This document shows positions 1 through 60,654 of a stretch of 60,654 bases of DNA, one piece after another; within the stretch, counting starts at the first letter, position 1, and each line of letters begins with the position of its first letter. Source of the DNA: Solirubrobacterales bacterium (lineage in GTDB: Bacteria > Actinomycetota > Thermoleophilia > Solirubrobacterales > Solirubrobacteraceae); assembly GCA_019240115.1 (NCBI GenBank), contig JAFAYV010000012.1, positions 1-60,654 on the forward strand, written 5' to 3'. The notes below the pieces were generated by a model. That model worked only from the letters and a program-made list of their open reading frames with translations, was not told where the DNA came from and ran no database searches. The position numbers and the translations under genes were made by a program.

Positions 1-1613
1 GGGCCGGGCTCGAGCCCGACGAGATCGAGCCGTACGGGCGCTACAAGGCCAAGGTCACGCTCTCGGTGCTCGATCGGCTCAAGGAACAGAAGGACGCCAA
101 GATCGTGGTCGTCACGGGGATGACGCCGACCAAGGCCGGCGAGGGCAAGACCACGACGCTGGTCGGGCTGACCCAGGGCCTGGGCGTGATCGGCAAGAAC
201 CCCGTGGCCTGCCTGCGCGAGGCCTCCGTCGGACCCGTGTTCGGGATCAAGGGCGGCGCCGCCGGCGGCGGGCTGACCCAGGTGGTGCCGATGGAGGACC
301 TCAACCTGCACTTCACCGGCGACATCCACGCCGTCGGCGCGGCCAACAACCTGCTGGCGGCGATGATCGACGCCTCGATCCTGCACGACAACCCGCACCG
401 CATCGATCCGCTGCGCGTCGGGTGGCGCCGCGCCGTCGACATGAACGACCGGGTGCTGCGCCACATCACCGTCGGGCTCGGCGGCGCCGCCAACGGCTAT
501 CCGCGCGAGACCGGCTTCGACATCACGGCCGCGTCGGAGGTGATGGCGATCATGGCCGTGGCCACCGACCTGCAGGACCTGCGCAAGCGGATCGGCCGCA
601 TCACGGCCGCCTACACGTTCGACGGCACGCCGGTCACCGCCGAGGATCTCGGCGCCGCCGGAGCGATGACCGTCCTGCTCAAGGACGCGCTGAAGCCCAA
701 CCTCGTCCAGACCCTCGAGGGCCAACCGGTGCTGATGCACTGCGGACCGTTCGCCAACATCGCTCACGGCAACAACTCGCTGATCGCCGACCTCATCGGA
801 CGCAAGCTCGGTGACTACGTCGTCACCGAGTCGGGCTTCGGCTCGGACATGGGGATGGAGAAGTTCTTCGACATCGTCTGCCGGTTCGGCAAGCTGACCC
901 CATCGGCGGCGGTGCTCGTCACCACTGTCCGGGCGATCAAGCACCACGCCGGCGTGCAGGACGACCCGCGCGTGGACCGTGCCGCGTCGCTGAACGCGAT
1001 CGAGGTCGGGTTCGCCAACGTCCGCCGTCACCTGGGCACGATCGCGGCGTTCGGGATGCCGGCGGTGGTGGCGGTCAACCGCCGTCCGGGCGACACCCGC
1101 GAGGAGATCGAGCTCGTCAAGCGGTTGGCCAAGGAGGACGGCGCGTTCGCCGCCGAGGCCAACGAGGGGTTTGCCAAGGGCGGGGCGGGCGCCGCCAACC
1201 TTGCCGAGGCGGTCGTCGAGGCGTGCGAGCAGCCGAACACCTTCCATCAGCTCTATCAGGATGACGAGCCGATCCAGGACAAGATCGAGACCGTCGCCCG
1301 CGAGGTGTACGGCGCCCAGGACATCTACCTGTATCCCGAGGCCGAGGCCAAGATCGGTCAGTTCACGCGCGACGGGCTCGGGTCGCTGCCGATCTGCATG
1401 GCCAAGACCCACCTGTCGCTGTCGGCCGACCCGACCCTGCTCAACGCCCCCGAGCACTTCACCCTGCCGGTGCGCGACATCCGCGCCTACACCGGCGCGG
1501 GCTGGCTCGTGCCGCTGTGCGGGGACGTGCTGCAGATGCCCGGCCTGGGCAAGGACCCGGCCGCGGTCAACATCGACATCGACGAGCAGGGGCGGACGAT
1601 CGGGCTGTTCTGA
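1..1613 (+). CDS. fhs: Formate--tetrahydrofolate ligase, 5'-truncated
   Basis: ATP-dependent ligation of formate to tetrahydrofolate, giving 10-formyl-THF in cytosolic one-carbon metabolism. The frame is open from base 3 with no start codon, so the window cuts off the N-terminus; about 536 residues remain of a family of roughly 555, so only some 20 are missing. The first residues (GRYKAKV) already match the family. The nucleotide-binding loop TPTKAGEGKTTT is encoded at 123-158 and a GFGSDMGMEKF segment follows near 835. It ends at TGA 1611-1613. The folate cyclodeaminase-like gene starts 19 bases later on the same strand, so the pair forms a one-carbon cluster. Identification is secure. Confidence 0.97.
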   Translation, partial: AGLEPDEIEPYGRYKAKVTLSVLDRLKEQKDAKIVVVTGMTPTKAGEGKTTTLVGLTQGLGVIGKNPVACLREASVGPVFGIKGGAAGGGLTQVVPMEDLNLHFTGDIHAVGAANNLLAAMIDASILHDNPHRIDPLRVGWRRAVDMNDRVLRHITVGLGGAANGYPRETGFDITAASEVMAIMAVATDLQDLRKRIGRITAAYTFDGTPVTAEDLGAAGAMTVLLKDALKPNLVQTLEGQPVLMHCGPFANIAHGNNSLIADLIGRKLGDYVVTESGFGSDMGMEKFFDIVCRFGKLTPSAAVLVTTVRAIKHHAGVQDDPRVDRAASLNAIEVGFANVRRHLGTIAAFGMPAVVAVNRRPGDTREEIELVKRLAKEDGAFAAEANEGFAKGGAGAANLAEAVVEACEQPNTFHQLYQDDEPIQDKIETVAREVYGAQDIYLYPEAEAKIGQFTRDGLGSLPICMAKTHLSLSADPTLLNAPEHFTLPVRDIRAYTGAGWLVPLCGDVLQMPGLGKDPAAVNIDIDEQGRTIGLF

Positions 1614-1619
1614 ACGCTG

Positions 1620-1625
1620 TAGGGT
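1620..1625 (+). promoter_or_regulatory. Candidate -10 box (TAGGGT), leaderless start
   Basis: TAGGGT ends 7 bases before the ATG at 1633, the spacing expected if transcription starts at or beside the start codon. It is one of a dozen TANNNT boxes at this spacing in the window. There is no clear -35 element. Inference from position and sequence only. Confidence 0.4.
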
Positions 1626-1632
1626 TGCGGCC

Positions 1633-2223
1633 ATGGAGGCAGGCGCCGGCGGGCTGGCCGAGCTGCGAACGTCCGAGCTGCTCGACCGGGTGGCCGCCCG
1701 CACGCCGGCGCCCGGCGGGGGCACGGTGGCGGCGCTGAGCTGCTCGCTCGCGGCCTCGTTGCTTCAGATGAGCGCCGCCTTCGACGAGACTCCGATGGGG
1801 GCCGCCTCGGGCGTGCGCGCGGACGCGCTGCGCGGCCGCGCGCTCGAGCTCGCCGAGCGCGAGCTGGGCTCCTATCAGCCGGTGCTCGAGGCCTTGGCGC
1901 TCCCGATTGCAGACCCCTCGCGCGAGGAGCGCCTCGCCGCGGCGCGCTCGGCCGCCTCGACGGCTCCCCTGGCGATCGCCTCGGTCGCCGCTCAGCTGGC
2001 GGGGATCGCCGCCGAGGTGATGACGAGCACGTCGGAGCACGTGATCGGCGACGCGCTCGTCGCCGCCGAGCTCGCCGAGGGCGCCTGCCGGGCGGCCACG
2101 CGGCTGGTCGAGGTCAATCTCGCCGGCGTCACCGACGATCCGCGGCTGAGCGAGGCCGCGGCGCTCGTCTCCTCCGCCGCCGAGTCGCGCGCCGAGGCGC
2201 TGCACAAGGCCGCGGACGGCTGA
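1633..2223 (+). CDS. Cyclodeaminase/cyclohydrolase family protein (FTCD C-terminal-like)
   Basis: A 196-residue all-helical protein of the formiminotransferase-cyclodeaminase C-terminal family, which acts on 5-formimino- or 5,10-methenyl-THF. The N-terminal APGGGTVAALSCSLAASLLQM stretch (around residues 24-44) is the family's glycine-rich signature, followed by long Ala/Glu helices. ATG 1633 was chosen because a longer frame upstream lies inside fhs and has the wrong composition. Directly downstream of formate-THF ligase, it most likely interconverts one-carbon folates. Whether it is a cyclohydrolase or a cyclodeaminase cannot be read from the sequence; no formiminotransferase domain is attached. 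Confidence 0.85.
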   Translation: MEAGAGGLAELRTSELLDRVAARTPAPGGGTVAALSCSLAASLLQMSAAFDETPMGAASGVRADALRGRALELAERELGSYQPVLEALALPIADPSREERLAAARSAASTAPLAIASVAAQLAGIAAEVMTSTSEHVIGDALVAAELAEGACRAATRLVEVNLAGVTDDPRLSEAAALVSSAAESRAEALHKAADG

Positions 2224-2260
2224 CGCCGGCACGCGCCGGCAGCGACGCCGCGCGGGGCGC

Positions 2261-2266
2261 TAGCGT
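2261..2266 (+). promoter_or_regulatory. Candidate -10 box (TAGCGT) of the IclR gene
   Basis: TAGCGT lies 6 bases before the GTG at 2273, leaving no room for a Shine-Dalgarno sequence. This fits a leaderless transcript. No -35 hexamer is recognisable. Confidence 0.35.
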
Positions 2267-2272
2267 CCGCGC

Positions 2273-3061
2273 GTGCCTTCTGCACCGCGATCGTCCTCGC
2301 GCTCGGTGGGCTCGGTGGCGCGCGCGACCGCCCTGCTCGACGCGCTCGCCGACAGCGACCTCGGGCTCGGGGTCAACGAGCTCGCGCGGCGCATCGACGT
2401 CAATGCGAGCACCGCGTCGCGCCTGCTCGCCACGCTGCAGGAGGCGGGTCTCGTCATGCGCTCGCCCGGAGGTCCCTATCGCCTCGGACTGAAGCTCCTG
2501 GCCCTGTCGGACCGGGTGCTCGCCCAGCTCGACGTCCGCGAGCTCGCCCGGCCGCTGCTCGCCGGGCTCGTGTCCGAGACCGGCGAGACCGCGACCCTGT
2601 CGGTGCCCGGGGAGGCAGAGGCGATCACCGTCGACTTCGTCCCCTCGCCGGCGAGCGTGGTCAGCATGGCCCGGGTCGGCCGACCGAGCGTCATGCACGC
2701 GACCGCGGTCGGCAAGGTGATGCTCGCCTTCGGCGGGCCCGCACTCGGCCGTCCGCGCGCGCCCGGCGAGGCCTACACCGAGCGCACGATCACCGACCCG
2801 GAGACGCTTGCCGCCGAGGTCGCCGAGGTCCGCGAGCGGGGCATCGCCGAGGCCGTCGGCGAGCGTGAGCCCGACCTCTCGGCGCTCGCCGTCCCGGTGT
2901 TCGCCCGCAGCGGCGAGCTGGCCGCGATCCTCGGGCTCCAGGGCCCGAGCTCCCGGCTGCCGACGGTCAAGCGCCGCGCGCTGCGCGAGCCGCTCGAGGC
3001 CGCGGCGGCCGAGCTCGCCGTCTCGCTCGGCGGTTTGGCGGATCGTCGGCGCCGGGACTGA
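2273..3061 (+). CDS. IclR family transcriptional regulator
   Basis: 262 residues. Residues about 12-75 form the IclR winged helix (VARATALLDAL, then the recognition segment NASTASRLLATLQEAGLV). The rest is the IclR effector domain with RVGRPSVMHATAVGKVMLAF and a C-terminal VPVFARSGELAAILGLQGP segment, the usual ligand-pocket motifs. These proteins bind small carboxylates and repress or activate adjacent catabolic genes. The GTG start at 2273 gives the normal family length. It is convergent with glycerol dehydrogenase downstream; its target is not evident, and the folate genes upstream are an unlikely one. The first residues are Ser/Arg-rich and probably disordered. Confidence 0.9.
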   Translation: MPSAPRSSSRSVGSVARATALLDALADSDLGLGVNELARRIDVNASTASRLLATLQEAGLVMRSPGGPYRLGLKLLALSDRVLAQLDVRELARPLLAGLVSETGETATLSVPGEAEAITVDFVPSPASVVSMARVGRPSVMHATAVGKVMLAFGGPALGRPRAPGEAYTERTITDPETLAAEVAEVRERGIAEAVGEREPDLSALAVPVFARSGELAAILGLQGPSSRLPTVKRRALREPLEAAAAELAVSLGGLADRRRRD

Positions 3062-3130
3062 CGGCGCGGCGACGGCCGGGTCCGTCGCCGCGACGACCCG
3101 CGGGTGCGTCGCCCGCGGGCCGTTAGGGTC

Positions 3131-4273
3131 TCACGCGCAGACGACGGGCAGCTCCTGGGTGCGCTCCAGCAGCCGGCGGCGAGTGGCGCCGATCGCGTCC
3201 GCGCTGCGCATCGCGGCGACGACCATCGCCGGGGTGACCGGGAAGGGCTCGTTGTGGATGGTCTCTCCTTCGGCGCACGCCAGTTCGGCGACCGGGCCCA
3301 GAGTCTCCGCGTCGGCCTCGACGCCGATGTCTGAGAGCGTCACCGGCAGGCCGACCCGCAGACAGAAGTCCACCACCTCGTCGATGAGCGCCTGCGGCTT
3401 GCCCTCGAGGACGAGCAGCCCGAGCACGCCGATCGCCACCTTCTCTCCGTGCCAATACTCATGGGTCTCGTGCAGCGCGGTGAGCCCGTTGTGGATCGAG
3501 TGCGCGGCGGCCAGGCCTCCCGACTCGAACCCCAGCCCCGACAGCAGCGTGTTGGCCTCCACGACGCGATCCAGCGCCGGGGTGACGATCTGCTGCTCCA
3601 CCGCCTGGCGGGCGGCCACCCCGTCGGCGAGCAGCGTGTCGTAGCACAGGCGCGCGAGCGTGGTCGCGGCGACGAGCGGCGGGCCGCCGGCCATCGTCGG
3701 CTGGCGGGTCTGCGACGACGTGTCGGCCTCGAAGAACGTCGAGAGGCCGTCGCCGATCCCGGCAACGAGGAAGCGCACCGGGGCGCGCGCGATCACGCCC
3801 GTGTCGATGAGGACGACGTCGGGGTTGCGGCCCCAGAAGCGGTACTCGAGGAACCCGCCGTCGTCCTCGTAGACGACCGACACCGCGCTCGTCGGCGCGT
3901 CGGTGGAGGCGATCGTGGGCACCAGCACCAGCGCCAGCTCGGCGGGATGCGCGACGGCCTTGGCCGTGTCCAGCGTCTTGCCGCCCCCGACGCCGACGAT
4001 GACGTCGGCGCCGGCCTCCTGCGCCGCCGCGGCGACGCGGTCGATCTCCCCCGGTGACACCTCGCCCCGAAAGTCGACCAGCGTGGCGTCGGACTGCGAC
4101 TCGAGCTGTGGGGCGAGCGCATCCTTGACGCCCGGGTCGACGAGGATCAGCGGCCGCTCTGACTTCAGCCGCGACAGCTCGTCCCCGAGCGAGTGCAGCG
4201 CTCCCTCGCCCTGGATGTAGCGCAGCGGCGCGGCGAACACCGCCGGCGGCCTGGACCCGTTGCTCTCGGCCAT
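3131..4273 (-). CDS. gldA: Glycerol dehydrogenase (iron-containing ADH family)
   Basis: 380 residues; NAD-dependent oxidation of glycerol to dihydroxyacetone in the cytosol. The nucleotide-binding GVGGGKTLDTAKA segment is at residues 94-106. The metal ligands of the family are present at the expected places: Asp175 (GIGDGLST), His258 (AAHSIHNG) and His275 (YWHGEK), nearly the same numbering as the Bacillus enzyme (173/256/274). A GGGAGAGAG-type ribosome site precedes ATG 4273. The neighbouring gene downstream of its start is an FAD oxidoreductase on the same strand, 53 bases away. Specificity for glycerol rather than a related polyol is inferred from overall resemblance to GldA. Confidence 0.88.
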   Translation of the reverse strand: MAESNGSRPPAVFAAPLRYIQGEGALHSLGDELSRLKSERPLILVDPGVKDALAPQLESQSDATLVDFRGEVSPGEIDRVAAAAQEAGADVIVGVGGGKTLDTAKAVAHPAELALVLVPTIASTDAPTSAVSVVYEDDGGFLEYRFWGRNPDVVLIDTGVIARAPVRFLVAGIGDGLSTFFEADTSSQTRQPTMAGGPPLVAATTLARLCYDTLLADGVAARQAVEQQIVTPALDRVVEANTLLSGLGFESGGLAAAHSIHNGLTALHETHEYWHGEKVAIGVLGLLVLEGKPQALIDEVVDFCLRVGLPVTLSDIGVEADAETLGPVAELACAEGETIHNEPFPVTPAMVVAAMRSADAIGATRRRLLERTQELPVVCA

Positions 4274-4326
4274 CTCTCTCTCCCTTCAGTGGACTCACTC
4301 AAGGTACCGGGCGGCCGCCGGGGGTA

Positions 4327-5625
4327 CTAGCTCCAGGGGTACGGGCTCGCCGACACCGGGTGCAGGTCTCCGGAGGCGAACCGGTCGTAGCGGAACGGGT
4401 GCAGCAGCGACGAGTGCTCCCCCGAGAGGGTCCGGGCGATCTCGCGCCCGACAGCGATCATCTTGTAGCCGTGGTTGGAGTCGGCGGCCACGAAGACGTT
4501 GTCGCGCATGAAGTCGAACACCGGGAAGTTGTCGGCGGTGAAGGCGCCGACGCCGCCCGAGCGGGTCTGGTGGTAGCGCCGACGCGCGCCGGTGAAGCGT
4601 CCCAGGCAGTGCGACAGCGCCGCCGACCACAGGTCGGGGAAGCCGGGGTCGACGGTCCCGGTCGGATAGGGGTCGACGGTGAACTCCGGCCCGACGGTCA
4701 GCGGCTGGGCACCGCCCTGGATCGAGGTGCGGTCGCGCTTGAAGTACACGCCCCAGGCCTCGTCGCAGACGAGGCTGCCGTCGTCGGCGAACAGCGGCTG
4801 GTCGGAGTCGACGTGGAGCACCGGCGATGGCCGTCCGTCGCGGGTGACGAACCCCTCGGGGTCGACGTCGACCTCGCCCTCCTGCAGGTACCAGTAGGTC
4901 CACATCGGCTGGTCGCGCCGCAGCGTGCCGTCGGGCTGACGGACGTCGAGGCGGTCGGGGAGGCCGAGCATCGACCACAGCGAGGCGATCCAGGGACCGA
5001 CGGCGACGACGACGCGCTCGACCTCGATCGCCCCGGCGTCGGTCAGCACGCGCGTCACCGACCCCGAGCCGTCGAGATCGAAGCCCGCCACCTCGACGCC
5101 GGTCGCGATCCGCGCCCCCGCCCGGACCGCGAGCTCGGCCAACCCCCGCATCGACTCGCGGTTGAGGCCGTAGCCGCCGGCGGTCTCGTGCAGGCAGACG
5201 GTCAGCCCCGGCGCGCGCCAGTCGTCGTAGAGCGCGCGCATGTGCGCGCGCACCTCACGAGCGCCGACGTAGAGCTGGGAGGGGTAGCCGATGCGCTGCT
5301 GGCGCTCGAAGACCGCGACGAGGTCGTCCTGCTGGGCGGCGGGGCCGAGCGCGATGTAACCGGTCGGGTGGTAGTGCAACCGTCGGGCCTGCGATTCCCA
5401 TACCTCGACGCACGCGGCCATCAGCTCCTGCATCGCGGGCTGGAAGTAGTTGTTGCGCACGACGCCGCAGGCGATGCCCGAGGCCCCGGCGCCGACCCCG
5501 GTCTTGTCGACCACCAACGCGGGCTCGCCGGCGCGGCCCAGATGCCAGGCGGTCGACAGCCCATGGATGCCGGCGCCGATGATCAGGGTGCGGGTGGAGG
5601 CGGGGATGCGATCGCTCACGGTCAT
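4327..5625 (-). CDS. FAD-dependent amine/D-amino acid oxidase family protein
   Basis: 432 residues of the DAO superfamily. The Rossmann motif LIIGAGIHGLSTAWHLG lies at residues about 13-29 and an acidic residue ends the second strand (ALVVDK). The middle (ITG/ATGVEVAGFD...VVVAVGPWIASL) is the typical FAD-return segment of sarcosine oxidase/glycine oxidase relatives; a C-terminal HGYKMIAVGREIA matches the substrate-side FAD loop. It probably oxidises a secondary amine or N-methyl amino acid; no covalent-flavin Cys motif was recognised. The likely ribosome site is TAGGA just before ATG 5625. A palindromic TTGC-N7-GCAA lies 17 bases upstream. Exact substrate unknown. Confidence 0.85.
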   Translation of the reverse strand: MTVSDRIPASTRTLIIGAGIHGLSTAWHLGRAGEPALVVDKTGVGAGASGIACGVVRNNYFQPAMQELMAACVEVWESQARRLHYHPTGYIALGPAAQQDDLVAVFERQQRIGYPSQLYVGAREVRAHMRALYDDWRAPGLTVCLHETAGGYGLNRESMRGLAELAVRAGARIATGVEVAGFDLDGSGSVTRVLTDAGAIEVERVVVAVGPWIASLWSMLGLPDRLDVRQPDGTLRRDQPMWTYWYLQEGEVDVDPEGFVTRDGRPSPVLHVDSDQPLFADDGSLVCDEAWGVYFKRDRTSIQGGAQPLTVGPEFTVDPYPTGTVDPGFPDLWSAALSHCLGRFTGARRRYHQTRSGGVGAFTADNFPVFDFMRDNVFVAADSNHGYKMIAVGREIARTLSGEHSSLLHPFRYDRFASGDLHPVSASPYPWS

Positions 5626-5642
5626 TCCTACGATCTGTCGCG

Positions 5643-5657
5643 TTGCTTATAACGCAA
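5643..5657. promoter_or_regulatory. Inverted repeat TTGC-N7-GCAA upstream of the FAD oxidase
   Basis: TTGC (5643-5646) and GCAA (5654-5657) flank an AT-rich core containing TTATAA, in an otherwise GC-rich region. It sits 18-32 bases before the minus-strand start at 5625, where a repressor would block transcription. It could be an operator or simply the -10 region (TATAAG on the minus strand). No regulator can be assigned. Confidence 0.3.
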
Positions 5658-5880
5658 TAGGAGTGGGATATGCGCAACACCGTAGACCGCGTCACGACAC
5701 CGGTCAAGCGGCTCCGGACTCGGGGCTCGCGGGGTTCGAGCCGCCCCAGCCGCCCGATTGCGGGCGCGTGCTGCTTACCGGGCAGACGATGGTCGAGAAC
5801 CCGCGCTGCTGACCGGCGATGAGTCTCGCGGGCTCGCCGGGTCAGAGCGGACAGGACGATCCGACAGGAGGCGACGCACG
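5658..5880. other. Intergenic region between divergent genes
   Basis: About 220 bases between the FAD oxidase and the DUF899 gene. A GGTTCGAG string near 5738 resembles a tRNA T-loop but no cloverleaf can be formed. Near its end, AGGAGG (5866-5871) is an excellent ribosome site placed 9 bases before ATG 5881, which is in frame with the DUF899 gene. No terminator or clear promoter seen. Confidence 0.4.
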
Positions 5881-6021
5881 ATGACCGGCCCGCTCGGCGA
5901 TGCCCACGCGGTGAAAGCCGCCGGCGCAGGATCTCGAGCGCGCAGGCCGCCGACGCGGAGGCCGCCGCGACCGGCCGGGCGACCGAGTCGACCGACAACC
6001 CCGACGACGAGGAGTCATCCG

Positions 6022-6699
6022 ATGAGCATTCCGACACCGCAGGTGGTCACTCCCGAGCAGTGGGAGGCGGCTCGCCAGGAGCTGCTGGTCAAGGAGAAGG
6101 AGCTGACCCGGGCCCATGACGCGCTCGCCGCCCAGCGGCGGCGGATGCCGATGGTCGCCGTGGAGAAGGCGTACGCGTTCGAGGGCCCGGAGGGCCGGGT
6201 CGGCCTGCTCGACCTGTTCGACGGGCGTCGCCAGCTGATCGTCTACCGCTTCTTCATGGATCCCGACATGTCCAACTATCCCGACCGCGGCTGCATCGGC
6301 TGCTCGCTCGGTGCCGACCAGGTCGGACACCTCGCCCACCTGCGGGCCCGGGACACCAACTACGTCGCCGTCTCCCGGGGCGCTCAGGAGCACCTCCAGG
6401 CCTATCGCGAGCAGATGGGTTGGAGCTTTCCCTGGTACACGACGCTCGACGACTTCTCGCAGGACTTCGGGGTCGGCGAATGGCACGGCACCAACGTGTT
6501 CCTGCGCGACGACGAAGATCGGATCTACCGCACCTACTTCGTCAACAACCGCGGCGACGAGACCGGGACGCTGTGGACGTTCCTCGACCTGACCCCCTAC
6601 GGACGCCAGGAGGAGTGGGAGGACTCGCCGGAGGGTTGGCCCCAGACCCCGCCGTACCGGTGGTGGGTCTATCACGACCTGTACGAGCGGGCCGGCTGA
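6022..6699 (+). CDS. DUF899 (thioredoxin-like) family protein
   Basis: 225 residues matching the DUF899 family, predicted thioredoxin-like fold, function unestablished. Family features: VVTPEQWEAARQELLVKEKE at the N-terminus, then RRRMPMVAVEK, YRFFMDPD, GCIGCSLGADQV (two Cys, about residues 93-96), and a C-terminal LTPYGRQE...YRWWVYHDLYE. ATG 6022 was chosen because conserved sequence begins right after it. However ATG 5881, in the same frame and with a perfect AGGAGG site, would add 47 Arg/Pro-rich residues; the part in between has better codon bias in a different frame, so I regard the extension as doubtful. Confidence 0.85.
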   Translation: MSIPTPQVVTPEQWEAARQELLVKEKELTRAHDALAAQRRRMPMVAVEKAYAFEGPEGRVGLLDLFDGRRQLIVYRFFMDPDMSNYPDRGCIGCSLGADQVGHLAHLRARDTNYVAVSRGAQEHLQAYREQMGWSFPWYTTLDDFSQDFGVGEWHGTNVFLRDDEDRIYRTYFVNNRGDETGTLWTFLDLTPYGRQEEWEDSPEGWPQTPPYRWWVYHDLYERAG

Positions 6700-6732
6700 G
6701 CCCGGTCGCGCGCCCGCGGCCGGCTTCGCGGG

Positions 6733-6984
6733 TCAGCGGCCGCCGCGGCGATGGATCACGAGCGCGCCGGCGGCCGCGCCGATCAGGAACGAGACGGCGA
6801 TGACGATGATCAGCGGCGTGCGCGAGGTGGTGACGATCCAGTCGACCTTGACCCGGTCGAGGTTGAGGACGCCGAAGAGGATCGCCAGCACGATCGCGGC
6901 ACCCGCGGCGCCGAGCCGGACCTTCTCCCGAGTCGACCGCAACCGCGTGCGGCGCCGGGGGCGGCCGGAGGATCGCGTGGTCAC
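6733..6984 (-). CDS. LapA-domain small membrane protein
   Basis: 83 residues with a basic N-terminal tail (about 1-24), a first membrane helix (about 25-43), a short loop with the family hallmark NLDRVKVDWIV, a second helix (about 56-75) and a basic end. This is the LapA (DUF1049) topology: two helices with the conserved N...V.....: segment. LapA proteins assist envelope assembly in proteobacteria; the role in actinobacteria is unknown. GTG 6984 is the start; a TAGACT box lies 8 bases upstream. It is monocistronic, convergent with the DUF899 gene. Confidence 0.8.
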   Translation of the reverse strand: MTTRSSGRPRRRTRLRSTREKVRLGAAGAAIVLAILFGVLNLDRVKVDWIVTTSRTPLIIVIAVSFLIGAAAGALVIHRRGGR

Positions 6985-6992
6985 GATCGGGC

Positions 6993-6998
6993 AGTCTA
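6993..6998 (-). promoter_or_regulatory. Candidate -10 box (TAGACT) of the lapA-like gene
   Basis: On the minus strand TAGACT ends 8 bases before the GTG start at 6984, so the transcript is probably leaderless. The same hexamer at the same kind of spacing precedes korA. Confidence 0.4.
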
Positions 6999-7017
6999 GT
7001 TGGCTGACCAGCCGCGA

Positions 7018-7494
7018 TCAGGCGCTGACACCGCGTCCGCGCCGCTTGATCTCGGCGAGCGCCTCGAGGCCGGCGCGCATCCCGGCGAGCTCCTCGGGCG
7101 CGATGATCGCCGCGAGCGCGGCGTCGACCTCGTCGACGCCGTCCCTGACCGCCGCCGCGGCCGCGCGGCCGCGCTCGGTCAGGGCGATCGTCATCCGCCG
7201 GCGGTCGTCGGGATTGATCTCGCGCGTCAGGTAGCCGCGCAGCACGAGCGTGTCGATGAGCTGGCTCGCCGCCTGCTTGGACACCTCGAGCGCCTCAATC
7301 AGCGAGCCCGCGCTCGCGCCGTGGTTGGCCATCCCGCCGAGCACGAACGGACCGTTGCGGGGGAGGTCGTCGCAGCCGGCGGACGCGAGGTGGCGCGCGA
7401 TCGCCTGGGCGTAGCTGCCGCGGGCGGCGCGCATGAGGCTCGGGAGGTTGGGCTCGTCAGGCGGATCGACGGCCGGCATCTCGACGTGGTTCAT
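7018..7494 (-). CDS. MarR family transcriptional regulator
   Basis: 158 residues. The winged helix covers about residues 45-110: recognition helix SKQAASQLIDTLVLRGYL followed by the wing REINPDDRRRMTIALTERG, the MarR signature (D-DRR). Flanking helices form the dimer interface. MarR proteins usually repress their own gene and a neighbour and release DNA when they bind phenolic or oxidant ligands. A perfect 9-bp inverted repeat overlaps the start codon, so autoregulation is very likely. A TACATT box 9 bases before ATG lies inside that repeat. The adjacent regulated target is unclear: upstream is glycerophosphodiesterase, same strand. Confidence 0.92.
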   Translation of the reverse strand: MNHVEMPAVDPPDEPNLPSLMRAARGSYAQAIARHLASAGCDDLPRNGPFVLGGMANHGASAGSLIEALEVSKQAASQLIDTLVLRGYLTREINPDDRRRMTIALTERGRAAAAAVRDGVDEVDAALAAIIAPEELAGMRAGLEALAEIKRRGRGVSA

Positions 7495-7520
7495 TGACTG
7501 TCAATGTACCAGACAGTCAA
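7494..7520. promoter_or_regulatory. MarR operator: perfect 9-bp inverted repeat
   Basis: TTGACTGTC (7494-7502) and GACAGTCAA (7512-7520) are exact reverse complements separated by 9 bases, giving an 18-base centre-to-centre distance typical of MarR dimers. The repeat overlaps the start codon of the MarR gene and the presumed -10 box (TACATT, 7504-7509 on the minus strand). Binding would block both polymerase and ribosome entry. That the MarR protein here binds it is inference from position. Confidence 0.8.
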
Positions 7521-7530
7521 GTGCATACAA

Positions 7531-7569
7531 TCCGCCGACCCCCCGACCTCCGGCTTGGGGGTCGGCGGA
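7531..7569. terminator. 13-bp perfect hairpin between GDPD and marR genes
   Basis: Arms TCCGCCGACCCCC (7531-7543) and GGGGGTCGGCGGA (7557-7569) are exact complements around a 13-base loop. It lies between the end of the glycerophosphodiesterase gene and the MarR promoter, both on the minus strand. No T-run follows, as is common for hairpin terminators in high-GC actinobacteria; it may also act as an mRNA 3' stabiliser. Confidence 0.55.
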
Positions 7570-7638
7570 GAGGGTCCGGGACATGGATGAAATCCACCAC
7601 GGCGCGAGAGAGCGCGCGGGGGTCGGTGAGAATGATCC

Positions 7639-7701
7639 GACTCACGACTCACGACTCACGACTCACGGCTCACGGCTCACGGCTCACGGCTCACGACTCA
7701 C
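7639..7701. repeat. Heptanucleotide tandem repeat, 9 units
   Basis: Nine consecutive 7-bp units, GACTCAC (five copies, at positions 1-4 and 9) and GGCTCAC (four copies, units 5-8), without a gap. The array overlaps the last codons of the glycerophosphodiesterase gene and supplies its stop codon (TGA, complement of 7684-7686). Degenerate heptamer arrays of this type are known as STRR in cyanobacteria; a second, different heptamer array is at 34671-34740. Confidence 0.9.
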
Positions 7702-8424
7702 CGCGACCGCCGGCCGGCGGCCCACGAGCGCGAGCGCCCGGTCGGGGCGGTCGGTGATCACCGCGCCCACTGCGGGCGCGTCGAGCACCGTGCCGAGCGC
7801 TTGTGCGTCGTTGACCGTCCACGCCCAGCACTCGTGGCCGTGGTCCGCCGCCCAGTCGAGGATCGGGCTCGGGGCCCGGCGCACGCGCGGCGCAACGAAC
7901 GCGGCGCCCACGCGCCGGAGGCGGGCCTCGAGCCGGTCGAGCGCGGGGTGCGGTCCGAGCAGCAGCCCCGTCCGCGCCTCGGGAGCGACCCGCGCGACCT
8001 CGGCGAGCACCGAATCGCGAAACGAGGTCACGACCGAGCCGGCCGGATCGAGGTGGCGCGCGACGATGGCCATCGCCTCGGCGACGCATCCGCCGTCCTT
8101 GAGCTCGACGTCGACCGCGATCTCGCCGGCGAGACGCTCGAGCGCCTCCTCGAGCAGCGGCGCCTGGCCGGGCGCGAGTCGCTCGCGCAGCTGCGCGAGC
8201 GCCAGCCGGCCGACCGGTCGCCCGCCGATGCGCGCGTCGTGGACGACGACGATCCGGCCGTCGGCGGTCCGTCGCACGTCGAGCTCGACCGCATCGGCGC
8301 CGATCGCCGCCGCGCGCTCGAAGGCGGCCAACGTGTTCTGCTCGCTCCGCGTCGACCAGGCGCCGCGGTGGGCGACCACCCACGGATTCCGAGCACGCGC
8401 GTTCGTGAGCGCCGGCTGGGCCAT
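7684..8424 (-). CDS. Glycerophosphodiester phosphodiesterase
   Basis: 246 residues, GDPD TIM-barrel family; hydrolyses glycerophosphodiesters to glycerol-3-phosphate and an alcohol. Catalytic signatures: VVAHRGAWSTRSEQNTLAAF (His-Arg and Glu, about residues 15-34), then GADAVELDVRRTADGRIVVVHD (Glu-Leu-Asp metal ligands and catalytic His), a later VDVELK and a C-terminal WAWTVND. No signal peptide, so cytosolic. ATG 8424 follows the last 23-bp repeat unit by only a few bases; longer frames upstream run through the array and are artefacts. The final VSREP and stop codon are made by the heptamer array. It may feed phosphate or glycerol metabolism. Confidence 0.92.
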   Translation of the reverse strand: MAQPALTNARARNPWVVAHRGAWSTRSEQNTLAAFERAAAIGADAVELDVRRTADGRIVVVHDARIGGRPVGRLALAQLRERLAPGQAPLLEEALERLAGEIAVDVELKDGGCVAEAMAIVARHLDPAGSVVTSFRDSVLAEVARVAPEARTGLLLGPHPALDRLEARLRRVGAAFVAPRVRRAPSPILDWAADHGHECWAWTVNDAQALGTVLDAPAVGAVITDRPDRALALVGRRPAVAVSREP

Positions 8425-8430
8425 CTCGGG

Positions 8431-8696
8431 CAACCGTAGAGGACCGGCCCGGGCAACCGTGGAGGACCGGCCCGGGCGACCGTGGAGAACGGCCCGGGCA
8501 ACCGTGGAGGACCGGCCCGGGCGACCGTGGAGGACCGGCCCGGGCAACCGTGGAGGACCGGCCCGGGCAACCATGGAGGACCGGCCCGGGCAACCGTGGA
8601 GGACGGGCCCGGGCAACCGTAGAGGACGGGCCCGGCCAACCGTAAAGGACGGGCCCGGGCAACCGTGGAGGACCGGCCCGGCAACCGTGGAGGACC
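8431..8696. repeat. 23-bp minisatellite, 12 units, in a divergent intergenic region
   Basis: Units start at 8431, 8454, 8477 (22 bp), 8499, 8522, 8545, 8568, 8591, 8614, 8637, 8660 (22 bp) and 8682 (partial, 15 bp). Each begins CAACCGTGGAGGACC or a near variant and ends in a CCCGGG palindrome; several are identical (units 2, 4, 6). The array fills almost all the space between the glycerophosphodiesterase gene and the divergent response-regulator gene, so both promoters must lie in or beside it. Since 23 is not a multiple of 3 it is not coding. Confidence 0.97.
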
Positions 8697-8711
8697 CGCA
8701 CGATCGGACCT

Positions 8712-8726
8712 GACGACGGCGTCATC
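8712..8726. promoter_or_regulatory. Imperfect inverted repeat before the response-regulator gene
   Basis: GACGACG-G-CGTCATC, 6 of 7 positions symmetric, lies 15 bases before the GTG at 8741. It could be an autoregulatory site of the OmpR-type regulator, though such regulators more often use direct repeats. Weak evidence. Confidence 0.25.
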
Positions 8727-8740
8727 GCCGAGCGGTCATC

Positions 8741-9406
8741 GTGTCGGCGATGCGGGTGCTGATCGCCGAGGACGAGCTGCGGCTGGCGGAGCTGATCGCA
8801 CGCGGCCTCCGTCGCGAGGGGATGGCCGTCGACATCGCGCCCGACGGCGCCCAGGCGGTGGCCAAGGCGGGCGTGGTGCGCTACGACGTCGTGCTGCTCG
8901 ACCGCGACCTGCCGGAGCTGCACGGCGACGAGGTGTGCCGCCGGCTGCGCGAGGAGCGGCCCGAAACCGGGATCCTGATGCTGACTGCGGCCGGGGGCGT
9001 CGAGGACGTCGTCGGCGGTCTGTCGCTCGGCGCCGACGACTACCTGCCCAAGCCGTTTCGCTTCGCGGAGCTCGTCGCCCGCATCCACGCGCTCGCCCGC
9101 CGCGCGGTGCCGATCCGGCCGCCGATGCTGCGTCGCGGCGATCTCGAGCTTGACCCGGCGCGGCGGGAGCTGACCCGGGGCGGCCGGGCGGTGCCGCTCG
9201 CGCGCAAGGAGTTCGCGGTGCTCGAGACGCTCATGGCCGCCCAGGGAGCGACGGTGTCCGCCGAGGAGCTGCTCGAGCGCGTCTGGGACGAGCACGTCGA
9301 CCCGTTCACCAACGTCGTGCGGATGACGATCATGACCCTGCGCCGCAAGCTCGGGGATCCGCCGGTGGTCGAGACCGTCATCGGCGTCGGCTATCGGATG
9401 GCCTAG
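8741..9406 (+). CDS. OmpR/PhoB-type response regulator
   Basis: 221 residues. Receiver domain: acidic pocket EDE (10-12), phosphorylation site Asp54 (VVLLDRDLPELHG), the late lysine in YLPKPFRF. C-terminal winged helix with LARKEFAVLETLM, VWDEHVDPFTNVVRMTIMTLRRKL and the terminal VIGVGYRM, the OmpR-family ending. GTG 8741 is used; ATG 8750 (MRVLIAED) is an equally good start. The cognate histidine kinase starts 166 bases downstream on the same strand. Regulated genes are unknown; the divergent glycerophosphodiesterase is an obvious candidate. Confidence 0.93.
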   Translation: MSAMRVLIAEDELRLAELIARGLRREGMAVDIAPDGAQAVAKAGVVRYDVVLLDRDLPELHGDEVCRRLREERPETGILMLTAAGGVEDVVGGLSLGADDYLPKPFRFAELVARIHALARRAVPIRPPMLRRGDLELDPARRELTRGGRAVPLARKEFAVLETLMAAQGATVSAEELLERVWDEHVDPFTNVVRMTIMTLRRKLGDPPVVETVIGVGYRMA

Positions 9407-9557
9407 CGCGCCCGGGCTCGCGCCCGCGAGCGCCGGCCCGCGAGTGCCCGCGCCGGCTGGCGAACCGCGCCCGCCGGGCCCGCGCCCGCCGGGCCCGCGC
9501 CCGTAGCGCCCGCGCCCGCCCACGCCCCGCGTCGGCTCGCGGCGTGCCGGGCGGGCG

Positions 9558-9563
9558 TAAGCT
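9558..9563 (+). promoter_or_regulatory. Candidate -10 box (TAAGCT) of the histidine kinase gene
   Basis: TAAGCT lies 8 bases before ATG 9572 and there is no purine-rich ribosome site between. It follows a 150-base, almost pure G/C spacer of CGCCCGC-type low-complexity sequence (9410-9555). The kinase may thus have its own leaderless transcript beside read-through from the regulator gene. Confidence 0.35.
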
Positions 9564-9571
9564 GCCCGCCG

Positions 9572-10843
9572 ATGGTGGCCGGGAAGCCCTCGTTCACGCT
9601 GCCCGTCCCGCGCCGGTGGCGGGCCGCGCGCACCATCCGCCTGCGCCTGACCGCGCTCTACACCGGCGTGTACCTGGTGAGCGGCGCGGTGCTGCTGACG
9701 CTCGGCTACCTGCTCGTCGGCGACAACCTCAGCCGCCGCCACGACCTGCGCGAGGCGCTCGCGCGTCACGGTCTGCATCCCGACATCCCCGGCCACCTCG
9801 GCTTTCCGCCCGGTTCACCGCAGGGGCGACTCGTGCTCGTCGTCGAGGACCAGATCCGGAGCAGCGCGCTGCACCACCTCCTGCTCGAGTACATCCTCGC
9901 GCTCGTCGCGATGACGGCGATCGCGGTCATCGCCGGTTGGATGCTCGCCGGCCGCGCGCTCGCGCCGCTGCGCGAGATCACCGCGACCGCGCGCCGCGTC
10001 TCGAGCGAGAACCTCGGCGAGCGGATCGACCTCGACGGTCCCGCCGATGAGCTGCGTGAGCTCGCCGACACGTTCGACGGGATGCTCGTGCGGCTGGACC
10101 GCGCGTTCGACAGCCACCGGCAGTTCGTCGCGGCGGCGTCGCACGAGCTGCGCACCCCGCTGGCCATCATGCGCACCGAGCTCGACGTCGCGCTCGCCGA
10201 TCCCGACGCGAGCGCCGAGGAGCTGCGCGAGATGGGCGAGGCGGTGCGCGAGGCGATCGAGCGTTCCGAGCGGCTCATCGCCAGTCTGCTCGTGCTCGCC
10301 CGCAGCGGGCTGGCGACCGGTCACGAGGAGCCGGTCGACGTGGCGGCGCTCGCCGCCGACTGCGTCACCGATCTCACCAGCCGTGCCGTCGAGGCCCGGG
10401 TACGGATCCGCTCGGACCTCGCCTCCGCCTGGGTCGACGCCGATCCCGAGCTGCTCGAGCGTCTCATCGCCAATCTCGTCGCCAACGGGATCCACCACAA
10501 CGAGCCGGGCGGCGAGCTGTCGGTTCGCACGGGCGAGGACGGGTCCGACGGGGTCGAGCTCGTCGTGATCAACGGCGGTCGGCGGCTGGACCCCGAGGCG
10601 GTGGCCGCCTTGACCGAGCCCTTCCAGCGCCTGGGCCGCTCGGGGTCCGGGTTCGGCCTCGGCCTGTCGATCGTGCGCTCGGTGGCCGAGGCCCACGGCG
10701 GGTCGGTCAGTCTCCTCGCCCCATCGACGGGCGGTCTCGAGGTCCGGGTCCGCCTGCCGCGCTCGCGCGCGTCCGCCTCTCGGCCGGCCTCCGAAGCGAC
10801 CGACCGGTTCATGGACCTGGCACCCCGGCTTACGGGGAGCTGA
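9572..10843 (+). CDS. Sensor histidine kinase
   Basis: 423 residues. First membrane helix about 23-48, a short extracytoplasmic sensor loop (about 50-105, containing HGLHPDIPGHLGF), second helix about 105-127, HAMP (ALAPLREITATA..., to about 180), HisKA with phospho-acceptor His191 (AAASHELRTPLAIM), and an ATPase domain with N-box LIANLVANGIHHN and G-boxes GFGLGLSIVRSVAEAHGG. It partners the preceding response regulator. The sensing loop is small, typical of kinases that read membrane state or use a partner. The C-terminal 40 residues beyond the ATPase are not conserved. Confidence 0.95.
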   Translation: MVAGKPSFTLPVPRRWRAARTIRLRLTALYTGVYLVSGAVLLTLGYLLVGDNLSRRHDLREALARHGLHPDIPGHLGFPPGSPQGRLVLVVEDQIRSSALHHLLLEYILALVAMTAIAVIAGWMLAGRALAPLREITATARRVSSENLGERIDLDGPADELRELADTFDGMLVRLDRAFDSHRQFVAAASHELRTPLAIMRTELDVALADPDASAEELREMGEAVREAIERSERLIASLLVLARSGLATGHEEPVDVAALAADCVTDLTSRAVEARVRIRSDLASAWVDADPELLERLIANLVANGIHHNEPGGELSVRTGEDGSDGVELVVINGGRRLDPEAVAALTEPFQRLGRSGSGFGLGLSIVRSVAEAHGGSVSLLAPSTGGLEVRVRLPRSRASASRPASEATDRFMDLAPRLTGS

Positions 10844-10871
10844 CGGGCTCGTAGGTAGCCTGACGCCTGCG

Positions 10872-10998
10872 ACGGTGCCGTGACTGCGGACGGTGGCGGT
10901 CAGACGGAGGACTCCCGCGCCCCGTCTGACCATCGTCCCAGGCACCGTGCAACGGCGACGAATCGTGCGCCTCGTCGCCGGCGAGCGTCACGCTCGCC
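10872..10998. terminator. Cluster of three strong hairpins after the kinase gene
   Basis: Hairpin 1 (10872-10948) is a stacked stem: ACGGTGCC/GGCACCGT, GGACGGTGG/CCATCGTCC (8 of 9) and GGTCAGACGG/CCGTCTGACC around a 14-base loop. Hairpin 2: GGCGACGA/TCGTCGCC (10954-10961 with 10972-10979). Hairpin 3: GGCGAGCG-TCA-CGCTCGCC (10980-10998), a triloop. The region separates convergent genes, so transcription termination in both directions is the simplest role; a structured small RNA is possible. No T-runs. Confidence 0.6.
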
Positions 10999-11087
10999 CC
11001 CGGGGTCTCGGCGGCGCCTTCGGGCTGGGACCCCTGCCCGGATGTAAGCCGCCGGCCCCGGGGCCAAGAACCGCGGGCGCCGGTCGG

Positions 11088-11243
11088 CGCGTCCCCGTCA
11101 GGAACGCGGTCATCGCCGCCAGGCACAGCGCGTCCCGGTGAGGAACGCGGTCATCGCCGCCGAACTCAGCGCCTCCCGGTGAGCAGCGCGGTCATCGCCG
11201 CCGGGCTCAGCGCGCCCCCGTGAGGAACGCGGTCATCGCCGCC
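11088..11243. repeat. 41-bp tandem repeat, 4 copies, at the 3' end of the hydrolase gene
   Basis: Copies at 11088-11128, 11129-11169, 11170-11210 and 11211-11243 (partial, 33 bp). Each holds CGCGGTCATCGCCGCC, spaced exactly 41 bases (11105, 11146, 11187, 11228). The last copy is the coding end of the minus-strand hydrolase; its stop codon (complement of 11207-11209) belongs to the third copy. The second copy contains the same tail and a stop in a different frame (11166-11168). Confidence 0.95.
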
Positions 11244-12007
11244 GCGGTCGTGGTCGGGTCGATGTCGTGGCTCTGATCGGCGAGCGTCGTCAGCCGGGCG
11301 TCGGGCAGCGTCGCGGCGACCGCGTGGGCCGCCGAGCGCAGGAACGGGACGGACCGGTCGCCGCAGATCACGAGCGTCGGGATCCGCACGGCGGCGAGCA
11401 TCGCGCTCGGCAGCGACCGATCGCCGAGGATCGCGGCGTCGTAGGCGAGCGTGTGGGCGATCGCCTCCAGAGCGGGACGAAACGGCGCCTCGCGCAGCTG
11501 CGCCACGACGGGCTCGGGAATCCCGACGGCCACGGTCTGGTAGAGCTCGACCGCGTCGCCGCGACGCCCGGCGGCGACGAGCTCGGCGAGCCGCGCGGAG
11601 AGGTCGGCCGGGAGTCGCGGATCGTCGTCGTGGGCGTTGTACGGAGGCTCGTAGAGGACGAGCCGCCCGATCGGCAGGCCGGCCGCGGCGGCGCGGAGCG
11701 CGAGGTTGGCGCCCGAGGAGTAGCCGAAGACCGCGACGTCGCGGCCGGCGTGCCCGATCAGCGCGGCGAGATCCTCGATCTCGCGCTGCACGGCGTAGGG
11801 AGCGGTGTCGCCGCTGCCGCCGCGCCCGCGGCGGTCGTAATTGAGGACGCGGCAGCGCTGCGCGAGCGCCCGCGACAGGGGCGCGGTCGTCCCGCGGTCG
11901 TTGAAGGCGCCCGCGGCCATGATGACCGGCGGACCGTCGCCGAGGCGGTCGAACGCCAGCACCGTCCCGTCGGCCGAGGTGACCGCGCCGATCGATCCAG
12001 CATGCAT
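11207..12007 (-). CDS. Alpha/beta hydrolase
   Basis: 266 residues with the alpha/beta-hydrolase fold: N-terminal GTVLAFDRLGDGPPVIMAAG with an oxyanion region at AFNDRGT, LNYDRRGRGGSGDT (about residues 55-68), nucleophile elbow FGYSSGANLALRAAA (Ser about 97-98), acid in LVICGDRSVPFLRS and catalytic His in LADQSHDIDP. Small esterases and haloperoxidase-like enzymes look like this; the substrate is unknown. GGAGG precedes ATG 12007. A GTGATCAG/CGTCT motif upstream matches one upstream of the adjacent ECF sigma gene, suggesting co-regulation. The C-terminal residues come from the 41-bp tandem repeat. Confidence 0.88.
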   Translation of the reverse strand: MHAGSIGAVTSADGTVLAFDRLGDGPPVIMAAGAFNDRGTTAPLSRALAQRCRVLNYDRRGRGGSGDTAPYAVQREIEDLAALIGHAGRDVAVFGYSSGANLALRAAAAGLPIGRLVLYEPPYNAHDDDPRLPADLSARLAELVAAGRRGDAVELYQTVAVGIPEPVVAQLREAPFRPALEAIAHTLAYDAAILGDRSLPSAMLAAVRIPTLVICGDRSVPFLRSAAHAVAATLPDARLTTLADQSHDIDPTTTAAAMTAFLTGAR

Positions 12008-12041
12008 CGTGATGTCCTCCGTTGCCGTGGTGTGATCGTTC

Positions 12042-12068
12042 AGACGCGCCGGCGACGAAACTGATCAC
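12042..12068 (-). promoter_or_regulatory. Candidate ECF-type promoter of the hydrolase gene
   Basis: On the minus strand GTGATCAG (12061-12068) is followed after 14 bases by CGTCT (12042-12046), then the hydrolase start 34 bases on. The same two elements, with a 16-base spacer, precede the sigma-factor gene. It overlaps the stop codon of the cupin-like gene. Sharing of an 8-mer and a 5-mer in order is suggestive; the differing spacing is a weakness. Confidence 0.4.
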
Positions 12069-12340
12069 CGCCGGGCCGCCGCGCGGCGCACGACGCCGCT
12101 CAGCAGGGCGAGCTCGCTCCCCGGGTTGGCCAGGCTCCGGAGCGGCAGGCCGCACAGGAAGAGGACCGCGCCGGGCGCCAGGCGCAGGCGCCCGCCGTCG
12201 GTGCCGTGCAGCTCGACGACCCCGCGCTCGAGCACGACGAGCGCATCGCGCCAGTCCTCGGCGCGGTACGGCCGCACGGCGCCAGGCGCGATCAGGTAGA
12301 GCAGGACCTCGAACCCGGCGGGGACCGGGCGGCGGAGCAA
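12065..12340 (-). CDS. Small cupin-like protein, start uncertain
   Basis: About 91-102 residues of one cupin-type beta-barrel: FEVLLYLIAPGAVRPYRAEDW, then DALVVLERGVVELHGTDGGRLRLAPGAVLFL, the pattern of the second cupin motif without a full metal-binding His set. The frame continues upstream to the sigma-factor stop codon, but no ATG or GTG occurs there; TTG 12340 or CTG 12346 are possible starts, so coordinates are approximate. It lies directly after the ECF sigma gene and is probably translated with it, perhaps as an accessory or anti-sigma-like partner. No function can be assigned. Confidence 0.6.
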   Translation of the reverse strand: MLRRPVPAGFEVLLYLIAPGAVRPYRAEDWRDALVVLERGVVELHGTDGGRLRLAPGAVLFLCGLPLRSLANPGSELALLSGVVRRAAARR

Positions 12341-12372
12341 GGACAGGGTGGGGTCGGGACGCTCGATGACCG

Positions 12373-13386
12373 TTACAGCGCCGCCGGCAGCCCGAAGGCC
12401 GCGAACAGGTCCGGGCGCAGGAAGGCGGTGACCTCGACCACGAGGCCGCCCGCGATCGTCAGCACGTCGATGCCCCTCGGGCGATAGGTGCCGTCGCCGT
12501 CGCGGCGAACGTAGCTGGCCGCGGCCGGCTGGCGATTGGCCGCGGTCGCGACGTAGCGGAAGCGTCCGGGCGCCGCCAAGCGGCGCGCCGACGCCAGGCA
12601 CGCCTCGCGGCCGTCGAACCAGAGCGGGAGCGGCGGCGCCGAGACGCGCGCGTCCTCGCGGAGCAGGCCGGCGAGCGCCGCCACGTCCCCGCGCTCGTGC
12701 GCGTCCATGTAGCGGCCCACCAGCGCCCGCTCGGACGCGCTCGGCGTCCCCGCGGTCCACTCCGCCCGCCGGCGGGGGAGATGGTCGCGCAGCGTCGCGC
12801 GGGCGCGCTGCAGCGTGCTGTTGACCGAGTTGACGCTCATTGCGAGCGCCGCGGCGGTGTCGCGGGCCGGCCAGTCGAGCACGTCGCGCAGGATGAGCAC
12901 CGCCCGGCGCCGGGGCGTGAGATGCTGGATGGCGGCCAGGAACGCGAGCTCGAGCGTCTCGTTGGCGACCGCGATCGCGTCCGGCCCCTCCGCCTCGGGA
13001 GCGACCCCCTCGAGCAGGTGATCGGGGTAGGGCTCGAGCCACGGCAGGTCGGCGCGAGCCGGGAGCGCGCCGGTCGGGTCCGACGGGGCGGCGACGTCCA
13101 CCGGCAGCACCCGCGCCGGACGGCGGCGGAGCACGTCGAGGCACGCGTTGGTGGCGATCGCATACAGCCATGCGCGCGCCGAGGCGCGGCCCTCGAACTC
13201 GTGGCGCCCGCGCCAGGCGCGCAGCGCCGTCTCCTGCACGAGGTCCTCGGATTCCTCGAGCGATCCGAGCATCCGATAGCAGTGGACCCGCGGCTCGCGC
13301 CGGTGGCGCTCGACGGCGGCGACGAAGGCCGCCTCGTCGCCGGCGCGGATCGCGGCCTCGCCGGGCGCGGGTAGGGACCGCCTCAT
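12373..13386 (-). CDS. ECF sigma factor with C-terminal SnoaL-like domain
   Basis: 337 residues. Region 2 covers about residues 20-90 (RVHCYRMLGSLEESEDLVQETALRAWRG and ASARAWLYAIATNACLDVLRR), region 4 about 140-205 (HLTPRRRAVLILRDVLDWPARDTAAAL...NSTLQRARATLR), and an added NTF2/SnoaL-like domain to the end (ERALVGRYMDAHERGDVAALAGLLRED...). This architecture marks the sigma-70 family members that carry a fused regulatory domain instead of a separate anti-sigma factor. A candidate promoter with the same motif as the hydrolase lies just upstream, suggesting autoregulation. The target regulon probably includes the cupin-like protein and hydrolase. Confidence 0.92.
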   Translation of the reverse strand: MRRSLPAPGEAAIRAGDEAAFVAAVERHRREPRVHCYRMLGSLEESEDLVQETALRAWRGRHEFEGRASARAWLYAIATNACLDVLRRRPARVLPVDVAAPSDPTGALPARADLPWLEPYPDHLLEGVAPEAEGPDAIAVANETLELAFLAAIQHLTPRRRAVLILRDVLDWPARDTAAALAMSVNSVNSTLQRARATLRDHLPRRRAEWTAGTPSASERALVGRYMDAHERGDVAALAGLLREDARVSAPPLPLWFDGREACLASARRLAAPGRFRYVATAANRQPAAASYVRRDGDGTYRPRGIDVLTIAGGLVVEVTAFLRPDLFAAFGLPAAL

Positions 13387-13394
13387 GCGCGTAT

Positions 13395-13423
13395 AGACGG
13401 GATGCGAACCGAAAGCTGATCAC
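13395..13423 (-). promoter_or_regulatory. Candidate ECF-type promoter of the sigma-factor gene
   Basis: On the minus strand GTGATCAG (13416-13423) and CGTCT (13395-13399) are spaced by 16 bases, a normal ECF -35/-10 distance, and end 8 bases before the ATG at 13386. The same pair of elements precedes the alpha/beta hydrolase gene. Autoregulation is the inference. Confidence 0.45.
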
Positions 13424-13636
13424 TGCGACGCGAGATCGCTCCCGGGTGCCCGATGCACTCGGCCCGAGGCGCGGATGTGACGACGTGCGCGAGTGTGTCC
13501 GGCGCTCCCGATGGCTCCCGAGATCCCGGCCGCGCTCGTGAGCCGGACCAGACCTCGCGGCTGCCCTGCGGGCGGATCCGCCGGTAGTGCCATAGCGGGA
13601 ACTCGATCCAGTGCGGTTCTCGGCCATAATCCCGAC

Positions 13637-15589
13637 ATGAGCGAGGAGCCCCAGCTGCTGTGGGAGCCGTCGGCGGAGGCGGTGCGCAACGCGATCATCA
13701 CCCGGTTCCAGGAGTGGCTCGCCGACCGGCGGGGACTGACCTTGCGCTCCTATGACGAGCTGTGGCGGTGGTCGGTCGACGACCTCGAGGCGTTCTGGAC
13801 CTCGATCGCCGAGTTCTTCGACGTTCGCTTCTCGCAGGGCGGCGGCATCGCGCTCGGCGATCGGTCGATGCCGGGCGCGGAGTGGTTCCCGGGATCGACG
13901 GTGTCGTGGGCCGAGCACGTCTTCCGCGGCAAGCGCGACGAGGACGTCGCGATTCGTCACGCCTCGGAGAGCCGCGACGACGGCGAGTGGACGTGGGCGC
14001 GGCTGCGCCGCGAGACGGCCCGGATCGCCGCGGGGCTGCGGGCGCTCGGGGTCGGGGAGGGCGACCGGGTGGTGGCCTACATGCCGAACATCCCCGAGAC
14101 GGTCGCCGGCCTGCTGGCGTGCGCGTCGATCGGCGCGACGTGGTCCTCGGCGGCCCCCGAGTTCGGCGCGCGGAGCGTCATCGACCGCTTCGCCCAGGTG
14201 GAGCCGACGGTGCTGCTGGCGATCGACGGCTATCGCTACGGCGGCAAGGACTTCGACCGGGGCGAGATCGTCGAGCGGATCGCCTCCGAGCTGCCGGGGC
14301 TGGCCAAGGTCGCGCGCCTGGGCTACCTCGACGGCTCGGGCTGGGAGGATGGCTTCCTCGGCCCCGAGGACGCCGAGCTGAGCTTCGCGGCGCTGCCCTT
14401 CGACCATCCGCTCTGGGTCCTGTACAGCTCGGGCACGACCGGCCTGCCCAAGCCGATCGTCCACAGCCAGGGAGGCATCCTGCTCGAGCAGCTCAAGCTC
14501 GCGCTCCACCTCGACGCCCAGTCGGGCGACCGCGTGTTCTGGTTCTCGACCACCGGCTGGATGATGTGGAACTTCCTCGTCGGCGTCCTGCTCACCGAGG
14601 CCTCGATCATCCTCTTCGACGGCAACCCCGGCCATCCGTCGCTCGACCGCCTCTGGGACCTCGCCGCCGACACCGGAATGACGACCTTCGGGACCAGCGC
14701 CGCCTACATCGGCTCGTGCATGAAGGCCGAGGTGCAGCCCCGCTCGGGCCGCGATCTCGGCGCGCTGCGCGCCGTCGGATCGACGGGCTCGCCGCTCTCC
14801 CCGGAGGCCTTCCAGTGGGTCTACGACGCGCTCGGCGCCGACACCTGGCTGTTCTCGACCTCCGGGGGAACCGACATGTGCACGGCGTTCATCGGCGGCG
14901 TGCCGGTGCTGCCGGTCTACCTCGGCGAGCTGCAGGCGCGCTCGCTCGGCGCCGACGTCCAGGCCTTCGACCCCGACGGCAACGCCCTGACCGACGCGGT
15001 CGGCGAGCTCGTCATCCGCCAGCCGATGCCGTCGATGCCGATCTACCTGTGGGGCGATGAGGACGGCTCGCGGCTGATCGAGTCCTACTACTCGATGTAC
15101 CCGGGCATCTGGCGCCACGGCGACTGGATCGAGATCACCTCCCGGGGCACGGCGATCATCTACGGCCGCTCGGACTCGACGATCAACCGCGGCGGGGTGC
15201 GAATGGGCACGAGCGAGATCTACCGCGCGGTGCTCGACCTCGACGAGGTGCTCGACGCGCTCGTCGTCGACCTGCCACGGGAAGGCACCGACGGCTGGAT
15301 GCCGCTGTTCGTCGTCCTGCGCGAGGGCGTGACGCTCGACGACGACTTGGTCGGCGCGATTCGCGCGCGCGTGCGCGAGGACTGCTCGCCGCGTCACGTG
15401 CCCTCCGAGATCCGGCAGATCGACCAGGTACCCCGGACCCTGTCGGGCAAGGTGCTCGAGGTCCCGGTCAAGCGGATCCTGACCGGGACCCCGGTCGACG
15501 AGGCCGCCTCACGCGAGTCGCTGGCCAATCCCGAGGCGCTCGACTACTTCGTGGCCCTCGGCGACGAATACGCCGGCGCGAACCGGTAG
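13637..15589 (+). CDS. Acetoacetyl-CoA synthetase
   Basis: 650 residues, acyl-adenylate family; ATP-dependent activation of acetoacetate to its CoA thioester. The N-terminal cap (LLWEPSAEAVRNAIITRFQEWL) and the region SFEVFW-like DLEAFWTSIAEFFDV are specific to the acetoacetyl-CoA branch. Core motifs: YSSGTTGLPKPIVHSQGG (P-loop), WFSTTGWMMWNFLVG, YGRSDSTINRGGVRMGTSEIY, and the C-terminal catalytic lysine in PRTLSGKVLEVPVK. ATG 13637 has a CATAAT box 7 bases upstream, so the mRNA may be leaderless. It stands alone between the sigma-factor gene (divergent) and htrA. It could serve ketone-body or polyhydroxyalkanoate metabolism. Confidence 0.93.
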   Translation: MSEEPQLLWEPSAEAVRNAIITRFQEWLADRRGLTLRSYDELWRWSVDDLEAFWTSIAEFFDVRFSQGGGIALGDRSMPGAEWFPGSTVSWAEHVFRGKRDEDVAIRHASESRDDGEWTWARLRRETARIAAGLRALGVGEGDRVVAYMPNIPETVAGLLACASIGATWSSAAPEFGARSVIDRFAQVEPTVLLAIDGYRYGGKDFDRGEIVERIASELPGLAKVARLGYLDGSGWEDGFLGPEDAELSFAALPFDHPLWVLYSSGTTGLPKPIVHSQGGILLEQLKLALHLDAQSGDRVFWFSTTGWMMWNFLVGVLLTEASIILFDGNPGHPSLDRLWDLAADTGMTTFGTSAAYIGSCMKAEVQPRSGRDLGALRAVGSTGSPLSPEAFQWVYDALGADTWLFSTSGGTDMCTAFIGGVPVLPVYLGELQARSLGADVQAFDPDGNALTDAVGELVIRQPMPSMPIYLWGDEDGSRLIESYYSMYPGIWRHGDWIEITSRGTAIIYGRSDSTINRGGVRMGTSEIYRAVLDLDEVLDALVVDLPREGTDGWMPLFVVLREGVTLDDDLVGAIRARVREDCSPRHVPSEIRQIDQVPRTLSGKVLEVPVKRILTGTPVDEAASRESLANPEALDYFVALGDEYAGANR

Positions 15590-15613
15590 CGGCCGTCCTA
15601 CCCTCGTCTTACG

Positions 15614-15630
15614 GAGTTCTTGTCGAACTC
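15614..15630. promoter_or_regulatory. Inverted repeat GAGTTC-N5-GAACTC upstream of htrA
   Basis: A perfect 6-5-6 palindrome 78 bases before the HtrA start, directly after the synthetase gene. It might be a regulator site for the protease or a weak terminator stem. No matching regulator is recognised nearby. Confidence 0.35.
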
Positions 15631-15708
15631 TTTCCGGGTTCACATCGCCGGGTGGTCGGATAGAGGTCGGCACCACACCGTGAAATCTTCAGGAGACGAC
15701 CGATAAGC

Positions 15709-16818
15709 ATGCGCAAGCTCAGCCGATGGATCCCGATCATCGCCGGCGCCGTCGCGGGAGCGATCGTGGCGCTGGTGATCGCCAACGGCTCGAGCTCGAC
15801 GCGTACCGTGACGACGACCGTCACCCAGTCCGGCGGGACCGCCGTCACGCCCACCTCGTTCTCCAGCGGCAAGGGCATGAGCGTCAACCAGATCTACCGC
15901 GCGGCGAGCCCGGGCGTGGTCGACATCGTCGTCACCCAGAACGGCCAGGGCCAGGGCCTGTTCGGTGGCGGCGGATTGACCAAGGGCGAGGGCGCGGGCG
16001 TCGTCTACAACCGGGGCGGCGACATCCTCACCGACGAGCACGTCGTCGCCGGCGCCACCTCGGTGAAGGTCAACCTCCAGGACGGCAAGCAGTACACGGC
16101 GAAGGTGCTGGGCACGGACGCCTCCGACGACGTCGGGGTCATCCACATCGACGCTCCCAGCTCCGAGCTGCACCCGATCGCGCTCGCCGACTCCTCGACC
16201 GCCCGGGTGGGCGACGCCGTCGTCGCGATCGGCAGCCCGTTCGGCCTGCCCGAGACGACGACGAGCGGGATCGTCAGCCAGACCGGCCGCAGCATCACCG
16301 CGCCGAACGACTACACGATCCCCAACGCGATCCAGACCGACGCGGCGATCAACCCCGGCAACTCGGGCGGACCGCTGCTCGACGCCTCCGGCCGGGTCCT
16401 CGGCCTCAACGATCAGATCGAGACCAACAACCAGACCGCCGGCGGCGAAGGGTCGAGCTCCGGCGTCGGGTTCGCCATCCCCTCCGACACCGTCAAGCGG
16501 ATCGCCGAGGGGATCATCAACGGCCATCCGGTCAAGCATCCCTACCTCGGCGTGGGGCTGAACCCGAGCCCGACCGGCGGCGCGCAGATCGGCACGATCA
16601 GGGCCGACACGCCGGCGACGGCCGCGGGGCTGCGCCAGGGCGATGTCATCACCGCGATCGACGGCACGACGGTCACCGACACCGACCAGCTGATCGCCCG
16701 GCTGGACAACTACGCCCCCGGCGACACCGTCACCCTGAGGGTCCGCCGGCAGGGCCAGACCATGCAGGTCAAGGTCACGCTCGGTGCTCGACCCGCTCAG
16801 GCCCAGAACGGCGGCTGA
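15709..16818 (+). CDS. HtrA/DegP-type serine protease with PDZ domain
   Basis: 369 residues; envelope quality-control protease. One N-terminal membrane helix (about 8-26) anchors an extracytoplasmic trypsin domain. Triad: His111 (TDEHVV), Asp141 (SDDVGVIHID) and Ser219 (NPGNSGGPLL). A single PDZ domain follows (about 275-360: YLGVGLNPSPTGGAQIG, AAGLRQGDVITAIDG). AGGAG (15692-15696) is a fair ribosome site before ATG 15709. It is convergent with ppk1. The low-complexity Ser/Thr linker after the helix is probably flexible. Substrates unknown; induction by envelope stress is usual for the family. Confidence 0.95.
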   Translation: MRKLSRWIPIIAGAVAGAIVALVIANGSSSTRTVTTTVTQSGGTAVTPTSFSSGKGMSVNQIYRAASPGVVDIVVTQNGQGQGLFGGGGLTKGEGAGVVYNRGGDILTDEHVVAGATSVKVNLQDGKQYTAKVLGTDASDDVGVIHIDAPSSELHPIALADSSTARVGDAVVAIGSPFGLPETTTSGIVSQTGRSITAPNDYTIPNAIQTDAAINPGNSGGPLLDASGRVLGLNDQIETNNQTAGGEGSSSGVGFAIPSDTVKRIAEGIINGHPVKHPYLGVGLNPSPTGGAQIGTIRADTPATAAGLRQGDVITAIDGTTVTDTDQLIARLDNYAPGDTVTLRVRRQGQTMQVKVTLGARPAQAQNGG

Positions 16819-16869
16819 GCGCACCCAGGAGCCGCGACGATCGATCCGCGCCGCGCCGGACGCCGCGGG

Positions 16870-18999
16870 TCACCCGGCCGCCGAGGCGGCCGCCCACGCC
16901 AGGGTCCGCTCCATCAGCTCGGCGTGGACCGCGCGGGTCCGTCCCGGCCGCCGAGTCCAGGCGCCGTCGGAGCCCAGGGTCCAGGCGTAGGTGTCGTCGT
17001 GCAGACAACGCTCGAGCGTGTCCTGCAGCTCGGCCTGCAGCTCGGGCCGCTGCACCGGGACGAGCAGCTCGACACGGGTGTCGAGGTTGCGCGGCATCAG
17101 GTCGGCGGAGCCGATGTAGTAGACGTGCTCGTCGCCCCGGTGAAAGGAGTAGATCCGCGAGTGCTCGAGGAAGCGCCCGACGACCGAGACGACCTCGATC
17201 GTGTCCGAGACCCCGGGCAGCCCCGGGACCAGACAGCAGATGCCGCGGACGTTGAGCTCGATCGGCACGCCGGCGCGCGAGGCGCGGTACAGCGCCTGGA
17301 TCATCGCGGCGTCGACGAGCGAGTTCATCTTCATCGTGATCCGCGTCGGCCGGCCGGCCTCGTGCGCGCGGATCGTCGCCTCGATCTGCTCGATCATCGG
17401 CTCGCGCAGCCACGTCGGCGCGACCAGCGTCTGGCGCTGCGAGTCGGGGTGGCCGTAGCCGGTGAGCGTGTTGAAGAGGTTGGCCACCTCCTCGCCGATC
17501 CCCGGATCGGTGGTGAAGAAGCCGAAGTCCTCGTACAGGCGGGCGTTCTTGGCGTGGAAGTTGCCGGTGCCGATCATCACGTAGTTGCGGACGGTTCCGC
17601 GCTCGCGCCGGACGACGAGGATCGCCTTGGCGTGCGTCTTCAGCCCCGGGATGCCGTGGACGACGTGCGCCCCGGCCTCCTCCAGCGCCCGGGACCAGTG
17701 GATGTTGGAGCGCTCGTCGAACCGCGCCTTGAGCTCGACCATGCACACCGCCTGCTTGCCCATCTCGGCGGCGGCGATCAACGAGGGGACGAGCGTGGAG
17801 TCGTCCGAGGTGCGGTACACGGTCATCTTGATGGCGAGCACGTTGGCGTCGTCGACCGCCTGCTTGACCAGCCGCTCGACGCTCGTGGTGAACGACTGGT
17901 AGGGATAGTGGACGAGCAGGTCGCCCGAGCGCATCATCGCGAACAGGTCGGGCTGGGCGTCGCGATCGCCGGGATCGGTGACGAGCCCCGGCTGGGTCAC
18001 CGGCGTCCACCCGGCGAAGCGCAGGTCGGGACGCTCCTTGATCGCGGCGATCTGCATCAGATCGCCGAGGTCGAGCAGGCCCTCGACGTCGTAGACCTGG
18101 ATCTCGTCGACGTCGAGCCATTCCAGCAGCCGCGTGCGCAGCGCCGGGTCCATGCTCGCCGACAGCTCGACCCGCACGACCTCGCCGAAGCGCCGACGCC
18201 GCAGCTCGTCCTCGACCGCCTGCAGCAGGTCGTCGGCCTCGTCGGAGACCTCGAAGTCGGCGTCGCGGGTGACCCGGAACAGGTCGTGGCTGACGATCTT
18301 CATTCCCGGGAAGAGCGCCGACAGGTGGCGGGCGATGACGTCCTCGAGCGGGATGAAGGTGTTCTCGGCGATCTCCACGAACCGCGGCAGGACCTCCTTG
18401 GGGACCTTGACGCGGGCGAACGCGTCGCGGTCGGAATCCGGATCTTGCAGCCGCACGATCAGGCTCAGCGACAGGTTCGAGATGTAGGGGAACGGCCGGC
18501 CCGCGCCGACGGCCAGCGGCGTGAGCACCGGGAAGATCTGCTCGCGGAAGTGGCGCTCGATCGTCTCCGCGGGCGCGCCCGACTCCTCGCAGCCGACGAT
18601 CCGGATCCCCTGGCGGCGCAGCTCGGGCCGTACCGCCGTGGAGAACTGGCGAGCGTGGCGGCGGTCCTGCTCGCGCACGCGGGCGTGGACGCGCTGGAGC
18701 ACCTCGGGCGGCGACAGGCCGTCGGGGCCGCGCGCGTCGATCCGCGCGTCGACCTGGTCGTGGACGCCGGCGACGCGGACCATGAAGAAGTCGTCGAGGT
18801 TGGTGACGAAGATCGACAGGAACTTCAGCCGCTCGATCAGCGGCAGCGACTCGTCCTCGGTCAGCTGGAGCACCCGGTCGTTGAAATCCAGCCACGACAG
18901 CTCGCGGTTGACGTACAGCGACGGGTCGTCGAGGTCGGGAGCCGGCGCGGTGGCCACCGCGCCTTCGCGAGCCTCGGACTGGACGGCTTGGTCGGTCAT
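16870..18999 (-). CDS. ppk1: Polyphosphate kinase 1
   Basis: 709 residues; reversible transfer of ATP gamma-phosphate to polyphosphate. N domain (SLYVNRELSWLDFNDRVLQL), head domain, and two phospholipase-D-like C domains. The autophosphorylation histidine is in LKTHAKAILVVRR; ahead of it are FVEQA-like KQAVDDANVLAIKMTVYRT and after it MIGTGNFHAKNARLYEDFGFFTTDP. In E. coli the fourth residue of the YAHIGTGN segment is a second essential His (H454); here that place is Met, with a His a few residues on. Start ATG 18999 is 1 base after the sixA stop, so sixA-ppk1 is an operon, with ppx just upstream. Confidence 0.96.
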   Translation of the reverse strand: MTDQAVQSEAREGAVATAPAPDLDDPSLYVNRELSWLDFNDRVLQLTEDESLPLIERLKFLSIFVTNLDDFFMVRVAGVHDQVDARIDARGPDGLSPPEVLQRVHARVREQDRRHARQFSTAVRPELRRQGIRIVGCEESGAPAETIERHFREQIFPVLTPLAVGAGRPFPYISNLSLSLIVRLQDPDSDRDAFARVKVPKEVLPRFVEIAENTFIPLEDVIARHLSALFPGMKIVSHDLFRVTRDADFEVSDEADDLLQAVEDELRRRRFGEVVRVELSASMDPALRTRLLEWLDVDEIQVYDVEGLLDLGDLMQIAAIKERPDLRFAGWTPVTQPGLVTDPGDRDAQPDLFAMMRSGDLLVHYPYQSFTTSVERLVKQAVDDANVLAIKMTVYRTSDDSTLVPSLIAAAEMGKQAVCMVELKARFDERSNIHWSRALEEAGAHVVHGIPGLKTHAKAILVVRRERGTVRNYVMIGTGNFHAKNARLYEDFGFFTTDPGIGEEVANLFNTLTGYGHPDSQRQTLVAPTWLREPMIEQIEATIRAHEAGRPTRITMKMNSLVDAAMIQALYRASRAGVPIELNVRGICCLVPGLPGVSDTIEVVSVVGRFLEHSRIYSFHRGDEHVYYIGSADLMPRNLDTRVELLVPVQRPELQAELQDTLERCLHDDTYAWTLGSDGAWTRRPGRTRAVHAELMERTLAWAAASAAG

Positions 19000-19000
19000 C

Positions 19001-19447
19001 TCACGCCGCCGCCATCCGCCGCGCGGCGATCGCGCTGATCTCGGTGGGGCGCAGCAGGACGACCAGCTCGCCCTTGGCGATCGCCGCCAGCCCGCCCTTC
19101 TTCATCCGCGACTGAGCGCCGGTCAGGTCGTGGAGGGTCAACGAGAACGAGGGGTCGTGACCGACGAGCAGCACGTTGGACAGGCCCGCGGTGAGGTCGG
19201 CGACGTCGAACGGCTCCCCGGACAGGCGCCGCTCCGGCGCCGGCTCGAGGCCCAGTGAGGCGCACGCGAGCTGCGCGGTCTGCAGCGCGCGGACCTTGGG
19301 ACTAGACAGGCAGAGCTCGATCTCCGCGCCGAGCAGCTCGAGGGCCCAACCGGCGGCCTGGGCCTGCCGGACGCCCCGCTCGGTCAGCGCGCGCTCGTCA
19401 TCGGGCGTGCCGTCCGCCGCCTCGGCGTGACGCAGGAGCCACAGCAT
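19001..19447 (-). CDS. sixA: SixA-type phosphohistidine phosphatase
   Basis: 148 residues, histidine-phosphatase fold. The catalytic LLRHAEA motif (His7) is at the N-terminus, and the second His is in NVLLVGHDPSFSLTLHDL. The small size, without the capping inserts of phosphoglycerate mutase, indicates SixA, which removes phosphate from phosphohistidine proteins. It lies between ppx and ppk1 in one direction and 1 base before ppk1, whose product works through a phosphohistidine; a functional link is possible but unproven. A TACAGT box 8 bases before ATG 19447 suggests a private leaderless promoter. Confidence 0.88.
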   Translation of the reverse strand: MLWLLRHAEAADGTPDDERALTERGVRQAQAAGWALELLGAEIELCLSSPKVRALQTAQLACASLGLEPAPERRLSGEPFDVADLTAGLSNVLLVGHDPSFSLTLHDLTGAQSRMKKGGLAAIAKGELVVLLRPTEISAIAARRMAAA

Positions 19448-19455
19448 GGCCGCAC

Positions 19456-19461
19456 ACTGTA
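19456..19461 (-). promoter_or_regulatory. Candidate -10 box (TACAGT) of sixA-ppk1
   Basis: Minus-strand TACAGT ends 8 bases before the sixA ATG at 19447. It would allow sixA-ppk1 to be transcribed apart from ppx, whose stop codon is 94 bases upstream of sixA. Confidence 0.4.
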
Positions 19462-19541
19462 GACGGCCGGGACGGCCACCAGCGACCGCCACGATGGTCG
19501 CTGTGGCGCCGCGCACCCGGCGACGTCCCGGCGAGATCCCG

Positions 19542-21107
19542 TCAGGCGATCAGCAGCCGGCGGCCGAACACGCGCTCGAACGCCTCGCCGTCGCCGTAGC
19601 GCTCGATGCTCCACCGCGGGAGCGTCAGGTCGCCGCCGGCGGCCAGGCGCAGGTCGACCCCGTCGCCGCCCGGGCGCAACCGTGCGTGCGAGACCGACTG
19701 GTCGCGGCCGCGCTCGAGGTGCTCGGCGAGGCGGAGCACAACCGCGCAGCGATCGAGCAGCGCCTCGTCGGCGGGGCGGGTGACCGACTCAAGCGCCCCG
19801 AGCTTGGGCACGCCCTTGCGGTGATACCGGGTGATCTGGGCGATGAGCGCGCGCTCGCGCGGATCGAACCCCGGCAGCTCGGCGGACTCGATCAGATAGC
19901 GCGAGTGCTTGTGGTGGTCGTCGTAGGCGATCGCCATGCCGACGTCGTGCAGCATCGCCGCCGCCCACAGCAGCTCCCGCTCCCCGGGTACCGGTGCCAC
20001 CAGCCCCTCGCCGGCGAGCGAGTCGAACATCTGCAGTGACAGCTCGGCAACGTGCTCGACGTGGGCGAGGTCGGACTCGTACTGGATCGCGAGGTTGCGG
20101 ACCGCGGCGCCGCGGACATCGTCGACGAGCGGATCGGACTCGGCCAGCAGCGTGCGCGCCAGGAACACCCCCTCGCGCAGCCCCGCCTCGGTGGCCTCGA
20201 GGCCGTCAAAGCCACCGACCGCCACCACGGTCTCGAGCACGAGCGCCGCGGCGAGGATGATGTCCGTCCGCCCCGGCTTGATCCCCGGGACCGACCCGCG
20301 GTCGGCGCTGCGCAGCGCCGCGAGCTGCTCGACGAGCTCGGCCAGCCGGCCGCGCGTGATGACGAACCCCTGGACCCCGAGGTCGACGCCGCCGTCGGCG
20401 TGCTCGGCGGCCGCCGCGAGGTTGCGCACGGCGCCGCCGATGCCGACGAGGCGGCCGCCGATATCGGTCAGCCACGGCGCCTGCGCGAGAGCGTCGCGAG
20501 CGTGGTCGCGCACCCGCGCGAGCTGCTTGCGCTTGGCCGGGCCGCCGGACGCGAGCAGCGCCTCGGTGACGCGCACCGCGCCGAGCGGCAGCGAGATCGA
20601 CTCGTGCGCCCGCCGGTCGGCGACCCGCGTCAGCTGCAGGCTGCCGCCCCCGATGTCGAGCGCGACCCCGTCGGTCAGCGTCGTCGTGTTGACGGCGGCC
20701 ACATAGCCGAAGAACGCCTCCTGGGCGGCGTCGAGGACCTCGATTCGCAGGCCGGTGTGCGCCCGGGCCCGGTGCAGGAACGCCTGCCCGTTGCTCGCGT
20801 CGCGGATCGCCGAGGTGGCGAGGACGTGCACGTCCTCGGGCGCGATCGCGTTGGCGCGGCAGAACCGCGCGAACACCTCCAGCGTCTCGGCGCCACGCGC
20901 CATCGCCTCATCGCCGAGCCGCCCGGTCGCCGCCAGCCCGGCGCCGATCCGCACCGTCTCGTAGAGCTCGTCGGTGCGTTTCCACCACGGGCCGGCGCCG
21001 TAGGTGAACACCACCAGCCGCCAGGAGTTCGAGCCCAGGTCCACGACCGCGACCTGCCGGTTCTCCTGGCCCGAGCGCCCCGAGATCCGCGTCGAGCGCC
21101 AGCTCAC
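19542..21107 (-). CDS. ppx: Ppx/GppA exopolyphosphatase with HD-type C-terminal domain
   Basis: 521 residues; releases phosphate from polyphosphate ends (or hydrolyses pppGpp). The ASKHA N-terminal half has VAVVDLGSNSWRLVVF (about 19-34), the catalytic Glu region in LDAAQEAFFGY, and the phosphate loop DIGGGSLQLTR (about 146-156). The C-terminal half is an HD-like helical domain with MLHDVGMAIAYDDHHKHSRYLI. This longer form, as opposed to the 300-residue actinobacterial type, resembles E. coli Ppx/GppA. GTG 21107 is the listed start; a few residues before the conserved core are uncertain. It precedes sixA and ppk1, making a polyphosphate turnover cluster. Confidence 0.92.
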   Translation of the reverse strand: MSWRSTRISGRSGQENRQVAVVDLGSNSWRLVVFTYGAGPWWKRTDELYETVRIGAGLAATGRLGDEAMARGAETLEVFARFCRANAIAPEDVHVLATSAIRDASNGQAFLHRARAHTGLRIEVLDAAQEAFFGYVAAVNTTTLTDGVALDIGGGSLQLTRVADRRAHESISLPLGAVRVTEALLASGGPAKRKQLARVRDHARDALAQAPWLTDIGGRLVGIGGAVRNLAAAAEHADGGVDLGVQGFVITRGRLAELVEQLAALRSADRGSVPGIKPGRTDIILAAALVLETVVAVGGFDGLEATEAGLREGVFLARTLLAESDPLVDDVRGAAVRNLAIQYESDLAHVEHVAELSLQMFDSLAGEGLVAPVPGERELLWAAAMLHDVGMAIAYDDHHKHSRYLIESAELPGFDPRERALIAQITRYHRKGVPKLGALESVTRPADEALLDRCAVVLRLAEHLERGRDQSVSHARLRPGGDGVDLRLAAGGDLTLPRWSIERYGDGEAFERVFGRRLLIA

Positions 21108-21155
21108 GGCTGGGCATCATGGGGATGGGCGCGGACGTACCGGCGGACGTGCGCG

Positions 21156-21644
21156 TCAGCCGACGCGCGACGCGGTCGCGCGGGGTCGCGGCGGCGTCTC
21201 GGCGGCCGCCTCGGACGCGGCCGCCTCGGGGGCGAGAGGGTCGACCCGGAGATACCGGGTCACCGACAGCGCCAGCAGCAGGGTCATGATCACGGCGCTC
21301 GACGCGCACCACTCGCAGATCGCGTGGATCGAGAAGAGCTCGCGGTAGGTCAGGTAGGCACTGAACAGGAAGCCGATGAGCGTCATCCCGAGGGTGGCCA
21401 CCCGCGTCTCGTCGCGGTCGGGCGCGAGCAGGCCGGCGAGGATCCCCACGTAGCCGATGAGCCCGATCAGCGCCACCGGGACGCCGGCGAGCTCTGACCA
21501 CCGCGAGGTCTGCACCTTCAGGCAGGACTCGCCCGCGGTGCACGCCGGCGGCGTGCCCGAGTAGTGCACGTAGGTGAGGTAGATCGCGACGCCGAGCCCG
21601 ATCACGGCCAGCACCAGCATCGCCATCCGGAGCCTCTGGATCAC
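21156..21644 (-). CDS. Vitamin K epoxide reductase (VKOR) family protein
   Basis: 162 residues with four to five membrane helices. Loop cysteines Cys35 and Cys41 (CTAGESC) and the active-site pair Cys110/Cys113 (CEWC) are the two VKOR redox pairs. It reoxidises a DsbA-like partner with quinone as acceptor, replacing DsbB in actinobacteria. Its start overlaps the end of the DsbA-like gene upstream by 4 bases (ATGA type), so the two are one operon. A basic, Pro/Ala-rich cytoplasmic tail of about 30 residues follows the last helix. Confidence 0.95.
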   Translation of the reverse strand: MIQRLRMAMLVLAVIGLGVAIYLTYVHYSGTPPACTAGESCLKVQTSRWSELAGVPVALIGLIGYVGILAGLLAPDRDETRVATLGMTLIGFLFSAYLTYRELFSIHAICEWCASSAVIMTLLLALSVTRYLRVDPLAPEAAASEAAAETPPRPRATASRVG

Positions 21645-22444
21645 GACACCGATCTGATCTTCGACTGCAGGACGGCGTAGGAGGTCAGCCCGACGATCGG
21701 CTGCGCCTGGCTCTTCGGCCCCGACAGCACGATGGTCGGGGTCTGGTCAAAGCTCGCGTTCTCGGCGGCCTGCAGATCGGAGCGGACCTGGGTGACGAGC
21801 GAGGAGGAGTTGCGATCAGCGCTCCAGCGGCTGTAGTCGAGGCCTGGGATCTGCCTGGCCAGCCCGTCGAGGAAGTCGTCGGTGACGTAGCTCTGGGTCT
21901 CGTCGCCCTGCTCGTGGTAGAAGAGCAGGATGTAGTTCCAGCCGAGCTTCTGCTGTCCGGCCGCCAGGGCGGCCGTCTGGCCGGGGACGAACATCTGGTC
22001 GTTGGCGGTCTGCGAGGCCGTCTCGAGCGCCTTGTAGACGATCTTGACCTTGCCCTGGCGCACCTCGTTGGCGATCAGCTGCTGCTCGGGCCCGAGAGCG
22101 AAGGACCGGCAGACCGGACAGACGAGGTCGCCGTACTCGGTCATCGTGACCTTGGCGGTCGGCGACCCGAGGGTGTTGCCCTGCTGGGGGATGCCCGTCA
22201 ACACGCCGCCGACCGTCGCGGCCGCCTGGCGCGCCTGCGGGCTGGCGGGCTTGGTCGCGGGGGCGGAGGAGGAGCTGCCCCCGCTGGAGACGACGATCGC
22301 GACGACAACGAGCACGACCGCGAGCGCGACCACGCCGCCGAGCATCTGCAGCCGCCGCGCGCGCCGCGCCTTCTCCGCGCGCGCCCGCTCCTCGGCGAGC
22401 CGCCGCTCCCGGGCGGCGTCCTTTTGAGCTTTGCGAGAGGCCAT
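21641..22444 (-). CDS. Membrane-anchored DsbA-like thiol:disulfide oxidoreductase
   Basis: 267 residues. A long, highly charged cytosolic head (Lys/Arg/Glu/Ala, residues 1-32, probably helical), one membrane helix (about 35-53), a Ser/Pro linker, then a thioredoxin fold of the DsbA type: active site Cys109-Pro-Val-Cys112 in YGDLVCPVCRSF, a helical insert and a C-terminal DQTPTIVLSG containing the cis-proline. It introduces disulfides into exported proteins and is recharged by the VKOR encoded directly downstream. The 363 bases upstream hold no gene, so the operon promoter is probably there. Confidence 0.94.
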   Translation of the reverse strand: MASRKAQKDAARERRLAEERARAEKARRARRLQMLGGVVALAVVLVVVAIVVSSGGSSSSAPATKPASPQARQAAATVGGVLTGIPQQGNTLGSPTAKVTMTEYGDLVCPVCRSFALGPEQQLIANEVRQGKVKIVYKALETASQTANDQMFVPGQTAALAAGQQKLGWNYILLFYHEQGDETQSYVTDDFLDGLARQIPGLDYSRWSADRNSSSLVTQVRSDLQAAENASFDQTPTIVLSGPKSQAQPIVGLTSYAVLQSKIRSVS

Positions 22445-22807
22445 CGGGGTCCGGTGCGCGTCGGCCCAGCCGGGCGGGGACGCGTCGCGACGAGCATACC
22501 GGCCGCTTCGCTAGGGCACGCTGATCGCACCCGAAGGATCCCATAAGTGGGGATGGCCGCCGGCGCGCCCGTCGGGATCGGATGAGGTGAGGAGTGGTCG
22601 CCCGGTCAAGGCCGACGTCGGGTGGTGCTGCGAGCCCGTCAAGCAGGTGGCCCGAGAGCCTTGCGCAGCGCGATCGCCTCCCGGGCCAGCCTGGAACCTC
22701 AGCGCGAGAGGGGGCTACCGGGTCCGCTCCGGAGTCAAGCGATGGCAGCGGGCAGCCCGTTTGATCCTGGGCGGTCATCGCGCACGTTGATCTTCAACCC
22801 AGCGCCC
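22445..22807. other. Intergenic region, no gene recognised
   Basis: 363 bases upstream of the DsbA-VKOR operon and downstream of a lipoprotein gene, both minus strand. Short frames exist on each strand but none has a ribosome site or family resemblance. Parts around 22580-22740 look GC-structured (several GGCC/GGGCC complementary stretches), but I could not fit RNase P, SRP, tmRNA or a known riboswitch. Confidence 0.4.
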
Positions 22808-23686
22808 TCAGCGCACGCGCAGGTCGAACGGGGCGGTGAGGATCTGACCGTGCTGCCTGCACTGCAGGAACAGGCGCCAGGTGCCCGGCAGCGGCAGCAG
22901 CACGCCGATGGTGATCTTGCCCGGAGCGGTCGCCCGCCCGGTGATCCGTGAGGCCGGGACCCCGGGCAGGCTCCCGCAGTTGGGCGCGTCGGGCGCGCAG
23001 ACGTGGGTGTGGAAGTAGTCCAGGGAGCCCTCGCGGAAGAAGATCGCGTGCGCGAGCGCTCCGAACCAGGGCTCGAAGCGCACCGGCCGGCCCTGCGGAT
23101 CGGTGACGTCGGCGTGCAGGAACTGGGCCTGGATCGCGTGGAGGTTGGGACCCGAGGCGGGCCCCAGGAGCTCGAAGCGATAGCCGTGGACGACCTGTTC
23201 CGAGCGGAACGGGGGCAGCCGGATCGGACGGTAGGGACCGCCGGTGGCGTGCAGGGTCGTGAACAGCTGGAAGTTCGGCCCGGCGCCGGGAACCCTGGGG
23301 TAGATGTCGACGAGCACGCGGTAGGGGCCGGGCGCGGGAAGGGTGATGCGCTGGCGCAGCGTGCCGTCGGCGGTGATCGGCGGATGCTCGTGGACGATGT
23401 CGGCGAGGTCGTCGCGGACGATGATCAGGTGCACGCCGGTGTGCGGCCCGGGGCCGGTCGCATAGTGGGTCAAGGGGCGCCCGTCGGGCATCTGGACGTG
23501 GAAGGAGATCACCGTCGGGCGACCGGCCCGGATCGGGCCGCTCGGCGTGAAGGCCGCGAGCCTGAACGTCTGCGCGGCCGCGACGTGCGGGACGCTGACC
23601 GTCTCCGGCGACGACGAGGAACCGCAGGCGGCGAGCGCCACCGCGACCACGCACGCCGCCAGCGCCGCGCCGAGCCGACGCGTCAT
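22808..23686 (-). CDS. Exported lipoprotein, possible metal-binding role
   Basis: 292 residues. Signal peptide with lipobox ALAACGS (Cys21). The mature part is beta-rich with two repeats of an Ig/cupredoxin-like layout: FRLAAFTPSGPIRAGRPTVISF...GPYRVLVDIYP and YRFELLGPASG...GTWRLFLQCRQHG. The segment GALAHAIFFREGSLDYFHTHVC carries three His and a Cys, like the metal- or copper-binding surface proteins of the YtkA-type. The ATG overlaps the stop of the thioredoxin-fold lipoprotein gene upstream (ATGA), so the pair is co-translated. Role in copper handling or redox maturation is an inference; no family name is certain. Confidence 0.75.
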   Translation of the reverse strand: MTRRLGAALAACVVAVALAACGSSSSPETVSVPHVAAAQTFRLAAFTPSGPIRAGRPTVISFHVQMPDGRPLTHYATGPGPHTGVHLIIVRDDLADIVHEHPPITADGTLRQRITLPAPGPYRVLVDIYPRVPGAGPNFQLFTTLHATGGPYRPIRLPPFRSEQVVHGYRFELLGPASGPNLHAIQAQFLHADVTDPQGRPVRFEPWFGALAHAIFFREGSLDYFHTHVCAPDAPNCGSLPGVPASRITGRATAPGKITIGVLLPLPGTWRLFLQCRQHGQILTAPFDLRVR

Positions 23687-24753
23687 CGCTCCGCCGCGCG
23701 CAGGGCGGACCGCAGCTCGTTGACCCCGAAGGCACCCTCCAGCCGGGCCACGATGACGCCGCGGCGGTTGATCGCGAACAGCCACGGTTCGGTGCGCAGG
23801 TGAAACGCCTGCAGTTGGGGGCGCAGCCCCTTCTCGGGGTCGTTGTCCACGTAGACCTCCTGGTGGATGAACGTCACCGCGGGGAACTGCTTCTGCAGCG
23901 AGACCGTGACGTCGGTGACCGGGCCGCAGACGCGCGAGGTGCACAGCTGCGGGGTGGAGAACAGCAGCGCCACCGGCCGGCGTCCCAGGACCTGATCCAA
24001 CGAGGCCGAGGCCATGTGCTCGGGCGGCTGGCGGGTGGTCAACAGCGCGGTGTCGCCGTGGACGCTCGCGGCGGTGTCGGTGTCGATCGCCGGCGGTCGC
24101 TGCCCGACGCCGGGGATCGGCGAGGAGGCGGCGACGGCGACCTCGCCGGGCGCGCCCACGAGGCCCGTCGGCGTGCGGGTCAGCGCGAGCAGCGCGTAGG
24201 TGCCCGCGCGGGGCAGCGGCAGCGTCGCGTGGTAGATCGCCTCGATCCCGCCCGGACCGGCGTTCTGCGCCGAGCGGTACTGGGGCGCGACGCCCATCGG
24301 GTCGGCGGGCGCGAGGTAGGGGCCGGAGGCCGGCGAGTCGGGCGTGGACGCGAGGTACAGCGCGGTGGGCTCGTAGAGGAACCTGCCCGACGTGGTGGTC
24401 AGCCCGAACGCGTAGCGGCCGGCGCCCGGGGTGAAGGTCCCGGTCGCGGCGCCGAGGGTCACCGACGAACGCGCGAGGCTGGCGAGCTGCCGCGGAGTAC
24501 GGCCGCCGGCGGCGGGGAACCCGTCGCGCCTCGGGCGCTCGGCAGCGGCGAGCTGGGGCGAGGGCTTCGGCGGCGGACCTGCGGCCGACGTGGTGGCGGT
24601 CGTCGACGAGGTCGCGGCCGGGGTCGAGGAGCTCTGAGACGAGGTGGAGCTCTGACCGCAGCCGGCCAAGACGACCGCCGCGACCGCGACCACACCGGCC
24701 CGCCGCGCCGTGGAGCGGGCGGGGAGCGCCCGACAGGAAAGGCAGGACCGCAC
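23683..24753 (-). CDS. Lipoprotein with C-terminal thioredoxin-like domain
   Basis: 356 residues from GTG 24753. Lipobox VVLAGCG (Cys32) after a short membrane segment, a Ser/Thr-rich spacer (about 34-65), a beta-sandwich-like middle, and a thioredoxin-like end: RRPVALLFSTPQLCTSRVCGPVTDVTVSL, then FIHQEVYVDNDPEKGL and TEPWLFAINRRGVIVARLEG. The two Cys are CX4C, a spacing different from thioredoxin's CX2C or Sco's CX3C. Likely a surface redox protein that works with the adjacent His-rich lipoprotein. The longer frame upstream lies under a divergent promoter and lacks a signal sequence, so GTG 24753 is preferred. Confidence 0.8.
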   Translation of the reverse strand: MRSCLSCRALPARSTARRAGVVAVAAVVLAGCGQSSTSSQSSSTPAATSSTTATTSAAGPPPKPSPQLAAAERPRRDGFPAAGGRTPRQLASLARSSVTLGAATGTFTPGAGRYAFGLTTTSGRFLYEPTALYLASTPDSPASGPYLAPADPMGVAPQYRSAQNAGPGGIEAIYHATLPLPRAGTYALLALTRTPTGLVGAPGEVAVAASSPIPGVGQRPPAIDTDTAASVHGDTALLTTRQPPEHMASASLDQVLGRRPVALLFSTPQLCTSRVCGPVTDVTVSLQKQFPAVTFIHQEVYVDNDPEKGLRPQLQAFHLRTEPWLFAINRRGVIVARLEGAFGVNELRSALRAAER

Positions 24754-24873
24754 GACGACCAGAGCGTACAGCCCCGCCAATGCGGGCCCTGCACCTCCTA
24801 AACCCTCGCTCTTTGCGCGTGAACATCCTGTGACCGAGCCCGCGCCGTGCCAGTGGGGGTCGGGTCCACGTAA

Positions 24874-24879
24874 TACAGT
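24874..24879 (+). promoter_or_regulatory. Candidate -10 box (TACAGT) of the PhoB-like regulator gene
   Basis: TACAGT ends 7 bases before ATG 24887, identical in sequence and similar in spacing to the sixA box. A leaderless transcript is the likely reading. Confidence 0.4.
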
Positions 24880-24886
24880 GCAGGCC

Positions 24887-25708
24887 ATGTCGATCGACCG
24901 CAGCGTGACGCTGCCGGACGCCGCGGGCTCGGCCCAGCGCGCGCCGAGCCGGATCCGGTTGGCGGTGCTCGATCGCGATCCGGGCTTCATGCAGGTCCTC
25001 GCCAAGCGTCTGGACTCGCTCGGCTGCGAGTACCGGCCGCTGGCCGCGCCGGTGGGTCTCGAGGGACTGGTGACGATGCGCCTGAACGCGCTCGTCGTCG
25101 ACCTCGCGATCCTCGGTCCGAGCGGCTGGGGCTACCTCGAGCAGGTCTGTGCTCGGCTTCCCGGGATGGCCGTGATCGTCTGCACCGGTCCGTCGTCGGT
25201 CGCGCAGCGGGTGCGCGGCCTGCGCCTCGGCGCCGACGCCTGGGTGACCAAGCCGTGCCACGCCGAGGAGCTCATCTGCGTCATCGAGGCGGCGGTGCGG
25301 CGTCACCGCCGCGGCGAGATGCCCACGCTCGAGGCGACGGCGACGTTCGGCGAGATCACCGTGCGCCCCGACCTCCACCAGGCCTACGTCGGCCCGACGA
25401 GTCTTGAGCTCACCGCGCGCGAGTTCGAGATCCTGCACCTGCTGACCGGCGCCGACCGCGTGCTGCGGCGCGAGGAGATCTACGAGCGGGTGTGGGGCTA
25501 CGCGATGGCGCACGGCGATCGCTCGGTCGACGTGTTCGTGCGCAAGCTGCGCCAGAAGCTGCGCGCCGGTTCGCCGCAGTGGAGCTACATCCACACCCAT
25601 TTCGGCGTCGGCTACCGGTTCGCCCCCGAGCGCGAGGTCGACGCGCCGGAGCTCGACCTCGTCGAGCCGGCGCCGCTGCACATGCTGGATCCCGCGCTCG
25701 CCGGCTGA
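24887..25708 (+). CDS. PhoB-like response regulator with atypical receiver
   Basis: 273 residues. After about 20 variable residues comes a receiver domain (IRLAVLDRDPGFMQVLAKRL; Asp in LVVDLAILGPSGW; Lys in WVTKPCHAEEL) and an OmpR-type winged helix (TAREFEILHLLTGAD, VWGYAMAHGDRSVDVFVRKLRQKL, YIHTHFGVGYRF). The acidic pocket reads LDRD rather than the usual DD/DDE pair, so phosphorylation may be altered. Immediately upstream of a PhoB-like DNA-binding protein and pstSCAB-phoU, it probably controls phosphate uptake. No histidine kinase is adjacent. Its 3' end is duplicated in tandem (43 bp). Confidence 0.88.
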   Translation: MSIDRSVTLPDAAGSAQRAPSRIRLAVLDRDPGFMQVLAKRLDSLGCEYRPLAAPVGLEGLVTMRLNALVVDLAILGPSGWGYLEQVCARLPGMAVIVCTGPSSVAQRVRGLRLGADAWVTKPCHAEELICVIEAAVRRHRRGEMPTLEATATFGEITVRPDLHQAYVGPTSLELTAREFEILHLLTGADRVLRREEIYERVWGYAMAHGDRSVDVFVRKLRQKLRAGSPQWSYIHTHFGVGYRFAPEREVDAPELDLVEPAPLHMLDPALAG

Positions 25709-25751
25709 CCCGGCGCCGCTGCAGATGCTGGACCCCGCTCGCCGGCTGACC
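25667..25751 (+). repeat. 43-bp tandem duplication of the regulator gene's 3' end
   Basis: The block starting CCGGCGCCGCTGCA at 25667 recurs at 25710 with few differences and one deletion. The first copy encodes the last residues (PAPLHMLDPALAG) and the stop codon; the second lies downstream and is shifted by one frame. Same pattern as the 41-bp array after the hydrolase gene. Confidence 0.85.
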
Positions 25752-25759
25752 CGGCGCAC

Positions 25760-25803
25760 GTCACAGCTCGTACACATCTTCGTCACGAGTCGATAACGCG
25801 GTG
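25760..25803 (+). promoter_or_regulatory. Four tandem 11-bp PHO-box-like direct repeats
   Basis: GTCACAGCTCG, TACACATCTTC, GTCACGAGTCG and ATAACGCGGTG follow each other without gaps (25760-25803), each with an (A/C)AC core at positions 3-5 as in actinobacterial PHO boxes built of 11-bp units. They end 19 bases before the wHTH gene. Units two and four resemble units in the pstS upstream region. Confidence 0.5.
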
Positions 25804-25822
25804 GCGGGTCGTCGCGGCCAGC

Positions 25823-26194
25823 ATGGTGGCGATGACGACGGTCAGGCCGCGCACGGAGGTCCTCGAGGTGGGACCACTGCAGATTCTCCCCGAGGAGCAT
25901 CTCGCGCGTGCGGAGGGGCGCGCGCTCATGCTCTCGATCCGTGAGCTGCATCTGCTCACCGAGCTGGCCCGCCGCGCCGACCGCATCGTCGCCCGCGAGG
26001 AGCTGTTCGCGCTCGTGTGGGGGCGGCAGATGCGCGCCCGTGACCGGTCGGTCGACGTCTACGTGCGCAAGCTCCGGGTCAAGCTCGAGGTCGCGCTCCC
26101 GGGGTGGCGGTTCATCCACACCCACTTCGGCTTCGGCTACCGGCTCGCGGCCGAGCGTCAACCAGGGTCCAACACCGATTTCACATCTGGATAA
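25823..26194 (+). CDS. Stand-alone OmpR/PhoB-type DNA-binding protein (no receiver)
   Basis: 123 residues, only a winged helix: LSIRELHLLTELARRADRIV, FALVWGRQMRARDRSVDVYVRKLRVKL and WRFIHTHFGFGYRLAAER. It is clearly paralogous to the C-terminal half of the regulator just upstream (RSVDV-VRKLR-KL, IHTHFG-GYR shared). Lacking a receiver domain, it cannot be controlled by phosphorylation. Start ATG 25823 or 25832. It lies 59 bases before pstS and between two PHO-box-like arrays, so it may compete with or support the full-length regulator. Function is inferred only. Confidence 0.85.
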   Translation: MVAMTTVRPRTEVLEVGPLQILPEEHLARAEGRALMLSIRELHLLTELARRADRIVAREELFALVWGRQMRARDRSVDVYVRKLRVKLEVALPGWRFIHTHFGFGYRLAAERQPGSNTDFTSG

Positions 26195-26240
26195 CACGCG
26201 GCGAGATCCCGCACCCGAGACTCTGCCCCGTTCACAGGAC
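26169..26240 (+). promoter_or_regulatory. PHO-box-like repeats upstream of pstS
   Basis: Three gapless 11-mers CCAACACCGAT, TTCACATCTGG, ATAACACGCGG (26169-26201) share the ACA core with the array at 25760. A further GTTCACAGGAC (26230-26240), close to the Streptomyces PHO-box unit GTTCACC, sits next to the AAGGAG ribosome site (26241-26246) of pstS. The first repeats overlap the end of the wHTH gene. Confidence 0.5.
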
Positions 26241-26253
26241 AAGGAGATAACAC

Positions 26254-27384
26254 GTGCGTAGAAGTCGTATCACCGCGATCGCGACGATGCTCGTCGTCGC
26301 CGTTGCCGTCGCCGCCTGCGGCTCGAGCTCGAAGAGCTCGAGCAGCTCGAGCGGAGGCGGAGGCGCCGCGTCGTCGTCGAGCAGCTCCGGGGGCGGGCCG
26401 GCCACGATCAACGGCGCCGGCTCGACGCTGGCCGCGCCCATCTACCAGCAGTGGGGCTCGGTGCTGAAGTCCCAGGGCCTGACGGTCAACTTCAACCCGG
26501 TCGGATCGGGTGCCGGCGTCGCCGACCTGCAGACCAAGACCGTGCAGTTCGCGGGCTCGGACCCGGCGCTGAAGCCGACCGACAAGGCGGGCCTGAAGGG
26601 CGGCGCGCTGCAGTTCCCCGTCGCGTTCGGCGGCATCACGGTTTCCTACAACCTGTCCGGCGTCAAGAGCGGGCTCAAGCTCGACGGCCCGACGATCGCC
26701 GACATCTTCCTCGGCAAGATCAAGACGTGGAGCGACCCGGCGATCGCCAAGCTCAACCCGGGCATGAAGCTCCCGTCGACCGCGATCACGGTCGTGCACC
26801 GCTCGGACTCCTCGGGCACGACGAAGGGCTTCACCACGTTCCTGGAGGACTACAGCCCGCAGTGGAAGTCCCAGGTCGGCGCCGACAAGACGGTCAAATG
26901 GCCGACCGGCACCGGCGCGGCCAAGAACTCCGGCGTGGCTGCCGCGGTCAAGCAGACCCCGGGCGCGATCGGCTACGTCGAGCAGGCCTACGCGCTGCTG
27001 AACGGCTTCACCTACGCCGCGGTCAAGAACGCCCACGGCCAGTACGTGTTGCCGACGATCGCCAACACGTCGCTCGCCGCCCAGGGGATCAAGATCCCGG
27101 CCGACCTCGGCATCTCGACGATCAACGCCGGCGGCCCGGGCGCGTACCCGATCGTCTCCCAGACGTTCCTCGACGTCTACAAGGACCCGTGCAAGTCGGG
27201 TAACGCGAGCTCGTCGGTGGCCGGCGGACTGAAGAAGTTCCTCACCTACGCGTTCGGCGCCGGCCAGCAGACGCTCGGCAGCAGCGGGCAGCAGCTGCCC
27301 TACGCCCCGCTGCCGCCCTCGCTGGCGGCCAAGGACACGGCGCAGCTCGCCAAGATGACCTGCAACGGCAAGCCCGTCTCCTAG
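26254..27384 (+). CDS. pstS: Phosphate ABC transporter substrate-binding lipoprotein
   Basis: 376 residues. Signal peptide with lipobox AVAACGS (Cys22), then a Ser/Gly-rich tether and the periplasmic-binding domain: INGAGSTLAAPIYQQW, NFNPVGSGAGVADLQ, FAGSDPALKP, VVHRSDSSGTTKGFTTFL and TPGAIGYVEQAYA, all characteristic phosphate-contacting segments. Captures phosphate at the cell surface and delivers it to PstCA. GTG 26254 with AAGGAG 7 bases upstream. First gene of pstSCAB-phoU; the PHO-box-like repeats before it point to control by phosphate starvation. Confidence 0.97.
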   Translation: MRRSRITAIATMLVVAVAVAACGSSSKSSSSSSGGGGAASSSSSSGGGPATINGAGSTLAAPIYQQWGSVLKSQGLTVNFNPVGSGAGVADLQTKTVQFAGSDPALKPTDKAGLKGGALQFPVAFGGITVSYNLSGVKSGLKLDGPTIADIFLGKIKTWSDPAIAKLNPGMKLPSTAITVVHRSDSSGTTKGFTTFLEDYSPQWKSQVGADKTVKWPTGTGAAKNSGVAAAVKQTPGAIGYVEQAYALLNGFTYAAVKNAHGQYVLPTIANTSLAAQGIKIPADLGISTINAGGPGAYPIVSQTFLDVYKDPCKSGNASSSVAGGLKKFLTYAFGAGQQTLGSSGQQLPYAPLPPSLAAKDTAQLAKMTCNGKPVS

Positions 27385-27387
27385 CCG

Positions 27388-28410
27388 GTGGAGTCATCGG
27401 CCACGACGGTCTCCGGCGGCCGCTCCGCGCTGCGGCGGTCGCCGGCCAGCCGGCTGCCCGATCAGCTCCTGCGATGGGGGCTGACCGGGCTGGCCGGGCT
27501 GATCCTGCTGATCCTGCTGTACTTCTTCATCCGGCTCATCGGGGAGTCGGGGTCGACCTTCTCGAAGTTCGGGCTGAGCTTCGTCTTCGGCAACGACTGG
27601 GACACCGGGCACGAGATCTTCCACGGCTTCCCGCTCCTGTTCGGGACGCTGCTGACCTCGGTGATCGCCCTCATCCTCGGGGTGCCGGTGGCGATCGCCG
27701 CGGCGCTGTACCTGACCGAGCTGTGCCCGCGCCGGCTGCGGGGGCCGTTCAGCCTCTTCGTCGACCTGCTCGCGGCGGTCCCCTCGGTCGTCTACGGCCT
27801 GTGGGGCGTGTTCGTGCTCATCCCCAAGCTCCTCGGAGCCGAGAAGTGGTTCGCCTCGACCTTCTCGTTCATCCCGTTCGTCGGGGGCGGGACGCCGACC
27901 GGGCCCAACTACTTCATCGCCGGGCTGATCCTGGCGATCATGATCGTGCCGATCGTCTCGGCGATCGCCCGCGAGGTCATGGCGACCGTCCCGCCCGAGC
28001 ACAAGGAGGCGGCGCTGGCGCTCGGAGCGACCCGGTGGGAGATGATCCGCATGGCGGTGCTCCCCTACGCGCGCCCGGGGATCACCGGCGGCGCGATGCT
28101 CGGGCTCGGCCGCGCGCTCGGCGAGACGATCGCGGTCGTGCTCGTGATCGGCAACAGCGACTCGATCGGCTCGCACCTGTTCAACCAGGGCTACTCGCTC
28201 GCGGCGGTGATCGCCAACGAGTTCGGCGAGGCCGCCAATGACACGACGCACCGCTCGGCGCTGTTCGCCGCCGGCCTCGTCCTGTTCGTGCTGACCCTGC
28301 TCGTCAACATGGTCGCCCGGCGCTTCATCTCGCGTGGCCAGCGCGGCCGGCGGGGCACCGGGGGAACCGGGGTCACGGTGGCCACGGGACCCGCGGGAGG
28401 TGCGCAATGA
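27388..28410 (+). CDS. pstC: Phosphate ABC transporter permease PstC
   Basis: 340 residues with six predicted membrane helices; the cytoplasmic coupling loop [32 protein letters not shown] is the EAA motif of ABC permeases. The family-specific [29 protein letters not shown] and [16 protein letters not shown] segments identify PstC. GTG 27388 is 3 bases after pstS; its end overlaps pstA by 4 bases (ATGA). Confidence 0.96.
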
Positions 28411-29279
28411 GCCTCACCGCGTTCGCTCCGGTCAGCGCCGCGCGGCGGCGCAAGGACCGGATCATGCGCGGCGTCCTGCTGACGCTGACGCTCGTCGCGT
28501 TCGTGCCCCTGATCCTCATCGTCTACTACCTGCTGCACAAGGGCCTGACGGCCGTGACCGGCAGCGGGTTCTTCACCACCGACCCGACCGGCAGCTTCTT
28601 CGGCAACCAGGGCGGCGTGCGCTCGGCGATCCTCGGCACGCTCGAGATCGTCCTCATCGCCTCGGCGATCGCGATCCCGATCGGGATCGGCGTCGCCCTG
28701 TACCTGACCGAGTACGGCCGCGACAGCCGCTTCGCCGACGCGGTGCGCTACTTCGTCGACGTCATGACCGGCGTGCCGTCGATCGTGTTCGGACTGTTCG
28801 TCTACATCACCCTCGTGCTCGCGGGCGTCGGCGGGGCGTTCGCGGGCTGGAAGGGCTCGATCGCGCTCGCCCTGCTGATGCTGCCGATCGTCGTGCGGGC
28901 CGCCGAGGTCGTGCTTCTGCTCGTGCCCGCCGGGCTGCGCGAGGCGGCGCTGGCGCTGGGCGCGCCGCGCTGGCGGGTGATGCTCAGGGTCGTGCTGCCG
29001 ACCGCGTTGCCGGGGCTGGTCACCGGCTCGCTGCTGGCGATCGCGCGCGGCATGGGCGAGACCGCGCCGCTGCTGTTCACCGTCAGCGTCGCCTTCGGGG
29101 CCACTCTGGACCCGACCAAGCAGATGAACACCCTGCCGGTGCAGATCTACAACGACATCAGCTCGCCCAACCCGGTGCTCAACTCCCGCGCCTGGGGAGC
29201 GGCGCTGACGCTCGTCGCGATCGTCCTCATCCTCAACCTGCTCGCGCGACTGATCGCGCGAGGGAGCCGCATGTCATGA
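28407..29279 (+). CDS. pstA: Phosphate ABC transporter permease PstA
   Basis: 290 residues, six membrane helices. EAA loop [31 protein letters not shown] and [20 protein letters not shown] are the PstA hallmarks. ATG overlaps the pstC stop (ATGA). Forms the channel with PstC. The stop codon overlaps the first ATG of pstB. Confidence 0.96.
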
Positions 29280-30160
29280 TCCCACCAGAGACCGACGCCA
29301 CCGCCGACCACCAGAGAGCGAGCGACATGTCAACCGCCGAAGGTTCACCGGCCGAGCCGGCTCAGGAGGCGCCGAACCTCAAGGAGATGGGCGTCCGGGA
29401 AGGAGCCGGTCACGGCGTCCACGTCAAGGGGCTGCGCGCGTTCTACGGCGACAACGAGGCCGTCAAGGGCATCGACATCGAGTTTCCGGCCAACCAGGTG
29501 ACGGCGATCATCGGCCCCTCGGGCTGTGGCAAGTCGACGATGGTGCGCTGCATCAACCGGATGCACGAGGAGATCCCCGGCGCCCGCGCCGCGGGTTCGG
29601 TGACGATCGACGACCTCGACGTGTACGGCCCCGGGGTCGACGTGACCTCGGTGCGGCGCATGGTCGGGATGGTCTTCCAGAAGCCCAACCCGTTCCCGAC
29701 GATGTCGATCTTCGACAACGTCGCGGCCGGTCTGAAGCTGACCGGGACCCGGGCCGACAACCTGCGCGAGCACGTACACCGGTCGCTGCGCGCCGTGGGC
29801 CTCTGGGGCGAGGTCAAGAACCGCCTGAACTCGCCCGGCCACGGGCTCTCCGGCGGCCAGCAGCAGCGGCTGTGCATCGCGCGCACGGTCGCCGTCGAGC
29901 CCGAGGTGATCCTCATGGACGAGCCCTGCTCGGCCCTGGATCCGATCGCCACCCTGAGGGTCGAGGAGCTGATCGACGAGCTGAAGGCGCGCTACACGAT
30001 CGTCATCGTCACCCACAACATGCAGCAGGCCGCCCGCGTCGCCGATTCGACGGTGTTCATGCTCGACGGCGAGGTCGTCGAGCACGCCCCCACCGACAGC
30101 GTGTTCACCAATCCCCGCGACGAGCGCACCGAGCGCTACGTCACCGGCAAGTTCGGCTGA
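29276..30160 (+). CDS. pstB: Phosphate ABC transporter ATP-binding protein PstB
   Basis: 294 residues. Walker [11 protein letters not shown]-loop [18 protein letters not shown], signature [14 protein letters not shown], Walker [14 protein letters not shown] and H-loop [17 protein letters not shown] after the Q-loop is specific to PstB. ATG 29276 overlaps the pstA stop; ATG 29327 (17 codons later) is an alternative and leaves a more usual N-terminus. The N-terminal 45 residues are longer than in most PstB and rich in Glu/Ala/Pro. Powers phosphate import with PstC and PstA. Confidence 0.96.
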
Positions 30161-30164
30161 GCCG

Positions 30165-30863
30165 GTGCAGGAGACCCGCCACCAGTTCCGCGAGGACCTC
30201 AAGGAGCTCGAGCGCCAGGTGCTCGGCGGTCTCGACCTCGTCATCTCCCAGCTCGACCGCGCCCAGGAGTCGGTCAGCTACCAGGACGTCGAGCTCGCCG
30301 CGCTGGTGGTCGCCGACGACGACCGCATCGACGGCCGCTACCTCGAGGTCCACCAGGGGATCCTGTCGCTGCTCGCCCGCCAGGCGCCGGTCGCCGGCGA
30401 CCTGCGGATCGTGGCCGCGTTGCTGCACGTCATCCGCTGCATCGAGCGGATGGGCGACCAGTGCGTCAACATCGCCAAGCTCGTCCCGCTCTCGGGCTAC
30501 GAGGCGCCGAAGGACAAGGAGATCCTCGATGCGATCGAGCGGATGGGCCAGCTGGCGCGCTCGCAGGTCGCCCAGGCCAAGGAGGCGCTGCGCACCCGCA
30601 ACATCCAGATGGCCCAGGACCTCGTCCACCAGGACGCCGAGATCAACCGCCTGAACCGGGCGATCTTCAAGCGCGCGGTCGAGATCGGCGACGACATGGA
30701 CATGCGCGAGTGGGGGATGTTCATGATCCTCGTCGCCCGGTGCCTGGAACGGATCGGAGACAACACCGTCGACATCGCCGAGCAGGTGGTGTTCGTCGTC
30801 ACCGGCCTGTTCCGCGAGCTCGCGGGCGCCTCGACGACCGCCGAGACCGCCCCATCGAGCTGA
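30165..30863 (+). CDS. phoU: Phosphate signalling regulator PhoU
   Basis: 232 residues, two repeated three-helix bundles, each with an E/D-X3-D metal motif: RCIERMGDQCVNIAKL and RCLERIGDNTVDIAEQ. Links PstB activity to the phosphate-sensing kinase and restrains uptake when phosphate is sufficient. GTG 30165 is 4 bases after pstB, so it is the last core gene of the operon. Its stop codon overlaps a possible CTG start of the next frame. Confidence 0.95.
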   Translation: MQETRHQFREDLKELERQVLGGLDLVISQLDRAQESVSYQDVELAALVVADDDRIDGRYLEVHQGILSLLARQAPVAGDLRIVAALLHVIRCIERMGDQCVNIAKLVPLSGYEAPKDKEILDAIERMGQLARSQVAQAKEALRTRNIQMAQDLVHQDAEINRLNRAIFKRAVEIGDDMDMREWGMFMILVARCLERIGDNTVDIAEQVVFVVTGLFRELAGASTTAETAPSS

Positions 30864-31639
30864 CCCTCCGCGCCGCCGTCGCCGCGCTTGTCGGGCTCGC
30901 GGCGGGAGTGGCCGCCCCGGTCGTCGCCGCGCGGACCACGCCAGGCGTCGCGGCCTACCGGGTGTCGCTGAGCGGCTCGGAGAGCCTGGCCTGGCAGATC
31001 CGCCTCGCGCCCGACTGCGTGGCCTTCCAGCAGGGCGCCGACGGCTCGGGGACCCAGACCGTGACGCTGGCCACGACGCGTGTCGCGCTCGCCCGCGTCG
31101 CGCTCGCCCGCGCCGCGCTCGCCCGGTCCGCGGTGGGGGCGCGCGCCACGGCGACGCTCGCCCGCGTCGCGCTCGCTCGCTCCGCGGTGGGGGCGCGCGC
31201 CACGGCGACCCTCGCCCTGGCCCACCCGCTGATCGTGCGCGAGAGCTGGGATCGCACCGGCACGCTCGTCGACGACGTCTGCTCGCGCGGCCCGGAGGCG
31301 GCGTCGACCGTCGGGTGCGGCGTGCGCACGGTGACCGATCGCTTCACGCTGACCGCCGGGGCCAGGTCGGAGCTGACGCTGCGCGCGCAGCGCCTGAGCG
31401 CCCCCTACGGCGAGGCTCCGAGCCTGTGCCCCTTCGCCGGGTTCACGCCCTTCCTCGCGGGCCTGCGGGCGCGGTTGCCGGCGCGACCAGCGCTCCGCCA
31501 CCGCGCCTTCCTCGTGCGCTTCCGCTGGACCGCCGGCCCGAGCAGCCTGCTCTGGGAGGACCCCTCGGGCGACGACCGGGGCGTGTCGGGGTCGGTCACC
31601 GATGCGCTGGCGGCGCGGTTCACCCCCGTCCGGGGCTGA
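30860..31639 (+). CDS. Exported protein of unknown function with in-frame repeats
   Basis: About 260 residues. The N-terminus LTLRAAVAALVGLAAGVAAPVVAA looks like a signal peptide, but its only start near the phoU stop is CTG 30860; GTG 30908 would remove most of the signal, so the start is uncertain. The middle contains repeats of RVALA and a duplicated 18-residue block (RSAVGARATATLARVALA). The C-terminal half (RLSAPYGEAPSLCPFAGFTPFLAGL..., FLVRFRWTAGPSSLLWEDPSGDD) has two Cys that may form a disulfide with upstream Cys. No family recognised. Same strand and directly after phoU, so possibly in the pst transcript. Confidence 0.65.
   Translation: MTLRAAVAALVGLAAGVAAPVVAARTTPGVAAYRVSLSGSESLAWQIRLAPDCVAFQQGADGSGTQTVTLATTRVALARVALARAALARSAVGARATATLARVALARSAVGARATATLALAHPLIVRESWDRTGTLVDDVCSRGPEAASTVGCGVRTVTDRFTLTAGARSELTLRAQRLSAPYGEAPSLCPFAGFTPFLAGLRARLPARPALRHRAFLVRFRWTAGPSSLLWEDPSGDDRGVSGSVTDALAARFTPVRG
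31082..31218 (+). repeat. In-frame coding repeats (15-bp and 54-bp)
   Basis: GTCGCGCTCGCCCGC at 31082 and 31097, a variant at 31112 and another at 31166; and a 54-bp unit beginning TCCGCGGTGGGGGCGCGCGC at 31127 and 31181. Both periods are multiples of 3, so length changes leave the frame intact. They encode the RVALAR and RSAVGARATATLA repeats of the exported protein. Confidence 0.9.
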
Positions 31640-32266
31640 TCAGCTGCTCGCGCGCACGACGCGCAGCGCCACGAGCGCGGAGGCGACGACGATCGCCGCG
31701 AGGATGAGCACGACGAGCACGAGCGTGCGCAGGCTCCCGCCGCCGCCCGCGCTCGAGGCCGCCGAGTCGCCGTCGAGGCGGTGGCCGGAGGCGTTCGCGA
31801 GCCGCGTCACCGCCGCCGCCGCGGCGCGGGCGAGGTCGGTCCCGGTCGCGCCGGCGGGCTTGGCCAGCCCGCGCAGCGCCAGGTCGGCGGGGGCCTTGAC
31901 GCCCTGCACCCCATAGCCGGCGGGCATGACCACGAGCAGGGGCTGAGGCCCGCTGAAGCTGATCTCCTGCTCGAGGAACCTCGCGTAGGCCTGGGGCTCG
32001 CCGAACAGGCTCGGCACCGTGCCGAGGTCGGTGGGGGCGCCGATGAGCGCCACCTTCAGCGGGAAGCCGGCGCGCTTGGCGGCCGCGGTCTCGGCGTCGA
32101 GCTTGCCGCCGACGGCCTGCACGACGGTCGGGCCGTAGGGGTAGAAGACGTTCTGGCCGAGCAGCACGTCGCTCGCGGGGTCGCCGTCGGCGATCGCCCC
32201 CGCCGGCAGCGGCAGTCCGGCGAGCAGCACGAGCAGGGCGAGCATGCCGAGGCGGCGACCGATCAC
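31640..32266 (-). CDS. Exported, C-terminally anchored protein (TPM-like)
   Basis: 208 residues. Signal peptide (about 1-24, ending PAGAIA), an extracellular alpha/beta domain (FYPYGPTVVQAVGGKLDAETAAAKRAGFPLKVALIGAPTDLG, LLVVMPAGYGV), a Gly/Ser linker and one C-terminal membrane helix (about 182-202) followed by basic residues. The layout resembles TPM-domain envelope proteins, although the TPM signature is not clear. Tail-to-tail and nearly touching the exported repeat protein; the two-component kinase gene follows in the same direction upstream. Confidence 0.65.
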   Translation of the reverse strand: MIGRRLGMLALLVLLAGLPLPAGAIADGDPASDVLLGQNVFYPYGPTVVQAVGGKLDAETAAAKRAGFPLKVALIGAPTDLGTVPSLFGEPQAYARFLEQEISFSGPQPLLVVMPAGYGVQGVKAPADLALRGLAKPAGATGTDLARAAAAAVTRLANASGHRLDGDSAASSAGGGGSLRTLVLVVLILAAIVVASALVALRVVRASS

Positions 32267-32301
32267 GGCCAGATGATGCCGGGTGGCGTCGGCGTCTGGC
32301 G

Positions 32302-33750
32302 TCAGCCGTACGGCAGCGCCTCGGTCTCGGCGCCGGTGTCGGTGCCGGTGTCGGTGCCGGTGTCGGTGTCGGTGCCGGTGCCGGTGGCGTCGTGCAGGTC
32401 GGCGATCGTCGGCAGGGCGAGCGTGAAGACCGCGCCGCCGTCGGGGGCGGTGTGCACCGATGCGGTGCCGCCGTGCTGCTCGGTCACCTGGCGCACGATC
32501 GCCAGACCGAGCCCGCTGCCGTGGCGCCCCCGCGAGCCGGGGCCGCGGAAGAAGCGATCGAACACGTACGGCTGGTCCTCGAGCGGGATGCCGGGACCGT
32601 GGTCGCGCACCTCGACGCCGCGCTCGTGCACCCGGAGGGTCACGACGCCGCCCGGCGGCGAGTGCCGGCTCGCGTTGTCGAGCAGGTTGTTGATCGCGCG
32701 CGCCAGGCGCTCGGGCACCCCGTCGACGAGCACCGGCGCAAGCTCGGCCGCGAAGACGATCCCCGGCGCGTTGCGCCGGGCGCGGGCGAGCGACTCCTCG
32801 GCGACCCGGTCCAGGCGGACCTCGTCGGGCTCGGGGCCCGGCTGGTCGCCGCGGGCGAGCTCGATGAGGTCGTTGACGAGCGCGCTCAGCTCCTCGGACT
32901 GCTCGACGACGTCGGCGAGCAGCCGACGACGATCCTCGGGATCGAGCTCGGCGCCGTCGAGCAGGACCTCGATGTTCGTGCGCAGGCTCGTCACCGGGGT
33001 GCGCAGCTCGTGCGAGGCGTCGGCGACGAGCTGGCGCTGGGCGCGCGCCGATTCGTCGAGCGCGACGCGCGAGCTCTCGAGGCGGTCGAGCATCGCGTTG
33101 AACCGCCGCGCCAGCTGGCCGACCTCGTCGTCGGCGTGGACGCGCAGCCGCGCGGTCAGGTCCTCTGTCTCCTCGATGTGGCGCGCCGCGCCCGCGACCT
33201 CGCCGAGCGGAGCGAGCACCCGGCGCGAGGCGACCCGGCCGAGGATCGCGGCGAGCGCGATCCCGCCGACGAACAGCAGCAGCAGCACGAGGCGGAGGCT
33301 CGCCAGCACCGCGTCGGTGCCGTTCAGGGGGCGGGCGAGCTCGAGCGCGGCGGTCTGGCCGTCCTCGGTCGTCACCCCGAAGGTCAACATGCGCAGATGG
33401 TCGTCCCCGACGCGCACGTCGGTCAGCTCCGACCCGTTGCCGGTGGCGGCGATGTGCTGGATGTCGGGGGTGATCGGCAGCGGGACGTTGCCCTGCTGGC
33501 GCAAGGGCTCGCCGTCGGCGAGCGCGATCTGCCAGTACGGCGCGGGGCCGCCCGCGCTCCCCGGGATGCCCGGGATCGCGGGGTACACCCGGCCGGTCTG
33601 CTGGACCGCCGTGCGCTGCGCGCGCAGCGAGTCGTCGACCGACCCCCGCAGCTGGTCGCGCACCACCAGGTAGCTGACCACGACCGCGATCAGGACCGCG
33701 ACCGCGACCGAGGAGGCGGCGACGATCGTCAGGCGCTTGCGGAGCGACAC
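32302..33750 (-). CDS. Sensor histidine kinase
   Basis: 482 residues from GTG 33750. Helix 1 about 8-30, extracytoplasmic domain about 31-150, helix 2 about 152-172, HAMP, HisKA with phospho-acceptor His247 (LVADASHELRTPVTSL), ATPase with NLLDNASRHSPPGG, VRDHGPGIP and GSGLGLAIVRQV. It resembles MprB-type kinases of actinobacteria. The start overlaps the regulator gene's end region closely (stop at 33764), so kinase follows regulator in one operon. The C-terminal tail is a Thr-Gly/Thr-Asp repeat made by a hexamer array. Confidence 0.94.
   Translation of the reverse strand: MSLRKRLTIVAASSVAVAVLIAVVVSYLVVRDQLRGSVDDSLRAQRTAVQQTGRVYPAIPGIPGSAGGPAPYWQIALADGEPLRQQGNVPLPITPDIQHIAATGNGSELTDVRVGDDHLRMLTFGVTTEDGQTAALELARPLNGTDAVLASLRLVLLLLFVGGIALAAILGRVASRRVLAPLGEVAGAARHIEETEDLTARLRVHADDEVGQLARRFNAMLDRLESSRVALDESARAQRQLVADASHELRTPVTSLRTNIEVLLDGAELDPEDRRRLLADVVEQSEELSALVNDLIELARGDQPGPEPDEVRLDRVAEESLARARRNAPGIVFAAELAPVLVDGVPERLARAINNLLDNASRHSPPGGVVTLRVHERGVEVRDHGPGIPLEDQPYVFDRFFRGPGSRGRHGSGLGLAIVRQVTEQHGGTASVHTAPDGGAVFTLALPTIADLHDATGTGTDTDTGTDTGTDTGAETEALPYG
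32335..32388 (-). repeat. Hexanucleotide array in the kinase C-terminal tail, 9 units
   Basis: Nine 6-bp units: GGTGTC (four), GGTGCC (four) and GGTGGC (one). Read on the minus strand they give alternating Asp-Thr and Gly-Thr codons, a flexible tail of about 18 residues outside the ATPase domain. Length variation would not shift the frame. Confidence 0.9.
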
Positions 33751-33763
33751 GCGGGGACGGCCA

Positions 33764-34450
33764 TTAGTCGCGCAGGACGTAGCCGACGCCGCGCACGGTG
33801 TGGAGCAGGCGCGGCTCGCCCCCGGCCTCGGTCTTGCGTCGCAGGTAGCCCATGTACACGCCGAGCGCGTTGGACGTGGGCCCGAAGTCATAGCCCCAGA
33901 CGTTCTCGAAGATCGTCGCGCGGGTCAGGACCTGGCGCGGATGTCGCAGGAACAGCTCGAGCAGCAGGAACTCGGTCCGCGACAGCTCGATCAGCCGATT
34001 GCCCCGGCGCACCTCGTGTGCCACCGGATCGAGCACGAGGTCGGCGTACTCCAGCACCTCGCCCTCGCCCGGCCCGTCGCCCGCCCGGCGCAGCAGCGCC
34101 CGCAGGCGCGCCTGCAGCTCGCGCAGCGCGAACGGCTTGACCAGGTAGTCGTCGGCGCCGACGTCCAGCCCCTGCACCCGATCGTCGATCGCGTCGCGCG
34201 CGGTCAGCATCAGCACCGGCGTCCGGTCGCCCGCCTTGCGCATCCGCCGGCACACCTCGAGCCCGTCGAGCCGCGGCATCAGGATGTCGAGGATGACCGC
34301 GTCCGCCGGGTCGGTGGCCAGCGCATCAAGCGCCGCCTCGCCGTCGGCGGCGAGGCTCACCTCGTAGTTGTCGAGCTTCAGCGCGCGCTCGAGCGCGCGC
34401 CGGACGGCGGGCTCGTCGTCGACGACCAGCACTCGTGCCATGACGGTCAT
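33764..34450 (-). CDS. OmpR-type response regulator (MprA-like)
   Basis: 228 residues. Receiver with DDE (11-13), Asp55 ([12 protein letters not shown]), Lys in [10 protein letters not shown]; winged helix with [33 protein letters not shown] and [11 protein letters not shown]. The phrase [25 protein letters not shown] is typical of MprA regulators, which respond to envelope stress. Start ATG 34450 or ATG 34441 (MARVLVV). It heads an operon with the kinase 14 bases downstream. Confidence 0.94.
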
Positions 34451-34900
34451 GATCGCGCGCACGCGTAACAGTTGGCGAAGAGCGCTGGGCGGCGGGGTCG
34501 CATCGGTGGTGCGCGGCACCCGCCCGCGTTCATCGGAGACGCGGGAGGTGGTCGGGGGCATCAGCGACACAAGGGCGGGGGACCGCGACCACCGATGCGC
34601 TTCGCCGGGTGACCGCGACCACCGATGGCCCCCGCCTGTTGGTGGGCCGAGCCGTGGATGTCCGCGGGCTGCGAGGTGCGAGGTGGAGGTGCGAGGCGCG
34701 AGGTGCGAGGCGGAGGTGCGAGGTGGAGGTGCGAGGTGCGCGCACGCGACAAACATGCATCTCAACCTCGGATTTGGCGCTTGGGCGGCGCTATACGGCG
34801 CGAAGCGGGAAAATCTCAACGGGACGTTCCGGATTTGGCGCTTTCGTGCCTTCTCGGGCGCAGACGCAGGGGCGTCCCCAGGGCGTCTCGGGCCCTCCGG
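34451..34900. other. Repeat-rich non-coding region
   Basis: 450 bases between the regulator start and the ExoIII stop. It contains the 17-mer GACCGCGACCACCGATG twice, 30 bases apart (34581, 34611), the heptamer array (34671-34740), and GGATTTGGCGCTT twice (34770, 34831) each preceded by ATCTCAAC (34759, 34813). The last part (34750-34860) is richer in A/T than the surroundings. No convincing gene on either strand; it may be decayed foreign DNA. Confidence 0.6.
34671..34740. repeat. Degenerate heptamer array
   Basis: About ten units of GCGAGGT/GCGAGGC (7 bp) interspersed with GGAGGT (6 bp), forming 70 bases of purine-biased sequence. Similar in style to the GACTCAC array at 7639-7701 but with another unit. 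Mixed 6- and 7-base units show ongoing slippage. Confidence 0.85.
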
Positions 34901-35671
34901 TCAGTCCGACAGGTCGAAGAACAACGGGGCGTGGTCGGAGGGTTTCTTTCCCTTGCGGTAGTCGCGGTAGATGCCCGCGTCGGTGAGGCGCGCGGCGAGC
35001 CCGGGGGTCATCAGCGCGAGGTCGATGCGCAGGCCGAGGCCCTTGTGGAAGTGGCCGGCGCGGTAGTCCCACCAGGTGTACTGGACGGTCTCGGGGTGGA
35101 CGGCGCGGTAGGCGTCGACGAGCCCCGAGCGCAGCAGGGCCCGCAGACGGCGGCGCTCCTCGTCGGTGACATGGGTGCCGCCGACGAACCCCGCGGGGTC
35201 GTAGACGTCGCGGTCGGCGGGGGCGATGTTCCAGTCGCCGGCAACCACCAGCTCGCGATCGTCCAGCTCGGCGAGGCGGGCCGCCGCGGCGTCGAGGAAG
35301 GCGAGCTTGCGCGGATACTCGGGGCTGTCGAGCGTGCGGCCGTTGGGCACGTAGAGGCTGACGAAGCGGATGCCGGCGGCGGTGGCCTCGCACCAGCGGG
35401 CCTCGTCTGCGACGGGGTCGCCGCGCAGCTGCAACGAGGGGTCGCCCAGCGCCAGCTCGGCGCGGGCGAGGATCGCCACCCCGGCCCACTGGCCGGCCGA
35501 GCGGTGCACCGCCCGATAGCCGGCGTCGGCGAGCTCGGCCTCGGGGAAGCCGTCGAGCGGGCTCTTGGTCTCCTGCAGGCAGAGGACGTCGGGTCGGTGC
35601 TGCTCGAGCAGCTCGCGCACGCGCGGGAGGCGGACCCGCAGCGAGTTGACGTTCCAGGTCACGATGCGCAC
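34901..35671 (-). CDS. xthA: Exodeoxyribonuclease III (AP endonuclease)
   Basis: 256 residues, EEP fold; cleaves DNA at abasic sites and trims 3' blocks in base-excision repair. Motifs: MRIVTWNVNSLRVRL, VLCLQETKS (metal Glu), FVSLYVPNG, VAGDWNIAP, YTWWDYRAGHF, GLRIDLALMT and the final KKPSDHAPLFFDL with catalytic Asp-His. GTG 35671 has a TAGGGT box 9 bases upstream. Divergent from ligD across 36 bases, so the two DNA-repair genes share a very short control region. Confidence 0.95.
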   Translation of the reverse strand: MRIVTWNVNSLRVRLPRVRELLEQHRPDVLCLQETKSPLDGFPEAELADAGYRAVHRSAGQWAGVAILARAELALGDPSLQLRGDPVADEARWCEATAAGIRFVSLYVPNGRTLDSPEYPRKLAFLDAAAARLAELDDRELVVAGDWNIAPADRDVYDPAGFVGGTHVTDEERRRLRALLRSGLVDAYRAVHPETVQYTWWDYRAGHFHKGLGLRIDLALMTPGLAARLTDAGIYRDYRKGKKPSDHAPLFFDLSD

Positions 35672-35680
35672 GTCCGCCGA

Positions 35681-35690
35681 ACCCTAGTCT
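35681..35690. promoter_or_regulatory. Overlapping divergent -10 boxes of xthA and ligD
   Basis: ACCCTAGTCT reads TAGGGT toward xthA (minus, 9 bases before GTG 35671) and TAGTCT toward ligD (plus, 17 bases before ATG 35708). The two hexamers overlap by two bases, so polymerases could not occupy both promoters at once. Inference from sequence. Confidence 0.4.
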
Positions 35691-35707
35691 GTGAGCCGAC
35701 CTCAACG

Positions 35708-38134
35708 ATGCCGCGCGACAAGCTGAAGACCTACCGCGCCAAACGCGACTTCGCGGCGACGCCGGAGCCCGACGGCGCGACCGCCGGCGCGGGCGCCCCC
35801 AGCCGGTTCGTCGTCCAGGAGCACCACGCCACGCGGCTGCACTGGGACCTGCGGCTCGAGCACGAGGGGGCGCTCGCCTCGTGGGCGATCCCGAACGGCA
35901 TCCCGTCGGACCCGGCCGACAACCGCCTCGCGGTCCACACCGAGGATCACCCGCTCGAGTACCTGCACTTCCAGGGCGACATCCCGCCCGGCGAGTACGG
36001 CGCGGGGACGATGCGGATCTGGGACGCGGGCACGTTTGAGACCCACCTGTTCGACGAGCGCAAGGTCGAGGTCACATTCCACGGCGAGCGGCTGACCGGC
36101 CGCTACGGGCTGTTCGGAATCGGGCGCCCGGGCGAGTCCGAGAAGGACTGGATGATCCATCGCATGGACCCGCCGGCGGACCCCGAGCGGGAGCCGATGC
36201 CCGAGCGCCTCGTCCCGATGCTCGCCGACCTCGGCACGCCGAACCAGCTGCCGCCGCGGCCCGAGCGCTGGTCGTTCGAGGTCAAGTGGGACGGGGTGCG
36301 GGCGATCGCCTACTGCAGGCCCGGCCGGCTGCGCCTGGAGAGCCGCAACCTGAACGAGATCACCGACTCCTATCCCGAGGTCCGCGCCATCCTGCGCGAT
36401 CTCGGGATGCGCGAAGCGGTGCTCGACGGCGAGATCGTCGCCTTCGACGACGGCGGGCGGCCGAGCTTCGAGCGCCTGCAGCGCCGGATGCACGTCACCT
36501 CGCCGAGCGCGATCCGCCGCCTGACCCGCTCCGATCCGGTCGTCTACGCGATCTTCGACCTGCTCTACCTCGACGGCCACTCGCTGATGGGGCTGGCCTA
36601 CGAGCGGCGGCGCGAGCGGCTGTCAGAGCTCGGGCTCGCCGGCCCCGCCTGGCGGGTGCCGGCCGCGCATCCGGGGCGCGGCGCCGAGCTGCTTCAAGCG
36701 ACCGAGGCCCAGGGGCTCGAGGGCGTGGTGGCCAAGCGCCTGGACTCCCGCTACGAGCCGGGCCGGCGCACCGGCGCGTGGATCAAGATCAAGCACGTCT
36801 GCCGTCAGGAGCTCGTCATCGCCGGCTGGCTGCCCGGCGAGGGGCGGCGCAGCGATCGGATCGGGGCGCTGCTGATGGGCTACCACGGCGACGATGGCGG
36901 CCTGCGCTACGCCGGGCGCGTCGGCACCGGGTTCACCGAGCGCACTCTCGACGAGCTGCGCGAGCGCCTTGAACCGCTGCGCGGGCAGCGCAGCCCGTAC
37001 GCCAGCGCGCCGAAGCTGCCGCGCAATGCCGTCTTCACCGCGCCCGAGGTCGTCGCCGAGATCGAGTTCCGCGAATGGACGGCGGAGGGCGTGATGCGCG
37101 CGCCGTCGTTCAAGGGCCTGCGCGACGACCGGGTGGGCGCCGAGGTCGTGCGCGAGCCCGCTGCGGTGCAGGCCCGCGACGAGGTCCTGCAGCCGCGTCC
37201 GCCTCGCGACCCCGAGGCGCTGTTCGACGAGGTGCAGCGGTTGCCCGACGGTGCCCTGTCGGTCCTGACCGAGGGCCGATGGCTGAAGCTGACCAACTGG
37301 GAGAAGGTCCTGTTCGGCCAGACCGGGTTCACCAAGGGCGACCTGATCGCCTACTACGCGCGGATCGGCCCTGCGGTGGTGCCCCACCTCCGCGATCGGC
37401 CGCTGACGCTCAAGCGCTATCCCAACGGGGTCGACGCCCCCTACTTCTACGAGAAGCAGTCCCCGTCGCACCGCCCCGAGTGGGTGCAGACCGTCCGCGT
37501 CGGCTCGATCGACTACACGCTCGTCCAGGACCGCCCGACGCTCATCTGGCTGGCCAACCTCGCCGACGTCGAGCTGCACACCTCGCTGTCGTTGGCGGCC
37601 GACGCGCAGGTGCCGACGATGCTCGTCTTCGACCTCGATCCCGGCGCGCCGGCGACGATCGTGCAGTGCTGCGAGGTCGCGCTCGTGCTGAAGGGCATGT
37701 TCGCGGCGCTCGGCCTTGACTCGGTGGCCAAGGCGTCGGGCTCCAAGGGCATGCAGCTTTACGTGCCGCTGAACTCCGGCGCGCGCTACGCCCGGACCAA
37801 GCCGTTCGCCCGCCAGGTCGCCGAGCTGCTCGAGCAGCGGCTCGGAGAGCTCGTCGTCTCGCGGATGACCAAGCAGCTGCGCGAGGGCAAGGTGCTCGTC
37901 GACTGGAGCCAGAACGACGCCCACAAGACGACGGTGTCGGTGTACTCGGTGCGCGCCCGAGCGCGCCCGACCGTCTCGGCCCCGGTCAGCTGGGAGGAGG
38001 TCGAGGCATGCCGCGACGCCCGAGACCCCGAAATGCTGAGTTTCACGACCGACGAGGTGCTCGAGCGGGTCGATCGCGACGGCGACCGGTTCGCGGTCCT
38101 GCTCGAGCTCGAGCAGACGCTGCCGGGGACCTGA
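35708..38134 (+). CDS. ligD: ATP-dependent DNA ligase LigD, PE-LIG-POL
   Basis: 808 residues; end-processing and sealing enzyme of bacterial non-homologous end joining. Phosphoesterase domain first (about 30-155: EHHATRLHWDLRLEHEG, GEYGAGTMRIWD), then ligase (about 160-480: nucleotidyl-lysine Lys193 in EVKWDGVRAIAY, EGVVAKRLDSRYEPGRR, AWIKIK, EFREWTAEGVMRAPSF), then polymerase/primase (about 510-800: LTNWEKVLFGQTGFTKGDLIAYY, VFDLDPG with catalytic Asp pair, SGSKGMQLYVPL). This order is the Pseudomonas type, unlike POL-PE-LIG of Mycobacterium. No ku gene is in the window. Long in-frame sequence upstream of ATG 35708 runs antisense through xthA and is not coding. Confidence 0.96.
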   Translation: MPRDKLKTYRAKRDFAATPEPDGATAGAGAPSRFVVQEHHATRLHWDLRLEHEGALASWAIPNGIPSDPADNRLAVHTEDHPLEYLHFQGDIPPGEYGAGTMRIWDAGTFETHLFDERKVEVTFHGERLTGRYGLFGIGRPGESEKDWMIHRMDPPADPEREPMPERLVPMLADLGTPNQLPPRPERWSFEVKWDGVRAIAYCRPGRLRLESRNLNEITDSYPEVRAILRDLGMREAVLDGEIVAFDDGGRPSFERLQRRMHVTSPSAIRRLTRSDPVVYAIFDLLYLDGHSLMGLAYERRRERLSELGLAGPAWRVPAAHPGRGAELLQATEAQGLEGVVAKRLDSRYEPGRRTGAWIKIKHVCRQELVIAGWLPGEGRRSDRIGALLMGYHGDDGGLRYAGRVGTGFTERTLDELRERLEPLRGQRSPYASAPKLPRNAVFTAPEVVAEIEFREWTAEGVMRAPSFKGLRDDRVGAEVVREPAAVQARDEVLQPRPPRDPEALFDEVQRLPDGALSVLTEGRWLKLTNWEKVLFGQTGFTKGDLIAYYARIGPAVVPHLRDRPLTLKRYPNGVDAPYFYEKQSPSHRPEWVQTVRVGSIDYTLVQDRPTLIWLANLADVELHTSLSLAADAQVPTMLVFDLDPGAPATIVQCCEVALVLKGMFAALGLDSVAKASGSKGMQLYVPLNSGARYARTKPFARQVAELLEQRLGELVVSRMTKQLREGKVLVDWSQNDAHKTTVSVYSVRARARPTVSAPVSWEEVEACRDARDPEMLSFTTDEVLERVDRDGDRFAVLLELEQTLPGT

Positions 38135-38181
38135 AACGGGCTGGCCTTCGCGGCCGGTGCGCCACTAGGATGGGCGCCGCG

Positions 38182-38472
38182 ATGGACCCGATCCAGCTGC
38201 GCAATCGCCTCTTGGTCGCCACCGGCATGTGGAAGGACGCGACGGGGGAGCCGCTCCCCAAGATGCCGCCCGGCGATCCCGGCGAGCAGATCGAGAGCTT
38301 CGAGCTGCGGCTCGTCGATCGCCTGTGGGACAGCGCCACCCCGGAGAACGCCCGCGAGATCGCCGACCGGACCTGGGATCTCGTCCACGATCGCAAGGAC
38401 TCCGACCCGGTCAAGAAGCGGGTCGTCGAGTGCCACGAGGCGCTGGCGCGGATGACGCGCCTCGGCGACTGA
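38182..38472 (+). CDS. Small conserved-looking helical protein, unknown
   Basis: 96 residues (or 100 from ATG 38170). Mostly helical and charged: MDPIQLRNRLLVATGMW, FELRLVDRLWDSATPENAREIADRTWDLVHDRKD, VVECHEALARMTRLGD. No domain recognised. A TAGGAT box (38166-38171) lies 10 bases before ATG 38182, fitting a leaderless start there and arguing against ATG 38170, which overlaps the box. Codon use matches neighbours. It sits 47 bases after ligD on the same strand. Confidence 0.7.
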   Translation: MDPIQLRNRLLVATGMWKDATGEPLPKMPPGDPGEQIESFELRLVDRLWDSATPENAREIADRTWDLVHDRKDSDPVKKRVVECHEALARMTRLGD

Positions 38473-38510
38473 ACCGCGGGGGGCCGGCCGGTCCGTCGGG
38501 ACGCGGCGGC

Positions 38511-40589
38511 TCAGATCGGTCCCCGACCCCCGCCGATCGGCGCGGGATCGACGACCGGCGGCGCCGCCTCGGGACGGGGCTCGGGATTGGGCGCCAGCCC
38601 CGCCGCGGCGTAGGCCGCGCTCTGGTCGAGCGTCTCGTGGGCGAGCAGCTGCGCGACGAGCGAGTCGAGGTTGCCGCGGTGCTCGGTCAGCGCCCGGGTC
38701 GCCTCCTGGTGAGCGGACTCGACGATCCGGCGCACCTCCTCGTCGACGAGCCGCTGGGTCTGCTCGGAGGTCTCCGAGGCGCCGGGCAGCAGCGGGCTCT
38801 GGCCGTCGGCGGGCAGCACCGCCACCGGGCCGATCGCCGGGCTCATGCCCCAGCGGCCGACCATGCCGCGGGCGATCCGGGTCAGCTGTTGGATGTCGGA
38901 CTCCGCGCCCGTCGTCAGATCGCCGTAGACGACCTCCTCGGCGACCCGGCCGCCGAGCGCGACCTTGATCTGGGCGAGCAGGTGACGCTCGTCGAAGTTG
39001 AAGCGGTCGGCGTCGGGGGCCGAGAAGGTCACCCCGAGGGCCTGGCCGCGGGGGATGATCGAGACCTTGCGCACCGGGTCGGCGCCCGGGGTGAGCATCC
39101 CCATGATCGCGTGCCCGGCCTCGTGATAGGCGGTCCGGCGCCGATCGTCGTCGGAGATCATCACCTTGCGCGCGGCGCCGAGCACGATCCGCTCCAGCGC
39201 GTCGGTGATGTCCTGGCTGACGACCGTGGTGTGGCCGTTGCGCGCCGCGAGCAGGGCCGCCTCGTTGACGAGGTTGGCGAGGTCGGCGCCCACCATGCCA
39301 GGCGTCGTGGACGCGATCCGACCGAGGTCGACGTCGTCGGCGAGCGGGACCGAGCGCGTGTGCACGCGCAGGATCGCCTCCCGGCCGGCCCGGTCGGGCG
39401 GGGCGACGACGACCCGGCGGTCGAAGCGACCCGGTCGCAGCAGCGCCTGGTCGAGGACCTCGGGGCGGTTGGTGGCGCCGAGCACGATGACGCTCTCGCG
39501 GGGGGAGAAGCCGTCCATCTCGGTGAGGATCTGGTTGAGCGTCTGCTCGCGCTCGTCGTGACCGCCGGACATGTTCGGCCCACCGGCGGCGCGCGAGCGC
39601 CCGATCGCGTCGAGCTCGTCGATGAAGATGATCGCCGGGGCGGCCTCCTTGGCCTGCTTGAACAGGTCGCGCACGCGTGAGGCCCCGACGCCGACGATCA
39701 TCTCGACGAACTCCGAGGCCGACATCTGGAAGAAGGGCACGCCCGCCTCACCGGCGACGGCGCGGGCGAGCAGCGTCTTGCCGGTGCCCGGAGGGCCGGA
39801 GAGCAGCACTCCGCGCGGGATCCGAGCGCCGAGCTTGATGTACTTGTCGGGGGCCCTCAGGAAGTCGACGATCTCGTGCAGCTCCTCCTTGGCCTCGTCG
39901 ATCCCCGCGACGTCGTCGAAGGTGACGTGCTGGTCGGTGGCCTCGACCCGACGGGCGCGAGATCGCCCGAACGACATCATCCCCCCGGCGCCCCCGGCGG
40001 CCATCCGGCGCATGGCGAAGACGATGACCAGGAGGAAGAGCAGCGTCGGTCCGAAGCCGGCGATCAGGCTCGTCGCCAGCGACGGGCCGTTGCTCGGCTT
40101 CTGGGCGTCGATCGTCACGTGCTCGGCCTCGAGGGACTGCAGCAGCGCCTGGTTATCGGCGAACGACGGGACCTGGGTGGTGAAGCTCTTGGTCGGGGTG
40201 ACGTCGACGTCGTTGGCCGGGTAGCGCACGGCCGTCTTGAACGTGCCCTGGATGGCGTCGTTCTCCGAGGAGATCTCCGTGACGTTGCCGTCCTTGACCT
40301 GGCTGAGGAACGTCGGGCTGTAGGGGACCCGCACGGGCTGGTTCGGCGACAGCGCGTTCGAGGAGATCCACAGGTTCAGCCCGAGCAGCACGAGCCCGAG
40401 CACGACCACCCACCAGCGCGAGAAGCGCGGCGGCGTCGGCGGACCCGGCGCCTGGCGCGGTCCGCGGCCGTCTGGGGCGGGGGTGACCTTCCAACCCTGC
40501 TCCCCGGGGGCCGGCGGCTGCGCGCGCCCGCGCGGGGGCGCCGAGCGACGCTGTGGCTCCTCGATGGTGGGGATCGGGTCGTCGGCCAT
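38511..40589 (-). CDS. ftsH: ATP-dependent zinc metalloprotease FtsH
   Basis: 692 residues. Proline-rich cytosolic head (1-55), membrane helix about 59-79, extracytoplasmic domain about 80-185, second helix about 188-205, AAA+ domain with [31 protein letters not shown] and [25 protein letters not shown], then the M41 peptidase HEAGH in [12 protein letters not shown]. Degrades membrane and unfolded regulatory proteins. ATG 40589 was chosen; the GTG one codon earlier is also possible. Monocistronic; upstream on the same strand are the NYN nuclease and ArfB genes. Confidence 0.97.
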
Positions 40590-40682
40590 CACGATGATTG
40601 TGGCAAGACCTTTCGAAGAAGCCGCGAAGGCGTCTCGGAACTGGTCAGCACGATCGGCCGGGAGCTACCACCATCGAAGCCG

Positions 40683-41057
40683 CTACGGCGTCTCGAGCAG
40701 CGAGCGGAACAACTCCGCGCCGTGGACGCCGGCGCCGACGGCGCTCGCCCGGTCGGCGAGCCAGCGGTCGGAGGTGACGACCCGGACGAGCCCGGGCTCG
40801 GGCTCGCGCGCCAGGCGGCGGATGATCTCGTCGTCGGCGGCGTCCCGGCGCGGGCGCGGCGCGTGCGCGACCTCGATCACCGTCGAGCGGATCGGCGGGC
40901 GTGCGGCGCGCTCGAAGACGACGATGACGTCCTCGTTCTCGGCCGCCGCCCAGCGCTCGAGCAGGTCGACGAGGTGCAGCATCGCAGCGTCGCGGTCGCG
41001 CCACCAGCCATCGGGCCGGGTGCCGATCACGTTCATCCCGTCGACGTACCAGCGCAT
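40683..41057 (-). CDS. NYN-domain (YacP-like) RNA-binding/nuclease protein
   Basis: 124 residues with a PIN-like NYN fold: N-terminal YVDGMNVIGTRPDGWWRDRDAA (first acidic residue), ENEDVIVVFERA, DAADDEIIRRLA and LVRVVTSDRWLADRASAVGA, carrying the four conserved acids of these nucleases. YacP/Rae1 relatives cut ribosome-associated mRNA. The start overlaps the ArfB stop (TGATG), so it is translationally coupled to a ribosome-rescue factor, which suits a role in handling stalled ribosomes. Precise target unknown. Confidence 0.85.
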   Translation of the reverse strand: MRWYVDGMNVIGTRPDGWWRDRDAAMLHLVDLLERWAAAENEDVIVVFERAARPPIRSTVIEVAHAPRPRRDAADDEIIRRLAREPEPGLVRVVTSDRWLADRASAVGAGVHGAELFRSLLETP

Positions 41058-41470
41058 CACTCGTCCCCGAGCCCGGGGGAGCGGCGGTCGCGCTTGCGCG
41101 CCGACTGGCGGCGCTTGTCCTCTTCACGCCGGCGGCCGGCGGCGGCCGGCGGCCGGGTGACGCTCCGCGGCCGGCGCACGGTCAGCGCCGCCGCCAGGCG
41201 CGCGGCCAGGCGCTCCAGCGCGAGCTCGCGATTGCGCGTCTGGCTGCGCTCGTCCTGGGCGACCGCCGTCACGCGCGCGCCCGCGCGCGAGCGCACGCGA
41301 CGCTTCTGCTCGTCGGTCAGCGATCGCGAGGCGGCGACGTCGAAGCTCGCCTCCACGCGCGTCGCAGTCGTGTTCGCGTGCTGGCCGCCCGGCCCCGAGG
41401 ACCGGCTCGCGCGCAGCTCGATCTCGTGGCGCGGGATCACCACCCCGTCGATGACGAGCGGATCGTCCAT
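41057..41470 (-). CDS. arfB: ArfB-type peptidyl-tRNA hydrolase (ribosome rescue)
   Basis: 137 residues. GGQ motif at residues 28-30 ([17 protein letters not shown]), release-factor catalytic domain without stop-codon recognition, and a long basic C-terminal tail ([23 protein letters not shown]...) that enters the empty mRNA channel. Frees stalled ribosomes lacking a stop codon. Overlaps the NYN gene by a few bases, forming a two-gene unit. Confidence 0.92.
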
Positions 41471-41610
41471 GCCAGGATGATGACCTGTGTCGCGATCGTG
41501 AAGGCCGGTGGCCGAGAGTGAGCCGAGACGACGAGCCGTGCTACCTTCCCCGCCGACAGGCCGTGCGTACGACGCGGCGACACGCTGGTGCAGGCCTAGG
41601 GGACGTAAGA

Positions 41611-41642
41611 CCTCCGGGTAGCAGCACTTCTATCCCCGGAGG
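41611..41642 (+). promoter_or_regulatory. Hairpin sequestering the cspA ribosome-binding site
   Basis: CCTCCGGG (41611-41618) pairs perfectly with CCCGGAGG (41635-41642) around a 16-base loop. The 3' arm contains the Shine-Dalgarno GGAGG (41638-41642, extending to GGAGGGG), placed 10 bases before ATG 41653. In the folded leader the ribosome site is closed. Temperature- or protein-dependent opening is inference. The leader from the end of arfB is about 180 bases long, as is usual for cold-shock mRNAs. Confidence 0.65.
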
Positions 41643-41652
41643 GGAAAGCCTG

Positions 41653-41856
41653 ATGGCAACCGGAACAGTCAAGTGGTTCAGCGACGAGAAGGGCTTCGGC
41701 TTCATCACGCCCGATGAGGGCAGCCGGGACCTGTTCGTCCACCACTCGAGCATCCAGGCGGAGGGGTATCGGTCACTCGCGGAGGGCTCCAAGGTGTCCT
41801 ACGAGGAGGAGTCCGGGCCCAAGGGTCCCAAGGCGATCAACGTCCAGAAGCTCTAG
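41653..41856 (+). CDS. csp: Cold-shock protein, CspA family
   Basis: 67 residues, one OB-fold cold-shock domain. [18 protein letters not shown] contains RNP1 (KGFGFI) and [10 protein letters not shown] contains RNP2; length and the ending [10 protein letters not shown] are normal for CspA. Binds single-stranded RNA and melts secondary structure. The preceding hairpin hides its ribosome site. Monocistronic between divergent arfB and an unknown membrane protein gene. Confidence 0.97.
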
Positions 41857-41892
41857 ACGCCTTCGCGCCCCCGCGCCCGCCGGGCGCGGGAG

Positions 41893-42591
41893 ATGACCGA
41901 CTGGGCGACGATCTCGTCGCTGGCCACGGGCGGCGGCACGCTCGTGCTCGCGGTGGCCACCTATGGCTCGGTGCGCTCGGCGAACCGCTCGGCGCGGCTC
42001 GCCGAGCAGACCCTGCTCGCCGGCGTCCGGCCGGTGATCATCCCGTCGCGTGAAGACGACCCCGAGGAGCACGTCCGCTTCGGCGAGGGGGTCATCCTCG
42101 CCGTCCCCGGCCACGGTGCCGCGGTCAAGCTCGAGCACGACGTCGTCTACCTCGCGATCGCGCTGCGCAACGGCGGCACCGGACTCGCGGTCCTGCACGG
42201 CTGGCAGGCCCGCGTCCAGCCGCCGCGCACCCGCGAGTCCTCTTCGCGGGGCCCGCTGCTCTCCGAGCCCCTGCGGCCCGCCGAGACGGGCGTCGACGAG
42301 GCGCCCGACAGCGAGCGCTTCCGTCGCCAGCAGCTCGATCTCTACATCCCCGCGGGCGAGACCGGCTTCTGGCAGGGGGCGCTGCGCGACCCGGAGGAGC
42401 CCGGCTACGCGGAGGTCCGCCGGGCGCTGGCGGAGGGGGAACGGTCGCTGTGGATCGACCTCCTCTACGGCGACTACCAGGGGGGCCAGCGCACGATCGT
42501 GCGCATGGGCATCGCCCCGTGGCCCGACACCGAGGGCGAGCGGGCCTACGTGCTGCGCTACTTCAACCTCGACCGTGACGATCCGCGCTAA
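41893..42591 (+). CDS. Single-pass membrane protein, unknown function
   Basis: 232 residues. A membrane helix at about 10-28 (SLATGGGTLVLAVATYGSV) precedes SANRSARLAEQTLLAGVRPVIIPS, a segment often seen in actinobacterial proteins with an N-terminal helix and a cytosolic beta-rich domain. The rest (HDVVYLAIALRNGGTGLAVLHGW..., LDLYIPAGETGFWQGALRDP, LWIDLLYGDYQGGQRTIVRMGI, YVLRYFNLDRDDPR) looks like an Ig-like sandwich. Downstream is a nested hairpin that probably ends the transcript. No function known. Confidence 0.8.
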   Translation: MTDWATISSLATGGGTLVLAVATYGSVRSANRSARLAEQTLLAGVRPVIIPSREDDPEEHVRFGEGVILAVPGHGAAVKLEHDVVYLAIALRNGGTGLAVLHGWQARVQPPRTRESSSRGPLLSEPLRPAETGVDEAPDSERFRRQQLDLYIPAGETGFWQGALRDPEEPGYAEVRRALAEGERSLWIDLLYGDYQGGQRTIVRMGIAPWPDTEGERAYVLRYFNLDRDDPR

Positions 42592-42604
42592 AGGACCTTC
42601 AACC

Positions 42605-42649
42605 GGCTGGGCGTACAACCGACGCTCACCGTCGGTTTCACGCCCAGCC
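42605..42649. terminator. Nested bidirectional hairpin
   Basis: Outer stem GGCTGGGCG/CGCCCAGCC (42605-42613, 42641-42649) encloses inner stem AACCGACG/CGTCGGTT (42617-42624, 42630-42637) with a 5-base loop and symmetric 3-base internal loops. It lies between convergent genes (ends 42591 and 42665) and can act for both. No U-tract. Confidence 0.7.
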
Positions 42650-42664
42650 TCGACCCCGCCGGCG

Positions 42665-42841
42665 CTAGGCGTCGTCGTCGGGCGGCGGCGCGCCGGGGAT
42701 GCCGGGGGCCTTGCGCTTGCGGTCCCAGTCCTCGCGCGCGTCGGAGATCTTGTCCTCGAGCTCGCCCGAGCGCTTGTCCATCTCGTCGGAGTCGCCCTCG
42801 AGCTCGTCGGCGAGGCGCTCGGGATCCTCGGATCGCTCCAT
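42665..42841 (-). CDS. Small acidic protein, 58 residues
   Basis: Reads MERSEDPERLADELEGD, then SDEMDKRSGELEDKISDAREDW and DRKRKAPGIPGAPPPDDDA, stop TAG at 42665. Strongly charged, one predicted helix, Pro/Asp tail. Third codon positions are almost all G/C, as in real genes of this window, and the frame starts and ends between a terminator and the kor promoter. It is too short for ordinary gene calling. Similar tiny acidic proteins are common in actinobacteria, function unknown. Confidence 0.75.
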   Translation of the reverse strand: MERSEDPERLADELEGDSDEMDKRSGELEDKISDAREDWDRKRKAPGIPGAPPPDDDA

Positions 42842-42892
42842 GGCATCAGGGGTGTCCGTTTCACCCGGCCGTCAAACCGGAATGCGCACCAC

Positions 42893-42898
42893 TAGACT
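42893..42898 (+). promoter_or_regulatory. Candidate -10 box (TAGACT) of korAB
   Basis: TAGACT lies 9 bases before ATG 42908; GTCAAA at 42871-42876, 16 bases upstream, is a possible weak -35. Leaderless or nearly so. Confidence 0.4.
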
Positions 42899-42907
42899 CC
42901 GGGCGAC

Positions 42908-44848
42908 ATGCGCAAGGCGGTGGAGGAGCGCGAGCGGGTCATCATCCGCTTCGCCGGGGACTCGGGCGACGGGATGCAGCTCACCGGCAGCCGCTTCACC
43001 GATGCCACGGCGGTCGTGGGCAACGACCTCGCCACGCTGCCGAACTTCCCCGCCGAGATCCGCGCGCCCGCCGGCACCCTCGCCGGCGTGTCGGCCTTCC
43101 AGATCCAGTTCGCCTCGCGCGACATCCTCACCCCCGGCGATCACCCGGACGTGCTCGTCGCGATGAACCCGGCCGCGCTGAAGGCCAACCGCGCCGAACT
43201 GCACCCCGGGGCCACGATCATCGTCAACGAGGACGCCTTCACCAAGCGCAACCTCGAGAAGGCGGGCTACGCCGCCGACCCGCTCAGCGACGGCTCGCTC
43301 GAGCGCTTCCGGGTGCACCGGATCCCCATGAGCACGATGACCTCCGCGGCGGTGGAGGAGATCGACGGCGTCTCGACCCGCGACGCCGGCCGAGCCAAGA
43401 ACCTGTTCGCGCTCGGGGTCATCTCGTGGCTCTACGGCCGGCCGACCGACGTCTCCAAGCGCTGGATCGAGCGGCGCTTCGCGCGCGACCCGGCGGTCGC
43501 CCAGGCCAACCTGGCCGCGTTCAACGCCGGTTGGTCGTTCGGCGAGACCACCGAGCTGCTCGACGTCCAGTACCGCGTCAAGCCGGCGACCGACGTCCCG
43601 CCCGGTCGCTACCGCAACGTCAACGGCACGACCGCGCTGTCGCTCGGGCTCATCGCCGCGAGCGTGCGCTCGGGGCTGCCCCTGGTGCTCGCCAGCTATC
43701 CGATCACCCCCGCCTCCGAGCTGCTGCACGAGCTCTCCAAGCACGCCGCGATCGGCGTCTCCACGATCCAGGCCGAGGACGAGATCGCCGCCGCTGGGAT
43801 GGCCCTCGGGGCGAGCTTCGGCGGCAAGCTCGGGGTCACGGCGACGAGCGGCCCCGGCATGGACCTCAAGGCCGAGACGATCGGGCTGGCGGTCATGCTC
43901 GAGCTTCCCCTGATCGTCGTCGACGTCCAGCGCGCCGGGCCGTCGACCGGGATGCCGACCAAGACCGAGCAGTCCGACCTGCTGATGGCGCTGCACGGCC
44001 GCCACGGCGAGAGCCCGCTGCCGGTCATCGCGCCCACGACCGCCGGCGACTGCTTCGACGCGGCGTTCGAGGCCGCGCGCGTGGCGATCCGCTATCGCAC
44101 GCCGGTCATCCTGCTCTCCGACACGTTCCTCGCCTCCTCATCGGAGCCGTGGCTGATCCCCGACGTCGCCGACCTGCCCGCGATCGATCCCGCGTTCGCG
44201 GTCGCGCCGGGAACCGATTCGCACTCGTCCGCCGCCGAGACCAGCGATCCGTTCCAGCCCTACAGCCGCGACGAGAAGCTCGCGCGGCCGTGGGCGGTTC
44301 CGGGCACACCCGGGCTCGCGCACCGCATCGGCGGCCTCGAGAAGGCCCACGGCACCGGCAACATCTCCTACGACGGCGCAAACCACCAGCGGATGACCGA
44401 GCTGCGCGCGGCCAAGGTGGCCGCCGTCGGCGACGAGGTCCCGCCGCTGACCGTCGACATCGAACCGGATCCCGCCCGCCCCACCGACCTGCTCGTGCTC
44501 GGCTGGGGCTCGACCGAGGGCGCGATCCGCGCCGGCGTGCGACTCGCCCGCGAGGCCGGCCACAAGGTCGCCTGCGCCCAGCTGCGCAACCTCAACCCGC
44601 TGCCGGCGAACACCGGCGACGTGCTGCGCTCGTTCGAGCGGGTGCTCGTGCCCGAGCTCAACTGCGGCCAGCTCGCCTCGATCCTGCGCGCCCGCTATCT
44701 CGTCGACATCGAGTCGTTCACGAAGGTCCAGGGGCAGCCGCTGTTCGCCGTCGAGGTCGCCGAGCAGATCGAGGCGCGGCAGAGCCGGCGGACTGACGCC
44801 GCCGACGTACCGGCGAGCCTGGATGGCGAGCGGAGGCCACCCGCGTGA
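42908..44848 (+). CDS. korA: 2-oxoacid:ferredoxin oxidoreductase, fused gamma-alpha subunit
   Basis: 646 residues. The N-terminal gamma domain (about 10-190: RFAGDSGDGMQLTGSRFTDATA, FPAEIRAPAGTLAGVSAFQIQF) is fused to the alpha pyrimidine-binding domain (NGTTALSLGLIAASVRSGLPL, SYPITPASELLHELSKH, IQAEDEIAAAGMALGASFGG, TATSGPGMDLKAETIGLAVMLELPLIVVDVQRAGPSTGMPTKTEQSDL). This is the 2-oxoglutarate type used in actinobacteria. With KorB it makes succinyl-CoA from 2-oxoglutarate, reducing ferredoxin. Its stop overlaps the korB start. Confidence 0.95.
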   Translation: MRKAVEERERVIIRFAGDSGDGMQLTGSRFTDATAVVGNDLATLPNFPAEIRAPAGTLAGVSAFQIQFASRDILTPGDHPDVLVAMNPAALKANRAELHPGATIIVNEDAFTKRNLEKAGYAADPLSDGSLERFRVHRIPMSTMTSAAVEEIDGVSTRDAGRAKNLFALGVISWLYGRPTDVSKRWIERRFARDPAVAQANLAAFNAGWSFGETTELLDVQYRVKPATDVPPGRYRNVNGTTALSLGLIAASVRSGLPLVLASYPITPASELLHELSKHAAIGVSTIQAEDEIAAAGMALGASFGGKLGVTATSGPGMDLKAETIGLAVMLELPLIVVDVQRAGPSTGMPTKTEQSDLLMALHGRHGESPLPVIAPTTAGDCFDAAFEAARVAIRYRTPVILLSDTFLASSSEPWLIPDVADLPAIDPAFAVAPGTDSHSSAAETSDPFQPYSRDEKLARPWAVPGTPGLAHRIGGLEKAHGTGNISYDGANHQRMTELRAAKVAAVGDEVPPLTVDIEPDPARPTDLLVLGWGSTEGAIRAGVRLAREAGHKVACAQLRNLNPLPANTGDVLRSFERVLVPELNCGQLASILRARYLVDIESFTKVQGQPLFAVEVAEQIEARQSRRTDAADVPASLDGERRPPA

Positions 44849-45897
44849 GCGCGACCCTCGCCAAGGGCGACTTCCAGTCCGATCAGGAGACCCGCTGGTG
44901 CCCGGGCTGCGGCGACTACGCGGTCCTCGCGGCGGTGCAGCAGTTCATGCCCGAGCTCGGCATCCCCCCGGAGCGGATCGTCTTCATCACCGGGATCGGC
45001 TGCGCGGGGCGGTTCGCCTACTACATGGACACCTACGGGATGCACGGCATCCACGGACGCGCGCCCGCGCTCGCCACCGGGCTGGCGACGGCCCGCGACG
45101 ACCTCTCGATCTGGGTGGTGACCGGCGACGGCGACGCACTGTCGATCGGCGGCAACCACCTCATCCACGCGCTGCGCCGCAACGTCCCGGTCAGGATCCT
45201 GCTGTTCAACAACCAGATCTACGGGCTGACCAAGGGCCAGGCCTCGCCGACCTCCGAGCTGGGCAAGATCACGAAGTCGACGCCGTTCGGCGTCTCTGAC
45301 CACCCGTTCAACCCGATCGCGCTGGCGCTCGGCGCCGAGGCCTCATTCGTCGCGCGCACGATCGACCGCGACCGTCATCACCTGACCGAGGTGCTGCGGG
45401 CGGCCGCCCGGCACGAGGGCGCCGCGCTCGTCGAGATCTACCAGAACTGCCCGGTGTTCAACGACGGCGCGTTCGGCGCGCTGACCGACAAGGGCGCCCG
45501 CGACGCCAACCAGATCCGGCTGCGGGCCGGCGAGCCGATCCGCTTCGGCGCCGAGAACGAGCGCGGGGTCATCCGCGGCGACGGCGGCTGCCTGGAGATC
45601 GTCGAGGTTGCAGAGCCGGATGACGCGGGCGCCGCCCGATCGGGCGAGGCCGGGCGCCGAGCGGCCGGCAGGACGGTGAGCGAGGATGCGCTGCTCGTGC
45701 ACGACCCAGCGCGGGCCGACCCGGGGTTGGCGTTCTCGCTGGCCAAGCTCGCCGAGACGCCGACCGGCCCGACCCCGATCGGCATCTTCCGCGACGTCGC
45801 CCGGCCGGTCTATCGCCAGACCGGCGCCACCGAGCCCGCCTCGGAGGCGCAGCTCATCGAGCTGCTCGGCGCCGGCGCCACCTGGGAAGTCGGGTAG
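44845..45897 (+). CDS. korB: 2-oxoacid:ferredoxin oxidoreductase beta subunit
   Basis: 350 residues; thiamine-pyrophosphate subunit. Cys19 and Cys22 in RWCPGCGDYAVL and a later Cys (IGCAGRFAYY) bind the iron-sulfur cluster; VTGDGDALSIGGNHLIHALRRN is the TPP/Mg motif; LLFNNQIYGLTKGQASPTS follows. GTG 44845 overlaps the korA stop by 4 bases. KorAB replaces 2-oxoglutarate dehydrogenase in the oxidative TCA cycle. The downstream redox genes start 10 bases later and may be co-transcribed. Confidence 0.96.
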   Translation: MSATLAKGDFQSDQETRWCPGCGDYAVLAAVQQFMPELGIPPERIVFITGIGCAGRFAYYMDTYGMHGIHGRAPALATGLATARDDLSIWVVTGDGDALSIGGNHLIHALRRNVPVRILLFNNQIYGLTKGQASPTSELGKITKSTPFGVSDHPFNPIALALGAEASFVARTIDRDRHHLTEVLRAAARHEGAALVEIYQNCPVFNDGAFGALTDKGARDANQIRLRAGEPIRFGAENERGVIRGDGGCLEIVEVAEPDDAGAARSGEAGRRAAGRTVSEDALLVHDPARADPGLAFSLAKLAETPTGPTPIGIFRDVARPVYRQTGATEPASEAQLIELLGAGATWEVG

Positions 45898-45907
45898 TCC
45901 GGGCTCG

Positions 45908-46258
45908 ATGACGCCCACCGTCGAGCTGCTGTGGTGGGACGGGTGCCCATCGACCGAGCGGGCCCTCGCCGAGCTGCGCGCGGCGGCCGCCGACGTCGGA
46001 ATCGACGAGGCGGCGGTGACGCTGCGCGAGATCCACACCGACGCGGAGGCGGCCGCGACCGGCTTTCCCGGTTCGCCGACCGTCCTGATCGACGGCGTCG
46101 ACGCGGTCGGCGGCGTCGACGCCGCCGGCGGCGACGATGCGCAGGTTTCGAGCCTGTCCTGTCGCATCTACCGGCGACGCGACGGCCGCATCTCGCCGAC
46201 GCCCGATCCCGACGATCTGCGCGAGGCGCTGCGCGCGCGCCTGCGGGGGAGCGGATGA
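45908..46258 (+). CDS. Small thioredoxin-like protein
   Basis: 116 residues: PTVELLWWDGCPSTERALAELRAAA (Cys13 at the active-site position), GFPGSPTVLIDGVDAVGG (cis-Pro loop) and a later LSCRIYRRRDGRISP. The single N-terminal Cys plus the second near residue 79 resemble the DF-type thioredoxin-fold proteins found with alkylmercury-lyase families. An internal GVDAVGGVDAAGG repeat comes from tandem DNA. It ends TGA 46256-46258, overlapping an ATG that opens a seven-codon mini-ORF leading into the next gene. Substrate unknown. Confidence 0.75.
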   Translation: MTPTVELLWWDGCPSTERALAELRAAAADVGIDEAAVTLREIHTDAEAAATGFPGSPTVLIDGVDAVGGVDAAGGDDAQVSSLSCRIYRRRDGRISPTPDPDDLREALRARLRGSG

Positions 46259-46294
46259 GCCTCGCCCTCGGCAGATGAGCCTCGCCCTCGGCGC
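46255..46294 (+). repeat. 20-bp tandem duplication at the start of the redoxin gene
   Basis: ATGAGCCTCGCCCTCGGCAG (46255-46274) is followed by ATGAGCCTCGCCCTCGGCGC (46275-46294). The first copy opens a mini-ORF of seven codons (MSLALGR) stopping at TGA 46276-46278, which overlaps the second ATG at 46275. Thus two ATGA overlaps stand in series: upstream gene/mini-ORF and mini-ORF/redoxin gene. Confidence 0.95.
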
Positions 46295-46796
46295 CACCGC
46301 GCCCGACTTCGCTCTTCCCGACACCACCGGCGCGAGCTGGTCGCCGACCGAGGCGCCGGCCACCGTGCTCGTGTTCACGTGCAACCACTGCCCGTACGCG
46401 CTCGCCTGGCACGACCGGATCGCCGACGCGGCGCGCGACTACGCCGAGCGCGGCGTCCGGTTTCTGGCCATCAACGCCAACGACGCCGAGCGATATCCGC
46501 GTGACTCGCCGCAGGCGATGCGCGAGCGCGTCGAGCGCGAGGAGTGGCCGATGCCCTATCTGCACGACGCGACCCAGGAGGTCGCCGGCGCCTACGGCGC
46601 CCAGACGACGCCCGACGTGTTCGTGCTCGACGCCTCGCGGACGCTGCGCTACCGCGGCGCCCCCGACGCCGACCACGACGACCCCGCCGCGCGCGCCCAG
46701 TGGCTGCGCGACGCGCTGGACGCGGTGCTGGCGGGCTCCGAGCCGGCGCTGGCGGAGACCCCGCCGGTCGGCTGCTCGATCAAGTGGCGCCGCTGA
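46275..46796 (+). CDS. Thioredoxin-fold (AhpC/TSA-like) redox protein
   Basis: 173 residues. Redoxin layout: LGATAPDFALPDTTG, VLVFTCNHCPYALAWHDRI with CX2C at Cys36/Cys39, FLAINANDAERYPRDSP, MPYLHDATQEVAGAYGAQTTPDVFVLD and PPVGCSIKWRR at the end. This subgroup (CNHCPY, third Cys at the C-terminus) is widespread and often annotated as peroxiredoxin-like; its reductant is unknown. ATG 46275 is the second copy of a 20-bp duplication. Co-translated with the thioredoxin-like gene before it. Confidence 0.9.
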   Translation: MSLALGATAPDFALPDTTGASWSPTEAPATVLVFTCNHCPYALAWHDRIADAARDYAERGVRFLAINANDAERYPRDSPQAMRERVEREEWPMPYLHDATQEVAGAYGAQTTPDVFVLDASRTLRYRGAPDADHDDPAARAQWLRDALDAVLAGSEPALAETPPVGCSIKWRR

Positions 46797-46845
46797 GGCG
46801 ACCCGCCGGTGACGCGTCCGTCGGTCGGGCGCATGCGAGCCCTGA

Positions 46846-47178
46846 CTAGGGGTCGGCGACCTCGCCGTCCGCGGGCACGATCGGCAGGCCCGCGGCGTGC
46901 CACTCGAGCAGGCCGCCCGCCAGGTTGTGGGCGTCGAAGCCCTCGGACTCGAACACCTGCGCGGCCATCGCCGAGCGTCCGCCGCTGCGGCAGTAGAAGA
47001 TCACCGGGCGGTCGCGATCGAGCGAGTCGGCCTGCTGGGGCAGCTCGGAGAGCTCGATCAGGCGACCCTCGGCGATCCGGCCGGCCTGGTGCTCGTGGGG
47101 CGCCCGGACGTCGATGAGCTGGATCCGGCCCTCGCGCAGCATCTCGGCGACCTCCCGCGGCGTGTAGTCGTAGGCCAC
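46846..47178 (-). CDS. Rhodanese-like sulfurtransferase
   Basis: 110 residues, one rhodanese domain: AYDYTPREVAEMLREGRIQLIDVRAPHEH, catalytic Cys63 in IFYCRSGGRSAMAA, HNLAGGLLEWHAAG. Single-domain proteins of this kind carry persulfide sulfur (GlpE/PspE type). GTG 47178 was preferred; the earlier start at 47238 would lie in the control region of the divergent gene. Convergent with the redoxin gene. Confidence 0.9.
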   Translation of the reverse strand: MAYDYTPREVAEMLREGRIQLIDVRAPHEHQAGRIAEGRLIELSELPQQADSLDRDRPVIFYCRSGGRSAMAAQVFESEGFDAHNLAGGLLEWHAAGLPIVPADGEVADP

Positions 47179-47263
47179 GCCGGTCAGACTACCGACCGTC
47201 GGATCATTCGGGCCGGCGTCTCGCTTTCCTTCCCGCAAATCGCGATGACACCAATCTTGCCGG

Positions 47264-47274
47264 TCGTGTACTCT
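47264..47274 (+). promoter_or_regulatory. Promoter of the riboswitch-NlpC/P60 transcript
   Basis: TCGTGTACTCT; the -10 is TACTCT (47269-47274) with TGACAC 17 bases upstream as a possible -35. Nearly the same string, TCGTGTACCCT, lies before the second riboswitch (58752-58762, minus strand), so both units may use one sigma factor or regulator. Confidence 0.55.
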
Positions 47275-47280
47275 GCCGAG

Positions 47281-47440
47281 CCGATAATCACCCCAAGCCG
47301 AATCGCCCCATAGCGCTGACCGCGTGCAAGGCGATCGGGGGACCCGATCGGGGCCGCTTCGGTCCCAGGGGCGAATCGCCGAACTCCGGCGTAGCGCGAC
47401 TCTTTCAGCGCGAGCCCGTCAGCTAACCCCGAAGGCATGA
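47281..47440 (+). ncRNA. ydaO/yuaA c-di-AMP riboswitch
   Basis: The leader contains the conserved parts of the ydaO RNA: a GGGGGACCCG stretch, AGGGGCGAATCGCCGAAC, and at the 3' side GCGCGAGCCCGTCAGCTAACCCCGAAGGC. The segment GCGCGAGCCCGTCAGCT occurs unchanged in the leader of the RlpA-like gene at 58605-58745. In actinobacteria this riboswitch precedes secreted wall hydrolases, as here, and c-di-AMP lowers their expression. A hairpin GCTAACCC/GGGTTAGC (47422-47429, 47450-47457) reaches to 2 bases before the GTG and can serve as expression platform. Confidence 0.85.
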
Positions 47441-47459
47441 GAAAGAGAAGGGTTAGCCA

Positions 47460-48590
47460 GTGCTGCACAACTCCCGCCGTGCCGTATCGCTCATGGCCGG
47501 GCTCCTCACGGTGGTTGCTGGGTTGGTCGTGGTCGGGCCTGCCCTCGGACGCGCGTCGCGCGCCGGCGACCCCGACGACGCCCACGTGGCCAACCCCAAG
47601 CAGATGGTCGCGACGGTCACCTCCAACCATCAGGTGCAGGTCACCGCGGTGCGCGACGGCGCGGCGCCCCTGGCGGTGCACGCCGACGCTCGCAGCGGCG
47701 GCAGCGGTGGCAGCGGTGGCAGCGGCGGCAGCGGTCTCGGCGGCGGGGGATCCAGTAACGGCGGCGGATCCAAGAAGCATCACAAGGCGACCCGGCCCAG
47801 CAAGAACAGCAGCGGACGCAGCAAGAACAGCAGCGGGCGCAGCAAGATCAGCAGCGATCCGACCCAGAGCGGCGATGCGGTCCTCGCGCCGGTCGCTCAG
47901 GACGGCGGCTCCCAGCACCTCGGCGAACGCACGCTGCGGATGGGGATGCAGGGCCACGACGTCCGCGTCCTGCAGAGCTATCTGACGATCGCCGGCTATG
48001 CCACGTCGATCGACGGCCAGTTCGGCAAGACGACGCAGTTCAACGTGGTCTCGTTCGAGTCCTCGCACGAGCTCCCGGCCACCGGCGTCGTCACCTACGC
48101 GCAGACCCGCGTCCTGCGCCAGATCGTCGCCGACGACCTCGCCGGCGGCACGGTCAGCAAGGCGACGATCAACGCCGACGGCACCGCGACCGCGCCCGCC
48201 GGGGCGCCTCCGGCCGTCCAGGCGGTGATCGCGGCGGCCAACCAGATCATCGACAAGCCGTACGTCTACGGCGGCGGCCACGCCCAGTTCGACGACGTCG
48301 GCTACGACTGCTCGGGCTCGGTCAGCTTCGCGCTGCACGGCGGCGGCCTGCTCTCCGCGCCCGAGGACTCGTCGGAGCTCATGAACTACGGCAGCCCCGG
48401 CCCCGGCCAGTGGATCACGATCTACGCCAACCCGAGCCACACCTGGATCGTCGTTGCCGGGATCGCGTTCGACACCGCCCACTACGGCCCGGTCACCCCG
48501 GCGGGAACCGGCCCGCGGTGGTTCGCGGACCCGACCGCCAACCTCGCCGACGGCCAGCAGTACACCGTGCGCCATCCCACTGGTCTGTAG
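47460..48590 (+). CDS. Secreted NlpC/P60-type peptidoglycan hydrolase
   Basis: 376 residues. Signal segment (about 8-30), a disordered Gly/Ser-rich and Lys/Ser/Arg-rich linker with repeats (GGSGGS, SKNSSGR; about 79-135), a peptidoglycan-binding helical domain (about 155-222: LRMGMQGHDVRVLQSYLTIAGY, IDGQFGKTTQFNVVSFE), and an NlpC/P60-like catalytic domain with Cys284 (GYDCSGSVS) and His about 327 (PSHTWIVV). Cuts stem peptides of the wall. GTG 47460 follows the ydaO riboswitch. A 13-bp hairpin follows the stop. Confidence 0.9.
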   Translation: MLHNSRRAVSLMAGLLTVVAGLVVVGPALGRASRAGDPDDAHVANPKQMVATVTSNHQVQVTAVRDGAAPLAVHADARSGGSGGSGGSGGSGLGGGGSSNGGGSKKHHKATRPSKNSSGRSKNSSGRSKISSDPTQSGDAVLAPVAQDGGSQHLGERTLRMGMQGHDVRVLQSYLTIAGYATSIDGQFGKTTQFNVVSFESSHELPATGVVTYAQTRVLRQIVADDLAGGTVSKATINADGTATAPAGAPPAVQAVIAAANQIIDKPYVYGGGHAQFDDVGYDCSGSVSFALHGGGLLSAPEDSSELMNYGSPGPGQWITIYANPSHTWIVVAGIAFDTAHYGPVTPAGTGPRWFADPTANLADGQQYTVRHPTGL

Positions 48591-48651
48591 CGGTCGGCCC
48601 CGTCGGTACGGTCGCACCGGGAGTGCTCGAGCGTCCCAACGGGGCCGACCG
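48591..48651 (+). terminator. 13-bp hairpin after the NlpC/P60 gene
   Basis: CGGTCGGCCCCGT (48591-48603) and ACGGGGCCGACCG (48639-48651) are perfect complements, starting directly after TAG 48588-48590, with a 35-base loop. Likely terminator or 3' stabiliser before the acyl-CoA dehydrogenase promoter. Confidence 0.6.
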
Positions 48652-48679
48652 CTGGCCCCCGCGGCAGCGCGGAGTGACG

Positions 48680-48685
48680 TAGGAT
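48680..48685 (+). promoter_or_regulatory. Candidate -10 box (TAGGAT) of the acyl-CoA dehydrogenase gene
   Basis: TAGGAT ends 10 bases before ATG 48696; a leaderless or very short leader is likely. Confidence 0.4.
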
Positions 48686-48695
48686 CCCTCCCGGC

Positions 48696-49910
48696 ATGTC
48701 CGCGCTGTCCGACCTGTACACGGTTCCCCAGGAGCATCTGGACTTTCGCGAGGCGATCCGGGAGATCGCCACCGAGCGGATCGCCCCGCGGGCCGCGCAG
48801 ATCGACGAGGAGGCGGCATACCCGCACGACCTGCGCCGGCTGCTCGCCGAGCACGACATCCTCGGCCTGCCGTTCGAGACCGAGCACGGCGGCACCGGCA
48901 CCGGCACGCTGATGCTCAACGTGGCGGTCGAGGAGATCGCCAAGGCGTGCGCCTCCACGGCGCTGATCCTCATGATCCAGGAGCTCGGGACGCTGCCGAT
49001 CAAGCTGTTCGGCTCCGAGGAGCTTCGGGACCGCTTCCTGCCGCGCTGCGCCACCGGCGAGTGGACGCCGGCGTTCGCGCTGTCCGAGCCCGAGGCCGGC
49101 TCGGACCCGGGGGGGATGAGGACGCGGGCGGTCAAGGACGGCGACGAGTGGGTGATCGACGGGACCAAGAACTGGATCACCAACCTCGGGATCGCCGACT
49201 TCTATATCTGCTTCGCGGTCACCGATCGCGACGCGGGACATTCGCGGGGGATCACCGCGTTCGTCGTCGAGGCCGACCGGCCGGGGTTCAGCGTCGGCAA
49301 GCTCGAGCACAAGCTCGGGATCCGCGGCTCGCCCACCGGCCAGCCGATCTTCGACGGGGTCCGGATCCCCGAGGCCAACGTGATCGGACAGGTCGGCCAC
49401 GGGTTCAGGGTCGCGATGGGGACGCTTGACCGGTCTCGACTCGGGGTGGCCGCTCAGGCGCTCGGCATCGCCCAGGGGGCGACCGACTACGCGGCCGCGT
49501 ACGCGCGCGAGCGGCGCCAGTTCGGCGAGCCGATCAACTCCTTCCAGGCGATCCAGTTCAAGCTCGCCGACATGGAGACCCAGTGCGCCGCGGGTCGCGA
49601 GCTGCTCTACCAGGCGTGCGCCAAGGTCGACCGCTCAGATGCGGCCCGCTCGGCATCCAGCCTCGCTGATAATGGGCCGCCTCTGAGTCATCCAGCTGAC
49701 CCCGACGTCGGCAAGTACTCGGCGATGGCCAAGCTCTTCTGCTCCGATGTGGCGATGAAGGTCACCGTCGAGGCCGTCCAGGTCCTGGGCGGATACGGCT
49801 ACGTCAAGGAATACCCGGTCGAGCGGATGCTCCGCGACGCCAAGATCACCCAGATCTACGAGGGCACGAACGAGATCCAGCGCCTCGTCATCGCCCGGAC
49901 GATGAGGTAG
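48696..49910 (+). CDS. Acyl-CoA dehydrogenase with an in-frame insert
   Basis: 404 residues; FAD-dependent alpha,beta-dehydrogenation of an acyl-CoA. N-terminal helices (LDFREAIREIATERIAPRA), middle FALSEPEAGSDPGGMRTRAV and WVIDGTKNWITNLGIADFY, C-terminal catalytic-base region YGYVKEYPVERMLRDAKITQIYEGTNEIQRLVIARTMR with Glu. Compared with the family, about 20 extra residues (SDAARSASSLADNGPPLSHP) sit between two C-terminal helices, exactly where the DNA carries a near-perfect 14-bp inverted repeat. Specificity (short chain or branched) is not clear. Confidence 0.93.
   Translation: MSALSDLYTVPQEHLDFREAIREIATERIAPRAAQIDEEAAYPHDLRRLLAEHDILGLPFETEHGGTGTGTLMLNVAVEEIAKACASTALILMIQELGTLPIKLFGSEELRDRFLPRCATGEWTPAFALSEPEAGSDPGGMRTRAVKDGDEWVIDGTKNWITNLGIADFYICFAVTDRDAGHSRGITAFVVEADRPGFSVGKLEHKLGIRGSPTGQPIFDGVRIPEANVIGQVGHGFRVAMGTLDRSRLGVAAQALGIAQGATDYAAAYARERRQFGEPINSFQAIQFKLADMETQCAAGRELLYQACAKVDRSDAARSASSLADNGPPLSHPADPDVGKYSAMAKLFCSDVAMKVTVEAVQVLGGYGYVKEYPVERMLRDAKITQIYEGTNEIQRLVIARTMR
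49634..49687 (+). repeat. Palindromic element inside the acyl-CoA dehydrogenase gene
   Basis: CTCAGATGCGGCCC (49634-49647) and GGGCCGCCTCTGAG (49674-49687) match as inverted repeats at 13 of 14 positions around a 26-base loop. The element adds about 20 residues in frame. Its A/T content at third positions is higher than in the rest of the gene, which suggests a separate origin. Confidence 0.75.
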
Positions 49911-49914
49911 GGCG

Positions 49915-50583
49915 GTGTCGGCGCCGCCCTCGCCCTCCCCGGCCCGACGCGTGCTCCTGTCGGTGGGCGCGGCGGTGACCGTCGCGCTCGGCGCGGCGAG
50001 CGTCATCGCGGGCTTCAGCGACTCGCCGCCGCTGCGGCTGGCGCAGGGGATCGCGGTCTTCGGGGCGGGCGCGGTCATCATCGGCGGAGTGGTGCTGGCG
50101 GCGACCGCGCTGCTCGGCGGCGATCGCGACCGCTGGCTGGCACCGGGCGCCGACCGGGACTTCGAGGCGATCGTGCAGCGCGCCGAGCGTCTCGCCACGA
50201 CCGCCGGGCCGGCGGCCGGCCTCGATCAAGCGCTCGACGACGACGAGGACGAGGCGGCGCAGGCGCGCTTCCGCGGCCTCGTACGCTCGGCGATCGACGA
50301 GCTGCCGCTCGAGTTCCATCGCGCGCTCGAGCACGTGGCGATCGTCGTCGCCGACGGCGGCGACGACGTCGGCGGCGGGCAGCGCGCCTACGGGCTCTAC
50401 CAGGGCGACACGATCGCCCGCGACTTCTTCTCCGATCGCATCGTCATCTTCCGCGACACGCTCGAGCGGGACTTCGGCGACGATCCGCGCCAGCTCAAGG
50501 CGCAGGTGACCCGCACGGTGCGCCACGAGCTCGCCCACCACCTCGGCTGGGGCGAGCGAGGCGTGCGCGGACTCGGCCTCTAG
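49915..50583 (+). CDS. Membrane-anchored zincin-like metallopeptidase
   Basis: 222 residues. Two N-terminal membrane helices (about 10-32 and 40-62), a charged spacer, then a domain with RGLVRSAIDELPLEFHRALEHVAIVV and the zinc motif HELAHHLGWGE near the C-terminus. This is the Zincin_1 (DUF1025) family, compact metallopeptidases of unknown substrate. GTG 49915 is 4 bases after the dehydrogenase stop, so co-transcription is likely. Its stop overlaps that of egtD (convergent). Confidence 0.85.
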   Translation: MSAPPSPSPARRVLLSVGAAVTVALGAASVIAGFSDSPPLRLAQGIAVFGAGAVIIGGVVLAATALLGGDRDRWLAPGADRDFEAIVQRAERLATTAGPAAGLDQALDDDEDEAAQARFRGLVRSAIDELPLEFHRALEHVAIVVADGGDDVGGGQRAYGLYQGDTIARDFFSDRIVIFRDTLERDFGDDPRQLKAQVTRTVRHELAHHLGWGERGVRGLGL

Positions 50584-51575
50584 CGGCCGTCCTTGCTCGC
50601 GCGCCCGGCCACCGCGAGCGCGAACAGGCCGTCGGCGTCGGTGTGCCACTGCTCGAGCGCGAGGCCGGCGGCGGCCAGGTCGGCCCCGACCCGCGGGCGC
50701 GTGAACTTGGCGCTGATCTCGGTGCGCAGCTCCTCGCCGGCGGCGAACTCGACGCGCAGGTCGAGCCCGGCGATCAGCACCGAGCACGGGCGCACCGCGC
50801 GCAGGCGCATCTCGATCCACTCGTGGCGACGGTCGTAGAAGGCGACGTGGTCGAAGGCCTCGGGCTCGAAGTCGGCGTCGAGCTCGCGGTTGAGGACGTG
50901 CAGGAGGTTGCGGTTGAACGCGGCGGTCACTCCCTGCGAGTCGTTGTAGGCGGCCTCGATCACGCGCGGGTCCTTGACCAGGTCGGTGCCGAGCAGGAGA
51001 TGGTCGCCGGGCGCGAGCAGGCCCGCGATCTTGCGCAGGATCGAGCGGCGCGTGCCCGGCGGGAAGTTGCCGATCGTGCCGCCGAGCAGGGCCACCAGCC
51101 GCGGGGCGTCGTCGCGGCGTCCGACGTGCTCGAGGTGGCGCTCGAAGTCGCCGACGACGCCGTGGACGCCCAGGCCCGGATACGCGTCCGCGAGCGTGGT
51201 GGCCGCGACCGCGACGACGCTCTCGGAGACGTCGAGGGGGACGTAGCGGCGCAGGGTGCCGGCCTCGTGCATCGCGTCGAGCAGCAGCCGGGCCTTGTCG
51301 GCGGCGCCGGCGCCGAGCTCGACGAGCTCGGCGGCGGCGGTGTCGGCGACGACCGCCGTGGCGCGGTCGCGCAGGATCGCCAGCTCGGTTCGCGTGGGGT
51401 AGTACTCGGGCAGCCCGCAGATCAGCTCGAACAGCTCGGAGCCCCGCGCGTCGTAGAGGTGCTTGGGCGAGAGCTCCTTGAACGGCTTGGTGAGGCCGTC
51501 GAGGACGTCGTTGGCCAGCGAGCGCGACTGCTCGTCCGAGAGCCAGGACTCGACGGTCGGAGGCGGCGAGCTCAC
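50580..51575 (-). CDS. egtD: L-histidine N-alpha-methyltransferase EgtD
   Basis: 331 residues; trimethylates histidine to hercynine, first step of ergothioneine synthesis, using SAM. Family features: KPFKELSPKHLYDARGSELFELICGLPEYYPTRTE at the N-terminus, SAM-binding ELGAGAADKARLLLDAM, PLDVSES, LLGGTIGNFPP, LLLGTDLVKD, and FNRNLLHVLNRELDADF. GTG 51575 overlaps the EgtB stop by 4 bases. Forms a two-gene ergothioneine operon with egtB; egtA, egtC and egtE are not adjacent. Confidence 0.96.
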   Translation of the reverse strand: MSSPPPTVESWLSDEQSRSLANDVLDGLTKPFKELSPKHLYDARGSELFELICGLPEYYPTRTELAILRDRATAVVADTAAAELVELGAGAADKARLLLDAMHEAGTLRRYVPLDVSESVVAVAATTLADAYPGLGVHGVVGDFERHLEHVGRRDDAPRLVALLGGTIGNFPPGTRRSILRKIAGLLAPGDHLLLGTDLVKDPRVIEAAYNDSQGVTAAFNRNLLHVLNRELDADFEPEAFDHVAFYDRRHEWIEMRLRAVRPCSVLIAGLDLRVEFAAGEELRTEISAKFTRPRVGADLAAAGLALEQWHTDADGLFALAVAGRASKDGR

Positions 51576-52909
51576 AGCGACCGCGCGATCCGCAGGCCGG
51601 AGAAGATCTGGCGCCGCTCGGGCAGGTCCCAGTTGCGAAATGTCGCGGTGGCCACGCGCGGCCGGGTGGCCCACGAGCCGCCGCGCAGCACGCGGTACCT
51701 CGAGCCGAAGAACACCTCGGAATACTCCCGGTAGGGGTACGCGCGGAACCCCGGATAGCCGTCGAACTCGGTGGACGTCCACTCCCAGGCGTCGCCGATC
51801 ATGCCCAGGCATCCGAACGGCGAGGCGCCAGCCGCATGGGCGCCGACGGGGTCAGGGCCGCGGCGCAGCTGATCGAGGTTTGCGTGCGCGTCGGTCAGCG
51901 GGCCATCCCCCCACGGATGGCGCCGGGCCCGGTCTGACTCCTGATCCCAGGTCGCCGCCTTCTCCCACTCGACCTCGGTGGGAAGCCGAGCTTTGTGCGC
52001 GCGGGCGAAGGCGTCGGCCTCGAACCAGGAGACGTGGACGACCGGGCGGTCCGGGTGCAGCGGCTCGAGTCCCGCGAGTCGCCATTCGGACCGAAGGTCG
52101 GCCGTCCAGCCCTGCGGTCTGGTGATGTCGTAGTCCTCCTTCCAGGCCCAGCCCTCCCGGGACCACCACTCGCGCCGCTCGTACCCACCTCCCTCTACGA
52201 ACGTCAGGTAGCTCGCGTTCGTGATCGGGGTGCGACCGATCAGATAGGCGCGCACGTCGGTGCGATGCCGCGGGCGCTCGTTGTCGTAGGCAAAGCCCGT
52301 GGCGGCGGCGCCGATCGTGCACGGGCCGGTGGGGATCTCGACGAGCTCCAGGCCGCCCCGCCCGGGATCGGCGAGGGCCGCGCACCCGTCCTGCGCCGGC
52401 TCGGAGAGGCCGTCGAGGTGGGCGAGCTGCATCGTCTGCAGCATCGTCTCGTTGTGCTGGTGCTCGTGGCGGACGATCAGCTCGGCGACCGACCCGTCCT
52501 GCACGCCGCGGCGGTCGATGACCTCGATCGCGCGCTCGCGCACGTGCTCGAGGTACGCGCGCGCGGCATCGGGGCGCAGGTAGGGCAGATCGCCGCGGGC
52601 GGCCCGGGGCGTCTCGAACGCGTCGTAGACATCGGCCAGGTCCTCGCGCAGCATCGGCTCGCCCCCGTGGCGGTGCACGATCCACAGATCCTCGAACGCC
52701 GCGATGTGGCCGAGGTCCCAGACGAGGGGGCTCATCAGCGTCGAGTGAACGCGCTCGAGGTCGCCCTCGTCGATCCGGTCGACGAGCGCCAGCGTGCGCC
52801 CCCGCGCCTCCTGGAGCGCGGCGATGGCGACGTCGTCGTCGGACATGTCCAGGCCGGTGGCAGCATCCGGCTGCGACCTGGCTGACGGCGGACCGTCCAT
52901 CTGCTGCAT
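51572..52909 (-). CDS. egtB: Hercynine oxygenase/sulfoxide synthase EgtB
   Basis: 445 residues. DinB-type helical domain with the iron ligands in PLVWDLGHIAAFEDLWI and RHEHQHNETMLQTM (HX3HXE type), followed by the formylglycine-generating-enzyme-like domain (EIPTGPCTIGA, RTDVRAYLIGRTPITNASYLTFVEGGGY, VSWFEADAFARAHKARLPTEVEWEKAA, GDAWEWTSTEFDGYPGF, VLRGGSWATRP). Joins a sulfur donor to hercynine. CGGAGG lies just before the start; ATG 52909 is used, ATG for MSDDDV downstream is an alternative. Confidence 0.95.
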   Translation of the reverse strand: MQQMDGPPSARSQPDAATGLDMSDDDVAIAALQEARGRTLALVDRIDEGDLERVHSTLMSPLVWDLGHIAAFEDLWIVHRHGGEPMLREDLADVYDAFETPRAARGDLPYLRPDAARAYLEHVRERAIEVIDRRGVQDGSVAELIVRHEHQHNETMLQTMQLAHLDGLSEPAQDGCAALADPGRGGLELVEIPTGPCTIGAAATGFAYDNERPRHRTDVRAYLIGRTPITNASYLTFVEGGGYERREWWSREGWAWKEDYDITRPQGWTADLRSEWRLAGLEPLHPDRPVVHVSWFEADAFARAHKARLPTEVEWEKAATWDQESDRARRHPWGDGPLTDAHANLDQLRRGPDPVGAHAAGASPFGCLGMIGDAWEWTSTEFDGYPGFRAYPYREYSEVFFGSRYRVLRGGSWATRPRVATATFRNWDLPERRQIFSGLRIARSL

Positions 52910-52936
52910 TCTGGCCTCCGGGTCACATCGCCAAAC

Positions 52937-53686
52937 CTAAGTTCGCGTGCGATAGCGCAGGAACAGCGAATCGGCGCGTTCGAGCAGGCCGGCGAGCTCG
53001 AAGGCGGCGAGATCGGGCAGCTCGGGGCCCGAGGTCAGCGCCGGCGCATCGCCGCCGCCGGTCATGTGCGGCGTCAGCGTCAGGAACAGCTCGTCGAGCC
53101 GTCGCTCGAGGACGAGCCTGCCCAGCACGCGCGGACCGCCCTCGCAGAGCACGGTCGCAATGCCCAGGCGCGCGCGCAGGTCCGCGAGCGCGGCCGCGAA
53201 GCTCAGCTGCGCCGCGTCCATCCGCACGACGTCGACCTGCGCCGCGACGCCGGGGGCGTCGACCTCGGCGCCGGAGTAGACGACGATCCGCGCCTCGGGC
53301 TCGGCGAACATCGGCGCCTGCCACGGTACCCGGCCGCTGCGCGTCAGCGTGGCGGTCAGCGGCTCCGGGCTCAGGCCTCGCCGGGCCCGGCGCTCGCGCG
53401 ACGGCGCGTCGCGGATGAGCCGGCCGAAGTGCTCGACCTGCAGCGTGCCGGTTCCCACCAGCACGCAGTCGACCTCGCGGCGCAGCGTGTGGAACATCGC
53501 CAGGTCGCCCTCGTCGCCGAGGGCCGAGGAGCGGCCCTGGAACGAGGCCCGCCCGTCGATGCTCGCGACGAAGTTCGCGACCACGTACGGGCGCTCGCCG
53601 GGCGCGCGCTCGGCGAGTGCCAGCCCGCGCACGAGATCGACGATCTCGACGTCCGCGGGCTCGGGGAGCAGCTGGCGAAAACGCAT
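52937..53686 (-). CDS. RibD C-terminal-type (dihydrofolate-reductase-fold) reductase
   Basis: 249 residues. Conserved features: [57 protein letters not shown], then [33 protein letters not shown]. This is the NADPH-binding pyrimidine-reductase fold of riboflavin synthesis; without an attached deaminase and with no rib genes nearby, the substrate may differ. Monocistronic, divergent from glpX. Confidence 0.88.
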
Positions 53687-53726
53687 CGTCCGGTCAGTTC
53701 CCGCCCCCGGCGGGGTGCGAAACGGC

Positions 53727-53732
53727 TACGCT
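53727..53732 (+). promoter_or_regulatory. Candidate -10 box (TACGCT) of glpX
   Basis: TACGCT ends 9 bases before the TTG start at 53742, the leaderless spacing seen at other genes here, and so supports this start codon. Confidence 0.35.
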
Positions 53733-53741
53733 GCCGTCGGT

Positions 53742-54740
53742 TTGAGCCCCAGTCCCGTCAAGCCCGATCGCAATCTCGCCCTCGAGCTCGTGCGCGTGAC
53801 CGAGGCCGCCGCGCTGGCCGCGGCCCGCGAGGTCGGCCGCGGCGACAAGGAGGGCGCCGACCGGGCCGCGGTCGACGCCATGCGCACCGTGCTCGACTCG
53901 GTGTCGATGGACGGCGTGGTCGTCATCGGGGAGGGGGAGAAGGACGAGGCGCCGATGCTCTTCAACGGCGAGCAGATCGGCGACGGCACCCCGCCGCAGG
54001 TCGACGTCGCGGTCGACCCGCTCGAGGGAACGCGGCTGACCGCGCTCGGCATGCCCAACGCGGTGGCGGTCATCGCCCTCTCCGAGCGCGGGACGATGTT
54101 CGATCCCGGCCCGTGCGTCTACATGGAGAAGATCGCCGGGGGCCCCGAGATCGCCGATCTGCTCGACCTCGACCGTCCGCTCTCCGAGACGCTGGGCCTG
54201 ATCGCCGAGCGCAAGGCGACCGGCATCCGCGACGTCATGGTCGTCATGCTCGATCGCGAGCGCCACCACGACGCGATGGCCCAGGTGCGCGAGGCCGGGG
54301 CGCGCGTGCGGCTGATCACCGACGGCGACGTCGCCGGCGCGCTGCTCGCGGTCTCGCAGGACACCCCCGTCGATCTGCTGTGGGGGATCGGCGGCACCCC
54401 CGAGGGCGTCATCTCGGCGGCCGCGATCAAGTGCATCGGCGGCCAGCTGCTCGGCCGCCTGTACCCGCGCGACGAGGACGAGCGCCGGGCGTCGCTCGAC
54501 GCCGGCTACGACCTCGAGCGGGTGCTGACCTGCGACGACCTCGTCGCCGGCGATGACGCGTTCTTCTCCGCCACCGGCGTGACCGACGGCGACGTGCTCC
54601 AGGGGGTTCGCTACCAGGGCGATCGCGGGGCGAGCACCGAGTCGCTGGTCATGCGATCGCGCTCGGGCACGGTCCGGCGCGTCTCCGCCCGCCACGATCG
54701 CACGAAGATGCGCAGCCTCGGGATCACGATCGCGGGCTGA
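53742..54740 (+). CDS. glpX: Fructose-1,6-bisphosphatase class II
   Basis: 332 residues; removes the 1-phosphate of fructose-1,6-bisphosphate in gluconeogenesis. Motifs: [90 protein letters not shown], all class II. No ATG or GTG precedes the conserved start, so TTG 53742 is chosen. The last 17 bases overlap the convergent gene. Confidence 0.94.
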
Positions 54741-55431
54741 CCGGGCGCAGCGGCTGCGCCGGTTGCCCCGACAGCTCGCCGACCTTTGACTCGGCCAGGT
54801 GCAGCGTCGCCAGCGAACGCAGGAACGCGTGCGTCACCAGCACGTGAATCGCCGCCTGGGTCATCTCGTAGACCGGCACGCTGAAGCCGACGGCGATCGA
54901 GGGATAGAAGTTGGCCACCTCGACCTCGATGTGCACCTGGGAGTCGCCGGCCCCCGCGGGCGCGCTGCGGCGCACGTCGAGCGCCAGGTAGCCCGAGCCG
55001 CGGCCGGCCTTGGCGACGAGCCGGCCGTCGCGGATCTGCCAGGTGACCGTGCCCCGATCGCGGGTCATCGTGTAGCGGGGCTTGTCGAAGCGCAGCAGCG
55101 TCAGTGGGCGGCCGAGGAGGACCACCGAGCGGCTGTCCTCGTCGTAGACGACCCGGATGAGCCCGAGCGTCGCCCGGCCCAGGAATGCCCAGTAGGTGCG
55201 GGCGAGGTTCTCGAGGTTGGCCGGCGTCCACAGAGCCTCGAGGTCGCGGCGCGGCAGCGTGATCTGGGCGCGCTGCAGCGAGCGCACCGCCCCGTCGCGC
55301 TGGACGACCGTCGAGCGACGCGGGGAGACGATGACCGCGCGCGCCGGGCGCCGGCGCCGGCGCCGCGCGATCGCGGCCGAGGCCGAGGCCGCGCCTGCGA
55401 GCAGCAGCCGGCTCGCGCGCGCGGCCCTCAC
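54724..55431 (-). CDS. Uncharacterised protein with N-terminal helix
   Basis: 235 residues from GTG 55431. A short hydrophobic/basic start ([23 protein letters not shown]) may be an anchor or signal, followed by a beta-rich domain: [94 protein letters not shown]. This looks like an SRPBCC- or calycin-like fold, not assigned. The start overlaps the moeA stop by 4 bases, so they are co-translated; no link to molybdenum is evident. Confidence 0.75.
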
Positions 55432-56633
55432 CGGGCGAGCGCCTCGAGCGCCACGGCGTCGCCCTCGTCGATCCGGCCCTCGCCGCGCGGGATCATCGCC
55501 AGCGCGTCGGCGCCGAGCAGCGAGGTCAGGATGTGCGAGCCCTGCGGACCGTTGGGAAACGCCGTCAGCCCCGACTCCCCGAGCTCGAGGCGGACGCGGA
55601 TCGCCTGGGTCCGGATCGGATTGCGCCGGACCGAGGCGCCGAGCCGGGCCGCGGGGTGAGGGGGACGGGGCGCCGGGCCGCCGAGCAGCGCCGCGAGCGC
55701 CGGGGCGACGAACAGCGAGAAGGTGACGACCGCCGAGACCGGGTTGCCCGGCAGCCCGAACACGAGCGCGCCGCCGGGCGCCACGCCGAACCACGTCGGC
55801 TTGCCCGGCTGCAGCGCCACGCTCCAGAAGACCTCTTCGACGCCCAGCGCCGCGAGCGCCGGCTTGACGTGATCGTGGGGCCCGACCGACACCCCGCCGG
55901 AGAGGATGACCACGTCGGATCGCTGGAGCGCCCCCTCGATGCCCTCGAGGGTCGCCCGGCGCTCGTCGGGCAGCCGGAGGGCCGGCTCGGCGACGGCGCC
56001 CGCGCTCGCCACGAGGCCGGTCAGCATCGGGGCGTTGGAGTTGTGGATCTCGCCGGGGCCCAGCGGCTCGCCGGGGGCGCGCAGCTCGTCGCCGGTGCAC
56101 AGCACGCTCACCGAGGGCCGGCACGACACGCACACCCGGCCGAGCCCGGCGGTCACCACCGCGCCGAGATCGGCGGCGGTGAGCCGGATCCCGCCCGTCA
56201 GCTGGACCGAGCCCGCGCGCATGTCCTCGCCGGCCTGGCGGATGTGGTCGCCGACGAGCGACTCGCGGCCGGTCCGGATCGCGTCGCCCTCGGCGGTGAC
56301 GTTCTCCTGCGCGATGACCGCGCCCGCCCCCTCGGGCACCGCGGCTCCGGTCGAGACGCGGATCGCCTCGCCGGCCCCGAGCGCGCGGGTCGCCGGGGCT
56401 CCGGCCCGGGCCTCGTCGACGACTCGCAGCGCACGCCCGGCGTCGCCGGGCTCGATCGCGTAGCCGTCCATCGCCGAGGAGTGAAACGGCGGCACGTCGC
56501 CCGCCGCCCGAACGTCCTCGGCGAGGACCCGCCCGAGCGCGGCCTCGATGGCGACGAGCTCTGCGCCCAGCGGCCGGACCGCCGCGAGGACGGACTCACG
56601 GGCCTGGGCGATCGAGATCAGCGGGCGGGGCAT
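55428..56633 (-). CDS. moeA: Molybdopterin molybdenumtransferase MoeA
   Basis: 401 residues; inserts molybdate into adenylated molybdopterin. Features: PLGAELVAIEAALGRVLAEDVRAAGDVPPFHSSAMDGYAI, VSTGAAVPEGAGAVIAQEN, the MoCF core VLCTGDELRAPGE, SGGVSVGPHDHVKPAL and FGLPGNPVSAVVTF, plus domain IV (RTQAIRVRLELGESGLTAFP). ATG 56633. Divergent from the degenerate GGDEF gene; TATGCT, 15 bases before the start, may be its -10. Confidence 0.94.
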   Translation of the reverse strand: MPRPLISIAQARESVLAAVRPLGAELVAIEAALGRVLAEDVRAAGDVPPFHSSAMDGYAIEPGDAGRALRVVDEARAGAPATRALGAGEAIRVSTGAAVPEGAGAVIAQENVTAEGDAIRTGRESLVGDHIRQAGEDMRAGSVQLTGGIRLTAADLGAVVTAGLGRVCVSCRPSVSVLCTGDELRAPGEPLGPGEIHNSNAPMLTGLVASAGAVAEPALRLPDERRATLEGIEGALQRSDVVILSGGVSVGPHDHVKPALAALGVEEVFWSVALQPGKPTWFGVAPGGALVFGLPGNPVSAVVTFSLFVAPALAALLGGPAPRPPHPAARLGASVRRNPIRTQAIRVRLELGESGLTAFPNGPQGSHILTSLLGADALAMIPRGEGRIDEGDAVALEALAR

Positions 56634-56704
56634 CGCGGCGGGTTTGTCAGCATATTGCGGGCGGCTCGGGGCGGGCTGGCGGCGCGCGTGATAGAAGAAT
56701 CGCC

Positions 56705-57793
56705 ATGCCGCCGGCCGTCCCCCGTCGGCGTCGGGCCAGGCCGGTCGCCGACGCCCCTCTCGACGCGCTCCTGGCGGGGACGACCGAGCTGGCCAAGGGA
56801 TGGCTGCTCGCGCTGCTCGAGACCGAGCCGCTGCGTGCCGCTCCCTCGATCCTCGCCGGCGGCCTGGTCTCGGACGGCCCGCGGCTGTGCGAGGCCGCCG
56901 TGCGCGCGCTGCGCAGCGACGCCGAGCTGGGTCGTCTGGCGTCCGGCGGCGACCTGGCGGATCTGGCCGCTCGCAGCGGCGCGCTCGCCGGCGCGACCGA
57001 GCCGGGGGCCGCGGTGCGGGCCGTCGACGCGCTCGGCGGCGTGCTGTGGGCGGCGCTGCGCGATCAGCCCTCGGGCCAGGATGCCGAGCTGATCGCCGAC
57101 CTCTCCGAGCGGCTCGGGCTCGTGTGCGAGGTGCTGCGCGCGGCGGTGCTCGCGCCGCCCGTGGCGGCCCCGACGCCGCTGCCGGCAGCGGTGCCGGACG
57201 CGGCGCCCGTCGGCGAGCCTCCCGCGCCGGTGGCAGGGCCGTCGGCGCCCGTGGCCGAGCCCGCGCCGGTGGCACAGCCGTCGGCGCTCGTGGCCGAGCC
57301 CGCGCCGACGATCGCCCCGCCGCCGGCGGCTCCCCAGCCGGTGCGCCCCCCGAACGGCTCCGTCCTGTGGAGGGAGGCGCTCGACGAGGAGATCGGACAC
57401 GGCCGGACGACGCCGCTGTCGCTGCTGCTCGTCGAGCTCGAGGATGCCAACCGGGTCACCGCCGCCGAGGACGAGGCCGACGCGCAGGCCACGTTCGACG
57501 AGTTCGCCCGCGCGGTCCGCGGAGTCGTGCGCAGCCACGACATCCTCGTCCGTGAGCTCGAGACCCGCGCCTGGATCATCGCCCGCAGCACCGCGCGCGC
57601 CGCGGCGTCGGCGCTCGGCGCTCGCGTCGCCGAGGCGGTCGGGGCACAGACGAGCTGGCGGGGCGCGCCCCTGTCGGCGAGCGTCGGCGTGGCGGTGCTC
57701 GGCGAGGACGGCACGACGGCGGCCGAGCTCGTGGAGGCGGCCGAGGAGGCGCGCTTCGCCGCCTCGGCGAGCGGCACCGACCTCTCGCGCTAG
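56705..57793 (+). CDS. Protein with degenerate GGDEF-type domain
   Basis: 362 residues. N-terminal helical domain (about 10-150), a long Pro/Ala/Val linker with repeated PAPVA units (about 152-218), then a domain that follows the GGDEF layout: PLSLLLVELEDANRVTAAEDE, DEFARAVRGVVRSHDILVRELETRAWII, LSASVGVAVLGEDGTTAAELVEAAEEARFAA. The catalytic GGDEF signature is replaced by RELETR, so it should not make c-di-GMP; it may bind a nucleotide or a partner. ATG 56705. Confidence 0.78.
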   Translation: MPPAVPRRRRARPVADAPLDALLAGTTELAKGWLLALLETEPLRAAPSILAGGLVSDGPRLCEAAVRALRSDAELGRLASGGDLADLAARSGALAGATEPGAAVRAVDALGGVLWAALRDQPSGQDAELIADLSERLGLVCEVLRAAVLAPPVAAPTPLPAAVPDAAPVGEPPAPVAGPSAPVAEPAPVAQPSALVAEPAPTIAPPPAAPQPVRPPNGSVLWREALDEEIGHGRTTPLSLLLVELEDANRVTAAEDEADAQATFDEFARAVRGVVRSHDILVRELETRAWIIARSTARAAASALGARVAEAVGAQTSWRGAPLSASVGVAVLGEDGTTAAELVEAAEEARFAASASGTDLSR

Positions 57794-57803
57794 CGATGGG
57801 CCG

Positions 57804-58598
57804 CTAACCGGTCGGTAGCGAGACGGCGCCGATGATCGCCTTGCCCGTCACCTCCATGCCGAGCGCGCGCGCGATCGGCCGGGTGAGGTCCCAGTCGGCG
57901 CCGTTGGCGTAGGGACCGCGGTCGATCACCGGGACGACGAGCGTCCGGCCCTGGTAGTCGAGGGCGACCCGCATCCCGCAGGGCAGCGTCCGATTCGCGA
58001 GGCCCAGCGTCGTCGGGGTCAGCTTGACGCCGCACGCGGTCCGCGTGCCGTAGCTGCCGGGCCCGTACCAGGTCGCGATCGAGGGTCGGTAGACGGTGAT
58101 CGTCATCGCCGGCGTCACGCTTGCCGCGTGCGCGCCCGAGGAGGTGGTCACGGCGCGGATCGCGAACCGGCCGATGTGGTTGGCGGGCCAGAAGGCCGAG
58201 AACGAGCCGTTGCCGGCGACGGTCGCGTGCGTCGTCGGGGTCCACTGCCAGCTGGTCTCGTGGCCCGAGCGCTCGATCTCGATCGTGTCGCCGGTTCTGC
58301 CCGCGGCGGTCCCGGTGAAGCTGATCCCGCGCGCCAGCATCGCCGAGGCGTAGGCCTGGAGGCTGATCCCGCTGCCGTTGGAGGTGACCGTCCCGGTGCC
58401 GCTCCCGGGCACGGGGGTGGGGCTCGGCGGACCGCCCTGGCCGGTGCCCCCGCCGCCGGGCGCGCCGACGCCGCCGGAGCCGCTTCCCGGCCCCGCGCCG
58501 GCCCCCGGCCCCGAGCCGGCGAGGGCCGCAGTCGGCAGCGCAAGCATCGCGCACAGCAGCACGAGCAGAACACGCGGGTGTTGACGTCGGATCTTCAT
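57804..58598 (-). CDS. Secreted RlpA/3D-type double-psi beta-barrel protein
   Basis: 264 residues. Signal peptide (about 8-28, ending ALAGS), Gly/Pro-rich linker (about 30-70), an Ig-like region with repeated GISLQ/FTGTAAGRTGDTIEIER, and a C-terminal double-psi barrel (ATWYGPGSYGTRTACGVKLTPTTLGLANRTLPCGMRVAL, VPVIDRGPY with catalytic Asp, WDLTRPIARALGM), as in RlpA lytic transglycosylases and resuscitation-factor-like proteins. ATG 58598 is used. Under a ydaO riboswitch, like the NlpC/P60 gene. Two Cys in the barrel may form a disulfide. Confidence 0.88.
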   Translation of the reverse strand: MKIRRQHPRVLLVLLCAMLALPTAALAGSGPGAGAGPGSGSGGVGAPGGGGTGQGGPPSPTPVPGSGTGTVTSNGSGISLQAYASAMLARGISFTGTAAGRTGDTIEIERSGHETSWQWTPTTHATVAGNGSFSAFWPANHIGRFAIRAVTTSSGAHAASVTPAMTITVYRPSIATWYGPGSYGTRTACGVKLTPTTLGLANRTLPCGMRVALDYQGRTLVVPVIDRGPYANGADWDLTRPIARALGMEVTGKAIIGAVSLPTG

Positions 58599-58604
58599 CG
58601 GCAA

Positions 58605-58745
58605 ATCGGCCTACGAGGTGAGCTGACGGGCTCGCGCCTGAGCGGCGCTACGGTCCTTTGCGGGACCGATTCGCCCCGACGGGTCACGTGGACCCGCGAG
58701 TGGTTCCCCCGCCGGCCTGCCCTGAGGTCAGGCCGCTCGGCTGAC
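58605..58745 (-). ncRNA. ydaO/yuaA c-di-AMP riboswitch (second copy)
   Basis: Reading the minus strand: GGCGGGGGAACCAC, then CGGGGCGAATCGGTCCC, and GCGCGAGCCCGTCAGCTCACCTCGTAGGC, the ydaO 3' block, ending about 20 bases before ATG 58598. Seventeen consecutive bases equal the copy at 47281-47440. The promoter string TCGTGTACCCT (58752-58762) lies about 7 bases before the inferred RNA start. It controls a secreted wall protein, the usual target of this class. Confidence 0.85.
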
Positions 58746-58751
58746 GGCGCG

Positions 58752-58762
58752 AGGGTACACGA
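58752..58762 (-). promoter_or_regulatory. Promoter of the second riboswitch transcript
   Basis: Minus-strand TCGTGTACCCT, -10 TACCCT (58752-58757). Ten of eleven bases match the string before the first riboswitch. No -35 recognised. Confidence 0.5.
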
Positions 58763-58763
58763 G

Positions 58764-59141
58764 CGCGGGTCCGGGCGCGTCCCGGCCGCCGCCGAGGCGG
58801 TCCGCGCGCCGGTGCGGGCCGGCCCGGAGCACGCGCCGGGACGGTCGGCCACCCCGCGGTTGGACGAATCCGCCCATTTTCGGTGTGCGCGTAACTTCTG
58901 TGGCCCGTTGAGGGTTATGTATGACGTGTGAACGACGGCGCCGACAGCACGGCGCTCCACGCGCGCTCAGGCAGCTGCCCACCGATCGCTCGTCCGGCCC
59001 GTCGCCCCTCATCCGCCCGAAAGCAAGCGTCTATATTCGCTCAACAAGTGTGCGTAGCGGGAATAACCTCGGTATGAGCCGCGGCGCCAGCGCGCGGCGG
59101 CGACCGATGAATCGCACCGCCAACGACGGAAACGGAATCAG
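58764..59141 (+). other. Long leader/control region of the primary sigma-factor gene
   Basis: About 380 bases. It holds a TATATT hexamer (59032-59037) that could be a -10 with a leader of about 100 bases, an A/T-richer segment around 58870-58925, and CGGAAACGGAAT just before ATG 59142 as a weak ribosome site. No convincing gene. Confidence 0.45.
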
Positions 59142-60242
59142 ATGTCTGTAGCGGAACTGCAGGAACTCGAAGAGATCAAGGGGCTGGTCAACCGCGGCCA
59201 GCAGCTCGGCGTGCTGACGTTCTCCGAGATCGCCGGCGCCGTTTCCGAGCTCGACCTCGACGAGGCTGACGTCGAGGAGCTCCACGGGTTCCTCGAGCGA
59301 GCCGAGATCGAGCTCGTCGAGGAGGTCGACCCGGCCTTGGCCGCCACCGAGGTGGAGCGCGCGCCCGACAAGCGCGGCCGTCGCAAGGCCAAGACGACGA
59401 TCGATCTCAAGCCGGACATGACGACCGACTCGCTGCAGCTGTTCCTCAAGGACATCGGCAAGGTGCGACTGCTCACCGCCCAGGAGGAGGTCGACCTGGC
59501 CAAGCGGATCGAGCGCGGCGACCTCGACGCCAAGCAGAAGATGGTCGAGTCCAACCTGCGCCTCGTCGTCTCGATCGCGAAGAACTACCGCAACCAGGGG
59601 CTGCCGTTTCTCGACCTCATCCAGGAGGGGACGCTCGGCCTCGTCCGCGCCGCCGAGAAGTTCGACTACCGCAAGGGCTTCAAGTTCTCGACCTACGCGA
59701 CGTGGTGGATCCGTCAGGCGATCGCCCGCGCGCTCGCCGACAAGGCGCGCACGATCCGCATTCCCGTCCACGTCGTCGAGAAGCTGAACAAGATCGGCCG
59801 CGCCGAGCGCAAGCTCGTCACCGAGCTGGGTCGCGAGCCGACGGCCGAGGAGATCGCCGAGGTGACCGGCATCGAGCCCGAGGAGGTCGAGTCGATCAAG
59901 CGCTCGGCTCAGGCCCCGGTGTCGCTGGAGAAGCCGGTCGGCGACGAGGAGGAGTCCGAGTTCGGCCAGTTCATCGCCGACGAGCGCGCCGAGTCGCCCT
60001 ACGAGCGGGCGGCCGAGATCCTCACCAAGGAGGCGCTGCGCGAGGCGCTCGAGAACCTGAGCTACCGCGAGCGGCGCGTCCTCGAGCTTCGCTACGGGCT
60101 CGGTGGTGAGCACCCGCGCACGCTGGACGAGGTCGGGCGGACGTTCAACGTCACGCGCGAGCGAATCCGGCAGATCGAGAACCAGTCGCTCAAGAAGCTG
60201 CAGTCTCTGGCCGAGGCGCAGAAGCTGCGCGACGTCGCCTAG
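59142..60242 (+). CDS. rpoD: Primary sigma factor (RpoD/SigA)
   Basis: 366 residues. Region 1.1-like acidic start (about 1-80), region 1.2 ([32 protein letters not shown]), 2.1-2.4 ([60 protein letters not shown]), 3 ([26 protein letters not shown]), and 4.1-4.2 ([43 protein letters not shown]). Intact domain order and the short N-terminus indicate the housekeeping sigma. ATG 59142. Confidence 0.97.
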
Positions 60243-60262
60243 ATCCTCGGTCCGAAGATCCG

Positions 60263-60654
60263 CTACTCGAACAGGCCGCGCGCGTACCAGTCGGCGCGGT
60301 CGCGCACGCCGGGCACGGTGAAGAAGTAGCCGCCGCCCACCGGCGTGATGAAGTCGACCATCGGCTCGCCGATCAGCCGGTTCTGGGTGGCGATGAACTG
60401 GCGGACGAGGTTCTGCTGGAAGCAGTTGAAGATCAGGCCCAGGTCGAGGTTTCCGGCCTCGTCGACGCCGTTGTCATAGTTGTAGCCGCGGCGGAAGATG
60501 CGCCTCTCCTCGCTCGCCGCGGTGCGCGGGTTGGCGAGCCGGATGTGTGCGGTCAGCGGGACGACCTTGCCCTTGGGGTCGGAAGCGAAATCGGGCATCG
60601 CGGTCAGGCTGTTGGCGCCCAGCACGTGCCCGCTGGCGCGATCGCGCCCGATCA
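60263..60654 (-). CDS. DyP-type haem peroxidase, 5'-truncated
   Basis: About 130 residues, the C-terminal end; the frame runs off the window. The first readable residues IGRDRASGHVLGANSLTAMPDF match DyP sequence; HIRLANPR holds the proximal haem His, followed by RRIFRRGYNYDNG, GLIFNCFQQNLVRQFIATQNRLI and GGGYFFTVPGV. This belongs to the EfeB/DyP branch, often exported for iron or lignin oxidation; the signal peptide would lie outside the window. Confidence 0.92.
   Translation of the reverse strand, partial: IGRDRASGHVLGANSLTAMPDFASDPKGKVVPLTAHIRLANPRTAASEERRIFRRGYNYDNGVDEAGNLDLGLIFNCFQQNLVRQFIATQNRLIGEPMVDFITPVGGGYFFTVPGVRDRADWYARGLFE

What the first reader, a model, noticed from the sequence alone, without database searches (positions are those of the whole stretch)
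24887..26194. PhoB-like pair: one with an unusual receiver, one with none, and no kinase
Seen: adjacent paralogous winged helices, the first with LDRD in place of the acidic triad, the second lacking the receiver. No histidine kinase lies next to them, unlike usual phoR-phoB. Inference: a phosphate switch that works by competition or by protein level instead of phosphorylation, perhaps through PhoU.
Basis: partly seen in the sequence, partly recalled or inferred. Interest (0 to 1): 0.6.

Follow-up and report, generated by a model that had tools for sequence, protein, structure and literature searches.

The report
Phosphate regulator that lost its kinase
In this order of soil bacteria the textbook kinase-driven phosphate switch seems to have lost its kinase, leaving a regulator with a broken phosphorylation site and a receiver-less twin, next to the phosphate-sensing gene phoU, at ordinary phosphate control sites.

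Summary
The gene pair is real. The claim about its receiver is overstated. RR1 (24887-25708) keeps four of the five catalytic residues (D29, D72, T100, K122); only the metal-binding second acid is changed (R30). SA (25823-26194) is a complete stand-alone winged helix.

RR1 is the order's PhoB counterpart. In another family of the class (f6), its canonical sister lies convergent to a PhoR-like kinase beside pst-phoU. Full-length PhoR was not found in 6 genomes of the window's order, and no kinase of RR1's own lies beside it. Across 108 aligned RR1 receivers, 105 lack at least one catalytic residue (0 of 10 outgroup). One genus (5 of 5) has Asn at the phosphorylation site. Meanwhile new residues became fixed (Trp at K-3, His at K+3).

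Pho boxes (TCAC every 11 bp) precede SA and pstS on the coding strand and RR1 on the opposite strand. In this genome, two other boxes precede a PHO4 transporter and a PF04185 phosphoesterase.

Best reading: a Pho regulon run without canonical phosphotransfer, with PhoU the likeliest source of the signal and SA a Pho-induced amplifier or competitor. Kinase loss and a remodelled receiver are well supported; PhoU as direct partner and SA's role are inference. New variant of a known kind (atypical response regulators).

The parts
24887..25708 (+). RR1: PhoB-like response regulator, 273 aa; receiver with D29, R30 (altered metal-binding acid), D72, T100, K122; C-terminal winged helix
25823..26194 (+). 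SA: stand-alone OmpR/PhoB-type winged helix, 123 aa, no receiver; 47% identical to the winged helix of RR1
24808..24833 (-). Pho-box-like array before RR1, on the strand opposite to RR1 (TCAC N7 TCAC)
25761..25797 (+). Pho-box-like array before SA: TCAC, ACAC, TCAC, TAAC at 11-bp steps
   Evidence: 25761-25786; fourth unit read
26170..26195 (+). Pho-box-like array before pstS, overlapping the stop codon of SA (CAAC, TCAC, TAAC at 11-bp steps)
26254..27384 (+). pstS, phosphate-binding protein
   Evidence: named by sequence and operon context, homologues
27388..28410 (+). pstC
28407..29279 (+). pstA
29327..30160 (+). pstB (start read as)
30165..30863 (+). phoU, the only PhoU-like match in this genome at E<=1e-5
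32302..33747 (-). nearest histidine kinase (HAMP, HisKA, HATPase_c); not part of the pair, has its own regulator
33764..34438 (-). canonical response regulator beside that kinase

Best explanation
RR1 is the PhoB counterpart of this bacterial order and controls its Pho regulon, but it has lost its kinase PhoR and no longer works by canonical Asp phosphotransfer. Shown by comparison: a canonical PhoR-type kinase and PhoB-like regulator sit at pst-phoU in another family of the class; in the window's order PhoR is missing, the regulator stays at pst-phoU, the receiver has lost catalytic residues and fixed new ones, and 11-bp Pho-box arrays are kept. Inferred: the fold is held in, or close to, the dimerising state without a phosphoryl group; the phosphate signal reaches it directly from PhoU (Pi-loaded PhoU inhibiting, Pi-free PhoU releasing) or from another partner of the pseudo-receiver; RR1 activates SA-pst and, from a reversed box, restrains its own gene. 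SA is a duplicate of the RR1 winged helix without the silencing receiver, made when the Pho box fires; it most likely amplifies the response at the same boxes, less likely competes with RR1.
For: Synteny: RR1 beside pst and/or phoU across the order; phoU within 5 kb in 33 of 35 full-flank loci, pst in 26, a kinase in 1 of 35, and that kinase has its own regulator. Ancestry: RR1 and the canonical f5/f6 regulators form one clade (96*) apart from 16 other own OmpR-type regulators; RR1 itself 100* on a long stem. f6 kinases score best with PnpS and PhoR models over nearly the whole protein, below the curated cut-offs. PhoR loss: the f6 PhoR finds full-length matches in G296 and G089 (464 and 433 bits) but at most 117.5 bits, kinase core only, in 6 genomes of the order. 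Kinase pairing: G037 3 of 3, G011 9 of 9. Receiver: 105 of 108 lack at least one catalytic residue against 0 of 10 outgroup; D to N in 6 rows; K-3 Trp and K+3 His in 108 of 108, K+2 Cys in 97 of 108 where the outgroup has Tyr/Phe, Ser/Gly and Phe. Box: TCAC at 11-bp spacing is the top repeat in an unguided count, 132 against 1.1 in shuffles; also before pst in genomes without SA and in f6. Own-genome sites: 11 with up to 2 mismatches, 0 for the reversed pattern, 3 of them at this locus, one before a PHO4 transporter, one before a PF04185 phosphoesterase. PhoU: one match per genome in 6 of 6 searched. Literature: removing the PhoB receiver leaves constitutive DNA binding (PMC4415409, passage); PhoU with Pi acts on the kinase SenX3 without Pst (PMC12301784, abstract and discussion).
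Against: No binding, expression or phosphorylation data exist here. D72 is still present in 102 of 108 and K122 in 108 of 108, so some chemistry or charge role may remain. Three receivers (L118, L249, L251, family f3) keep all five catalytic residues. Unpaired HisKA kinases exist in own G000 (2 of 18), G015 (2 of 12), G053 (2 of 11) and G035 (11 of 24). One 98%-complete genome of the same family, G159, has no RR1 at all. No PhoU-RR1 contact was tested. That RR1 or SA bind the boxes is inferred from position and family. In SA the Gly of the PhoB polymerase-contact loop is kept in only 39 of 58 and one recognition-helix Arg in 26 of 58, which leaves room for a competitor rather than an activator.
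Confidence: 0.55

Rival explanations
1. RR1 is a sluggish but ordinary response regulator: an unlinked or non-cognate kinase (for instance the HK at 32302-33747, or one of the unpaired kinases) or a small phosphodonor phosphorylates D72 despite the altered metal site.
For: D72 in 102 of 108, T/S in 104 of 108, K in 108 of 108. The HK/RR pair beyond phoU recurs near phoU in some genomes of the window's genus: RR 81-90% identical in L157, L160, L167, L172, and RR 49% in L251. The review PMC12632262 (section 20) says changes at DD, T or K do not always abolish phosphorylation. Two kinases of the own genome are unpaired.
Against: One-contig genomes G037 and G011 have no unpaired HisKA kinase; a whole genus (5 of 5 genomes) has Asn at the acceptor site; the HK/RR pair is absent from most loci and has its own canonical regulator.
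Confidence: 0.2
2. The receiver has become a sensor of something other than PhoU: a small ligand, redox state through Cys near the pocket (T-1 and K+2), or Ser/Thr phosphorylation.
For: New near-invariant residues around the pocket: Cys at K+2 in 97 of 108, Cys at T-1 in 93 of 96, His at K+3 in 108 of 108. VKOR- and DsbA-like genes lie upstream in the window's genus. Redox, ligand and Ser/Thr control of atypical regulators are known (PMC12632262 section 20). Relatives in family f5 lie beside Ser/Thr-kinase-like ORFs.
Against: Cys at T-1 is also common in canonical outgroup receivers (8 of 10); VKOR/DsbA linkage is confined to the window's genus; no ligand was tested.
Confidence: 0.15
3. Protein level alone: RR1 is constitutively active and self-limiting, and SA competes for the same boxes, so that the ratio of the two sets output.
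For: All RR1 boxes found lie on the strand opposite to RR1 (34 of 80 RR1 genes with a box, none on the same strand); SA is preceded by a same-strand box in 44 of 57; SA has the fold of a whole winged helix.
Against: No route for the phosphate signal is offered, yet phoU stays linked where pst is not. Genomes with RR1 but no SA keep boxes before pst, so competition cannot be the core mechanism of the order.
Confidence: 0.12

Closest known systems
PhoR-PhoB / SenX3-RegX3 phosphate two-component systems
   Same: regulator beside pst-phoU; PhoB-type winged helix; 11-bp direct-repeat Pho boxes of the TTCAC kind known from Streptomyces (GTTCACC, PMC4415409)
   Different: no PhoR in the order, altered catalytic site, reversed box before the regulator's own gene, receiver-less paralogue
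Atypical response regulators with pseudo-receivers (GlnR, ChxR, HP1043, RitR, JadR1; reviewed in PMC12632262)
   Same: orphan OmpR/PhoB-type regulator lacking one of the five catalytic residues; intact receiver fold
   Different: most keep the phosphoacceptor Asp; tied to Pho control and PhoU; ancestral kinase-bearing state still visible in another family of the class
Stand-alone OmpR-type winged-helix regulators without a receiver (NnaR is cited as lacking a receiver in PMC12632262)
   Same: DNA-binding domain of a response regulator without receiver
   Different: SA is a bare winged helix of 123 aa, apparently a duplicate of its neighbour, in the pst operon

Membership tests
PhoB (canonical phosphate response regulator) | score above the curated cut-off of a PhoB model | tested here: not met
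   TIGR02154 88.3 bits against 296.2; NF053854 88.8 against 270
PhoB (canonical phosphate response regulator) | complete catalytic site (two acids, D, T/S, K) | tested here: not met
   R30 at the second acid; 105 of 108 relatives lack at least one
PhoB (canonical phosphate response regulator) | cognate PhoR kinase | tested here: not met
   none adjacent; no full-length match to f6 PhoR in 6 genomes of the order
PhoB (canonical phosphate response regulator) | linkage to pst-phoU and Pho-box arrays at target genes | tested here: met
Pseudo-receiver / atypical response regulator (PMC12632262) | recognised as receiver but lacking key catalytic residues | tested here: met
   Response_reg 35.1 bits; R30; receiver fold in the AlphaFold2 model
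Pseudo-receiver / atypical response regulator (PMC12632262) | activity without Asp phosphorylation | not testable with these tools
   needs protein work; D to N in 6 rows, including 5 of 5 genomes of one genus, speaks for it
Aspartate-less receivers (ALR) | no phosphoacceptor Asp | tested here: not met
   D72 present in the window and in 102 of 108; only genus g13 and G029 would qualify
Stand-alone OmpR/PhoB-type DNA-binding domain (SA) | winged helix without receiver | tested here: met
   Trans_reg_C alone; model pLDDT 89.6 with the N-terminal sheet
Stand-alone OmpR/PhoB-type DNA-binding domain (SA) | binds DNA | not testable with these tools
   recognition helix DRSVDVYVRKLR close to that of RR1 DRSVDVFVRKLR

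The most novel reading that the evidence does not exclude
A whole bacterial order has turned the PhoR-PhoB two-component switch into a kinase-free Pho switch: PhoU carries the phosphate signal straight to a pseudo-receiver PhoB, a receiver-less PhoB twin in the pst operon amplifies it, and living lineages still show the steps (PhoR with complete site; no PhoR with complete site; metal acid lost; phosphoacceptor lost).
Probability: 0.35. Interest if true: 0.8.

Novelty: new variant of a known kind. Interest (0 to 1): 0.6.

Why it matters
The Pho regulon is a textbook case of kinase-driven control, and how bacterial pseudo-receivers are switched is called a mystery in a 2025 review (PMC12632262, abstract). 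Here is a pseudo-receiver with a known physiological signal, a named candidate partner (PhoU), defined DNA sites, cultured hosts (Conexibacter, Solirubrobacter, Svornostia) and relatives that still have the kinase. That makes the question directly testable.

Tried and rejected
Rejected: that the whole acidic motif is replaced (only one catalytic acid is). Rejected: that RR1 is a one-off or decaying gene: 59 of 61 genomes have it. Rejected: drift of a useless receiver, because Trp at K-3 and His at K+3 are invariant in 108 of 108.

Weak or led nowhere: a winged-helix tree in which several rows of the own genome were cut in the wrong frame; replaced for the full-length regulators. In one search SA lies outside RR1 but the order of RR1, SA and outgroup is unresolved; 19 of 20 sampled SA rows form one group (support 92), one groups elsewhere. 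A comparison of PhoU between the order and f6 gave 27 order-specific columns, but only 3 f6 rows and no clear patch. Identity of the window to f6 falls for PhoU (33%) and the RR1 receiver (32%) but not for PstB (56%): suggestive only. Paper searches for a kinase-less PhoB, PhoU contacting PhoB, or Pho control in these bacteria listed nothing that describes it in the held open-access library; I read listings only for these.

Counts that need care: of the 108 receivers two rows (WIN and L069) are the same protein. Kinase pairing (regulator within about 3 kb) was read by eye from positions: G037 3 of 3, G011 9 of 9, G015 10 of 12, G053 9 of 11, G035 13 of 24, own 16 of 18. Against the reading: G159 lacks RR1; G020 and G021 (69% and 75% complete) show none. 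The full-flank count uses 35 of 80 loci; the two without phoU or pst within 5 kb are L207 (none seen) and L225 (present, further away). One search scored only up to 10 candidates per genome.

Full report
What is there. RR1 (24887-25708) is an OmpR/PhoB-type regulator with a receiver and a winged helix; SA (25823-26194) is a winged helix alone. They stand before pstS-pstC-pstA-pstB-phoU (26254-30863), with ppk, sixA- and ppx-like genes on the other side. AlphaFold2 gives RR1 an intact (beta-alpha)5 receiver and winged helix (mean pLDDT 79.8, receiver blocks above 85), and SA a whole winged helix with its N-terminal sheet (89.6). Foldseek returns ordinary full-length relatives of RR1 such as KdpE, PrrA, MtrA and the atypical regulator RitR.

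The receiver. By the scheme of PMC12632262 (passages and sections 4, 18-20 seen) a receiver has two metal-binding acids, D, T and K. The window has D29, R30, D72, T100, K122: only the second acid, which touches the metal, is lost. In 108 aligned receivers of the order this position is R 43, T 20, S 18, A 9, D 8, N 5, G 4, V 1. Overall 105 of 108 lack at least one catalytic residue, against 0 of 10 outgroup receivers. The acceptor is Asn in 6: all five genomes of genus g13 and G029, at least two separate changes on the tree. At the same time K-3 is Trp and K+3 His in 108 of 108, and K+2 Cys in 97 of 108, where the outgroup has Tyr/Phe, Ser/Gly and Phe. This is remodelling, not decay.

Family and origin. 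RR1 was found in 59 of 61 relatives, 39 of 39 of good quality. In a sample of 246 genomes of the phylum only 16 matched at E<=1e-38, all of the same class; one same-family genome, G159, lacks it even when every candidate is scored. The named loci are mostly Solirubrobacterales and Thermoleophilaceae, with Conexibacter, Solirubrobacter and Svornostia among them. The nearest outgroup regulators, families f5 and f6, are canonical. In f6 (L138, L140, L142) the regulator lies convergent to a kinase that follows pst-phoU, and that kinase scores best with PnpS and PhoR models, below their cut-offs. RR1, f5 and f6 form one clade (96*) apart from the 16 other OmpR-type regulators of the window's genome; RR1 is a 100* clade on a stem of 1.5 changes per column.

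The kinase is gone. The f6 PhoR finds full-length matches in G296 and G089 (464 and 433 bits). In six genomes of the order the best is 117.5 bits, and the match never begins before residue 111 of 420, so it is the shared kinase core. In the one-contig genomes G037 and G011 all HisKA kinases (3 of 3, 9 of 9) sit beside a regulator of their own; unpaired ones remain in G015 2 of 12, G053 2 of 11, G035 11 of 24, own 2 of 18. Near RR1, among 35 of 80 loci with 5 kb on both sides, a kinase lies within 5 kb in 1, phoU in 33, pst in 26. Some loci hold RR1, SA and phoU without pst, and in the genus of the window pst genes can be of another type (pstC 46% in L100 against 73% in L099) while RR1 and phoU stay alike. 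So phoU, not pst, is the constant partner.

The DNA sites. An unguided count of repeated 4-mers before RR1, SA and pstS (174 upstream stretches) put TCAC at 11-bp spacing first, 132 against 1.1 in shuffles. This is the Pho-box pattern: 11-nucleotide direct repeats, GTTCACC in Streptomyces (PMC4415409, passages). Boxes lie on the coding strand before SA (44 of 57) and pstS (20 of 36), and on the opposite strand before RR1; sorted by neighbour, 34 of 80 RR1 genes have an opposite-strand box and none a same-strand one, including 16 of 34 that directly follow phoU. Genomes without SA and the f6 genomes have such boxes too. In the window's genome one pattern with up to 2 mismatches gave 11 sites, the reversed pattern 0: three at this locus, one before a PHO4 phosphate transporter and one before a PF04185 phosphoesterase; the other six have no clear phosphate gene.

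How it most likely works. Shown by comparison: a PhoB counterpart without PhoR, with a damaged phosphotransfer site, at Pho boxes. Inferred: RR1 acts without canonical phosphorylation; the signal comes from PhoU, which in mycobacteria reads Pi and acts on the kinase SenX3 without Pst (PMC12301784, abstract and discussion); the reversed box restrains RR1; SA, free of the receiver that silences PhoB (PMC4415409 citing Ellison and McCleary), is made with the regulon. SA keeps Trp 58 of 58 and Asp 54 of 58 of the PhoB polymerase-contact residues (listed in PMC3348028), but Gly only 39 of 58, and one recognition-helix Arg in 26 of 58. Amplifier is therefore only somewhat likelier than competitor.

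Novelty. Atypical, kinase-less regulators are a known kind; a Pho regulon run by one, with the kinase-bearing state preserved in another family and a receiver-less twin, was not found in the searches made. A Lys at the same acid makes CheY constitutively active (PMC4671073, passages), though the same change failed in EpsW, so the Arg here is at most a hint.

Noticed in passing
L134, L135, L137, L139, L141 (family f5 loci of the same class): Canonical relatives of RR1 without a histidine kinase beside them lie next to ORFs that read like Ser/Thr protein kinases (GRYRLxxxIGxGGMATVWRA), by eye.
   Followed up: no
window:32302-34438, L157, L160, L167, L172, L251: A separate kinase/regulator pair recurs beyond phoU in part of the window's genus; a 49% identical regulator also lies there in L251 of another family.
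   Followed up: partly
L099 against L100: Within one genus the pst genes are of two types while RR1, SA and phoU remain alike, as if pst had been replaced.
   Followed up: no
L190, L191, L213, L215: Records titled Bifidobacterium breve or Chlamydiae bacterium carry this Solirubrobacterales-type locus; the labels look wrong.
   Followed up: no
upstream stretches: AGCT repeated at 12-bp spacing is also far above shuffles (48 against 0.7); unexplained.
   Followed up: no
window:30461-31639: An ORF after phoU holds near-identical tandem protein repeats (RVALARSAVGARATATLA), seen.
   Followed up: no
window:21156-22444: VKOR-like and DsbA-like genes precede RR1 in the window's genus, beside a regulator with conserved Cys near its pocket.
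   Followed up: no
G159: A 98%-complete genome of the same family has no RR1; what controls its pst genes is unknown.
   Followed up: partly
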